DNA of 32,972 nt, taken from IMG/VR virus record IMGVR_UViG_3300042462_000011, positions 1 through 32,972 of that record. One strand, 5' to 3'. A program made the translations under genes and the position numbers. The DNA is from a virus. Under the pieces are notes generated by a model. That model was given only the letters and a program-made list of their open reading frames with translations. It had not been told where the DNA came from and did not search any database. This document shows positions 1 through 32,972 of this stretch, piece by piece (within the stretch, counting starts at the first letter, position 1; the number at the start of each line of letters is the position of its first letter).

Positions 1-186
1 AGCACACATGGCCTGCACACGGGCATCCTCGCCACTGTAGTCATCGCCTGGGGCAACAACGTGGCGGTGGAACGTGCCGCTGATCTGCTTGCCATCTTCC
101 ATGATGCGAGTAGCTGTGCGAACTTGCACAACACCAGACTCGACCACTTCAATACGGTCAACGATTTCAATTTTTTCTAAAGCCAT
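1..186 (-). CDS. Small conserved phage protein, left-edge partial copy
   Basis: The first 62 codons of a gene running off the left edge. It starts at an ATG at 186 with GGAGA six bases upstream. The protein begins MALEKIEIVDRIEVVESG and aligns without gaps to the complete 82-residue protein at 32541-32789, with about eight amino-acid differences (for example Ser/Asn, Val/Cys, Ala/Lys, Arg/Ala around residues 17-27). No function is recognised. It lies directly downstream of the tailspike, as does the right-hand copy, so this is most simply the same locus from a different allele of a circular map. The first seven codons are nearly identical between copies and divergence starts just after them. 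Confidence 0.8.
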   Translation of the reverse strand, partial: MALEKIEIVDRIEVVESGVVQVRTATRIMEDGKQISGTFHRHVVAPGDDYSGEDARVQAMCA

Positions 187-212
187 TTTGATCTCCAATC
201 AAAACCAAGAAT

Positions 213-229
213 CCAGTGTTCCGCACTGG
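213..229 (-). terminator. Weak hairpin after the tailspike gene
   Basis: Read on the minus strand, CCAGTG and CACTGG form a six-pair stem with a five-base loop, followed by ATTCTTGGTTTTG. The T-tract is interrupted, so it may be a leaky terminator or an mRNA-stabilising 3' hairpin between the tailspike and the next gene. It is identical in the right-hand copy (32816-32832). Confidence 0.4.
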
Positions 230-234
230 CACGG

Positions 235-1755
235 TTAAGTTGTTACGCTCTTGATGACGCTGAAGTTGAGTTCAACCGCTTCAGACAAATTTCCACCAGA
301 GATGTTTTGCAAGTTAATGATTGCCAAATTGTTCCCGCTACTTGGTGCGGCCCATACTTGGTAATTTGCAGAATCAACACCACCAGCACCAGCAACAATA
401 TTGACCAATACGATGTCGGTATTTTTGATGAACGTGTTGTTCAAACCAAAGCTGACACTCGCACCAGCAGAAAGCAGTGCGTTGTTCATCGTAATTTTTC
501 CGCACTGCTTATTTAGCGTGACCGATGTGCTTTTGCTCGTAAGTTGCGTGACAGCACCGCCAGCGCCCGTGTCATAGCCAAAACCGCCAGCGAATCTAAC
601 GCTGTTTTCAGTATCTCCAAAAGAATACGGCAACACTGAGTCAGGGTTATTTTCACCTGTTGGTGGGTAAAGCACATTACCATTTGCGTCATTGTGAATT
701 CCAGCGTAATGCGCTCTCGGATCACCAGACGGCCCTGTGTCGTAATTAAAACCACAAAACGATTGAGACAACGCAGTAACATCAATTGCTGCTGGCGCAC
801 CACCCAGAGGCATTGTGAAAAAGTTATTGGATATTGTGAATCCTCTGTGGTAAAGAGGAAGATTGCCAATTGGAAAAGTAACACATGCGTCAGATGTGTT
901 AGTTTTTGCAGAAAAGGTGTTTCCCGTGATAGTTGCACCAAAGCACGGCCCTTTTAAATTTGTTCCAGTGACGCCGCTTACAACACCAAAAAACAAGTTT
1001 GCTTCGTTAACGCCGTAAGGCGTCTCGTAGGCGTGGCCCTCAAAAGTCAAACCAGTTACACCAGCAAAATAAACAGCACCAAGTCGTGCGCCATTTAAGT
1101 TGTTGCCAATGAACACATGGACGTTTCCACCATCGTCAATGATGTTGTATTTTCCACCATTAAATTGATTGTCCTGCACTGTAATGCCGTTTGTCCATCG
1201 AACATTACCACCTGCTCTCCATTCTGGACCGTTGGTGATCCACATTGCCGCACCATTTACTTGACTTCCAGCTTCAAAAATACACCTGTGGAAATGTGAG
1301 ATTTCAGATTGGTCAATGACAATGGCATAAAAAAATCCTGTGCTCCAAACAAGGTCAACCTCGTAGTAAGAATAGCCACCAGAATTCATGGCAATACCAG
1401 CGCCAGTATTTGCAACATCAAGCGCCCGAATCTTAAAATTCTTAAGCTGAGAATTTCCATAACCAGACTGGTTTACTGGGTTGTTTCCAACTTCAATGCC
1501 ATTGCCTGTTCCGGTGTAGGAGATGATGGAGTCATCACGGCTTTCACCAAACAGAATTTTGTTGTTTGGAACAACAAGCGTTGAGTCAATCCGATAGTCG
1601 CCAGCGGGGATGTACACTGAACTGCCAGCCGCAATTGCGGCATTGAAGTATGAAATGCAATCTACCGCAGCAGGGTTAACGCCTGCGGGAATAAAATCCG
1701 CAACATTTACCACGTTGTCGGCGATCATTGAATAAGTGACTTTGGTCAACGCCAT
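235..1755 (-). CDS. Tailspike / receptor-binding protein (pectate-lyase-like beta-helix)
   Basis: A 506-residue virion protein predicted to bind or cleave host surface polysaccharide. Residues 20-70 carry the usual entry to a phage beta-helix: a short N-terminal segment, then a stretch like the pectate-lyase superfamily (AIAAGSSVYIPAGDYRI). A long region of Asn/Gly-rich short strands follows (about 70-370), typical of right-handed parallel beta-helices. The last 100 residues (from about TSKSTSVTLN) match a C-terminal module common on phage tail fibres, ending SEAVELNFSVIKSVTT. It lacks a P22-type head-binding domain, which is found instead on the protein at 2403-2888. ATG at 1755 follows AAGGA. 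Catalytic residues cannot be assigned by eye, so enzymatic activity is inferred. The 3' end recurs at 32838-32972 with one Thr-to-Ile change. Confidence 0.8.
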   Translation of the reverse strand: MALTKVTYSMIADNVVNVADFIPAGVNPAAVDCISYFNAAIAAGSSVYIPAGDYRIDSTLVVPNNKILFGESRDDSIISYTGTGNGIEVGNNPVNQSGYGNSQLKNFKIRALDVANTGAGIAMNSGGYSYYEVDLVWSTGFFYAIVIDQSEISHFHRCIFEAGSQVNGAAMWITNGPEWRAGGNVRWTNGITVQDNQFNGGKYNIIDDGGNVHVFIGNNLNGARLGAVYFAGVTGLTFEGHAYETPYGVNEANLFFGVVSGVTGTNLKGPCFGATITGNTFSAKTNTSDACVTFPIGNLPLYHRGFTISNNFFTMPLGGAPAAIDVTALSQSFCGFNYDTGPSGDPRAHYAGIHNDANGNVLYPPTGENNPDSVLPYSFGDTENSVRFAGGFGYDTGAGGAVTQLTSKSTSVTLNKQCGKITMNNALLSAGASVSFGLNNTFIKNTDIVLVNIVAGAGGVDSANYQVWAAPSSGNNLAIINLQNISGGNLSEAVELNFSVIKSVTT

Positions 1756-1764
1756 GATTTTTCC

Positions 1765-2391
1765 TTATGTGTTGTATGCGGCAGCAAAGTCTATGCGGAA
1801 TGCTGCTGCTGAAAGATCGTTCCCCAAAAAGTCTGCGCCAGTTGTTTTGTACAAATAAGCAGATGTTCCTGTGATCTGTAAAGTTGGCAAAGAACTTGTC
1901 GCCAATAACTGAGCCAAACCACCAGACGCAAATGTGATGCTTCCTCCAGCGCCTGCAAATGTCCCCATAGTGAAGGGCAAGCCACCAACGGTTAAGCCGC
2001 CGCCGTTTCTGGTGCCGCCATCAACGCTCAGATAACACTGCACATAAACCATTCGGCCAATTTTCGTGTAGCGCCCCGTTTGCGCTGCGTAAGTTGGGGA
2101 GTCAATGCCGCTTCCGACAACAGGCGTCCAAGTACCTTCCTCATAGTCGTTTAGCAACTCGCTGGTCATCGTGCCAGTGCCAGATGAGGTGGCAGAAAAA
2201 TCGATGCCTTGACCGCTGGCAACAATCAAATTGCCTGTGGATAGTGTGACGTTTCCGCTAAGTGTAGGCGCAGCAGATAGAACCGTGTTGCCTGTGCCTG
2301 TGCTGGTCGTTACGCCCGTACCGCCATTGACCACTGGCAGGACGCCTGTGATCTGGCTAACGTTGACGATGCTTGATGTACTTTTTAACAT
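1765..2391 (-). CDS. Tail fibre-like protein
   Basis: A 208-residue Gly/Thr/Ser-rich protein. Residues 15-35 (GVLPVVNGGTGVTTST) match a repeat common in phage tail fibres, followed by a short-strand region and an ELLNDYEEGTWTPVV segment near residue 80. The C-terminal half (RYTKIGRMVYVQ onward) resembles a compact beta-domain often at the tip of phage fibres. Start ATG at 2391 has a strong AAGGAGAA site. It sits between the head-binding adaptor (2403-2888) and the tailspike (235-1755), so it is probably one part of a multi-subunit receptor-binding apparatus. The exact role is not shown. Confidence 0.7.
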   Translation of the reverse strand: MLKSTSSIVNVSQITGVLPVVNGGTGVTTSTGTGNTVLSAAPTLSGNVTLSTGNLIVASGQGIDFSATSSGTGTMTSELLNDYEEGTWTPVVGSGIDSPTYAAQTGRYTKIGRMVYVQCYLSVDGGTRNGGGLTVGGLPFTMGTFAGAGGSITFASGGLAQLLATSSLPTLQITGTSAYLYKTTGADFLGNDLSAAAFRIDFAAAYNT

Positions 2392-2402
2392 TCTGGTTCT
2401 CC

Positions 2403-2888
2403 TTAGAACACGAATTCAATGATCGATGTAAGTGGCGGTGCTTCTGAGAATGTTACCGAACCAGAGGTCACTGTGTAGGTGTTTTGATTCTGATACACGC
2501 CGTTGATGTAAATGGCCATCGGCACAGAAGACACTGGAAATATGGTCTGCACGCCAGTGCCTGTAGCATTGGTCACGGCAGACCCGCTTCCAGCAGCATT
2601 GCCATTCAGCGAGGTGTAAACCACAGAGCCGTTCTTGTCCTGGACTTGAATGCTGTAATCACTGCCCACATAAAAGCGTGTTGGCGTACCCTGATAAACA
2701 GGATACCCGCCAGAGGTGCGGATTGGCTGCACAGCCGGGATGGTCAGCGCAGCATCAAAGAACGCAGCGATGGGGTTAACAATGGGGTTGAGATTGACCG
2801 CACCGATAAAGATGTAGCCGTTCTCCAGAGGCTGACCATCAGCATCGGCAAATGCTGGATATGGCGGTTCTACTGAGAGTGCGGACAT
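2403..2888 (-). CDS. P22 tailspike head-binding-domain-like adaptor
   Basis: A 161-residue protein. Residues 10-95 follow the plan of the P22 tailspike N-terminal head-binding domain: FADADGQPLENGYIFIG near the start, a proline-rich PVYQGTPTRFYV segment, then SDYSIQVQDKNGSVVYTS. The C-terminal 45 residues match a small fibre module (AIYINGVYQNQNTYTV ... PLTSIIEFVF). In P22 the head-binding domain is fused to the beta-helix; here it stands alone, so it probably anchors the fibre and tailspike subunits encoded by the next two genes. ATG at 2888 follows AGGAGAACCAGTA. Resemblance was judged by eye. Confidence 0.72.
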   Translation of the reverse strand: MSALSVEPPYPAFADADGQPLENGYIFIGAVNLNPIVNPIAAFFDAALTIPAVQPIRTSGGYPVYQGTPTRFYVGSDYSIQVQDKNGSVVYTSLNGNAAGSGSAVTNATGTGVQTIFPVSSVPMAIYINGVYQNQNTYTVTSGSVTFSEAPPLTSIIEFVF

Positions 2889-2906
2889 TACTGGTTCTCC
2901 TGTGAA

Positions 2907-5075
2907 TCAAGGTTGCCCAGCTTTACGCTTGAGCAGTTCTTCCATTGCTTTAACTGCGTTCTCTTTGTTGATGCCACGCAACTCTTCGGCCTTCTCTGCA
3001 AGCAATTCTACTGCCCGTCTTGCTGCGCCGCCCCTCGCGATATCCACACCAGTTTGCATGGCTTCAGAGACTTGGCCTTTCAGCGAGGTCTGTGCGGCGG
3101 CGCCAAACATACGATCAAGTTCATTCACAAAGATGAGCTGATTGACGATGTTGTCATCCAGCTTCATGCCGTATTTTGTTGCCGTGCTGTTGGCCTGGTC
3201 AAGCGAATCAATCAGATTTGCCCGTGTGCCATAGTTGCTGGTTAACTTTCGCATCGCTGTGCCAAGCTGCTTGTTTGCGCTTGGAGAATCAAAGTCGATG
3301 TTTGTGCCAGCAGCTTTTTGCAAATCATCCAGCGCCGTGATGGTGTCCGAATACTTTGTATTTGCGGCCTTGTAATCAGGGAAACTTTCGCCAAGGGTTG
3401 CATTCAAGTTTCGGCGCAATGTCTTCAGTGTTCGCTCGGCCTGTGCTGTCAGTGGGTTTGCGAGACTTCTTTTACCAAAATCTACTTGCGTGTCAATAAA
3501 ACGCTTGGCTGTATGGATGCCATAAGCATCGGGCGCTTTAACCGTGCTCAAACGCTCCAGAACCATGTTTAAGACACGTTGAGCCTGCCTGTCTCCCTGT
3601 ATATCAGAACCCTGCAAATTGGCCTTGGCGACCCCGTTTGCGTCAAGCTCTACCTTTACGCCCAAAGTGCCAAGATCATCAAGGAAAGTATTGATGGCAG
3701 GGTCAAAATTTACGGTCTGACCACGCAGTTGGTTGTTGGCGATTTTGTTGATGTCAGCACCAGCTTGCTTGTTCGCAGTGGACAGAAACTGAATCCTTGA
3801 ATCAACGGTATCGCCCAAGATGTCAGCGGGTCGGTTCAATGCCCGAAATGCCTCACGCTTTTCACCCATCTTGAAGATGTTGAGCATCTTGGTCATGGCC
3901 TGACGGTCTTTGTCAGATGCAGCCTTGATGCTGGCAATCGTGCCATCCTTCCAGCCCTGCGTGATCGCAGATGTGGCCTCGTTGTCAGGCACAGCTTGAG
4001 TGCCTGAGATGCGGAAGTTCACCAGTTCTGTCGAATCAGGATTCTGGGCAATCTGCTTGCGTAAGTTCGCCGAGTCTTGTGGTGACAACTTTTCGCCCAC
4101 AGTGGCCTTGATGCTTTGCAGCGACTCTCTGATTGTTGGCTCGGTAGGCGGCTCAACCCCAGCACGCAGTTGCTCAATGCTGGTTGGCTCAATACGCTCA
4201 CGGATGCCAGCACCAGCAGGGGCAACTTGTCGAGCCACTTGTTGCGTCACGGCCCTTGTAGCAGCCGGAATAGATGGCACTAAAGCGCCGCCCACTGTTG
4301 CCGCAATCTGACCAACAGGGCCAGCGCCAGCTTCTTTGGCGACCCCACCAGCAGCCGCCGCAGTTCCACCAGCAAGTGCTTGGAATCCTGGGGTAGCAGC
4401 CAGCAACCTTCCTACTTCTCTTGTAACTGCGCTGCCTTGTTCTGCCAAAGAACTTGGTTTTACTGGTGCTCTAGCCGCGGCTTGCAACGCTTGACCAGCA
4501 GCAACGCCACCAATTGCGCCGCTTGCGCCCGCTGCTGTCGTTTGCATGATGCGCTCGGCTGCTGTGCGAGGTTCGGCTACTCCAACTCGGGTTAGCAAGT
4601 CTTCCATCGCATCGGTTGGTAATGTGTATTTTGTGCCGAATAGACTGTTGACTGAACCAACAATAGGGTCGCCAATCAAACCAGCAAGGGTTGCTGCACC
4701 AGCGCCAGCAATGGCCCCAGGAATTGCACCAACACCGCCAAGCAAAGCGCCAGCAGCACCGCCAGCAAGCGCACCAGCAGCGGGTAGTGCCAAGCCCCTT
4801 GTGGCTGCACCAGCAAGACCTTTTACTGTGGTTGGTGGCTCTGTAATCGTGCCGCCAAACTGTGCAGCAAGCGAGGCAACATCTGTCGCAGCGGCTGGCA
4901 TACTTCTGTCTTGCGGTGTCTCAGGCGGTGCTGTCATTTCAGCACCAGGGAACCGAACATCAACAGCAACGTTTTTTCCGGCATCCGTCTGCACGATAAA
5001 TGTTTGAGCATTGGCTGGCGCAACTGTGCCGCCGAATTGCTTTGCTAGTGCTTCAAGTTCTGCTGGGTCGATCAT
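2907..5075 (-). CDS. Internal virion / DNA ejection protein (large)
   Basis: A 722-residue protein, last of three consecutive genes in the P22 gp7-gp20-gp16 position, predicted to be packaged in the capsid and ejected to form a DNA conduit. A short motif occurs twice near the N-terminus (LAKQFGGTV at 10-18, LAAQFGGTI at 69-77). Residues 88-205 are strongly Ala/Gly-rich and hydrophobic (GLAGAATRGLALPAAG onward), compatible with membrane insertion. The remainder is helical and charged. No lytic transglycosylase motif was seen. Its ATG at 5075 overlaps the upstream stop by four bases. Confidence 0.7.
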   Translation of the reverse strand: MIDPAELEALAKQFGGTVAPANAQTFIVQTDAGKNVAVDVRFPGAEMTAPPETPQDRSMPAAATDVASLAAQFGGTITEPPTTVKGLAGAATRGLALPAAGALAGGAAGALLGGVGAIPGAIAGAGAATLAGLIGDPIVGSVNSLFGTKYTLPTDAMEDLLTRVGVAEPRTAAERIMQTTAAGASGAIGGVAAGQALQAAARAPVKPSSLAEQGSAVTREVGRLLAATPGFQALAGGTAAAAGGVAKEAGAGPVGQIAATVGGALVPSIPAATRAVTQQVARQVAPAGAGIRERIEPTSIEQLRAGVEPPTEPTIRESLQSIKATVGEKLSPQDSANLRKQIAQNPDSTELVNFRISGTQAVPDNEATSAITQGWKDGTIASIKAASDKDRQAMTKMLNIFKMGEKREAFRALNRPADILGDTVDSRIQFLSTANKQAGADINKIANNQLRGQTVNFDPAINTFLDDLGTLGVKVELDANGVAKANLQGSDIQGDRQAQRVLNMVLERLSTVKAPDAYGIHTAKRFIDTQVDFGKRSLANPLTAQAERTLKTLRRNLNATLGESFPDYKAANTKYSDTITALDDLQKAAGTNIDFDSPSANKQLGTAMRKLTSNYGTRANLIDSLDQANSTATKYGMKLDDNIVNQLIFVNELDRMFGAAAQTSLKGQVSEAMQTGVDIARGGAARRAVELLAEKAEELRGINKENAVKAMEELLKRKAGQP

Positions 5076-6490
5076 TGGATACCCGCCGCTTTCTTGTAGG
5101 CATCAGCAGCAGCCTTGCTTGGGAAAGTTGCTGTTGCACCGTTTGGCAATCTGACAGTCAGACCCTCGGCTGGCACATCTCTGGGTGTTGATGGCAAACC
5201 AGCACGTTCTGCCGCAGTAGCACGACCCTTTTCCAGCAAGCGCATGGCTTCAGTAACGCTCTTTTTAAGTTGATCTGGTGATTGCTTCAGACTCAAATTT
5301 TGCAAAGATGCTTGCAGTTTGTCGCCCTCTTTTTCAGACAAAGCGCCAGAACCTTTCATCTTTGGAATCTGCGCCAAAAACGCCTGAGAACCAAGGGTTT
5401 CGACCAGTGCCTCAAAATCGGCAACAGCCTGACTTGCTGTTGGCAATCGTGATGCAATCGGGCCTGTTGCTGATCGAATTACTTCGATTGGCGTATTTAG
5501 GATTTGTGTTCCTGTATTCAAAAAGTTATCAATATCAGACTGTACGGTTGCCAAAGTTGCTTGCTGTTCTCGTTTAGCCGAGTCACGCTTTTCGGTTGCG
5601 TCATCAATCTTTTGCTGCAACTCTTGTTTCCTAAGTACGTTTGTTTCTCGGGCAATGGTTGCGTTCAATGCTTTGATGCGGTTGTCTTCTTTTGCAATTA
5701 AGATGTCAGCATCTGTTTTACGAATATCTGCACGAGTTTTTTCTAAATCAGTTTTGGCTTTTTCTTCAGCAAACAGAGCCTCAACTTTTGCTTTGTCAGC
5801 TTGTGCTTGTGCCAGCTTATTTTCTGCCTCGGCTCTTTTAACGTCATCTGCCGCTGTCGCAACAGCATTTAATGCCTTCTGTTCTTCTTGTGTGGCTTTT
5901 CCCAAAGCCTCTTGCAGTTTTGCCGGGGCAAGTGCTTCTTCTCTTTGCGTAGACAGTGCTTTGTCTGCGTTTTCAAGAAACTCTTTTCCACCAGGAAGTG
6001 CTGCAAGCGTCAGTGCAATAGTGGTTTGTGCGCCTGTCGGATTCATGCGGATCAGATTTGAAAGGTCATCAAAACCTTGCGCCTCTTTTTCTTTTCCGGC
6101 TTCTCGTAATGCTTTTGCTCGCTCAGTAAGACGCATTTCAGCAACAGGTAAATTACCCGACTTGATAGCCGTGTATACCTGTGTGCCTTCCTTCAAAGTG
6201 TTTTGCTGCTGCTCTTTGGTCTGCGCTTCAAAACCTGTTTGGACAATAGCCGCTTGATCTTTTGGCAAAAATGCAGTGACCCGTGCGTAATCTGCTGCTG
6301 TTGCGTTGGGGTTTTTGAACAGGTCTCTGAGAGCTGTTTGGTTTAGTGCGGCTTGCTCGCGTGCCTCAGTTTGTGCTCGAATTTCAGCCCCGGCTTGGCC
6401 AATTTTAAATCCGCTAAGTGCAGCTTCAAATGGACTTTGTACATCAACAGCGTAGTTGATTGGGCCTTGGAATGGGTTAATCTGTGCCAT
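5072..6490 (-). CDS. Ejection protein, coiled-coil rich
   Basis: A 472-residue protein in the P22 gp20 position. Residues about 185-310 are dense in Ala, Glu, Lys and Gln with heptad character (KAKVEALFAEEKAKTDLEK), indicating long coiled coils. The C-terminus ends in a short LPNGATATFPSKAAADAY segment seen on other phage internal virion proteins. ATG at 6490 follows AAGGA. Probably a component of the ejected DNA-translocation channel. The family assignment rests on gene order and composition rather than a diagnostic motif. Confidence 0.65.
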   Translation of the reverse strand: MAQINPFQGPINYAVDVQSPFEAALSGFKIGQAGAEIRAQTEAREQAALNQTALRDLFKNPNATAADYARVTAFLPKDQAAIVQTGFEAQTKEQQQNTLKEGTQVYTAIKSGNLPVAEMRLTERAKALREAGKEKEAQGFDDLSNLIRMNPTGAQTTIALTLAALPGGKEFLENADKALSTQREEALAPAKLQEALGKATQEEQKALNAVATAADDVKRAEAENKLAQAQADKAKVEALFAEEKAKTDLEKTRADIRKTDADILIAKEDNRIKALNATIARETNVLRKQELQQKIDDATEKRDSAKREQQATLATVQSDIDNFLNTGTQILNTPIEVIRSATGPIASRLPTASQAVADFEALVETLGSQAFLAQIPKMKGSGALSEKEGDKLQASLQNLSLKQSPDQLKKSVTEAMRLLEKGRATAAERAGLPSTPRDVPAEGLTVRLPNGATATFPSKAAADAYKKAAGIQ

Positions 6491-6500
6491 GTGTTATTCC

Positions 6501-7151
6501 TTAAAACCCAAATCCCATGCCAGCTTTGCCGCCAGCACCAATTTGCATACCGAGAAACTGGGCTGGCATATTCAAGACTTGACCGTAGGCTTTTGCTTGT
6601 CCAAGTTCGCCACCTGCAAGGGCTGAACCTTGCTGACTCAAGAGATTCGCAATGTTTGTGCCTGTCTCCATACCAGCAGCGCCAACACCAGCCGCAGAGC
6701 GTTGGCCCAATTGCGTCATGCCGCCCAAGCGTCCATATTGTTCTTCAATCAATTGATTCAACACTTGTGGCCGGAACTGCGCCAGTGCTTGTTGCACGTT
6801 ACCGCCACGCAATCCACCAGTGGCTGATGCTCGAGACAAAATAGCCTCTTCGCCTTGCCGTGTTAGCTCTTGAAAACGCTCGCCGCCGCTTATGCGTTCA
6901 ATGGCTGCACGCTCGGCTTCTGGGCCTTGCAAACCAAGAAACGCTTGCTGCTGTTCCAATGCTGGTAAACCTGCCTCGGTGTAAGGCTTCAGCAGGGCTT
7001 GCAAAGAATCAAATTGCCTGCGCTGTTCTGATATGCCTTCTCCGGCTGCGCCAGCTTGGATGTTTGCTGCATCTTCAGCCGCGCCTGCTTGCATTACACT
7101 TCCAACAAGTTGGCTTCCGCCTACGACTAGGGCTGTTACTGGATCAGGCAT
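6501..7151 (-). CDS. DNA transfer / ejection protein (P22 gp7 position)
   Basis: A 216-residue Ala/Gly/Gln-rich protein resembling the proteins commonly annotated as DNA transfer protein p32. It has an N-terminal hydrophobic stretch (ALVVGGSQLVGSVMQAGAA), then a helical region with SEQRRQFDSLQALLKPY and LSRASATGGLRGGNVQQAL, and a Gly/Met-rich tail. It is the first of the three ejection genes; its start overlaps the upstream stop by eight bases. Predicted to be injected ahead of the DNA. Confidence 0.7.
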   Translation of the reverse strand: MPDPVTALVVGGSQLVGSVMQAGAAEDAANIQAGAAGEGISEQRRQFDSLQALLKPYTEAGLPALEQQQAFLGLQGPEAERAAIERISGGERFQELTRQGEEAILSRASATGGLRGGNVQQALAQFRPQVLNQLIEEQYGRLGGMTQLGQRSAAGVGAAGMETGTNIANLLSQQGSALAGGELGQAKAYGQVLNMPAQFLGMQIGAGGKAGMGFGF

Positions 7152-7587
7152 CGCCGAACTCCTTTAAATAATTTTCAAGTTTTTCACCGTACAAAGCCAT
7201 TACTAAATGACTGTGCTTTGTAGCAAACCCTGCACCATGCACTAATGCAATAACCATCAAAATCAGGTCATAGTAGCCAGCACGCCAAACAAACGATTTT
7301 GCATCGGCTTGGCCTTGACGTTCTGCTGTGTCTGAGGCTTGCCACTTAAGAATGGCAGTAGCCAGCAAAGGCACTAAATGGTGGCTATTGACGATGAAAA
7401 AAGCGTTCTGGTGCATACCCACCAGAGTGTTCCAAATGGTGGCATTTAGGTCTTTTCGCTCAACTGCGTCACCATCGGCAACATCATCAAAAACTTGGAT
7501 TGCGTCAAAAACCATAAGCAGCCACTCTACGGCTGGCGTAGGCAGCATAAAAACCTTCGTTAGGTTTTCTTTAAGCCCATCGGTCAT
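7144..7587 (-). CDS. Conserved phage protein of unknown function
   Basis: A 147-residue protein with hydrophobic helices around residues 12-30 (PTPAVEWLLMVFDAIQVF), 55-70 and 105-125, and several His/Trp residues (NSHHLVPLL, KHSHLVMAL). I do not recognise a domain. It lies immediately before the ejection genes and overlaps the first by eight bases, so a role in virion assembly is plausible. I chose ATG 7587 because AGGAG lies six bases upstream; a TTG six bases earlier has no such support. Confidence 0.7.
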   Translation of the reverse strand: MTDGLKENLTKVFMLPTPAVEWLLMVFDAIQVFDDVADGDAVERKDLNATIWNTLVGMHQNAFFIVNSHHLVPLLATAILKWQASDTAERQGQADAKSFVWRAGYYDLILMVIALVHGAGFATKHSHLVMALYGEKLENYLKEFGDA

Positions 7588-7659
7588 GCACAACTCCTGT
7601 TCAGGGTGAGCTGCTGGTGGCCCGATAGACTCAGCGGCTCGATTTTCGCACAGTTTTAC

Positions 7660-8055
7660 TCAATCCTCATACTCATCGTCTTCCCATGCTTGGCAAACTC
7701 TCATGTCATTGCAGATGAAATTCAGCTTTTCGCAGTGGCCACGAAACCCTGCGCCTTTGTCATAAGCCGCCATCGGGATGCGCTCTAGCCGGACTTGCGC
7801 CATCAGGCTGTTGTCGTAGTAACCGCAGTTTGAGCAATGCTTGCGCCGTGCGTCTTTTTCATCGCACTGCATGGCTTCTGCCAGCCCTGAATAAAACTCT
7901 TTGTTGGCCCCAGGTGCGTTAGTTGGCATCTCTGGGCCATAGTTCCAATCCTGTACGGCAATGGCGTAGTTCTTTTTATTTTCTGCATTGGTGATGAATT
8001 CTTCATCCATCGGCAAGCCCATGAATCCCTTGGGCATCATCATAAATTTGTCCAT
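7660..8055 (-). CDS. Cys-rich protein with HiPIP-like cysteine pattern
   Basis: A 131-residue protein. Cysteines sit at 64, 74, 77, 108, 115 and 121. The C-terminal half (HCSNCGYYDN ... GHCEKLNFICNDMRVCQAW) resembles the arrangement of high-potential iron-sulfur proteins: CxxC, later a single Cys, then Cys-x-Ala-Trp. The spacing between the CxxC and the third Cys is longer than usual. The N-terminus is Met-rich. It may bind an Fe-S cluster or zinc. ATG at 8055 has a strong AAGGAGAA site. Its place among virion genes suggests a structural or assembly role; both cofactor and function are inferred. Confidence 0.65.
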   Translation of the reverse strand: MDKFMMMPKGFMGLPMDEEFITNAENKKNYAIAVQDWNYGPEMPTNAPGANKEFYSGLAEAMQCDEKDARRKHCSNCGYYDNSLMAQVRLERIPMAAYDKGAGFRGHCEKLNFICNDMRVCQAWEDDEYED

Positions 8056-8066
8056 GCTTGTTCTCC

Positions 8067-8402
8067 TTAACTTATTTCACGACCAGAAGCCCGAATGGTC
8101 AGCGATGTTGCTGCCCCTGCGATTGTGGAAATAAACCCACCAACATCGAGCGCCTGACCCACCAGCTCTGGGCAGGTATAGGTCTCATCTGGCACGATGG
8201 TTCGGCTATCAACAATCAAGTTTGACGCCCCCGCTGAACCAGAGACAGTGACCAGATTGCAACTGAAGGTCACATTGTTTGCGCTGGTATTGGTCACCGT
8301 AAACTTGTCAATGATGGCCTTGACGTTTACGGCTGTGTATTGGGTGGTCTGGCTGTTCTCTGCCTGTTTTGCTGGAATCAGCACTTTGATGATTACGGTC
8401 AT
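8067..8402 (-). CDS. Small beta-rich virion-associated protein
   Basis: A 111-residue protein with alternating short strands (TVIIKVLIPAKQ, FTVTNTSANNVTFSC, SNLIVDSRTIVPDETYTCPEL), likely a single beta-sandwich or jelly-roll domain. Its ATG overlaps the stop of the upstream gene (ATGA at 8399-8402), so it is translationally coupled to the putative needle protein. It may be a small tail or capsid appendage. No family could be named with confidence. Confidence 0.65.
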   Translation of the reverse strand: MTVIIKVLIPAKQAENSQTTQYTAVNVKAIIDKFTVTNTSANNVTFSCNLVTVSGSAGASNLIVDSRTIVPDETYTCPELVGQALDVGGFISTIAGAATSLTIRASGREIS

Positions 8403-9232
8403 TGGACACCTCCGATATTGTTTGAAACTGTCAGGATTATGGACGGAATGGCGGGAACTGGTGGTGTTGCGACAACAGAAAGCAACTCAACACTTAGGCT
8501 GGTAGTTGAAAACATCATCTCAACGTAATCGCCAGCCTTAAGGTCAAAAAAGTAATTCAGCGATGAAAAAATCTCTGCATCGTTACCCTGAATCCTAATC
8601 TGGCTGGCGCTGTCTGGCACGTCTGTGCCGTTGAGCCGAAACCAAAAATAGAACTCAGCCGTGCCGCCTGATGTCTTGTCCAACTGAAACGATGTGTCGA
8701 AGTTGTAAATGCCCTCGCTATCCACGATGATTCGTGAGGTTGGAGTTCCGATAAACACCCCGTTACTCAAGTCTGTGCTGTTAAACGTGATGGCCTTGGC
8801 GGTGTTGATCGTGGTGGCTGTCTGGGTGGTGGTGTCGTAAAACGAGCCGTATCTTGCCCTTTTGAACTCCCGTGGCGGTGGGGTCATCTGCAAGCCTTCG
8901 ATGGCTTTTGTCAGCGTATCCAGTTGACTTGGCAATGGAGTCAACTGCAATGCTTGGACCGCCTTAGTCAAACTGTCCACCAGCTCCAGCGCCTGATTTG
9001 CTTTGTTTTCAGCCAACGCAGAATTAATGGCCGACTCTTGGGCCAGTGCTGCTAGTTGGGCCAGTGCGCTATTTGCTGTGGCTGCCGCCGTATCTGCCTG
9101 ATACTCAAAATCTGTGCCTGTAATAACTTGCAATTGATCAACAGTAGAAAACAACAATTCAAACTGCCGAATCTGCTGCTGATCGGTTAAGAACAGAGCA
9201 AGCTGGTCACGGGTGAGGTTTAACTTGGCCAT
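8399..9232 (-). CDS. Putative tail-needle/appendage protein (helical stalk plus jelly-roll knob)
   Basis: A 277-residue protein directly after the gp10-like gene, the position of the P22 tail needle gp26. Residues 1-40 are a conserved phage helical start (LTRDQLALFLTDQQQ). Residues 48-115 are Ala/Gln/Leu helical and likely coiled coil. From about residue 125 (ARYGSFYDTTTQTAT) to 260 the chain has the alternating-strand pattern of C1q/TNF-like knobs, comparable to the Sf6 needle knob. The architecture suggests a trimeric stalk with a globular tip. Sequence resemblance to gp26 itself is not visible. The start overlaps the upstream stop as TGATG. Confidence 0.6.
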   Translation of the reverse strand: MAKLNLTRDQLALFLTDQQQIRQFELLFSTVDQLQVITGTDFEYQADTAAATANSALAQLAALAQESAINSALAENKANQALELVDSLTKAVQALQLTPLPSQLDTLTKAIEGLQMTPPPREFKRARYGSFYDTTTQTATTINTAKAITFNSTDLSNGVFIGTPTSRIIVDSEGIYNFDTSFQLDKTSGGTAEFYFWFRLNGTDVPDSASQIRIQGNDAEIFSSLNYFFDLKAGDYVEMMFSTTSLSVELLSVVATPPVPAIPSIILTVSNNIGGVQ

Positions 9233-10641
9233 CAGTATGCCAGTGGCTCAATCTGAGCTTCAAGTCGCAGAAATGACACATGAGCATCACTGTCGCCGCG
9301 GAACCGCTGAATGCGCCAGTTTCTCATGTGGCCCTGTTGGAACCATGCGAGGCGCTTCTTGGTGTTGCCGATCGTGCCCACCGAGATAAACTTTTCTTGG
9401 CTGTATGACTTGCCATCTAAAGAGTAGCTGGTGCTGATCTGCGGATTCTTGCCAAGGGCAACGCTGCCCGTCAAGCTGACCAACTCCAACTCATTGAAGA
9501 TAGCGCCGTTGCTCTCGTTGTAAACAATCAGCGTGCCGAATTCCCAATAGACCTGTTGGCCCCAGTGACTGCCAATGTCTTGCACCAGATAGCCGATGCT
9601 GTTTGACTGCGGGTCACCCACCAACCATTTGTCATAGGCCCACACCATGTTTCTTGCTCGGTATTGAGCAAGGCCCGTCAGGGTGCTGACTAAGATGAAC
9701 CAGACAGGGGTTTGCAGCGCCTGTGATGCTGATGCGTCATAGACCAACGTCTGGTTGGGCAGATGCACATACAGATGTTCATGGTTCTTGTCGTTTCTAG
9801 CCTCAATCTTGACCAAGGCCAACTGCGCCTCTGTGAAGTCCAGCAAGATGTTGTCAATCTCTTGCGTACTGATTTTTTGAGTGGTTGCCGAGGCCGCAGT
9901 ATAAATGCCTGGGGCTTCGTTGCGCCCACTGCCCAAGAATGCAATTTGGTCAAGATAGACACAGCAAGCCTGAACACCAACGCAGCCCTTTTGAACCTGT
10001 GCGCCCTGTATCACGCCAAATGGAAACGGCACAGCAGTTCCGAGGTTGTCGTAAACCTCCATCGTGAATCTGTTGATGGCGTAGACCTCATTCCGCAAAC
10101 GCAGCAGCGATGTCACTGGATCTGGGTCGGCAATAGGCTCTTCAAAGGCAAATGCCCCAATAACAAACGGATCGCCAATGTTTGTAATGAACAACCGATC
10201 TCCATCAGTGAGCATAAAACGCCCATCAATGAAGCAAAAATCAATGATTGGCCCAATGGTTACCAGTGGGTAACTGCCTTGCGTTAGGGTCGTGCCATTC
10301 CAGAAGTAAATGTTCCCACCGGATGCAACAGCCAATTCATCAAAGCTGTAATCAAAGGTCACAAGCCCACCGCTGCCCACATCGCCCAGGATGGTCACTG
10401 CACCAGTGCTGCTGATCTCCACCAGCTTTGTCCCCATGACCCTATAAACATCGCCATTCCAGTTGATGCCGCCACGGTCAACCCCTGGGCCAGTGCCGTT
10501 GGCAACAATGCCATCACCGGGACGCAAAAACCCATTGCTGATGCCCGACACTTTTGGCACAGGCATCAGATTCACTGGGTACGATGTACGCAGCTCAGGG
10601 GTGTTGTCGGTGAAAATACCGTTGAGGATTGGTATTTGCAT
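9232..10641 (-). CDS. Packaged-DNA stabilisation protein, P22 gp10-like
   Basis: A 469-residue protein close to the length of P22 gp10 (about 472), which forms the hexameric ring below gp4 and closes the portal after packaging. Landmarks shared with gp10: an N-terminal YPVNLMPVPK segment, a GDVYRVMG strand, RFMLTDGDRLFITNI (141-155), VQKG (216-219) and VYDASASQ (300-307), and the C-terminal GKSYSQEKF / KKRLAWFQQGHMRN pair. The repeated blades suggest a beta-propeller. Its position between gp4-like and needle-like genes supports the call. Confidence 0.88.
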   Translation of the reverse strand: MQIPILNGIFTDNTPELRTSYPVNLMPVPKVSGISNGFLRPGDGIVANGTGPGVDRGGINWNGDVYRVMGTKLVEISSTGAVTILGDVGSGGLVTFDYSFDELAVASGGNIYFWNGTTLTQGSYPLVTIGPIIDFCFIDGRFMLTDGDRLFITNIGDPFVIGAFAFEEPIADPDPVTSLLRLRNEVYAINRFTMEVYDNLGTAVPFPFGVIQGAQVQKGCVGVQACCVYLDQIAFLGSGRNEAPGIYTAASATTQKISTQEIDNILLDFTEAQLALVKIEARNDKNHEHLYVHLPNQTLVYDASASQALQTPVWFILVSTLTGLAQYRARNMVWAYDKWLVGDPQSNSIGYLVQDIGSHWGQQVYWEFGTLIVYNESNGAIFNELELVSLTGSVALGKNPQISTSYSLDGKSYSQEKFISVGTIGNTKKRLAWFQQGHMRNWRIQRFRGDSDAHVSFLRLEAQIEPLAY

Positions 10642-10935
10642 TTACTTGGCCTTGTTTCGTGCGCTGATGCGTTTTGCTTTGGCTTGAGCATCAGCCTTAG
10701 ATGATGCGCCCCAAGCTCTCAAACTTAGCAGCAGGCGGGTAGGTTCACCATCTTTGTATTCAGGGCCAGGATTGCCGCCCATACGGGCTAGAAACGATGC
10801 CCTGCGGGGATTGTCACCAGACTTGACGGGAGGCTTAAGATTCATGCCTTCAGCACGGGCAGCAGCACGCCCTTTGGCGTTCAAGCCGCCTTTGGGGTTT
10901 TGACCTTCCTTGCGTGCATAGGCTGGAGTCTTCAT
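10642..10935 (-). CDS. Small basic protein, DUF6321-like
   Basis: A 97-residue Lys/Arg/Ala-rich protein. The order of motifs (PAYARKEGQNPKGGLNAKGR, then PPVKSGDNPRRASFLARM, then GEPTRLLLSLRAWG) fits the phage family I know as DUF6321. No enzyme motif is present; the composition suggests nucleic-acid or capsid association. Its stop abuts the gp10-like start and its own start overlaps the upstream stop (ATGA), so it is translated as part of a tight chain of small basic genes. Confidence 0.75.
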   Translation of the reverse strand: MKTPAYARKEGQNPKGGLNAKGRAAARAEGMNLKPPVKSGDNPRRASFLARMGGNPGPEYKDGEPTRLLLSLRAWGASSKADAQAKAKRISARNKAK

Positions 10936-11165
10936 CGAAACCTCTTAATCTTTTCGGCAACCTTTTTGGGCTGCTTTGCAAATTGTTCACCCTTGGCTGT
11001 GGCCTCACGCTTTGCCTTGGTGGTCGCCGCATATTCAGCCGATGACAGGGCTTTGATGGCCTTTTCGGGCAGATAGCGTTCACCTGTCTCAGATGATGGC
11101 TTGCCGGACTTGGTGCGCCACTTCTGAGCGCCCCAATCTTTCAGGCTTTTTTGCGGGGCTTTCAT
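10932..11165 (-). CDS. Small basic protein, DUF5872-like
   Basis: A 77-residue Lys-rich protein starting MKAPQKSLKDWGAQ. The segment KSGKPSSETGERYLPEKAI is characteristic of a conserved phage/environmental family (probably DUF5872). I chose ATG 11165 because it forms an ATGA overlap with the preceding gene; the longer reading upstream would overlap that gene by over 60 bases. Function unknown; its neighbours suggest a virion-associated role. Confidence 0.72.
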   Translation of the reverse strand: MKAPQKSLKDWGAQKWRTKSGKPSSETGERYLPEKAIKALSSAEYAATTKAKREATAKGEQFAKQPKKVAEKIKRFR

Positions 11166-11344
11166 TTGTACGACCCGCCTTTTTTCTTGTACTCCACCGC
11201 CAGCAGTTGTGCTTTTCTTGCCGACCATTCGCCTGGGTCGCCGCCCTTTGTCCCTGCTTTGATTTTTTCAAACAGGTTCTTCCGCATGGTTGGCTTCGTA
11301 TAGTTGCCAGCCGCATTTACAGAGGACTTGGGCTTTGTTGCCAT
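11162..11344 (-). CDS. Small basic conserved phage protein
   Basis: A 60-residue Lys-rich protein starting MATKPKSSVNAAGNYTKP and ending YKKKGGSYK. Motifs NYTKPTMRK and GEWSARKAQLLA recur in small proteins beside head and tail genes of other phages. ATG 11344 overlaps the upstream fibre gene stop as TAATG, which fixes the start. Function unknown; with the next two genes it makes a run of three basic proteins. Confidence 0.72.
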   Translation of the reverse strand: MATKPKSSVNAAGNYTKPTMRKNLFEKIKAGTKGGDPGEWSARKAQLLAVEYKKKGGSYK

Positions 11345-12402
11345 TACGCAACCACCGCACCACGGAACCCAACAACCCACCAATCAGTACCAGCAAACTG
11401 AAGGGTGACCGAATCACCAACAGCGTTGAAAGTGATTGTGGTGGCGCTTCCGAGATTGGCTGGTGTCAAAACACCAGTATCACCACCAGCCGCTTCTGCG
11501 ACATAAATAATTGTTTTCAGTTGCCCTTGAGCGCCATCAGCAAGAGTCAACGCATTGCCTGCTGCTGTTGAAGTAAATGCGGTCGCCAGACTTGTGATGT
11601 TTACAGCGCCTGGGCCACTCAATGCCTGGACCGTTGCTGATGCCCCTGTGCCGCCATTAGCAACTGCCAGAGCGCCTGTTACGCCTGTTGTTAGCGGCAA
11701 CCCGGTGCAGTTTGTCAACGCTCCAGATGTCGGTGTGCCAAGAATTGGAGTGACCATCACCATGCTGGTGCTTGTGCAGGCGCTGATGTTGCCGCTGGCC
11801 ACAGTACCCAGCACAGGCGTTACCAAAGTCGGACTGGTGTTGAACACCAACAGACCTGTGCCCGTTTCATCGGTCATTGCCGCCCGTAGGTTGGCACTTG
11901 ACGGTGTGGTCAGCCATGCAGCAATACCCGCTGCAAAAACTGTCTCAGCGTTAATGTTGTACCAAGAATTCGTTGGCTGGTAAAAGCGATACACAGCAGC
12001 ACACCCTGCGCCCAAACTTGTGACTGCACCAAAAATGGCAGATGCGCCATTCAAAGCAATCGTCAATGAGGTGATCTCTTGCGTGGACGTAATCAGCACC
12101 GTAGTGCCATCAGGCACACCAGTGTTCAAAGGCAGCGTGATCGTGCCAGTTGCCAGCGTCCCTGCGGGTTGCAGCAGCATCCATTGGTTTTGGCTAACTG
12201 GCGTTGGCACTGTGATATTGAACCCAGAACCAGGAACATACAGATTCACCGATAAGGTTGGTGATGCAAAACTTTGCTGAAAAAATGTCAGCAAGGAACC
12301 AATCGATGTTCTGCGAGCATCACCGTTGTTGGGAGAGTAAACGGGTAGCTGGTCACCACTGGAGATGGTGTTCAGCACTGGCAGTTGGTTGATTGTTGGC
12401 AT
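11344..12402 (-). CDS. Virion appendage / fibre-like protein
   Basis: A 352-residue Thr/Gly/Ala-rich protein. It begins with a conserved phage start (INQLPVLNTISSGDQLPVY, then RRTSIGSLLTFFQ). Residues about 190-255 have short repeats around TPVLGT/TPILGT and LAVANGGTGA, typical of tail fibres. The C-terminus (TLQFAGTDWWVVGFRGAVV) resembles terminal beta-domains of such proteins. It lies between gp4-like and gp10-like genes, where P22 has none, so it may be an extra head-tail appendage. Binding target unknown. Confidence 0.68.
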   Translation of the reverse strand: MPTINQLPVLNTISSGDQLPVYSPNNGDARRTSIGSLLTFFQQSFASPTLSVNLYVPGSGFNITVPTPVSQNQWMLLQPAGTLATGTITLPLNTGVPDGTTVLITSTQEITSLTIALNGASAIFGAVTSLGAGCAAVYRFYQPTNSWYNINAETVFAAGIAAWLTTPSSANLRAAMTDETGTGLLVFNTSPTLVTPVLGTVASGNISACTSTSMVMVTPILGTPTSGALTNCTGLPLTTGVTGALAVANGGTGASATVQALSGPGAVNITSLATAFTSTAAGNALTLADGAQGQLKTIIYVAEAAGGDTGVLTPANLGSATTITFNAVGDSVTLQFAGTDWWVVGFRGAVVA

Positions 12403-12410
12403 GATTGTCC

Positions 12411-12893
12411 TCAGTAGTATTCGATAGGCCCATCAGGGCCAGCATCAACAGGGCTATATGGTGGGCGCACAAACGGGTTGTCGTACACACGCCATGGCTT
12501 GTTGCCAGCGCCAGCGGGTGTGGTTGCTGGCAGTTGCTTTTCCAGCGGGAATGTCGCACGCTGAAGCAAGATGTCGTAACCCTGCTTGGCGGTGGTCTTT
12601 GTCTCAATCATCACTTGCTTGCCGTAGCTTGGGGCAAGTCTGATGCCCAGGCTGCAAATGATGGCCTCATATGCCGAATCAGGCACATTGGTCTGTTCAT
12701 CCAAATCGCTGTCTTGTGGGCTTGAGGGCAGTGGATAACCCAAGCGGATGCCCTTGGCGTTCCAATCAGCCATCATTGCATCTAGCCTACGCAATGCCGT
12801 GTTCAACTGCTCGGGATTCAGGTCGAACACATAAGAGGCAAGACCGATCTCCTCAAAGGCAGCGGTCACGAACTGGCGCTTGCTGTATCCCAT
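12411..12893 (-). CDS. Head completion / tail accessory factor, P22 gp4-like
   Basis: A 160-residue protein, near the 166 residues of P22 gp4, which binds under the portal as a 12-mer. Typical features are the MGYSKRQFVTAAFEEIGL start, QLNTALRRLDAMMADWN (about 29-45), a loop with LGYPLPS, and PDSAYEAIICSLGIRLAPSYGK. I chose ATG 12893 because GGAGG lies seven bases upstream; a longer upstream reading has no such support. The start lies inside the last codons of the preceding gene (28-base overlap). Confidence 0.85.
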   Translation of the reverse strand: MGYSKRQFVTAAFEEIGLASYVFDLNPEQLNTALRRLDAMMADWNAKGIRLGYPLPSSPQDSDLDEQTNVPDSAYEAIICSLGIRLAPSYGKQVMIETKTTAKQGYDILLQRATFPLEKQLPATTPAGAGNKPWRVYDNPFVRPPYSPVDAGPDGPIEYY

Positions 12894-13183
12894 GATGCGG
12901 CCTCCATAGCCTGATTGATGCGATTGAGCAGAGTTTCGTCTGACCAACGCTTGTCCACTTTGAGCCCGATTTTAGCAGCTTGCTCCAACATTTCATCACG
13001 TGTTGGCTCGCCCACTTCCACAATTTCTACTTGCTGCACGACAGCACCAATGGGTGATGGATAGCAAACTTTTGTCAATCTGCGCTCAATGGCTTGCTCT
13101 TTTTTGAGCTTGCGCTTTTGTAGCCGCAACTCTTTCCACGGGGAAAGAGTTTTGGTCTTAATGATTGCGGCTGACTTAATCAT
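12866..13183 (-). CDS. Small protein with HeH/LEM-like C-terminal helix pair
   Basis: A 105-residue protein. The first half is very basic (KELRLQKRKLKKEQAIERR). Residues about 60-95 (TRDEMLEQAAKIGLKVDKRW, then SDETLLNRI) look like a HeH/LEM- or SAP-type helix-extended-helix often found in phage head genes. The ATG overlaps the previous stop (ATGA). Could bind DNA or a capsid partner; not established. Confidence 0.65.
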   Translation of the reverse strand: MIKSAAIIKTKTLSPWKELRLQKRKLKKEQAIERRLTKVCYPSPIGAVVQQVEIVEVGEPTRDEMLEQAAKIGLKVDKRWSDETLLNRINQAMEAASWDTASASS

Positions 13184-13341
13184 TTTTTCATCGGTGCTTT
13201 GCTAGGCTTGCCAGCGGCTTTTGCCGACTTGCTTGCCATGCCAAGGGCCATTGCAACAGCTTGCTTTTGGGGCTTGCCTGATTTCATTTCCATTTTGATG
13301 TTCTTGGAAATGGTCTTGTCTGAGTAACCTTTTTTCATCAT
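13180..13341 (-). CDS. Small Lys/Met-rich protein
   Basis: A 53-residue highly basic protein starting MMKKGYSDKTISKN with KSGKPQKQAVAMALGMA in the middle, a pattern common in small phage-encoded proteins near capsid genes. GGAGAG lies just upstream of ATG 13341 (ATG 13338 is equally usable). A terminator-like hairpin at 13359-13384 separates it from the capsid-side gene. Function unknown. Confidence 0.65.
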   Translation of the reverse strand: MMKKGYSDKTISKNIKMEMKSGKPQKQAVAMALGMASKSAKAAGKPSKAPMKK

Positions 13342-13351
13342 TTCGCTCTCC

Positions 13352-13384
13352 ATATAAAACAGGCCAACATCTCTGCTGGCCTGT
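13352..13384 (-). terminator. Intrinsic terminator downstream of the capsid block
   Basis: On the minus strand ACAGGCCA and TGGCCTGT form a perfect eight-pair stem around a ten-base loop, followed by TTTTATAT. It lies between the gene at 13391-14005 and the small basic gene at 13180-13341. It could lower expression of the tail genes relative to coat protein by partial termination. The T-tract is short, so read-through is likely. Confidence 0.6.
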
Positions 13385-13390
13385 CTTGGT

Positions 13391-14005
13391 TTAACCACCG
13401 ATACGATAGACGACAAAGGTATCAGCCGCAGTCTTACGGCAACGGAAACGTGCAGAAGCACCAGCCGTTGCAGCAGTTGCGGCAGCACCCACGATGGTCA
13501 CGTTTGTATTGACTGTGAGAGTCAAAGCATATGCAGCCAAAGTAATGACGCTGAAGTCAAATGAATCACCGATGGCCCACTCAGTTGCCAAATCAAGGTT
13601 TGCACCTGTTGGCAATTGAATGTCACGGCTTGCTGTGGGGGTAGCAGTAATGATGCCTGTCAACACGTTGGCAGCAGTTGCCGCCATCGAGCCGCCATCA
13701 GCAATGTTGGCTGGCGCACCTTGAGGTTGCCAGTTGCCATTGTTGCTGATATCAGGTGAAACACCCACAGAGTAGTACGCACCCGATGCACCAGCTTGAA
13801 TAATCACGTTGGTGGCATTGGTAAATGCGCCTGACACATAAGTGGTGTTGTCAACAGTTGTCAACAGGTCATTGGCTTCAGGGAAATTGGGGAAACCAAC
13901 TTCTTGAAACACCTGTGCTGGCGAAAAGGCTTGAACAGCGATTTTCTCGCCAGCGGGAACGGCAACAGTAGCTGTGCCTTGTGCAAAGATAACTTGATAG
14001 CTCAT
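13391..14005 (-). CDS. Putative capsid-associated (decoration/head fibre) protein
   Basis: A 204-residue Ala/Thr-rich protein directly downstream of the coat gene. It is all short strands: an N-terminal part (SYQVIFAQGTATVAVPAGEKI) typical of small beta-domains, a middle GAYYSVGVSPDIS segment, and a C-terminal half (TPTASRDIQLPTGANLDLA onward) resembling modules on head-fibre or decoration proteins. ATG 14005 follows AGGGGG. The decoration role is inferred from position and composition. Confidence 0.6.
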   Translation of the reverse strand: MSYQVIFAQGTATVAVPAGEKIAVQAFSPAQVFQEVGFPNFPEANDLLTTVDNTTYVSGAFTNATNVIIQAGASGAYYSVGVSPDISNNGNWQPQGAPANIADGGSMAATAANVLTGIITATPTASRDIQLPTGANLDLATEWAIGDSFDFSVITLAAYALTLTVNTNVTIVGAAATAATAGASARFRCRKTAADTFVVYRIGG

Positions 14006-14017
14006 GGTCGCCCCCTA

Positions 14018-15298
14018 TTAAGTCTGACCGAACAACAAAATACCAGACATTTCTGGCTGCTTATTGACCACGCCGAACAAGGTATCAAGGCGATACTTGG
14101 TCTTCATGGTGTTCACATCGTACTGCTTCTGCATCACCAGCTCGATGCCCTGATCGGTGGAGGCACGCATCACTGCGACACCAGCATCAGACGGGACAGC
14201 GTAACGACCAGGCAGAATCTCGAGCGCATCCTTCTGCCAGAAGCAGTTGATAGGTGCAGTGACCGAGTTCAAGCGGGTCAAAGTTTCCGATGCGCTAGGT
14301 GTCACGATACAGTTCTGGTATTGCAGTTCTGCATCAGTGCCGCCTTGGGCCGAGATGATTGGCGGTGTGATAACGCAAGTGGTCGAGTTTGTGATGCTCA
14401 CCACACGGAAGGTCTTGGCAAAGCCAGTACCCTGCTTAGTGATGTGATGCACAGCCTCAACGCCGCCGATCTGGAACGGTGTACCGACACGCAGATCAGT
14501 TGTCGATGTGACAGTGATGGTCTGGAAGCGGTTGTCAACGTTCTGGGTCTCGCCTGTCACTGCGGTGGAAGTGGCAGTTGGGACGTAGTAGTTGTTTGCA
14601 GCAGCCAGGGTGGACATAGTGGTATTGGAACCAGTACGTGCAGCCAAGCGATTTGCGTAATCCAACTTGTATGTCTCAAAGCCAGCGACTTGACCAACAA
14701 ACGAACGCTCGAAAGCAGTGTTGGACTTAGTGCCAGCAAAGCTGCGTGCGCCAGTACCAGCACCAGTGGCAATGTTGCCAGCAATACCGTTGTAGTCACG
14801 GCTGGACAGAGCCAAGTAGCGGTCGAACGCTTGCACGCCCTGCTCGTTCATGATGCTGTCGCACAGGGCAACGTCATCATAATCACCAGCAGCAGTGTTC
14901 ACGGTCACGACCAAAGAACCTTGGGCAGCAGCCACGTTCATGATGGCAATGTTGATGTCCGAGGCCAGCTTCTGTTTAGCAGCTTCGCCCAAACGACCTT
15001 CTTGCAACGCATCACGCAGTTCCAAAGCATCCAGGATGAACGGCACTGACTTTTGGAAGCCCAATGTCGCTGGCACTGCAAGCTGTGTGTAAGCGGTGAA
15101 GTTGTTGGTTTGATCCATGCCATCATACGACTGTGCGATGTAAGGCTGTGGACGATAGATCACGTTGTTGGTGCGTTCCATCATCGAACCGTCAGTGTTG
15201 TAGACGGAAACGTTGCGGGACAAGACCAATGCGTCATTGAAACCTTCAAGGATGTCCTCAAAGGCAACGCGCTCTTCTTTGCTGAATGAGTTGCTCAT
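14018..15298 (-). CDS. Major capsid protein, P22 coat (gp5)-like
   Basis: A 426-residue protein, close to P22 gp5 (430), expected to have the HK97 fold. Helix-rich N-terminal third with LRDALQEGRLGEAAKQKLAS (94-113), then NVAAAQGSLVV (121-131). NVDNRFQTITVTSTTDL (253-269) lines up well with the NVDNRF segment of P22 coat. Gene order scaffold, coat, then head-associated protein supports the call. ATG 15298 follows AGGAG. A second ATG lies nearby upstream but out of frame. Confidence 0.9.
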   Translation of the reverse strand: MSNSFSKEERVAFEDILEGFNDALVLSRNVSVYNTDGSMMERTNNVIYRPQPYIAQSYDGMDQTNNFTAYTQLAVPATLGFQKSVPFILDALELRDALQEGRLGEAAKQKLASDINIAIMNVAAAQGSLVVTVNTAAGDYDDVALCDSIMNEQGVQAFDRYLALSSRDYNGIAGNIATGAGTGARSFAGTKSNTAFERSFVGQVAGFETYKLDYANRLAARTGSNTTMSTLAAANNYYVPTATSTAVTGETQNVDNRFQTITVTSTTDLRVGTPFQIGGVEAVHHITKQGTGFAKTFRVVSITNSTTCVITPPIISAQGGTDAELQYQNCIVTPSASETLTRLNSVTAPINCFWQKDALEILPGRYAVPSDAGVAVMRASTDQGIELVMQKQYDVNTMKTKYRLDTLFGVVNKQPEMSGILLFGQT

Positions 15299-15316
15299 TT
15301 CATGCTCCTAAAAAAA

Positions 15317-16144
15317 TTACTTGGATGCTGATCGTTTCTGCGCCCGATACTGAATGACTTTCGTCATGTTGCCAGTACGGGACGCTTCTTCTCTCAGCCG
15401 TTCGAGGGTTGAGTCCACCGCACCTGAAGATCGTCCAGTTCCTGAAACGATACGCTCTGGTGCGGGTGCTGCTCTGCGGTTTGTAACTTTCAATTCTTTC
15501 TCCAGTTTTGCGACCGCAAAAGCAAACTTTACGGGGTCTGAGACTTCTGCCAACTCCTTGGCCTTCTTTGGATTCTTACCGAGTGCGTAAACAACCAGTG
15601 CGGGGTTTTCAGCCCCTTGAAGAATCACGCCTTGCTGTGTGATTGAAAAGACTTCCTGGGCCACGGCCTCGGCATCTTCGTAATCCCTGACTCGCAGCTC
15701 TGCTTTCGCTTTGCCGTAGCCATCCAGCTTGGCTTGCCATGCCTTCTGCTGATTCATAACTTCAGCTTGTTGCTTGGCGTTGACCTCATCGGCTTGTCGC
15801 TTGCGCTCAAACCAACCAGTCAGTGCTTCTTCGTATTTGTCAGCGTCATAGTCGTGGTCTTCTAGCTTGGGCTTGGCTCCAATGACAACTGGCTTGTTCT
15901 CAGTTGGCTGGACTTGCAGCTTGCTTTGCAGTTCACGGTTCTGGCGTTGCAACTCACGGTTTGTCTTTCGCAACTCTCGTACCCATTCAGGTGCTGGAGT
16001 GTGCTCTTCGGGAGGTGGCGCTTCCTCTCCAATGCTGACAACTACTTCCTCGGGTTCTTCTTGGTCATCAACGATTTCCGTGACTTCCTCGACATCTTCC
16101 TCTACGTAGGTTTCCTCGTCCTCAATTACTGCCTTTTCGTTCAT
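15317..16144 (-). CDS. Scaffolding protein, P22 gp8-like
   Basis: A 275-residue protein (P22 gp8 is about 303). Residues 1-50 are extremely acidic (about half Glu/Asp), followed by a coiled coil (RELRKTNRELQRQNRELQ, about 55-72), a charged helical middle, and a basic C-terminus (VIQYRAQKRSASK) like the coat-binding helix-turn-helix end of P22 scaffold. It sits between portal and coat genes as in P22. Expected to guide procapsid assembly and then leave. Confidence 0.82.
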   Translation of the reverse strand: MNEKAVIEDEETYVEEDVEEVTEIVDDQEEPEEVVVSIGEEAPPPEEHTPAPEWVRELRKTNRELQRQNRELQSKLQVQPTENKPVVIGAKPKLEDHDYDADKYEEALTGWFERKRQADEVNAKQQAEVMNQQKAWQAKLDGYGKAKAELRVRDYEDAEAVAQEVFSITQQGVILQGAENPALVVYALGKNPKKAKELAEVSDPVKFAFAVAKLEKELKVTNRRAAPAPERIVSGTGRSSGAVDSTLERLREEASRTGNMTKVIQYRAQKRSASK

Positions 16145-16163
16145 CTTTTGACCCCATTAAACT

Positions 16164-16185
16164 CACCCATTGAAAACGGTGGGTG
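16164..16185 (-). other. Short hairpin between portal and scaffold genes
   Basis: CACCCA and TGGGTG form a six-pair stem with a ten-base loop in the 73-base portal-scaffold gap; on the minus strand it is followed by AGTTTAAT, not a proper T-tract. Possibly an attenuator or RNA-processing/stability element; weak evidence. Confidence 0.3.
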
Positions 16186-16217
16186 GCATCCGTTAATACA
16201 TTCTCGCCTGTTTTTTA

Positions 16218-18278
16218 TTATCTGACAACAGGCTGCACAATTTGTCCACGCAATATCTCTTGCACGGCCTCGGCGTTTGTCAAAGCCATGTTTTGTGCAG
16301 TTTCATCAACTTTGCCCAATGTTTCCAGCGTCTGGGCACGTTTCAACTCGGCGCTTGCCACAGTCTCCACGGTATCAGCACGGGCCTTGGCTGCTTTCGC
16401 CGTTGCCTCCTCTGCCGCTGCTTGGAGGTACATGGCATTCGGGTCTTGCGGCTTGCCTTGCATCTCGGCCATGAGTTCTTGGGCTTCGTCCTCGGTTGGC
16501 TGCACCACGCCCATGCGGAGCAACTTCTTGCGGAAGTAAGCATTGGCATCACCTACGCCCTCGCCCTCCATGTTCATCATTGCCATTGCAGTCAGCACTT
16601 GCGCTGTCTCTGGGTCGGTGGTGATCTGAAGCATCCCGGTCAACGCCCTTACAGTAGCTGCACGCTTGCTGCTGCTGGATGGGCCAACTTCGGCAACCAC
16701 ATCAAAGGTGGCAGTGCTGAGATCGTTTTCCATGACCATCGCACCCGTTTCGGTGTCAATCATGGGCTTCATCAACTCAACAACGCTGGACTCGCCAGTG
16801 GGCGCAATGGTCTTCATCTTGCGCTTGTCTTCGGTGTAGATGTCCCGAGCCATGCTTAACCAAATCTCGCCGCAACGTTTCATGCCCTTGGCAAAGTTGC
16901 TCATGTAGATGAACGTCTGCATATCCACACGGGTTTGGATCATCTCCACGGCTTTACCAGACACGCCCGACACAATCTTGTCGGCGCCTTGCGGGTTGCC
17001 CAGGATGTCTTGCATATCCTGTTCGGTGATCTGCAACAGCGCAGCCATAGCGGGTGGGATTGCAGCCGACTTGGTGTAAGCCAATGGGCCAGCGGCTTGG
17101 GTATTGCCATCAGGCCCAGTGATTGGGTTAATCAGCAGATACGGGTAATCACGTAGGTTGTCTTCTGCCCACATGAGCTGGTGACCCGCCACTTGCTCGG
17201 GGGTCATGATGGGCTTCTCAATGCTGGACAGGGCTGAGATTTCGCCCAGCTTGCTCAGTTGCATATTCTTTAGACGTTGGGCATCTTTCGCCAATCTGAC
17301 AGCGCCCATGCAGCGTTCGATGTTGTCCACGAACCAGCGTTTGCCGTACACCACCACAATCGGGATGCACTTGCCAGCGATGTAACCAGCATCCTCCAGC
17401 ACCTTGCCGCCCGACATGATGTATTTGCGGACCCGCATACGCTTGACTCGCTTCTGGCGGACTTCCCGTGTGCCGATGGCCATCAGGGTTTCTTCAAGGG
17501 TTTCATCGTTCTCAAAGTCTTTGGCTGTGTAGCGTTCCTCAGTCCCGTCAATGGCCTCAAAGATGCGGATTGTCTCGGTCTTTTCCTCGACCTTGTAATA
17601 CTCAGCCACGAACACGACATCAGGCGTTGCCCAATCAAACTCGTACTGGTGGATGATCTTGGGCCAATCCGTTGGGTCATCGTTGTAAGTTTCTTTGTAG
17701 CTCTCACGGGTCATGCTGGTGACCACGAAAGCATATTTAGCGTCTGACTTGTCCTGGCGCTTGGCGTTCAGGTCAAAGAAAACGCTGCTGTCAGCATCAA
17801 AGATTGGCTCCATGCGGATGCGCTGTCGGTCATCCTCGTCATTCTCTTCGTCTTCGTAGACTGTACGCAGCCGCCATGCGCCAATGCCGCCGCCTACGGC
17901 TTCCTCAAAAGCGTTGTCATAGGCTTCATCAGCGACGGATGCTTGTTCATCAGCACGATACAGGCCATCACAGACCTCTGCCAGCTTTGCATTGTCTGTG
18001 CCATCTTTGGACACATAGTCCACAGTAATGCGGTTGTTGCGGTATTCGTTGACGATACGAATGACCGCCAGCATGATCTTGTTGACCTCAAACTTGGGCT
18101 TGTTCTCGTACTGATCCCATAGTGGGCCTTCCCACTGAGCGCCGCACAGGGAATAGAACCGCCTGTCTTGCAAGCACTGTAGGCGCTCGTCCCGCAGTGC
18201 AGTCTGGATGTCATTGAACTGGCGCAGGGCTTCGGTGTGTAGATTCGAAAGCCGTTGGTCGTTTGAGATTCTTGCCAT
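16218..18278 (-). CDS. Portal protein, P22 gp1-like
   Basis: A 686-residue protein (P22 gp1 is 725). The start LSNLHTEALRQFNDIQTALR and the early core (CGAQWEGPLWDQYENKPKFE, then VNKIMLAVIRIVNEYRNN) fit the P22 portal family. The middle contains RQKRVKRMRVRKYIMSGG and the C-terminal 110 residues are helical and Ala/Glu/Lys-rich (ATAKAAKARADTVETVA), like the portal barrel. It is flanked by large terminase upstream and scaffold downstream. Forms the dodecameric DNA channel at one capsid vertex. ATG 18278 follows AAGGA. Confidence 0.9.
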   Translation of the reverse strand: MARISNDQRLSNLHTEALRQFNDIQTALRDERLQCLQDRRFYSLCGAQWEGPLWDQYENKPKFEVNKIMLAVIRIVNEYRNNRITVDYVSKDGTDNAKLAEVCDGLYRADEQASVADEAYDNAFEEAVGGGIGAWRLRTVYEDEENDEDDRQRIRMEPIFDADSSVFFDLNAKRQDKSDAKYAFVVTSMTRESYKETYNDDPTDWPKIIHQYEFDWATPDVVFVAEYYKVEEKTETIRIFEAIDGTEERYTAKDFENDETLEETLMAIGTREVRQKRVKRMRVRKYIMSGGKVLEDAGYIAGKCIPIVVVYGKRWFVDNIERCMGAVRLAKDAQRLKNMQLSKLGEISALSSIEKPIMTPEQVAGHQLMWAEDNLRDYPYLLINPITGPDGNTQAAGPLAYTKSAAIPPAMAALLQITEQDMQDILGNPQGADKIVSGVSGKAVEMIQTRVDMQTFIYMSNFAKGMKRCGEIWLSMARDIYTEDKRKMKTIAPTGESSVVELMKPMIDTETGAMVMENDLSTATFDVVAEVGPSSSSKRAATVRALTGMLQITTDPETAQVLTAMAMMNMEGEGVGDANAYFRKKLLRMGVVQPTEDEAQELMAEMQGKPQDPNAMYLQAAAEEATAKAAKARADTVETVASAELKRAQTLETLGKVDETAQNMALTNAEAVQEILRGQIVQPVVR

Positions 18279-18302
18279 GATTGTCCTTTGTTAACCGATT
18301 TT

Positions 18303-19529
18303 CTACCATTTGTTAATGGTCGGCAATGGCGTGAAGTTGATCGTCTTGGTCACTGTTGCACGCCTGACACCCTCGCAAGCATATCGCAGTGCGTCAATCA
18401 CATGGTTCTTCTTGTCCTCCAGCACGGGCAAGATTCTACCCGTCAGCGGGTCTGACTTGTAGCTGTAAAGGCTCAGTTCGTCAATGGTGTGTATACAGCG
18501 AGGGTGAACCACGATGTCGTAGTTCTTAAGAAACTCAATGCCTTCCTCGACAGACTTTGGCCCTTTTACGGCAGTCATAATCTTGGGAAAGCCGTTGCGC
18601 TTCATGTGGCTGATGGTCTCGGGCCTAGCTGAATCTGCCACGATGGGCCAGCGTTCGCTCTCAGGCACTTGCATGAACAGCTCGGGCGTGTTGATGATTT
18701 CACACCCAACCATGTAGGCTTCATAGTCAATGAACAGCGTGCGCCCAATGATATGGCAGCGCACCAGCACTGTCGGGTCAATCGAAAAGCCCCAATCAGC
18801 GCCAAGTCGGTGGATGGCATCTGGTGGTGCTTCAAAGTCGTCAATCTTCCAGTTCTTGAACACCCTGGCGTTGCTGTTCCGCAGATACTGACCCATCCAC
18901 ACGTGCTGGTATTTGTCAGGGTCACGCCGCTTGTCGTACTCCATCTCATCTTTAAGGACTTGTGGAAACCACGGGTTTTCGCCAAAGTTGACCTTGATGA
19001 CCTTGGCATCCACAGGCGGCTCTGGGCCTCTTAACAGGAAATCTACAGGGTCGCTCTGCTGTCTCGGGTTCCACGTAAACCATAGTTCACTGTCAGGCTT
19101 GCGGATGGTTGGCCTCAGCAGGTCAAGGCTGGACTGACTTAGGCTTTGGGCTTCCTCCACCCAGGCGCAGTCGTAGCCTTCCAGCGACTTAATGCTGTCG
19201 GCTGTGTGGTTCTGCATACCCTGAAAGATTATGGCCCCATCGCCCTTCTTGGACTTGATGACCGAATCCTGGACTTCAAAGTAAGCGCCAGCGTTCATGG
19301 CCTCAATCTTGGTTTCCAGCAGCCGCTTTACCGATTGGTTCAAGGATTTCTGGATTTCACGCACGCAAACGCTGCGCCGCTTCTGATCCATGATGTGCAT
19401 CTCAATCATCAGCTCGGCAAACATATGCGACTTGCCTGATCCACGCCCACCCCAAGCGCCTTTGTAGCGTGCCGACTCCAGCAAGGGTTGCGCCCATTCT
19501 GGTGTCTGAAGCTGCAAAACTTTATGCAT
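18303..19529 (-). CDS. terL: Terminase large subunit
   Basis: A 408-residue ATPase-nuclease that packages DNA into the procapsid. Walker A GGRGSGKS is at 27-34; Walker B with catalytic acids is in CAWVEEA (121-127); the coupling motif WFTWNP is at 150-155. The RNase-H-like nuclease has acids in GADWGFS (Asp245), ADSARPE (Asp299) and HVIDALRYA (Asp379). The arrangement matches the Terminase_3/3C families used by headful-packaging phages. The start overlaps the terS stop by eight bases. Confidence 0.95.
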   Translation of the reverse strand: MHKVLQLQTPEWAQPLLESARYKGAWGGRGSGKSHMFAELMIEMHIMDQKRRSVCVREIQKSLNQSVKRLLETKIEAMNAGAYFEVQDSVIKSKKGDGAIIFQGMQNHTADSIKSLEGYDCAWVEEAQSLSQSSLDLLRPTIRKPDSELWFTWNPRQQSDPVDFLLRGPEPPVDAKVIKVNFGENPWFPQVLKDEMEYDKRRDPDKYQHVWMGQYLRNSNARVFKNWKIDDFEAPPDAIHRLGADWGFSIDPTVLVRCHIIGRTLFIDYEAYMVGCEIINTPELFMQVPESERWPIVADSARPETISHMKRNGFPKIMTAVKGPKSVEEGIEFLKNYDIVVHPRCIHTIDELSLYSYKSDPLTGRILPVLEDKKNHVIDALRYACEGVRRATVTKTINFTPLPTINKW

Positions 19530-19956
19530 GTTTGACGATTACACGTTCAATCTTGGTGAATTCAAGCGGCTGTCCATCAGCGCCTGTAAGTTCGTGTTTG
19601 TGGGTTTCCTTCCAGCCCATCTGGCACTTTGACCACCAAATCTGTGCAGTGGTATCACCAGCCATTGCTTTTTGGAATATGCCCTTGCCAATTTGTGCGT
19701 TTGCTTTGGCTTTACCGTTCACCAATTCTGCGCTGAAGTATTTTCGTAGCGTGTCAATGTCAATGCCCTCGCGAACAAGGGCTGCAATCTGCTCAAATGG
19801 CACGCCATAACCAGACATTGCTTCAACTTGTTTGCGCTCCGAATCTGTCGGTAAAAATGGCTTTCTGCCAGAACCCTCTCTGGCTCCGCCATTCTTTTTA
19901 GGCTCATCTGCCTCTTTTTTAGGCAGTCGGGTGGAATTTTCAGTACTTTTCTTCAT
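19522..19956 (-). CDS. terS: Terminase small subunit
   Basis: A 144-residue protein immediately upstream of terL. A basic, Gly-rich N-terminus (GGAREGSGRKPFLPT) precedes a helix-turn-helix-like region (QVEAMSGYGVPFEQIAALVR, then IDIDTLRKYFSAEL), the usual DNA-recognition module. The rest (KANAQIGKGIFQKAMAGDTT, AQIWWSKCQMGWKE) is typical of small terminases. Expected to recognise the packaging site and stimulate TerL. GGAGG lies six bases upstream of ATG 19956. Confidence 0.88.
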   Translation of the reverse strand: MKKSTENSTRLPKKEADEPKKNGGAREGSGRKPFLPTDSERKQVEAMSGYGVPFEQIAALVREGIDIDTLRKYFSAELVNGKAKANAQIGKGIFQKAMAGDTTAQIWWSKCQMGWKETHKHELTGADGQPLEFTKIERVIVKHA

Positions 19957-19960
19957 ATGT

Positions 19961-19977
19961 AACCTCCGCGAAAGGTT
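19961..19977 (-). promoter_or_regulatory. Hairpin overlapping the terS ribosome-binding site
   Basis: On the minus strand AACCT and AGGTT pair around TTCGCGG, so part of the GGAGG ribosome-binding site of terS falls in the 3' arm. The stem is only five pairs. It could lower terS translation, but the effect is inferred. Confidence 0.3.
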
Positions 19978-19989
19978 GGTTTTCTGCGT

Positions 19990-20895
19990 TTACTTGACTG
20001 TGCTTGTAATGCGTGACAGCAGCCTTGGCTTGCGATGCTCCTCACTCAGTATCTTGGGCGCAGTGTGCTTCCATGATACTTGATGGTGTATTCGCTTGTC
20101 GTTTGTGCCTACTTCTGAGATTTTTACACACGATGGTGCGTACATAACCGAATAGAACGATTTTGTATACGTGCCAAGGTCAAGGTAGATTTCAGTCAAT
20201 CCACCTGCGTTTTGCTGCGTAACGACTTGCTGCAAGCGTAACTGGGGTGTGGTCATGAAAAGGTTGCCACGTCTGCCCCATTCGACATACATGTTCACAT
20301 CCTCGTTGATGCGGCCTATGAACTCTACTGGACGATCTACCCGAAACATAAAAGAATTCATTACCTTGCGGTATATTTCATCTTTTCGCATCTTGCTGAG
20401 TAGAACGCAACCCTCGCCTCCAATGAAGTCACCGCCCTGTGCGAATGCGACCGAATGAAATGGTGTTGTGTCCAAAAACTCTATCAGTGCGACAAGCACA
20501 TCGTCAAGGTTGCCAATCTTGTTTTCGGATGTGATGTATTGCATTTCCTCGTTGGTTGAGTAATCAAACCTTGTGTAATCGTCATCCAGTTGCCAAAAGT
20601 GTGTCAACCCGAGATCTGCCGCAATTTTGAAGCTGATGTTTCTTGCGTACACCACACTGTTGCGTTTCTTGAAGTTATCTCCGCTGTCAGTGGCTTCAAT
20701 AGCCTCTTGTTTGTTGAAAACAATGACAGAGTCTTTGTCGTAAACCTCTTTGTATTTATCAAGCTGTTTGTCTTCATCGTCACAAATCAGGTAAATCTTG
20801 CCTGTATAGCCGCTTTTGCGTAGGGTCTGGTAGGTGTAAACATTGTTTGCCCGCCCATGTGTCAGAATAAAAACAGCAAAGGTCTTAGGCATCAT
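19990..20895 (-). CDS. TET-associated-type glycosyltransferase (TAGT-like)
   Basis: About 300 residues. Numbered from the ATG at 20892, the chain begins KTFAVFILTHGRANNVYTY, a Rossmann-type GT-A start. A metal-binding acid cluster FWQLDDDYTRF has DDD at 103-105. Later GGDFIGGEGCVLL (153-165) and INEDVNMYVEW (195-205) give the expected acceptor-side and second catalytic acids, with basic HHQVSWKHTAPKIL near the end. This matches the phage TET-associated glycosyltransferases, which act on hydroxylated bases in DNA. No TET/JBP oxygenase or C5-methyltransferase is in the window, so the acceptor is unknown. The start (20895 or 20892) overlaps the ParB-like gene. A protein glycosyltransferase role is not excluded. 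Confidence 0.72.
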   Translation of the reverse strand: MMPKTFAVFILTHGRANNVYTYQTLRKSGYTGKIYLICDDEDKQLDKYKEVYDKDSVIVFNKQEAIEATDSGDNFKKRNSVVYARNISFKIAADLGLTHFWQLDDDYTRFDYSTNEEMQYITSENKIGNLDDVLVALIEFLDTTPFHSVAFAQGGDFIGGEGCVLLSKMRKDEIYRKVMNSFMFRVDRPVEFIGRINEDVNMYVEWGRRGNLFMTTPQLRLQQVVTQQNAGGLTEIYLDLGTYTKSFYSVMYAPSCVKISEVGTNDKRIHHQVSWKHTAPKILSEEHRKPRLLSRITSTVK

Positions 20896-21685
20896 GTTCT
20901 TCGCCCTTTTCGCCAGCGTAAACATCACTGATGGCTTGCGAAAGCTTTACGTAACCGTTCGCAATGGCCTTATCAAAGTCAATGATGACCAATGCGCTGT
21001 CTTCCATGAGTTGCTGCAAGTCCGGGTCTGCGTGTGCGTAAAACTCAGCAATTTGCTCAAAGTCGAATCGTATGTGTCTTGCTGCCGCAGCCAGCAAAAA
21101 GTCTTTAACCTCTGACTTTATTTCAGGGTCTTGATAAATTTTTGCCGTTAGCTGTTCATATTTCACTTTGTCGTAAAGTTCATTTACAGCGGGACAATCA
21201 CCGGATGGCGAATAAACAGGGGCATCTATTTTTTTTGTGTACTTACTGTTATCAATTTGTTCATCATCAACATCAGGCAACAAAAGCTCAGAAATTTCCT
21301 CTGGTGTAAAACCAGTTAGGTCAATGTCAAAACCTAGGCCATCAAGCTCTTCTAGCTCAAGGGATAACATTGCATTGTCCCAGTCAGCATTTTGGGCAAG
21401 TTTGTTGTCGGCAATGATGTAAGCTCGTTTCTTGGCATCTGACCAGCCTTTTGCCACCATTACAGGCACTTCGGTCATCTTCAGCTTCTGTGCCGCCAGG
21501 GTCCGCCCATGCCCTGCAATGATGCCGCCATCCTCGTCCACCAGCACTGGCGTTGTCCAGCCCCATTCTTTGATGCTTGCAGCAATCTGTGCAACTTGCT
21601 CATCCGAGTGCGTGCGTGCGTTGCGTGCGTAAGGGATTAATTTGTCAATGGCCCACTTTTGAACTTTGTCCGCTGGATTCGTCAT
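20885..21685 (-). CDS. ParB-like N-terminal domain protein
   Basis: A 266-residue protein. Residues 10-95 form a ParB/Srx-type domain: IDKLIPYARNARTHSDEQ, IAASIKEWGWTTPVLVD, and the nucleotide-binding GIIAGHGRTLAA with GHGR at 58-61. In many phages this domain is fused to an adenine methylase, but no methylase motif follows here. Residues 145-255 are a different C-terminal region (RHIRFDFEQIAEFYAHADP, then SALVIIDFDKAIANGYVKL) that I associate with ParB genes paired with TAGT glycosyltransferases. The gene overlaps the glycosyltransferase by 8-11 bases. It could be an NTP-using or DNA-binding partner in base modification or genome marking; inferred. ATG 21685 immediately follows the stop of the small secreted protein, in the same frame. 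Confidence 0.78.
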   Translation of the reverse strand: MTNPADKVQKWAIDKLIPYARNARTHSDEQVAQIAASIKEWGWTTPVLVDEDGGIIAGHGRTLAAQKLKMTEVPVMVAKGWSDAKKRAYIIADNKLAQNADWDNAMLSLELEELDGLGFDIDLTGFTPEEISELLLPDVDDEQIDNSKYTKKIDAPVYSPSGDCPAVNELYDKVKYEQLTAKIYQDPEIKSEVKDFLLAAAARHIRFDFEQIAEFYAHADPDLQQLMEDSALVIIDFDKAIANGYVKLSQAISDVYAGEKGEEHDA

Positions 21686-21814
21686 TCAAAAACCACCATT
21701 GCGAGTTGTGGTGCAAGTGACGCTGCCATCCCAATTTTTTACGCATCTGGTGGTGGTCTGGGCTTGGGCTGCAAAAGACAGCAGCAGGGCTGCGATTGTG
21801 ATTAGGGTTTTCAC
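21686..21814 (-). CDS. Small predicted secreted protein, 42 residues (GTG start)
   Basis: A short gene beginning at GTG 21814 with AAGGAG five bases upstream. The protein starts MKTLITIAALLLSFAAQA, a clear signal peptide (basic start, hydrophobic core, AxA cleavage site before Gln19). The mature part is about 24 residues, Thr-rich, with two cysteines (24 and 34) around KNWDGSVT, which could form a disulfide in the periplasm. Its stop directly abuts the ParB-like ATG. Function unknown; exported mini-proteins of phages often alter the host envelope. Length and GTG start make it easy to miss. Confidence 0.7.
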   Translation of the reverse strand: MKTLITIAALLLSFAAQAQTTTRCVKNWDGSVTCTTTRNGGF

Positions 21815-21824
21815 TGTTACTCCT

Positions 21825-21872
21825 TAAAAAACGGGGCCGAAGCCCCAAAAGCTGGCAACTGCATTTGTCAGC
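21825..21872 (-). terminator. Tandem intrinsic terminators upstream of the ParB/late operon
   Basis: Two hairpins in series on the minus strand. The first (21872-21851) pairs GCTGACAA with TTGCCAGC with one mismatch, followed by TTTT. The second (21846-21833) is GGGGC-TTCG-GCCCC, a very stable cUUCGg tetraloop stem, followed by G and six T. Only a few bases separate the T-tract from the ribosome-binding site of the next gene, leaving no room for a promoter between. They should stop transcription coming from the HNH/RusA operon. Confidence 0.8.
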
Positions 21873-21876
21873 AAGT

Positions 21877-22203
21877 CTATTGTGTGATGTCAGGTATAGG
21901 AATGTCAACAGGCCATTGGTTTGTGTCCACTAACAATTGCACTGTTTTATGGTGTGCCACGTTCCATGCTAGCTGCCTTTCCGCTTTTGACCACTTGGCG
22001 CCCTGGTCAATATCGTAATGGCAACTCATGCACAGCGCAGCCGTGAGATTGTCATCAGCTTTGATGCCCCGGCCTTTGCCGCCTCCCCAGTTTGTGTGTG
22101 CCGCTTGGACGCAAACGCCTGACCCGCAGATTTGACAATCAAGGCTAGCCACCAGCTTGAGCAGCTTTTTGCTTCTGACGTATGCGTGCTTTTGAAACAT
22201 CAT
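21877..22203 (-). CDS. HNH endonuclease-like protein
   Basis: A 108-residue protein with a zinc-HNH layout: CQIC (23-26), QAAHTNWGGGKGRG with His36, then DDNLTAALCMSCHYDIDQG with Asn52, Cys58, Cys61 and His62. Two CxxC pairs bind zinc and the His/Asn/His trio forms the beta-beta-alpha metal site. Phage HNH proteins of this size often act in packaging or as nucleases in replication/recombination. It is last in the minus-strand accessory operon, just before tandem terminators, with an ATGA overlap to the upstream gene. Confidence 0.78.
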   Translation of the reverse strand: MMFQKHAYVRSKKLLKLVASLDCQICGSGVCVQAAHTNWGGGKGRGIKADDNLTAALCMSCHYDIDQGAKWSKAERQLAWNVAHHKTVQLLVDTNQWPVDIPIPDITQ

Positions 22204-22655
22204 ATGTGCACCACCCTTTGATGGTTTGACCTGACGTTATTGTTACTTTTGTTAATCATTCGCTCAAACTCTGAACAACTTATGCTCTGCCTTTGGAGGT
22301 CATGCAAGGCGCAAAGTTCTTTTAGATACCTAATGCCAACACCGGACAAGCCCATCTTTTTGGTTGCTTCATAGCGTTTGGCGGCTGCCTCCATCTCAGA
22401 CTGCACCAAAGCACACAATGGCAAGACCTCAATGCCAATACCATTGTGACCCATCGTTTCTGACACGTTTAACACGTGCACCAGCGTCATCCAATCTTGC
22501 ACTGTCCCAACCCCTTTAACCATGCTGTCAATGGCGCTGAGTTCGTGCATTCTGAGCTTGTTGAGCTTTTCCTCACTTGCAACCATTGCCCCTGTAATGG
22601 CGTGTTCAATCGGATTGATTTTGGCCCATATCTTTCGCCGGCATTGCTTTTTCAT
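22200..22655 (-). CDS. Conserved phage protein, unknown function
   Basis: A 151-residue mainly helical protein. The basic start RRKIWAKINPIEHAITGA, the LNKLRMHELSAIDSMVKG helix, and the C-terminal ERMINKSNNNVRSNH fit a family common in replication regions of phages of Burkholderiales-type hosts. No catalytic motif seen. Coupled to neighbours by four-base overlaps at both ends. Confidence 0.7.
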   Translation of the reverse strand: MKKQCRRKIWAKINPIEHAITGAMVASEEKLNKLRMHELSAIDSMVKGVGTVQDWMTLVHVLNVSETMGHNGIGIEVLPLCALVQSEMEAAAKRYEATKKMGLSGVGIRYLKELCALHDLQRQSISCSEFERMINKSNNNVRSNHQRVVHI

Positions 22656-22981
22656 TGGTGCGCCCTGTCTTGCATTCGGTTGGTGGCTTCGCGTGTGCGC
22701 CAGATTTCAATGTCTAACCTTGCGGCTTCCAGTTGCCACTTCAGGGTTTCTTCTTGCTCAACAGCCAGCGCCAGCCCTTTAAGCAACTGGTGGTAGGCTG
22801 GATCTGCATAAGCTTCACGTTCCTGGGCGTTTGCTGCCTCCACGCCAAGTTTGAGTGCGTCTTTCATCAATAGGGCTTTTTTGGATTTGCGGAATTCTTC
22901 AAGGTACACCCGTTGCGCTTTGGCTTCACCGTAAGCTGGTGCAATCTGGCGGATTGTCTCGGCTGCTTGTTCTGGTTTCAT
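22652..22981 (-). CDS. Conserved helical phage protein, unknown function
   Basis: A 109-residue protein, predicted all-helical. Contains YLEEFRKSKKALLMKDAL and a coiled-coil-like LALAVEQEETLKWQLEAARL, ending EIWRTREATNRMQDR. Similar proteins lie next to RusA- or recombination-type genes in related phages. The ATG overlaps the RusA stop (22978-22981). No function assigned. Confidence 0.7.
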   Translation of the reverse strand: MKPEQAAETIRQIAPAYGEAKAQRVYLEEFRKSKKALLMKDALKLGVEAANAQEREAYADPAYHQLLKGLALAVEQEETLKWQLEAARLDIEIWRTREATNRMQDRAHQ

Positions 22982-23400
22982 TGCGCCTCCATCACCATGA
23001 CATCAACGCCAGCTTTTTCTGCGTAGACCTTTTTTACGTGCAAATCAGTCACTTGGGTGTCATCCACAAAAATGACACCGTTCATGGCATCAAGGTAGGT
23101 TTTTGCAATGTTGTCAATGTCAGGCTTCTTGCAAGGCTTCTCAGCTCCGCTTAAACAGGCTTCCCTGCGCTTTTTTGGGTAAGACTGTGGAATTGGAAGT
23201 CTTACGTACAAAAATACGCTCACGGGCGTTTTAAGAGGCTCTGTCGCACCTATTGCTTGTTTGGCAAAGGTAGCAATCATGGCCTCATAGGTCAAAGTCT
23301 GTTTGTCGGTGTACACCTTGGTGAAGTTGCCAACCCTACTGAATCTAGGTCGGCCTTTTCCTTTTGGGTCACCCTCGACTTGAAAGTGTATTTGCATCAT
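22978..23400 (-). CDS. rusA: RusA-like Holliday junction resolvase
   Basis: A 140-residue endonuclease of the RusA family that cuts four-way DNA junctions, helping branch removal before packaging. The N-terminal GDPKGKGRPRF (10-20) and the acid-rich catalytic part KKPDIDNIAKTYLDAMNGV (91-109, Asp94 and Asp96) plus FVDDTQV (111-117, Asp113 and Asp114) are diagnostic. Length fits RusA (about 120-140). It overlaps the preceding coding frames. Start ATG 23400, with a second ATG immediately after. Confidence 0.9.
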   Translation of the reverse strand: MMQIHFQVEGDPKGKGRPRFSRVGNFTKVYTDKQTLTYEAMIATFAKQAIGATEPLKTPVSVFLYVRLPIPQSYPKKRREACLSGAEKPCKKPDIDNIAKTYLDAMNGVIFVDDTQVTDLHVKKVYAEKAGVDVMVMEAQ

Positions 23401-23560
23401 TGTTCATTTCCGCAATCAAGATATCGTGACCAGCCTGTCCACGTATTCGCAGAATGTCGGCTTTCACAACCGCCCACCAATTCTGGGCGTTCTGTTTGCC
23501 AATCTCTTTGACTTTCATCTTGTACCGCCCCTTCCATTCTCTCGCCTCGCATTGGGTCAT
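23369..23560 (-). CDS. Small basic protein overlapping another frame
   Basis: A 63-residue reading starting MTQCEAREWKGRYKMKVKE, followed by AQNWWAVVKADILRIRGQAG and ending shortly after LIAEMNN. The amphipathic pattern and WW motif look like a genuine small phage protein family. ATG 23560 has GGTGA five bases upstream. It overlaps the gene at 23397-23666 in a different frame by about 164 bases and RusA by 32. Alternatively this and the other frame are one gene with a frameshift. Confidence 0.55.
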   Translation of the reverse strand: MTQCEAREWKGRYKMKVKEIGKQNAQNWWAVVKADILRIRGQAGHDILIAEMNNDANTLSSRG

Positions 23561-23666
23561 GTAAGTCACCAGTGGCGAAAAGGGCGGCGCTGATTTGTTC
23601 AAAACTGAATTTCTGTCCATCACGTAATTTGTCCAAAATTTGGTTTGCTTGGTCTCTGTTCATCAA
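23397..23666 (-). CDS. Small phage protein, overlapping frames
   Basis: An 89-residue reading. The first 36 residues (NRDQANQILDKLRDGQKF, then EQISAALFATGDL) look like a real conserved helical start. The C-terminal 50 residues, which overlap another open frame, are less protein-like (ESRHSANTWTGWSRYL). Its start overlaps the upstream zinc-finger gene stop (23663-23666), and its stop overlaps the RusA start, which supports it as an operon member. Function unknown. Confidence 0.55.
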   Translation of the reverse strand: MMNRDQANQILDKLRDGQKFSFEQISAALFATGDLHDPMRGERMEGAVQDESQRDWQTERPELVGGCESRHSANTWTGWSRYLDCGNEQ

Positions 23667-23899
23667 TAAATCTCGTCTTTGTCGTCATACCACTGCACGA
23701 TGTTTTTAGCTTGCAAAGCATCTGCAAGATTTTTCTTTGGCTTTAAAGTTTTACCGCCCCACTGATGTTCGCTACACATTGGTCTGTAACCCTCCATGTG
23801 AACTGACCATCGTTTCCCACAACCAGGAACGCTGCAAAAAAGATGACCTGTCTCGTCAATCTGATTGTTTGTTTGCTGTTTGAAATTAGTTAGTGCCAT
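23663..23899 (-). CDS. Small zinc-finger-like protein
   Basis: A 78-residue protein with putative zinc ligands Cys22, Cys27, His34, Cys42 and His45 (HLFCSVPGCGKRW, then PMCSEHQW). Similar small proteins follow replication initiators in other phages. The last third is basic and helical (KKNLADALQAKNIVQWY). It overlaps the DUF1376 gene stop by 14 bases. Possible nucleic-acid binding; not shown. Confidence 0.68.
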   Translation of the reverse strand: MALTNFKQQTNNQIDETGHLFCSVPGCGKRWSVHMEGYRPMCSEHQWGGKTLKPKKNLADALQAKNIVQWYDDKDEIY

Positions 23900-24656
23900 G
23901 ATATTTTCCCTCTACAATTTTTGCGAAGTTGCTTGGTTTGAGAATCCACTCAAGGTCTGCGGTAAACACACGACCATCTTTGCTGTTGACTTTTCCTGTC
24001 AGAAATTTTGATCTGCCAACATGCCTGAAAAAATCTGCCCACCATGTGAGAACATCATCGGCTTGGATCTGTTTGCCTTGTGAGAGTTCTGCCGCAACCT
24101 CTCGCCATCGCTGTCTCAAATAACCTTGTCGTGCAGCATTCCAGACTTCAACCTTCCGCAATGTAGGCAAATGCTGGTGGTATAGGCCAATGACTTCTGT
24201 GTGTTTGCAATCAGGCAACTCCATCTCAGGTTCACCATCTGGTGGACATATATTGGTATTCCTTTGGTTATTGGTTATTGGTTCTTGGTTATTAGTTGCC
24301 TTAGCGATGGGTTCCGAGTGGGTATCCACTGGGTTACCCACTGGGTTCTTTTTCCTTCCTCCAAGTTTCCCGTTTGCCCTGTTCTTTTCTGCCATAGCGT
24401 GATAGTGACCAATCACCTCATGGCAGCGAGCATGAAACCAACCATCTTCGTGTTTTTCAAACATATCGTTTAAGACATCCACAATGACAAAGGCCTCCAC
24501 TCGGATGCGTCTGGCAACCCAGTGGGTATCAAGTGGGATTTTTTGCTCGGTGTCGTAGTACATATCAAGGAGCCTTCTATACGCAAGGTCTTCCTCATTT
24601 GAAAGGTGTGCAGTTGCACCTCGGTAATCACCGATGTTGAATGTGTAGTAATGCAC
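23886..24656 (-). CDS. DUF1376 (YdaU-like) replication initiation protein
   Basis: A 256-residue protein. Residues 1-85 (HYYTFNIGDYRGATAHLS, EEDLAYRRLLDMYYDTEQ, PLDTHWVARRI) are a clear DUF1376 domain of prophage replication proteins. An Asn/Gln/Thr-rich linker (NNQEPITNNQRN) follows, coded by heptamer DNA repeats. The C-terminal part (WNAARQGYLRQRWREVA onward, WWADFFRHVGRSKFLTG) resembles the C-terminal region of phage replication proteins. I chose GTG 24656: GGAG lies seven bases upstream and the family starts at HYY. No helicase or loader gene follows, so a host helicase is probably recruited. Confidence 0.85.
   Translation of the reverse strand: MHYYTFNIGDYRGATAHLSNEEDLAYRRLLDMYYDTEQKIPLDTHWVARRIRVEAFVIVDVLNDMFEKHEDGWFHARCHEVIGHYHAMAEKNRANGKLGGRKKNPVGNPVDTHSEPIAKATNNQEPITNNQRNTNICPPDGEPEMELPDCKHTEVIGLYHQHLPTLRKVEVWNAARQGYLRQRWREVAAELSQGKQIQADDVLTWWADFFRHVGRSKFLTGKVNSKDGRVFTADLEWILKPSNFAKIVEGKYHGTN
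24252..24349. repeat. Heptamer iteron-like repeats, candidate replication origin
   Basis: Inside the DUF1376 gene, four head-to-tail copies of TTGGTTA (third copy TTGGTTC) lie at 24264-24291, with degenerate copies at 24253-24259 and 24292-24298. Just downstream, CCACTGGGTT repeats with a 12-base period (24326-24335, 24338-24347) over a seven-base inverted repeat GTGGGTA/TACCCAC (24318-24324, 24335-24341). In lambdoid phages the origin is a set of iterons in the linker-coding part of the initiator gene, as here. Confidence 0.5.
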
Positions 24657-24716
24657 AAAGCATCTCCGCAAAACTCCCTGAAAAGAAACGTCAGCAGGTG
24701 GGGAGTTCACTTTTCA

Positions 24717-24736
24717 GCAAGGTAGCTACTCCTTGC
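24717..24736. repeat. Inverted repeat between the Cro-like and DUF1376 genes
   Basis: GCAAGG and CCTTGC flank an eight-base centre containing the palindrome TAGCTA. No T-tract follows on either strand, so it looks more like a protein-binding site or RNA structure than a terminator. Confidence 0.35.
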
Positions 24737-24755
24737 CTAGCTGGGTTTCAAAAAA

Positions 24756-24914
24756 TTATATCTTCACAAACCAGTCAGGTTTTATGACCATGAGCTGGTA
24801 CAACCGACCTTTTGGCAACTGCTTCCATTGACAAACAGCACCTCTTGTCACACCCAGCAACCTTGCAAGTGCGACTTGTGAACCAGCTCTAGAAATGGCT
24901 TCATCTTTTGACAT
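24756..24914 (-). CDS. Cro-like repressor, 52 residues
   Basis: A short gene starting at ATG 24914, not preceded by a clear ribosome-binding site. The protein starts MSKDEAISRAGSQVALARLL and contains a helix-turn-helix: SQVALARLLGVTRGAVCQWK (residues 12-31). It then has LPKGRLYQLMVIKPDWF, the C-terminal pattern of small P22/YdaS-type Cro proteins. It faces away from the plus-strand early promoter at 24985, with a palindrome between them, the classical arrangement for an early-gene repressor. No CI-type gene is present in the window. Confidence 0.78.
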   Translation of the reverse strand: MSKDEAISRAGSQVALARLLGVTRGAVCQWKQLPKGRLYQLMVIKPDWFVKI

Positions 24915-24949
24915 CGGTGCATTTTACTAAACAAAGTGGACAACCGTAT

Positions 24950-24964
24950 TAGGGAAAGTCCCTA
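24950..24964. promoter_or_regulatory. Palindromic operator, copy 1
   Basis: TAGGGAAAGTCCCTA is a perfect inverted repeat with six-base arms and a three-base centre, 20 bases upstream of a promoter -35 box and 36 bases from the divergent Cro-like gene. A related palindrome precedes the second promoter (26295-26312). It is a likely repressor or activator site; the Cro-like protein is the obvious candidate ligand. Confidence 0.6.
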
Positions 24965-24984
24965 TAAAAATATCGCATCATTTA

Positions 24985-25012
24985 TTGACGAGTGTTTAGA
25001 ACCCTATACAAT
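24985..25012 (+). promoter_or_regulatory. Early promoter P1 (sigma70-type)
   Basis: A -35 box TTGACG (24985-24990) and a -10 box TACAAT (25007-25012) are separated by 16 bases. Predicted transcription start near 25019, only about 40 bases before the first gene of the plus-strand operon. The spacer end AGAACCCTATACAAT is identical in the second promoter at 26332-26359. Confidence 0.75.
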
Positions 25013-25021
25013 GTGACCATG

Positions 25022-25059
25022 CCCTAGCAATTTCGCACAAGGGTCTTTTTGGAGAAATC
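25022..25059 (+). promoter_or_regulatory. Leader hairpin with U-tract and ribosome-binding site, copy 1
   Basis: CCCT (25022-25025) pairs with AGGG (25040-25043), with a possible GC/GC inner pair; TCTTTTT follows at once and then GGAG, with ATG at 25060. A terminator-like hairpin is thus joined directly to the ribosome-binding site. The same order is seen at 26369, 26629 and 29095. Confidence 0.55.
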
Positions 25060-25260
25060 ATGAAACCTCAGGAACTTTACAAAGGCATCAAGGTGGTAGC
25101 TACCGACCTTCCAGATGCAACCGTTTACACGGTGGAGGCAGTCAACCACTTCTCGGTTGAACTGACCTATACGACAAGCAATGGTCAAACACTTCACGCT
25201 GGTGTTCTTGATGCTTGCTTTTTGAAACTCCCCACCATCCAACAACTGGCAAACGCTTAA
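25060..25260 (+). CDS. Hypothetical protein, first gene of the early operon
   Basis: A 66-residue protein starting MKPQELYKGIKVVATDLPD. Short strands (ATVYTVEAVNHFSVELTYTT) suggest a small beta-barrel-like fold. No family recognised. GGAG lies six bases before the ATG and the gene follows promoter P1 directly, so it should be among the first expressed. Early phage proteins of this size often target host functions; that is only a possibility here. Confidence 0.7.
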   Translation: MKPQELYKGIKVVATDLPDATVYTVEAVNHFSVELTYTTSNGQTLHAGVLDACFLKLPTIQQLANA

Positions 25261-25269
25261 TCAACCCAC

Positions 25270-25283
25270 GGGGCTTCGGCCCC
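25270..25283 (+). terminator. UUCG hairpin before the DUF932 gene
   Basis: GGGGC-TTCG-GCCCC, followed by ATCTTT and then AGGA before ATG 25300. The stem is identical to the ones at 21833 and 26609. The T-tract is short, so it is either a weak attenuator between the two first genes or an RNA-stabilising element. Confidence 0.55.
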
Positions 25284-25299
25284 ATCTTTAGGAAAAATC

Positions 25300-26268
25300 A
25301 TGGCTCACTTAATTGAAAACAATGCGATCACAGGCAAAGCAGAAATTGCTTACGCAAATAAAACTCCTTGGCATGGCCTTGGTCAACAGTTGACCCAGGA
25401 TGCACCCATTGATGTATGGCGCACCGAAGCTGGACTTGATTGGGAGGCACAGGTCTCTCCTGTAATGTTTTGGCCTGAAGGTCTTGCTGCACCTCAAAAG
25501 GTTGAAAATAAAAATGTTATTTTCCGCAATGACACAAAGACCCCACTTGGTGTTGTTTCTGACCGATACAAAATTCACCAACCAGCGGATGTCCTGGACT
25601 TCTTCAACACGCTTGTGCAATCGGCTGGCTTTACTCTTGAAGTTGCTGGTGCAATTAAAGGCGGCAAGCGCATCTGGGCATTGGCAAATGTCAACAAAGA
25701 AGCCGTAGTCCTGAATGATGATGCTGTGAAAGGCTATTTGCTTCTCAGCACATCATTTGATGGTTCAGCGGCCACTATCGGTCAATTCACCAGCATCAGA
25801 GTTGTGTGCAACAACACACTTTCTGCGGCTGATACTGAGGTTGCACCAAGCCGTGTGATGTTGACACATGGCACAGATTTTGATGCCAGCTTGATGCGGG
25901 AACGCCTCGGCATCATTGTTGGTGGCTTTGATGGAATGATGGACAAATACAGGTTACTTGCCCGACAGGGTGTTTCCATGCAATATGCAAAGGACTTCAC
26001 CAGCGAATTATTCCCTGCCATCTTTGACCCGCAAACAGAAAAGCTCAAAGAATCCAAGGGCTACAAACGGGTCCTGGAGTTGTTTGAGGGTGCAGGGATC
26101 GGTGCTTTTAATCAGGGCGTATACGGGACACGATGGGGCTTGCTGAATGCAGTCACACAATACATCGACCATGAGCGTGGCCATAACGTAGATACCCGCA
26201 TGAACAATGCATGGTTTGGCAATGGCAATCGACTGAAATCAGAGGCCGAATCACTTTTGCTGGCTTGA
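25300..26268 (+). CDS. DUF932 phage/plasmid-like protein
   Basis: A 322-residue protein of the DUF932 / phage-plasmid-like (TIGR03299-type) family. Diagnostic segments: KTPWHGLGQQLTQDAP near residue 25, PLGVVSDRYKIHQPADVLDF near 88, GGKRIWALANVN near 125, SIRVVCNNTLSAA near 170, and YGTRWGLLNAVTQYIDHERG near 280. These proteins are common in phage and plasmid early or recombination regions; their biochemical role is not established. The gene lies between two copies of the promoter/hairpin system. Confidence 0.9.
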   Translation: MAHLIENNAITGKAEIAYANKTPWHGLGQQLTQDAPIDVWRTEAGLDWEAQVSPVMFWPEGLAAPQKVENKNVIFRNDTKTPLGVVSDRYKIHQPADVLDFFNTLVQSAGFTLEVAGAIKGGKRIWALANVNKEAVVLNDDAVKGYLLLSTSFDGSAATIGQFTSIRVVCNNTLSAADTEVAPSRVMLTHGTDFDASLMRERLGIIVGGFDGMMDKYRLLARQGVSMQYAKDFTSELFPAIFDPQTEKLKESKGYKRVLELFEGAGIGAFNQGVYGTRWGLLNAVTQYIDHERGHNVDTRMNNAWFGNGNRLKSEAESLLLA

Positions 26269-26275
26269 TATAGAT

Positions 26276-26289
26276 GGGGCTTTGGCCCT
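26276..26289 (+). terminator. Hairpin after the DUF932 gene
   Basis: GGGGCTTTGGCCCT forms a five-pair stem (one G-U) with a TTTG loop, seven bases after the DUF932 stop, followed by GTCTTATT. A weak intrinsic terminator separating the P1 and P2 transcription units. Confidence 0.5.
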
Positions 26290-26294
26290 GTCTT

Positions 26295-26312
26295 ATTAGG
26301 GAAAGTCCTAAT
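26295..26312. promoter_or_regulatory. Palindromic operator, copy 2
   Basis: ATTAGG and CCTAAT arms flank GAAAGT; the site shares ATTAGGGAAAGTCC with the operator at 24950. It ends 19 bases before the -35 box of the second promoter, nearly the same spacing as copy 1. Confidence 0.55.
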
Positions 26313-26331
26313 AAAAACAGCGCGAAACCTC

Positions 26332-26359
26332 TTGATAAATGTTCAGAACCCTATACAAT
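26332..26359 (+). promoter_or_regulatory. Early promoter P2 (sigma70-type)
   Basis: TTGATA (26332-26337) and TACAAT (26354-26359) with a 16-base spacer. The segment from the spacer through the leader is nearly identical to promoter P1, so the two are duplicates of one module. It should drive the recombination genes downstream. Confidence 0.75.
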
Positions 26360-26368
26360 GCACACATG

Positions 26369-26407
26369 CCCTAGCAATTTCGCCAAGGGTCTTTTTAGGA
26401 AACTACC
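26369..26407 (+). promoter_or_regulatory. Leader hairpin with U-tract and ribosome-binding site, copy 2
   Basis: CCCT (26369-26372) pairs with AGGG (26386-26389), an inner GC/GC pair is possible, then TCTTTTT and AGGA before ATG 26408. The sequence CCCTAGCAATTTCGC is shared with copy 1 at 25022. Confidence 0.55.
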
Positions 26408-26602
26408 ATGAACGACACACTCAAAGCATTGGCAGACACAGCAACCGCAACAACAGAGCCATCGACTGTGATTAACGGCAAGACTGTTTGCGTAACACTG
26501 GTACCAACTTATCGCGGAAGCAAACGTAAGCCTGTGACTATGTGGAAAGTCAACGGCAAGCGAGTATCAGCAAAAAACCTGATGACTGCATTAGAAAACT
26601 AA
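26408..26602 (+). CDS. Hypothetical small early protein
   Basis: A 64-residue protein starting MNDTLKALADTATATTEPST, with basic KGSKRKPVTMW-like character in the middle (YRGSKRKPVTMWKVNGKRV) and a helical end (SAKNLMTALEN). No domain recognised. First gene behind promoter P2, with an AGGA site seven bases before the ATG. Confidence 0.68.
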   Translation: MNDTLKALADTATATTEPSTVINGKTVCVTLVPTYRGSKRKPVTMWKVNGKRVSAKNLMTALEN

Positions 26603-26608
26603 ACCATC

Positions 26609-26657
26609 GGGGCTTCGGCCCCATCAATCCCGCAAGGGTCTTTTAAAGGAAATCATC
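26609..26657 (+). promoter_or_regulatory. Double hairpin leader before the 86-residue gene
   Basis: Two elements in series: GGGGC-TTCG-GCCCC at 26609-26622, then CCC-GCAA-GGG at 26629-26638 (GNRA-type loop), followed by TCTTTT, AAAGGA and ATG 26658. The second half repeats the hairpin/U-tract/ribosome-binding-site order seen at 25022, 26369 and 29095; the first is the UUCG stem type. Confidence 0.55.
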
Positions 26658-26918
26658 ATGCACACACCCGCACCCTGGCTCTTATCTGATGCCAGATCAA
26701 CCAAAGTAGACCTCATCAACACAGCAAAGGGTCACGCCATTGGCGAGATCGTTTGGGTTGATGTTCGCAATCCAGCAGACGCAAAACTCATTGCCGCAGC
26801 ACCCGAGCTGCTGGAGGCCAGCCTTGAGGCTTTGGAGCTTTTCTCCAAAGTTCCAGAGCTGATTGAGTACATGGATACATTCCACAACCTCCGCAACGCC
26901 ATCCACAAAGCAACTTAA
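26658..26918 (+). CDS. Conserved small phage protein
   Basis: An 86-residue protein starting MHTPAPWLLSDARSTKVDL. The segment NPADAKLIAAAPELLEASLE is a recurring signature of a small phage protein family of unknown function found in early regions. The C-terminal half is helical (ALELFSKVPELIEYMDTFH). AAAGGA precedes the ATG. Confidence 0.72.
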   Translation: MHTPAPWLLSDARSTKVDLINTAKGHAIGEIVWVDVRNPADAKLIAAAPELLEASLEALELFSKVPELIEYMDTFHNLRNAIHKAT

Positions 26919-26927
26919 GGGGCAATC

Positions 26928-27209
26928 ATGAAAGTCAAACTTACAGCGCACATCCACCACCAACAATGGTCATGGGAAAAAGAAGGTCAGTTTATTATTT
27001 ATAGCGCCAAACTGGAGGACTGCGAACACCGCACCTACATCTGTGAGCAACAAATTGAAATTGATGTCCCAGACAACTACGATCCACGACCCGCGCAAAT
27101 TGCGGCACTGGTAGATCACAAGCAAAAAGTTATGGCCGACTACCAAAAAACTGTTGACCAGATTAATGACAGGATAAGCAAATTACAAGCACTGGAGTAC
27201 ACAGCATGA
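26928..27209 (+). CDS. Hypothetical protein upstream of ERF
   Basis: A 93-residue protein. The N-terminal half has strands and aromatic residues (HIHHQQWSWEKEGQFIIYS, CEHRTYICEQQIEIDV); the C-terminal third is a helical, coiled-coil-like stretch (DHKQKVMADYQKTVDQIND). AGGGGC lies upstream of ATG 26928. It overlaps the ERF start (27206-27209). No family identified; co-translation with ERF suggests a recombination accessory role. Confidence 0.68.
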   Translation: MKVKLTAHIHHQQWSWEKEGQFIIYSAKLEDCEHRTYICEQQIEIDVPDNYDPRPAQIAALVDHKQKVMADYQKTVDQINDRISKLQALEYTA

Positions 27210-27763
27210 AGAACATTGCCACCGCACTGGTCAAGGCACAGCAAGCCTTTGGCCCTGCCCTAAAAAGCAGCACCAACCCGCACTTCCGTAGCCGTTATGC
27301 AGATCTCTCGGCTTGCGTTGAGGCAGTCATTGAGGGACTGAACGGGGCTGGCATTGCCCTTGTCCAGCGCACCAGCGAGGACACCACCGGGGTCACAGTA
27401 GAGACTGTGTTTATCCACGAATCAGGCGAGATGCTGGAATGCGGCAAGCTGCACGTGCCAGCAGCCAAGCAAGACCCGCAGGGATATGGCAGCGCCCTGA
27501 CATACGCTCGGCGATACAGCCTGATGGCAGCTTGCGGCATTGCACCTGAAGATGACGATGGCAATGCAGCCACACGCAAAGCCGTACCGACCCCAGACAT
27601 TACCGACCATCTGGCTGCAATCGATGCCAGCGCCAACAGCGAAGAATTGGCAAAGGTCTACAAAGACGCACTGGCAGCTTGCGATGGCAACCAGGCGTTA
27701 CAAGCCAAAGTTATCGCAGCCAAAAAAGCTCGGGTTGAGCGTGCCAAACAGGAGAAATCATGA
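27206..27763 (+). CDS. erf: ERF-family single-strand annealing protein
   Basis: A 185-residue recombinase of the ERF superfamily (P22 Erf type) that anneals complementary single strands. Conserved parts: NIATALVKAQQAFGPALK at 3-20, NPHFRSRYADLSACVEAV (24-41), and the signature GYGSALTYARRYSLMAACGI (93-112) followed by acidic EDDDGNAA. The C-terminal 60 residues are helical and charged. Together with the YqaJ exonuclease it forms an exonuclease/annealase pair like Red-alpha/beta; these genes are linked by short overlaps. Confidence 0.92.
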   Translation: MKNIATALVKAQQAFGPALKSSTNPHFRSRYADLSACVEAVIEGLNGAGIALVQRTSEDTTGVTVETVFIHESGEMLECGKLHVPAAKQDPQGYGSALTYARRYSLMAACGIAPEDDDGNAATRKAVPTPDITDHLAAIDASANSEELAKVYKDALAACDGNQALQAKVIAAKKARVERAKQEKS

Positions 27764-27972
27764 GCAATACAAACACAGGTGGGCCAGCATTTCCCGCACC
27801 AGCAGGTGTATCTCACATCACTGAACAAGGTATGACCCTGCGCGACTACTTTGCAGCCAAGGCGATGCCGCAACTTATGTTTAGTTCGCCCGGTGTCCAA
27901 GACGATGCTCGTACCACGGCATCGTGGGCATACGAATATGCAGACGCCATGCTGAAAGCGAGGGAATCATGA
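27760..27972 (+). CDS. Small conserved phage protein
   Basis: A 70-residue protein starting MSNTNTGGPAFPAPAG, with GMTLRDYFAAKAMPQ in the middle and AYEYADAMLKARES at the end. This pattern is very common in phages next to recombination genes, but the function is unknown. It overlaps ERF and the exonuclease by four bases each. Confidence 0.75.
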   Translation: MSNTNTGGPAFPAPAGVSHITEQGMTLRDYFAAKAMPQLMFSSPGVQDDARTTASWAYEYADAMLKARES

Positions 27973-28604
27973 ACGAAGAACAAGGAACCGAAAGCTGGTT
28001 TGCCAACCGCTTGGGCAAAGTCACCGCCAGCCGCTTGGCTGATGTGCTTGCAAAGACAAAGACGGGTTACAGCGCCAGCCGTACCAATTACATGACGCAG
28101 CTTGTCCTGGAGCGCATCACGCAGACCAAGGCCGAGTCATTCAGCAACGCAGCAATGCAGTGGGGTACAGAACAGGAACCCTTTGCACGGGCTGCGTATG
28201 AGGCGAATACGGGGCAAATGGTCGAGGAAGTAGGATTCATACCTCACCCCGACATTGAAGCTGCTGGAGCCTCGCCTGATGGCTTGGTGGGTGATGATGG
28301 CATGGTGGAGATTAAATGCCCGTCATCCAGCACGGCCCTTGAGGTTTGGCTTACCCACTCACAAGGCGGCAACCCTGTTGATGCCAAGTATTACGCACAG
28401 ATGCAATGGCAGATGCGCTGCGCTGATCGGTCATGGTGCGATTACGTTGTCTTTGACCCCAGGATGCCAGCCAAGGCCCAGTTATTTATTCACCGAGTCG
28501 AACGCAATGCCGAATGGCTGAAGATTGCTGAAGATGAAGTCACCACGTTTTTGGCTGAAGTAGATGCCAAAGTCACCGCCCTTAAATCAATCATTGGAGA
28601 ATGA
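27969..28604 (+). CDS. YqaJ-like viral exonuclease
   Basis: A 211-residue exonuclease of the YqaJ/lambda-exonuclease family that resects double-strand ends for ERF. From ATG 27969: SWFANRLGKVTASRLADVL (9-27) with the conserved Arg14; MQWGTEQEPFARAAYE (63-78); GASPDGLVGDDGMVEIKCP (100-118) with Asp104, Glu114 and Lys116 of the PD-(D/E)xK core; and YYAQMQWQMRCADRSW further on. I chose ATG 27969 over an in-frame start 45 bases upstream because it overlaps the previous stop (ATGA) and places SWF at the family's usual position. Confidence 0.92.
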   Translation: MNEEQGTESWFANRLGKVTASRLADVLAKTKTGYSASRTNYMTQLVLERITQTKAESFSNAAMQWGTEQEPFARAAYEANTGQMVEEVGFIPHPDIEAAGASPDGLVGDDGMVEIKCPSSSTALEVWLTHSQGGNPVDAKYYAQMQWQMRCADRSWCDYVVFDPRMPAKAQLFIHRVERNAEWLKIAEDEVTTFLAEVDAKVTALKSIIGE

Positions 28605-28606
28605 AA

Positions 28607-28870
28607 ATGTCCCGTATCAGCAAGGAAATCTCGTGCATTACAGGCGAGTACACAAACGCCAACGGAGAGCGCAAGAAGCGTTATCAGCGAATTGGCTCAA
28701 TCATCAACACCAAAAACGGTGAAATGCTCAAGCTGGATGTTATCCCGCTGCGTGAAGGTGGTTGGGATGGATGGGCGTACATCAACGACCCACGACCAAC
28801 AGAGGGGCAAACACAGCCACGCCGCCAAACTTCAGGGTTTGACGATATGTCGGATGACGTGCCTTTTTAG
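28607..28870 (+). CDS. SSB-like small protein with acidic C-terminal tip
   Basis: An 87-residue protein. Short strands and a basic middle (NGERKKRYQRIGSIINT), then LKLDVIPLREGGWDGWAYI; the last residues FDDMSDDVPF match the acidic tip of single-stranded DNA-binding proteins (usual end DDDIPF). This suggests a compact ssDNA-binding domain that recruits replication partners. ATG 28607 is favoured: GGAGA lies six bases upstream, whereas ATG 28601 directly abuts GGAGA. It follows the exonuclease, consistent with a recombination role. Confidence 0.68.
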   Translation: MSRISKEISCITGEYTNANGERKKRYQRIGSIINTKNGEMLKLDVIPLREGGWDGWAYINDPRPTEGQTQPRRQTSGFDDMSDDVPF

Positions 28871-28872
28871 TC

Positions 28873-29079
28873 ATGAACGCCGCCAGCATTGAAAAGAGCG
28901 AACGCCTTGGGCGTGTTCTCGATCTGCTGTCTCAGGGTGGGGACTTCACCACTCTGGACATCATCAAACAAGCCAACGTCTGCGCCGTAAACAGTATTGT
29001 GGCCGAACTCAGACAAAACGGCTTTGACATCAACTGTCAGCGCCGAGGCGACAAGTGGTTTTATCGCCTTGAAAAATAA
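28873..29079 (+). CDS. Winged-helix DNA-binding protein
   Basis: A 68-residue protein. Residues 8-60 look like a winged helix: ERLGRVLDLLSQGGDFTT (helix 1), LDIIKQANVCAVNSIVAELR (helices 2-3), then NGFDINCQRRGDKWFYRL (wing). Similar small proteins are found in phage early operons and can act as regulators. No obvious ribosome-binding site; probably coupled to the preceding stop two bases upstream. Confidence 0.68.
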   Translation: MNAASIEKSERLGRVLDLLSQGGDFTTLDIIKQANVCAVNSIVAELRQNGFDINCQRRGDKWFYRLEK

Positions 29080-29094
29080 CATCGTTTACATATG

Positions 29095-29119
29095 CCCTTT
29101 GGGTCTTTTTGGAGAAACC
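29095..29119 (+). promoter_or_regulatory. Leader hairpin with U-tract and ribosome-binding site, copy 4
   Basis: CCC (29095-29097) and GGG (29101-29103) flank TTT, followed directly by TCTTTTT, GGAG and ATG 29120. The core GGGTCTTTTTGGAGAAA is shared with copy 1 at 25041. The three-pair stem with a three-base loop is too weak to be a terminator alone; conservation suggests another use. Confidence 0.5.
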
Positions 29120-29263
29120 ATGAAACATCACAAATACCATCAACACTATCAAGTCAAAGCCGCCAAGCTGCACGGGCGTGCCGAGGCTGCGCTAGACCTG
29201 ATCACTGCACTCGTCATCGGCATTGGCCTTGCAGCCGTTTTGGTTTATGGGTGGACGTTATGA
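29120..29263 (+). CDS. Small single-span membrane protein
   Basis: A 47-residue protein beginning MKHHKYHQHYQVKAAKLHG (His/Lys-rich, cytoplasmic) followed by one hydrophobic segment (LITALVIGIGLAAVLVYGW, about 27-45). GGAGAAACC precedes the ATG, which is strong; a longer in-frame reading is not supported. Likely inner membrane; function unknown. It overlaps the next gene (ATGA). Confidence 0.65.
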   Translation: MKHHKYHQHYQVKAAKLHGRAEAALDLITALVIGIGLAAVLVYGWTL

Positions 29264-29391
29264 CTGATTACGATGACCTTCCTGACGAATACTACGAAGA
29301 CAAGTTTGAGCGCCAGCGTCACAAGCGTGAGATGAACAGTGAATTAGGCAATCCTGAATACGAACTTGACGAGGAAACAAGCGATGATTAA
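29260..29391 (+). CDS. Small acidic protein, 43 residues
   Basis: Starts MTDYDDLPDEYYEDKFERQR and ends YELDEETSDD. Strongly acidic with a central basic patch. The ATG overlaps the previous stop (ATGA) and it ends inside the start of the next gene. No family known to me. Its highly charged nature could mimic nucleic acid, but this is speculation. Confidence 0.6.
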   Translation: MTDYDDLPDEYYEDKFERQRHKREMNSELGNPEYELDEETSDD

Positions 29392-29551
29392 ACCGTATAT
29401 CCCAGTTGGTCACCCTGATTACAAATGGTCATCAGGTGCAGATGTCCAGGCTTTGTGGCGCAAATACGGCTGGACACCGCCAAGCGAAAAGATGACCCCA
29501 CCGCCGCCCGAAAAGGAAGTGACATTTGAAAAAGTCAGGCGGGTGAAATGA
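29384..29551 (+). CDS. Small hypothetical protein, 55 residues
   Basis: Starts MIKPYIPVGHPDYKWSSGAD and contains VQALWRKYGWTPPSE, then a Pro-rich stretch and a basic end. ATG 29384 has GAGG nine bases upstream and overlaps the previous gene's last codons; an in-frame start 18 bases earlier is less likely. The WRKYGWTPP motif recurs in small phage proteins; function unknown. Confidence 0.62.
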   Translation: MIKPYIPVGHPDYKWSSGADVQALWRKYGWTPPSEKMTPPPPEKEVTFEKVRRVK

Positions 29552-29703
29552 GCAAAGCACAAGCAATATTTGAAGCCTTGATGCGCTCTAAGGGTCATAC
29601 CGACTTCAACATGAACGCTAATGGTAAGTACAGCGTGCCATCACTCCAGATGCGCTGGTCGTACTTCCAACTCGGCTGGGAAATGAAGGCGGTGACACCA
29701 TGA
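29548..29703 (+). CDS. Small hypothetical protein, 51 residues
   Basis: A 51-residue frame joined to both neighbours by ATGA overlaps (29548-29551 and 29700-29703). The protein starts MSKAQAIFEALMRSKGHTDF and ends with MRWSYFQLGWEMKAVTP. Its exact fit into the overlapping chain supports it as real. Aromatic C-terminal motif; function unknown. Confidence 0.62.
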   Translation: MSKAQAIFEALMRSKGHTDFNMNANGKYSVPSLQMRWSYFQLGWEMKAVTP

Positions 29704-30107
29704 AAGACGAAGCACTCGCCTTGGCGCTGGAGGCGTTGGAAACTGAGTTAGCGGTTGATATGACCAACGGCGCTGAAGTTGGTGAGGCGGCAGAACTGAT
29801 GTGCGAGGCCATCACCGCCATCAAGCAAGCCCTTGCAGCACCTGTGCAGGAGCTTGTGGCGTACAACAAAACAGAAATGAACGGTTTTGTTCAATATTTA
29901 TACGACAAAAAAATGCAAGAAGGGAAACATGGGCATTATGAAACCATGTTTCATTGTGTGCATCAAGCAATCGCAAGAGTTACCCCACCCGCAGCACAGC
30001 CAGCCGTGCCCGATGCCTTTGGAACGCGAGAGGGTGAGCATCCCCAATACATCCAAGGCTGGAACGATTGCCGTGCAGAAATGCTGCGAATAAGGGGCAA
30101 CACATGA
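29700..30107 (+). CDS. Conserved phage protein of unknown function
   Basis: A 135-residue protein. The first 45 residues (KDEALALALEALETELAV, then AITAIKQALAAP) form a helical segment common to many phage hypothetical proteins. The C-terminus (YIQGWNDCRAEMLRI) resembles another frequent phage helix. It is coupled to neighbours on both sides by ATGA. No enzymatic motif. Confidence 0.7.
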   Translation: MKDEALALALEALETELAVDMTNGAEVGEAAELMCEAITAIKQALAAPVQELVAYNKTEMNGFVQYLYDKKMQEGKHGHYETMFHCVHQAIARVTPPAAQPAVPDAFGTREGEHPQYIQGWNDCRAEMLRIRGNT

Positions 30108-30322
30108 ACACCGAAGATAGTGAGTTTCAGCGCATCGAGCGTGAAGTAAAGATACGCAGCCGTGTTGATGACGACACGATGTGCTATCAGTCTGAGCTAG
30201 AACTTGCGGTAGCACGAACCCGCAATGCAACGCTAGATGAGATTGCTGACAAGATAGGCAAGATGCCATTCGGGGATACTGCCGCCAGCTTTGCTGTTTG
30301 GATCAGGGAGCAAAAGACATGA
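30104..30322 (+). CDS. Small hypothetical protein, 72 residues
   Basis: Starts MNTEDSEFQRIEREVKIRS and includes TRNATLDEIADKIGKMPFG, ending FAVWIREQKT. Helical and charged. I placed the start at ATG 30104 because it overlaps the previous stop (ATGA); an in-frame codon 36 bases upstream would overlap more. Function unknown. Confidence 0.62.
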   Translation: MNTEDSEFQRIEREVKIRSRVDDDTMCYQSELELAVARTRNATLDEIADKIGKMPFGDTAASFAVWIREQKT

Positions 30323-30528
30323 ACTGCTGCAACGAATACGGCGAATGCAACCAGGGCCGCAATTGCCCGGTGCGTGTGGCCAAGGTCGGCCAGCGGGTGC
30401 ATGGGCCTAACCCACTGCCGCCAAGTGTCTGGCGTCAGCAGCTTAGATACTTAGCCGAGTGGGTGCTGCTTGGCATTGTCGGAGTGGTGTGGCTGACCTT
30501 TTTGGCAGCTTGTGTGTACTTGGCTTAA
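30319..30528 (+). CDS. Cys-rich N-terminus, single membrane span
   Basis: A 69-residue protein: MNCCNEYGECNQGRNCPVR at the start (five cysteines in 16 residues), a short linker, then a C-terminal transmembrane segment (WVLLGIVGVVWLTFLAACVYL). Similar small proteins occur in other phages. It could bind metal at the membrane surface. Its last four bases overlap the convergent muramidase gene. Confidence 0.68.
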   Translation: MNCCNEYGECNQGRNCPVRVAKVGQRVHGPNPLPPSVWRQQLRYLAEWVLLGIVGVVWLTFLAACVYLA

Positions 30529-31037
30529 GCAGTCATGGTGGCGGCTACGGTTTGCACGGCAGCAACACGGCGGCCCCAGCCCTTGCCAAATGTACCCCAG
30601 TGCGGCAAGTCCATCAGGAAGGACAGGCGGCGCTTGGCATAGTCCTCAACTAACTCGGCAGGGTTCATGGCAGAAACTGCTGCCAGTGTCTTGGGGCCAA
30701 TGCCACCGTCTTGCTCAACACCCACGCAGCCTTGCAGCCACTTTGCAGCACGCCCTGGGCCACTGTTAACTGCGGCGTCAAAAACAACGTAATCCACGCC
30801 AGACGGCAGGTCATCGCCCTTTACTTTGTCCCAATACTTGGCTTTGTACATAGGGCCAACAATCTCAGGCGTCAGGCCACGCATGGTCTTTTCATCAACC
30901 TCGTGACCGACCCACTCCTCCCAGACCTTTTTGGTCACGCCCAGGTTGGTCATGCCGCCCGGATCAGCAGGGTGATTTACAAACCCGCCTTCATGGTGGA
31001 GGACAGCTTCAAGTGCGGATTCGAAGTTGTCCTTCAT
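30525..31037 (-). CDS. Endolysin: GH108-type muramidase
   Basis: A 170-residue peptidoglycan hydrolase of the glycoside hydrolase 108 family. The catalytic segment is ALEAVLHHEGGFVNHPADPG with Glu16 in HEGG, followed by GGMTNLGVTKKVWEEWVG. Later VVFDAAVNSGPGRAAKWLQ and DGGIGPKTLAAV form the family's C-terminal peptidoglycan-binding-like part. There is no signal peptide, so release depends on the holin, whose gene overlaps it (ATGA at 31034-31037). Cleaves the cell-wall glycan at the end of infection. Confidence 0.9.
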   Translation of the reverse strand: MKDNFESALEAVLHHEGGFVNHPADPGGMTNLGVTKKVWEEWVGHEVDEKTMRGLTPEIVGPMYKAKYWDKVKGDDLPSGVDYVVFDAAVNSGPGRAAKWLQGCVGVEQDGGIGPKTLAAVSAMNPAELVEDYAKRRLSFLMDLPHWGTFGKGWGRRVAAVQTVAATMTA

Positions 31038-31525
31038 TTTGCTGTCCTTGAGAGAATGTCAGTCTTGGCCTGGGAGCCAGCAGACGATCCGAAGTAATAA
31101 GCAATGATGCCCGTCCAAGCCGTACCCAAGCTGCCCAGCATCATCAAGATGGCAGGGTTGCCGCTGTCAATCTGGTTGAAGAACATCATCACCATGATGC
31201 CGAAGAAGCCGATGGTGACTGCGCCAGCCAAGATGGGTGGCATAAGGCTACGAGTGGTGGCCTGCATATCCCGTGCTGACTTGCGGTCCTCGACCTCCAG
31301 CTTTTCAAAGTTCAGGCCCAGTTCCTGCGCTTGCTTTTGCAATTCGATCTCTGCGATCTTGACTTGGGCGATCTGCTCTGCTGACAGCTTGTTGTTGGAG
31401 ATCATGTCGCCCACTTTGTCGGGGTCCACACCGATGGCCTTGGAGATAGCAGACACGGCCATGCCAGCCAGTGGCCCACCCATTGCGGTGGCGATGGTGG
31501 GTGCGATCTGTTTAAGCCAGTCCAT
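31034..31525 (-). CDS. Holin, 3TM / gene-transfer-agent type
   Basis: A 163-residue membrane protein resembling the 3TM holin family. N-terminal hydrophobic segment (IAPTIATAMGGPLAGMAVSA, about 7-26), a helical charged middle (AEIELQKQAQELGLNFEKLE), then two membrane spans at about 97-116 (PILAGAVTIGFFGIMVMMFF) and 127-147 (LMMLGSLGTAWTGIIAYYFG). It lies directly upstream of and overlaps the endolysin gene. Its hole formation would release the endolysin. Confidence 0.82.
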   Translation of the reverse strand: MDWLKQIAPTIATAMGGPLAGMAVSAISKAIGVDPDKVGDMISNNKLSAEQIAQVKIAEIELQKQAQELGLNFEKLEVEDRKSARDMQATTRSLMPPILAGAVTIGFFGIMVMMFFNQIDSGNPAILMMLGSLGTAWTGIIAYYFGSSAGSQAKTDILSRTAK

Positions 31526-31527
31526 AA

Positions 31528-31983
31528 TTACCCTTTCAGGTCAAAACTTAGGTTTGGATGGCGGGGATACTGAACCACCCGCTCACCCTCGGGGCACTTG
31601 TACTTGATTGTTGCCAGCAGGGTTGCCTTGCCATCAGCGATTTTCTCTTTCTGCACCATCGTGAGCTGGTACGTGAAGGTGTCAATCTCTGGCCCTGCTG
31701 GGCCGCTGAATTTGCTTGCCGTGGTGGTCGCTGCATGCACCATCCCTGATGCGTCACGGATGCTTGGCGTGAAGCTCTCGACAGAGCAGTCGTCACGCTT
31801 TTTAATCCGCGCAACAGTGACGGCGATCGGCTTCCCGGCTTCAGCGGTGATCTTGAAGTTCTCAGGCGACCACTCAATGATTGCCCGGTCAAACCAGCCA
31901 AACTTGTCGGCCAGTGTGTAGCTGCCGCCAAGCGCAGCAACGCTTGCGGCAACTGCTCCGATGGCTTTGGTAAGGTCAATCAT
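31528..31983 (-). CDS. Membrane-anchored protein of unknown function in the lysis cassette
   Basis: A 151-residue protein. The N-terminus (LTKAIGAVAASVAALGGSYTL) is a likely signal anchor; residues 35-150 are beta-rich with two cysteines (in RDDCSVES and KYKCPEGE), suggesting a periplasmic domain held by a disulfide. Located just before the holin, where spanins or accessory lysis proteins often lie, but no lipobox or spanin coiled coil is visible. The start overlaps the upstream stop as TGATG. Confidence 0.62.
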   Translation of the reverse strand: MIDLTKAIGAVAASVAALGGSYTLADKFGWFDRAIIEWSPENFKITAEAGKPIAVTVARIKKRDDCSVESFTPSIRDASGMVHAATTTASKFSGPAGPEIDTFTYQLTMVQKEKIADGKATLLATIKYKCPEGERVVQYPRHPNLSFDLKG

Positions 31984-32186
31984 CAGACCCCCAACATCTT
32001 TTTCAACATCTCCGCAGCAAAGCCTGGGCCGAGCAGCGTCACGGCAATGAGCGCATAGAGGATGTACTCAATACGGCTCATGCGCTTGCTGCCTGACTCA
32101 AACGACTTTTGGATGGCATCGTACCTCAGTGCACAAATTTCTTCATGCGTTTGAAGTCGTGCATCAGTTGCATCGACCTGATTCAT
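31983..32186 (-). CDS. Small membrane protein (XhlA/holin-accessory-like)
   Basis: A 67-residue protein with a cytoplasmic helix (ARLQTHEEICALRYDAIQKS) and a C-terminal transmembrane segment (ILYALIAVTLLGPGFAAEML). This layout is shared with small XhlA-like or lysis-associated proteins of phages. Its start overlaps the upstream stop (TAATG at 32186). Likely a lysis accessory protein; unproven. Confidence 0.62.
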   Translation of the reverse strand: MNQVDATDARLQTHEEICALRYDAIQKSFESGSKRMSRIEYILYALIAVTLLGPGFAAEMLKKMLGV

Positions 32187-32539
32187 TACATGCCTTCGCC
32201 CTGGACGATGTAGACGGTGGAAGCAGCCGAGGCCAAGCCGCTGAAGAATGACTCACGGGCAAAGCGCAAGACCTCAACAGCACCAGGCACTAGCACAATC
32301 GCAGCCGATGGCGTGCCAGCAACAGGAGCCACAGCATTAGCCGTGGCGATCGCCGCTGTTGGGCCTACACCGAGAAACACCGTGTTGGCGCTGCTGTTGA
32401 TGATGCGGTACTGACCTGTACCCTGACCATCAAAGCGTGCGTCAACCAGCGCCTGAACGCCAGTGGAGGCCATAGCCGCAGCAGGGATTAGGACTGTATT
32501 GCCAAGTGGGGCAAATGCAATTTGACTATTCGATGCCAT
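32186..32539 (-). CDS. Small beta-rich virion-like protein
   Basis: A 117-residue Ala/Val/Thr-rich protein. NSQIAFAPLGNTVLIPAAA and GTGQYRIINSSANTVFLGVG suggest a beta-sandwich; the end (SFFSGLASAASTVYIVQGEG) resembles small virion or decoration proteins in other phages. I chose ATG 32539 since AAGGAG lies just upstream; an upstream codon in frame runs into the previous gene. A structural role is inferred only. Confidence 0.68.
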   Translation of the reverse strand: MASNSQIAFAPLGNTVLIPAAAMASTGVQALVDARFDGQGTGQYRIINSSANTVFLGVGPTAAIATANAVAPVAGTPSAAIVLVPGAVEVLRFARESFFSGLASAASTVYIVQGEGM

Positions 32540-32540
32540 C

Positions 32541-32789
32541 TCAAACTCCTTGTGCAGCTTGGGCTGCTTTGTAGGCTGCAATTACGCCAGCAGTGTGCGT
32601 TGCAGCACAGATGGCCTGCACACGGGCATCTTCGGCGCTGTAATCATCGCCGGGGGCGACAACGTGGCGGTGAAAGTTGCCACTGATCTGTTTGCCATCT
32701 TCCATGATGGCGGTCTTGGTGCGAACTTGCACACAGCCGTTTTCGACCACTTCAATACGGTCAACAATTTCAATTTTTTCTAAAGCCAT
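32541..32789 (-). CDS. Small conserved phage protein, complete copy
   Basis: An 82-residue protein starting MALEKIEIVDRIEVVENG and ending AYKAAQAAQGV. A beta-strand start is followed by KQISGNFHRHVVAPGDD and a helical C-terminal third (ARVQAICAATHTAGVIAAYK). ATG 32789 has GGAGA six bases upstream; a TTG further up is not supported. It is the allelic or duplicated counterpart of the fragment at 1-186. Similar small proteins follow tail genes in other phages; function unknown. Confidence 0.75.
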   Translation of the reverse strand: MALEKIEIVDRIEVVENGCVQVRTKTAIMEDGKQISGNFHRHVVAPGDDYSAEDARVQAICAATHTAGVIAAYKAAQAAQGV

Positions 32790-32815
32790 TTTGATCTCCA
32801 ATCAAAACCAAGAAT

Positions 32816-32832
32816 CCAGTGTTCCGCACTGG
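32816..32832 (-). terminator. Weak hairpin after the tailspike, right copy
   Basis: Identical copy of the hairpin at 213-229: CCAGTG/CACTGG stem on the minus strand between the end of the tailspike and the small gene. Confidence 0.4.
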
Positions 32833-32837
32833 CACGG

Positions 32838-32972
32838 TTAAGTTATTACGCTCTTGATGACGCTGAAGTTGAGTTCAACCGCTTCAGACAAATTTCCACC
32901 AGAGATGTTTTGCAAGTTAATGATTGCCAAATTGTTCCCGCTACTTGGTGCGGCCCATACTTGGTAATTTGC
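32838..32972 (-). CDS. Tailspike C-terminus, right-edge partial copy
   Basis: The last 44 codons and stop of the same tailspike as at 235-1755, running off the right edge. It is identical to the left copy except for one base (32845 versus 242), changing the penultimate Thr to Ile. It supports continuity of the tailspike across the contig junction. Confidence 0.85.
   Translation of the reverse strand, partial: ANYQVWAAPSSGNNLAIINLQNISGGNLSEAVELNFSVIKSVIT

Follow-up and report, generated by a model that had tools for sequence, protein, structure and literature searches.

The scaffolding protein of phage P22 regulates its own synthesis post-transcriptionally, and the leader of T4 gene 32 is a phage translational-operator pseudoknot. 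In short-read assembly, 127 is a common top k-mer. Assemblers working on circular templates leave terminal repeats equal to the k-mer length, as illustrated in Extended Data Fig. 3 of the CheckV study (PMC8116208). The window analyzed here, which comprises an entire virus record (32,972 bases), has a terminal repeat that resembles these in that its exact run equals an assembler k-mer and its position varies between relatives. Unlike them, its overlap is longer (369 bases) and inexact, because a two-allele branch would precede the k-mer node. The repeat is ordinary and explained, and the artefact class to which it belongs is already known. The structured leader RNA that lies within it matters more.

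Terminal match and genome closure

When the two ends of the window were aligned, positions 1-369 matched 32604-32972 without gaps and with 28 mismatches (92.4% identity), which is not a chance match (E = 4.6e-156). The earlier note had placed nearly all mismatches at 7-163, which is correct for 27 of the 28; the last one is at position 242, in the end of the tailspike gene. The features involved are as follows.

1-369, no strand: left terminal copy, putative allele A arm of an assembly lasso (end alignment)
32604-32972, no strand: right terminal copy, putative allele B arm (end alignment; identical to contig L005)
243-369, no strand: 127-base exact run, putative assembler k-mer node common to both arms (same signature in relatives)
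32846-32972, no strand: right copy of the 127-base node (end alignment)
1-186, minus strand: small gene (phrog_6228 family), allele A, first 62 codons, cut by the contig start (open reading frame)
32541-32789 (32544-32789 plus stop codon), minus strand: small gene, allele B, complete, 82 aa (open reading frame, profile, AF2 model)
235-1755, minus strand: tailspike gene, pectate-lyase-like, 506 aa (open reading frame and profile evidence)

Positions 243-369 are exactly 127 identical bases that reach the contig end. This run is identical by construction because the contig could stop there only on an exact match, and the informative part for a divergence test is the end match minus this run. In that part, the mismatch density is 27/157 vs 1/79 (p = 1.6e-4); therefore, the divergence step near 163 is real. 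The result of a change-point scan, with its best split near 139, was equalled by none of 2000 shuffles. The near-identity claimed previously for the gene start, hairpin, and tailspike end stands with its single mismatch at 242, but from 243 onward it carries no information of its own. Reading the whole divergence boundary as biology was partly rejected on account of this constructed identity; the right edge at 369 is the assembler's k-mer cut. As for the differences between alleles A and B, 17 of 27 are at third codon positions and 13 of the 20 changed codons are silent. The two copies differ in the manner of real genes or alleles.

We inspected the ends of 33 related contigs. Exact end overlaps are 127 (five contigs), 123 (two contigs), 93, and 55 bases long. 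Inexact overlaps with an exact 127-base run at one end were found in G003 (180 bases, one mismatch at 53), G040 (280 bases), and G031 (1354 bases, 87% alike). The overlaps of G011 (147 bases) and G024 (121 bases, one mismatch) speak against this pattern, since their terminal exact runs measure 126 and 73 bases. The junctions are scattered, at the coat start (G003), at terminase/portal (several), and at other structural genes (G015, G023, and G024), and therefore fit circular maps, not a fixed terminal repeat. By appearance, G003, G031, G040, and the window are complete circular genomes. Inexact overlaps ending in a run of k-mer size mark complete circular phage genomes, which tests for exact repeats miss; at least four such contigs are present in the small set examined, and the repeat itself is mainly a caution. 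The ends of G011, G012, G040, G029, and G031 cluster around the terminase/portal junction (at 18.2-19.5 kb in the window by homology) more than even scatter would predict, which may come from strongly conserved sequence in mixed samples.

The closed junction itself is continuous in L005, a 7.8-kb contig of another record, which spans it without a structural break and has allele B only once. Starting at position 31973, L005 matches the window with 100% identity up to 32972, continues at 370, and keeps that identity as far as 2828. Before 31973, it is only ∼93% identical, with indels, and the sharp step at 31972/31973 marks a mosaic or assembly boundary between the two. L005 therefore belongs to a related strain and not to the same genome, and it is itself an assembled contig. 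As for copy number, the small gene is present in 31 of the 40 related records searched, in exactly one copy in all 31, and the window alone has two copies, one at each end. G002, whose portal protein is 99% identical, has a gene body resembling allele A, once and at the corresponding position.

The k-mer signature, the single-copy junction in L005, and the one copy in 31/31 relatives bear out the earlier proposal that two alleles of a circular genome were joined by assembly. It is almost certain that the genome is circular, with a unit of about 32,603 bp, and was closed by assembly through two strain alleles of the small gene. The assembly of this circularly mapping phage would have used a de Bruijn graph, presumably with k = 127, on a sample containing both alleles. 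The contig would start on a dead-end branch with allele A, run once round the 32.6-kb circle, return via allele B, and end at the 127-base node already used, which is a lasso. The alleles differ in the gene body and have in common the gene start and leader, which are strongly conserved and form the boundary of tailspike exchange. P22-type portal, scaffold, and coat genes, i.e. P22-like head genes, were found in the window. Virion DNA is probably headful-packaged and permuted, the sole pointer to permutation being the scattered contig junctions.

Two non-identical, apparently functional copies on one contig would also fit a real tandem duplication of the tailspike end and small gene whose copies have since diverged, which was the alternative previously offered. 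This is very improbable, since the gene is single-copy in all the relatives bearing it, L005 has a single copy joined to both flanks, and the limits of the repeat coincide with those of the contig, with an exact run of 127 bases. A T7-like physical direct terminal repeat of virion DNA would likewise explain why a genome-length contig bears such a repeat at its two ends, but its copies are expected to be identical whereas these differ by 8% (92% identity), and the overlaps of relatives are at other genome positions with lengths equal to k-mer sizes. Its probability is close to nil. A doubtful, although possible, refinement of the circular genome closed through two alleles is that the contig is chimeric, in which case the allele B arm (31973-32972) would come from an L005-like strain and the main genome would have allele A. 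The step in L005 identity at the start of that arm agrees with this, but the identity continues through the tailspike gene to 2828, which could equally be a real recombinant cassette common to two strains.

The small gene and the tailspike boundary

The small protein matches the phrog_6228 profile over its full length (residues 1-80, E = 1.8e-22) and shows no notable difference from this family of aquatic phages, which is annotated as of unknown function and has relatives in cyanophages and pelagiphages. The homologue in Pelagibacter phage HTVC168P immediately follows the tail fibre gene. When cellular genomes were scanned, a single relative turned up, on a beta-proteobacterial MAG contig, and a Pfam search of the small protein gave no match. 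The AF2 model confidently (pLDDT 92) predicts a beta3-alpha2 arrangement of three long strands plus two helices. A Foldseek search with this model gave no match at E <= 0.001, and a second look gave none at Z >= 5. The predicted fold therefore appears to be without a clear relative among solved structures, although relatives may exist.

The start of the small gene and its 48-base leader are conserved across phages with unrelated upstream genes. DNA homology ends at or before the tailspike stop codon, within a dozen bases, in 145 of 146 related loci; L005 is the sole locus in which it runs on past the stop. We therefore conclude that the tailspike gene has been swapped against this point. The divergence step between the two terminal copies is near the gene start because the leader is conserved and the boundary of tailspike exchange is there. 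The earlier note had postulated a recombination breakpoint near the start of the small gene: the step is real, but it reflects this conserved leader and exchange boundary across relatives and is not a demonstrated single event between A and B. The leader element helps explain the clean border left by tailspike swaps. In the closest relative (L043 5400-6300; G002 10431-11100), there is an extra 87-aa reading frame between the tailspike and small genes, with a pseudoknot leader of its own.

Structure and distribution of the leader RNA

The leader is found in both terminal copies, and a distinct leader precedes the window's own scaffolding gene.

187-234, minus strand: structured leader RNA, left copy (covariation, pairing)
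234-232/223-221 and 229-224/218-213, minus strand: pseudoknot stems S1 and S2 of the left copy
204-198/192-186, minus strand: hairpin 2 of the left copy, with the Shine-Dalgarno GGAG (196-193) in its loop
32790-32837, minus strand: right copy of the structured leader RNA, immediately following the tailspike stop codon (covariation, pairing)
16145-16193, minus strand: leader of the window's own scaffolding gene, conserved, different in sequence from the tailspike-adjacent leader

After the tailspike stop codon, the leader reads CCG-UG-CCAGUG-CGG-AA-CACUGG. CCAGUG and CACUGG form a six-base-pair hairpin, whose loop CGG pairs with the upstream CCG to give an H-type pseudoknot whose loops measure 2, 0, and 2 bases. 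It is followed by UUUUGAU-UGGAG-AUCAAAA, in which the loop contains the Shine-Dalgarno GGAG and the stem's final A doubles as the first base of the start codon. Hence, the "intergenic hairpin" of the earlier note is present, but it is part of something larger, an H-type pseudoknot that covaries, followed by a hairpin at the ribosome site. Of the cells in 27 distinct small-gene leaders, which were selected visually for this type, 96% pair, and pairing falls to 40-48% when partners are slid by one column. Both-sided changes in this set amount to 48 cells vs 17 in shuffles. The pseudoknot stem occurs in small-gene leaders as CCG/CGG, CUG/CAG, and UCG/CGA.

IMG/VR was scanned with two DNA patterns of the pseudoknot, which gave at least 120 matches each and at least 240 in all. 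Among the 240 matches listed, 239 are outside a long open frame, 20 lie 5' of the small gene, and 206 lie 5' of one protein family, with the AUG mostly 40-43 bases on. The latter family consists of head scaffolding proteins (phrog_8865, E = 2.6e-30). Because a pattern search biases such counts, we repeated the search protein-first. The pseudoknot was found in 52 of 53 distinct scaffolding-gene leaders, also in the form CCU/AGG, and pairing was 88.9% vs a maximum of 81.9% in 500 shuffles. A second hairpin of at least 4 pairs follows the pseudoknot in 28 of 29 distinct scaffolding-leader segments vs 3.7 in shuffles. When small-gene leaders were anchored likewise, pairing was 88.5% vs a shuffle maximum of 79.5%, in only 26 distinct segments from 93 leaders, the other small-gene leaders being of different types. 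The shuffle comparisons leave sequence relatedness uncorrected.

The window's own scaffolding gene belongs to another branch of the family, phrog_648. It is possible that its leader forms an H-type topology (ACGG/CCGU plus CACCCA/UGGGUG), which is too invariant to count as proof. The 5' part of this leader motif is present in 38 of 39 distinct relatives. In the L258 version, the stem reads CATCCA/TGGATG.

Elsewhere in the window, 24947-25053 and 26294-26400 are a repeated leader of 107 bases, 77% alike, and a ribosome-site motif, GGGTCTTTTTGGAGAAATCATG, is repeated at 25033, 26628, and 29093, before rightward genes. Together they may mark a repeated promoter or leader.

No Rfam 15 covariance model matched the leader, either in the window or in ten element-bearing loci, at E up to 5-10, and none of six records matched Polynucleobacter-1 RNA (RF01718) at E <= 10. 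In the open-access papers searched, we found no description of the scaffold-leader pseudoknot.

Putative function and comparison with known operators

We regard the leader RNA as a candidate for a new family within a known kind of RNA. Its arrangement suggests a translational operator, in which the pseudoknot would stack immediately 5' of a hairpin that exposes or masks the ribosome site, and translation would be set by the binding of a phage or host factor to the leader. We give even chances to the broader proposal that it represents an undescribed class of phage cis-regulatory RNA, composed of a pseudoknot and a ribosome-binding-site hairpin upstream of phrog_8865 scaffolding genes and of the post-tailspike small gene, which would act as an operator tying scaffold and small-gene output to the state of virion assembly and would mark the point of tailspike exchange. 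Recurring ahead of scaffolding genes in hundreds of contigs from aquatic phages, many of them freshwater, a structured, covarying element would make the control of scaffold output directly testable.

The closest parallels are two phage systems. The likeness to P22 is a scaffolding gene of a phage head module under post-transcriptional control, here a proposed one, and makes scaffold autoregulation the first candidate mechanism; binding of the scaffolding protein to the present leader is hypothetical. With operators of the T4 gene 32 type, the leader shares an H-type pseudoknot just 5' of the ribosome-binding site in a phage mRNA, but it differs from them in sequence, geometry, and the genes concerned (scaffolding and post-tailspike), and its trans-acting factor is hypothetical.

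Follow-up and report, generated by a model that had tools for sequence, protein, structure and literature searches.

A ParB-like protein and a TAGT glycosyltransferase as a candidate DNA-glycosylation cassette in a phage pre-terminase slot

Gene order and the two proteins of the module

The DNA analyzed here, referred to as the window, is an entire virus record of 32,972 bases for which genome completeness is not stated; family-library scans of it covered 24 distinct proteins. On the minus strand, the gene order is ParB-like, TAGT, terS, and terL. The ParB-like gene (20885..21685, minus strand) encodes 266 aa, and the TAGT glycosyltransferase gene (19990..20892, minus strand) encodes 300 aa. 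The two reading frames overlap by 8 nt (20885..20892, minus strand), with the TAGT ATG at 20892 and the ParB-like stop codon at 20885-20887, an arrangement that suggests translational coupling. The right neighbor of the slot encodes the terminase small subunit, TerS (19522..19956, minus strand; phrog_309, 6.7e-13), followed by the large subunit, TerL (18303..19529, minus strand; Pfam Terminase_3, 4.8e-31). A first-pass annotation of this DNA had described an overlapping ParB-like/TAGT pair directly before terS. The overlap and the position were confirmed, and matches to Pfam PF20691, ParB_N, and phrog_620 bear out both protein identities. Against locus L025, TAGT has a dN/dS of 0.09/2.6 and the ParB-like protein one of 0.08/1.3; both genes look to be under purifying selection, a reading that is indicative only because dS is saturated.

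The TAGT protein matches PF20691 over the whole protein with 124.1 bits (cut-off 27.5; E 9.4e-36), and its AlphaFold2 model has a pLDDT of 92.3. Foldseek matched this model to GT-A enzymes from 2.2e-5, among them chondroitin polymerase, TarP/TarS, and GalNAc transferases. The DDD motif that had been noted at residues 103-105 is present, together with NED at 196-198; the patterns GG..Y...GT..K and R-HH are conserved in a C-terminal extension. D104, D105, D198, K176, and HH269-270 are invariant in all 74 aligned TAGT sequences, and D103 is kept in 73 (alignment A5 excludes L055 and L070, and alignment A6 excludes L010). In an inverting enzyme of the GT2-like type, D198 would serve as the catalytic base. 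A role for the C-terminal extension as a mere dock for the partner protein was rejected, as the outlier L010, which has no such partner, retains much of it.

The ParB-like protein is spanned by phrog_620 from residue 6 to 250 (6.7e-68) and comprises two regions. The first, a ParB_N/Srx-type domain (approximately residues 1-125; 21311..21685, minus strand) with the motif GHGR, is a marginal match to ParB_N (PF02195; 27.0 bits versus a cut-off of 26.3; 4.6e-6). No helix-turn-helix or ParB DNA-binding family of Pfam matched the protein at E 0.1. The second region, here called the C-domain, consists of the approximately 110 C-terminal residues and is recognized by our HMM parbC (feature drawn at approximately residues 145-266; 20888..21253, minus strand). 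Its AlphaFold2 model, built on 20888-21280, has a confident helical core preceded by a leading segment that is poorly ordered yet conserved. Three tyrosines, Y14, Y23, and Y81, are invariant in 68 C-domain sequences, the first two lying in the leading segment. In a family test, 74 of 75 C-domain proteins matched phrog_620, and no Pfam family exceeded its cut-off over the C-domain in the window protein or in the three stand-alone members scanned. Fold searches gave no useful PDB match (Foldseek best E 1.5; VIA best Z 3.0), and a weak or missing match of this kind is no proof of a new fold.

The C-domain as the constant companion of TAGT

Among 128 non-redundant TAGT loci (less than 80% TAGT identity; the fragments L040 and L041, of at most 200 aa, left out), 126 encode a C-domain upstream of TAGT, adjacent in 115 and with an insert between the two in 11. 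The other two are L057, where a contig edge interrupts the locus, and L010, a divergent Vibrio phage that truly lacks the C-domain. The reverse also holds: TAGT is present at 80 of 80 loci among the C-domain scan matches listed, and all 28 phage records with a C-domain carry TAGT. A ParB_N match was obtained for 107 of the 126 pairs. Of the 19 pairs without one, six lie at a contig edge, one has a split gene (L154), one carries a long N terminus that matched nothing (L185), and 11 are clear cases in which the C-domain stands alone as a protein of 128-153 aa.

The two regions also diverge differently. Across 66 loci, the C-domain–TAGT distance correlation was 0.62 (r), versus 0.26 for ParB_N and TAGT (bootstrap difference 0.19-0.47). 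Within 29 loci sharing a common terminase family, the contrast was smaller (0.56 versus 0.35), and the C-domain–terminase distance correlation was 0.47. The C-domain and TAGT co-diverge, and both the module and its catalytic motifs are conserved. We rejected ParB_N as the functional partner of TAGT, given the 11 clear pairs that do without it and its poor co-divergence. The earlier proposal that the ParB-like protein partners TAGT holds in part: the C-domain is the constant element, whereas ParB_N is optional and exchangeable. We infer that the C-domain binds TAGT.

Natural deletions affect the two together. The Lactobacillus delbrueckii phages Ld25A, Ld17, and LL-Ku have three different deletions, each of which took the C-domain and part of TAGT; their flanks are 93-95% identical in nucleotide sequence to phage c5, except for the 66-base left flank of Ld17 (80%). 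The module is therefore dispensable in some hosts. These deletions also bear on the idea that the ParB-like protein works in partition or DNA binding to stabilize a prophage or plasmid form, with TAGT as an unrelated passenger. A ParB_N domain is indeed present, and partition protein is a common annotation of its relatives. Nevertheless, the missing ParB DNA-binding match at E 0.1, the 11 stand-alone partners, the co-divergence of TAGT with the C-domain rather than with ParB_N, and the joint loss of C-domain and TAGT sequence in all three deletions make this explanation highly improbable.

Nucleotide-sugar or related genes lie within 2.5 kb of TAGT in 32 of the 128 loci and farther away in 1, a contrast that is biased because the families were picked from near TAGT. 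Genes for UDP-galactopyranose mutase (6 loci) and NAD-dependent epimerases (5 loci) adjoin the pair or sit between C-domain and TAGT. The same positions also hold histidine-phosphatase/cytidylyltransferase-type genes (9 loci), radical SAM genes (7 loci), a class I methyltransferase-like protein (4 loci, below Pfam cut-offs), CofD with a nucleotidyltransferase (1 locus), and a sulfotransferase (1 locus). These neighbors are compatible with an active enzyme that uses a range of donors. In the window, the adjoining gene is terS, and TAGT therefore presumably uses a host donor.

The sugar genes beside TAGT, together with the Foldseek matches to TarP and TarS, could also speak for an enzyme that acts on a glycan or teichoic acid of the host, or in nucleotide-sugar metabolism, for superinfection exclusion or serotype change; surface-polysaccharide clusters of cyanophages are described in PMC7824862. 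However, the genes that recur around the module are those for terminase or replication, and phages with Gram-negative, Gram-positive, and archaeal hosts all carry it. We regard a host-surface role as very unlikely.

Distribution of the module and occupants of its slot

In the annotated phage collection, TAGT matched 37 records, and in 33 of them the match spans 80% or more of the protein. Phages with ParB-like, TAGT, and terminase genes in this order include Salmonella phage SPF_0923, Nocardia phage NTR1, a phage from the human gut, a Porphyromonas phage, and the Lactobacillus phages phi jlb1 and c5; in the archaeal virus HHTV-2, eight genes separate TAGT from the terminase. Scans of IMG/VR and GTDB gave 31, at least 80, and 44 loci; the module is also found in many IMG/VR contigs and bacterial genomes, and a search of a plasmid collection returned no TAGT match. 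Such recurrence across diverse phages is not chance. Escherichia coli carries a homologous pair in Rac-type prophages, in the same order before the terminase: ynaK and a gene named hypothetical or GREB1-related (the RefSeq name GREB1-related protein applies to 2 of the 12 E. coli matches listed). This pair was matched in 1,572 of 5,426 complete E. coli genomes, and in 885 of these genomes at least 80% of it is covered at the DNA level, intact or not. In K-12 MG1655, a truncated ParB_N (ynaK) is the sole remnant in the Rac stretch compared.

We used ParB_N as the query to examine what occupies the position between it and the terminase, identifying representatives by Pfam or PHROGs. The window-seeded scan yielded 80 contigs, with ParB_N 79-100% identical among the matches listed and a terminase within 4 kb in 71 of them. 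These held an N6/N4-methyltransferase (39), C-domain plus TAGT (26), Mom (10), or a C5-methyltransferase (3), and two ended at a contig edge; that is, 52 of the 78 non-edge loci listed encode a DNA-modifying enzyme of an established type, and the other 26 have C-domain plus TAGT. Among the 80 matches listed for a seed from a Clostridia prophage, the slot held an N-methyltransferase (55), Mom (4), C-domain plus TAGT (3), TAGT without C-domain (2), DpdA with QueC/QueD (3), a radical-SAM-like protein (2), a C5-methyltransferase (1), or a 5-hmdU kinase (1), with none assigned in 8 and one contig edge. The radical SAM labels are weak (L449 is below cut-off; L473 was labeled by eye, with a match to an unnamed PHROG). 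For an E. coli seed, the 79 matches listed comprised C-domain plus TAGT (53), C-domain only (2), methyltransferase (4), ABC-GNAT (3), none assigned (13), and contig edge (4). Some of the unassigned loci are truncated relics, and L392-L396 run directly into the terminase. The four methyltransferase loci (L388-L391) have a ParB_N only 48-54% identical to the seed, and effector exchange was not seen among the close enterobacterial ParB_N relatives listed. All three seeds are TAGT-linked, and the counts therefore indicate what can fill the slot, not frequencies.

Exchange of the effector is recent, as judged from the terminase: the window TerL is 98% identical to those of L258 and L263, both of which hold a ParB_N-methyltransferase. 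In phage ParB_N-methyltransferase fusions, ParB_N is 81-86% identical to that of the window among the six listed, and the slot before terS/terL is the same; the effector is a fused N6_N4_Mtase domain, whereas in the window it is C-domain plus TAGT. Mom (PF25680) and the DpdA/Que 7-deazaguanine genes adjoin the same ParB_N type in the same slot, with a chemistry other than that of TAGT and without a C-domain. From this census, ParB_N behaves as an exchangeable adaptor. ParB-like proteins are described in other DNA-modification or modification-dependent systems in PMC12839542 (DpdB of the bacterial Dpd system, and DndB) and PMC4619093 (GmrS).

Proximity to the terminase had been taken to hint at a role of the mark in packaging. 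That special link is unsupported, because stand-alone C-domain plus TAGT pairs adjoin replication genes in several other phages, as annotated in pv27 and as labeled by eye (clamp, polymerase, primase) in L130, L136, L144, L145, and L159. A general slot for DNA modification is a better explanation of the position.

Target and acceptor of the glycosyltransferase

To our knowledge, the known DNA glycosyltransferases need a hydroxylated acceptor base. The observation that no hydroxymethylating or methylating partner is visible stands: neither PF00303 (thymidylate synthase/hydroxymethylase) nor PF00145 (C5-methyltransferase) had a match in the window record, and both matched control genomes. PF00303 was found in 2 of the 31 other records, the T6 control and pv27, and had no match in 29 of the 30 non-control records, many of which are fragments. 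The pv27 match is annotated as thymidylate synthase, and we rejected pv27 as a supplier of hydroxymethylcytosine on this basis. PF00145 matched 1 of the 31 other records, the outlier L010. Tet_JBP matched none of 51 records and nothing in the window, nor did any control genome give a match. The module seems to work without an obvious phage-made hydroxylated pyrimidine. The acceptor may be a host-made or unrecognized modified base, or else a canonical base glycosylated directly.

The phage T6 beta-glucosyl-HMC-alpha-glucosyltransferase belongs to the same Pfam family (PF20691; 1e-8 for T6 versus 9.4e-36 for the window) and has the DDD motif; PMC13216743 and PMC13390438 describe phage DNA as its substrate and give it a GT-A model. 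The T6 system differs from the window in three respects. Its gene, ggt, adjoins a dCMP hydroxymethylase, whereas the window record has no PF00303 match; no C-domain was found within 17 kb around ggt; and T6 TAGT was not matched by an HMM of the window's TAGT subfamily (E 0.09, two-sequence search). Phage TAGT systems associated with TET/JBP enzymes have a glycosyltransferase of the same family; for the present module, Tet_JBP gave no match in the records searched, and none in the controls.

Because the slot in relatives holds other DNA-modifying enzymes, DNA is most likely what TAGT glycosylates. The main rival is that the pair glycosylates a protein, which could belong to the virion or the host or be the C-domain itself, modified at its invariant tyrosines, since a protein-glycosylating relative is reported and virion glycosylation is known. 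GREB1, a human TAGT-type protein, is reported to O-GlcNAcylate the estrogen receptor (cited in PMC10908778; protein glycosylation by GREB1 is also cited in PMC10446492), glycosylation of mycobacteriophage capsid and tail-tube proteins is cited in PMC12619734, the RefSeq name of some E. coli members refers to GREB1, and the Foldseek matches of TAGT include protein and teichoic-acid glycosyltransferases. Against it, DNA methyltransferases, Mom, DpdA/Que, and the 5-hmdU kinase occupy the same slot, and the module accompanies several terminase clusters and reaches both a T4-like Vibrio phage and an archaeal virus, which makes a common virion acceptor look unlikely. The shared slot lowers the standing of this alternative, which the first-pass annotation had raised, and we consider it rather unlikely.

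Taken together, we consider the ParB-like/TAGT pair a probable two-gene cassette for DNA glycosylation, placed in a slot that phages use more generally for DNA modification. TAGT would be the catalyst, moving a sugar from a host nucleotide sugar, and the C-domain would be its dedicated subunit, presumably in direct contact with it. ParB_N would be a swappable adaptor, probably NTP-binding, that couples varied DNA-modifying enzymes to phage DNA. The cassette would fill the pre-terS slot that in relatives is taken by N- or C5-methyltransferases, Mom, or 7-deazaguanine genes, and it would probably protect phage DNA from restriction.

Several observations count against this reading: no hydroxylated acceptor base can be named, some ParB_N relatives have no assigned modification gene (8 of 80 listed for the Clostridia seed and 13 of 79 for the E. 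coli seed), the close enterobacterial relatives listed show no change of effector, and GREB1 is reported to act on protein. A more far-reaching version, which we put forward tentatively and hold to be possible rather than probable, is that the C-domain and TAGT form a two-protein enzyme that glycosylates an ordinary, unhydroxylated DNA base in situ. In this version, ParB_N would serve phage DNA-modifying enzymes in general as a plug-in adaptor, and accessory cassettes (galactofuranose and epimerized, sulfated, or methylated sugars) would vary the sugar coat. We know of no precedent for in situ glycosylation of an unhydroxylated DNA base. In the accessible portions of the open-licence literature found, no paper names a ParB-TAGT or C-domain-TAGT pair.

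If the DNA-glycosylation reading is correct, a widespread class of phages would attach sugars to its DNA with neither the hydroxymethylase nor the oxygenase that is considered necessary, and relatives of the cassette would reside in prophages of about one-sixth of complete E. coli genomes (885 of 5,426). A new modified nucleoside would be expected, and the unnamed C-domain and the ynaK-type genes now called partition proteins would gain a role. Should the acceptor be an unmodified base, the chemistry of the module would be of a new kind. Isolates that naturally carry or lack the module make the proposal directly testable, and phage ParB_N would become a marker for finding unknown DNA-modification enzymes.

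Module arrangements in the window and on other contigs

In the window, a short GTG-initiated frame read by eye (21687-21815, minus strand) lies directly upstream of the ParB-like gene. As judged by eye, it begins with a signal-like hydrophobic N terminus followed by two cysteines, and its product resembles a small secreted peptide.

One contig, L243, carries a pair of ParB_N modules in opposite orientations, at 705-1595 (plus strand) and 4486-5049 (minus strand). One carries the C-domain, the C-terminal part of the ParB-like protein, together with the TAGT glycosyltransferase; the other is of the short zinc-ribbon kind and precedes terS/terL. It is conceivable that this double module reflects misassembly. 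The ParB-like/TAGT module is also found in E. coli ATCC 8739 (L318, 6001-7714). There the annotation lists ynaK, the ParB-like homolog, as an incomplete pseudogene but treats TAGT as a normal coding sequence.

Occupants of the ParB_N slot

Three loci (L417, L425, and L444) are an exception to the rule that the slot behind ParB_N is filled by C-domain and TAGT or by DNA-modifying enzymes. The C-terminal part of their ParB_N proteins is unrelated to the tested DNA-modifying enzymes and may resemble DUF4417. At L473 (5569-7420, plus strand), the slot holds a 5-hmdU DNA kinase (PF18748, 3.6e-9). The next gene product resembles radical SAM by eye, and the two likely form a separate hypermodification pathway.

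TAGT variants

The TAGT of L142 (6498-7901, plus strand) has an additional N-terminal P-loop domain of ~180 residues, whose matches are weak and mixed. Tandem TAGT paralogs occur within a single module at L119, L122, L134, L139, L146, and L159, suggesting that more than one sugar is added stepwise.
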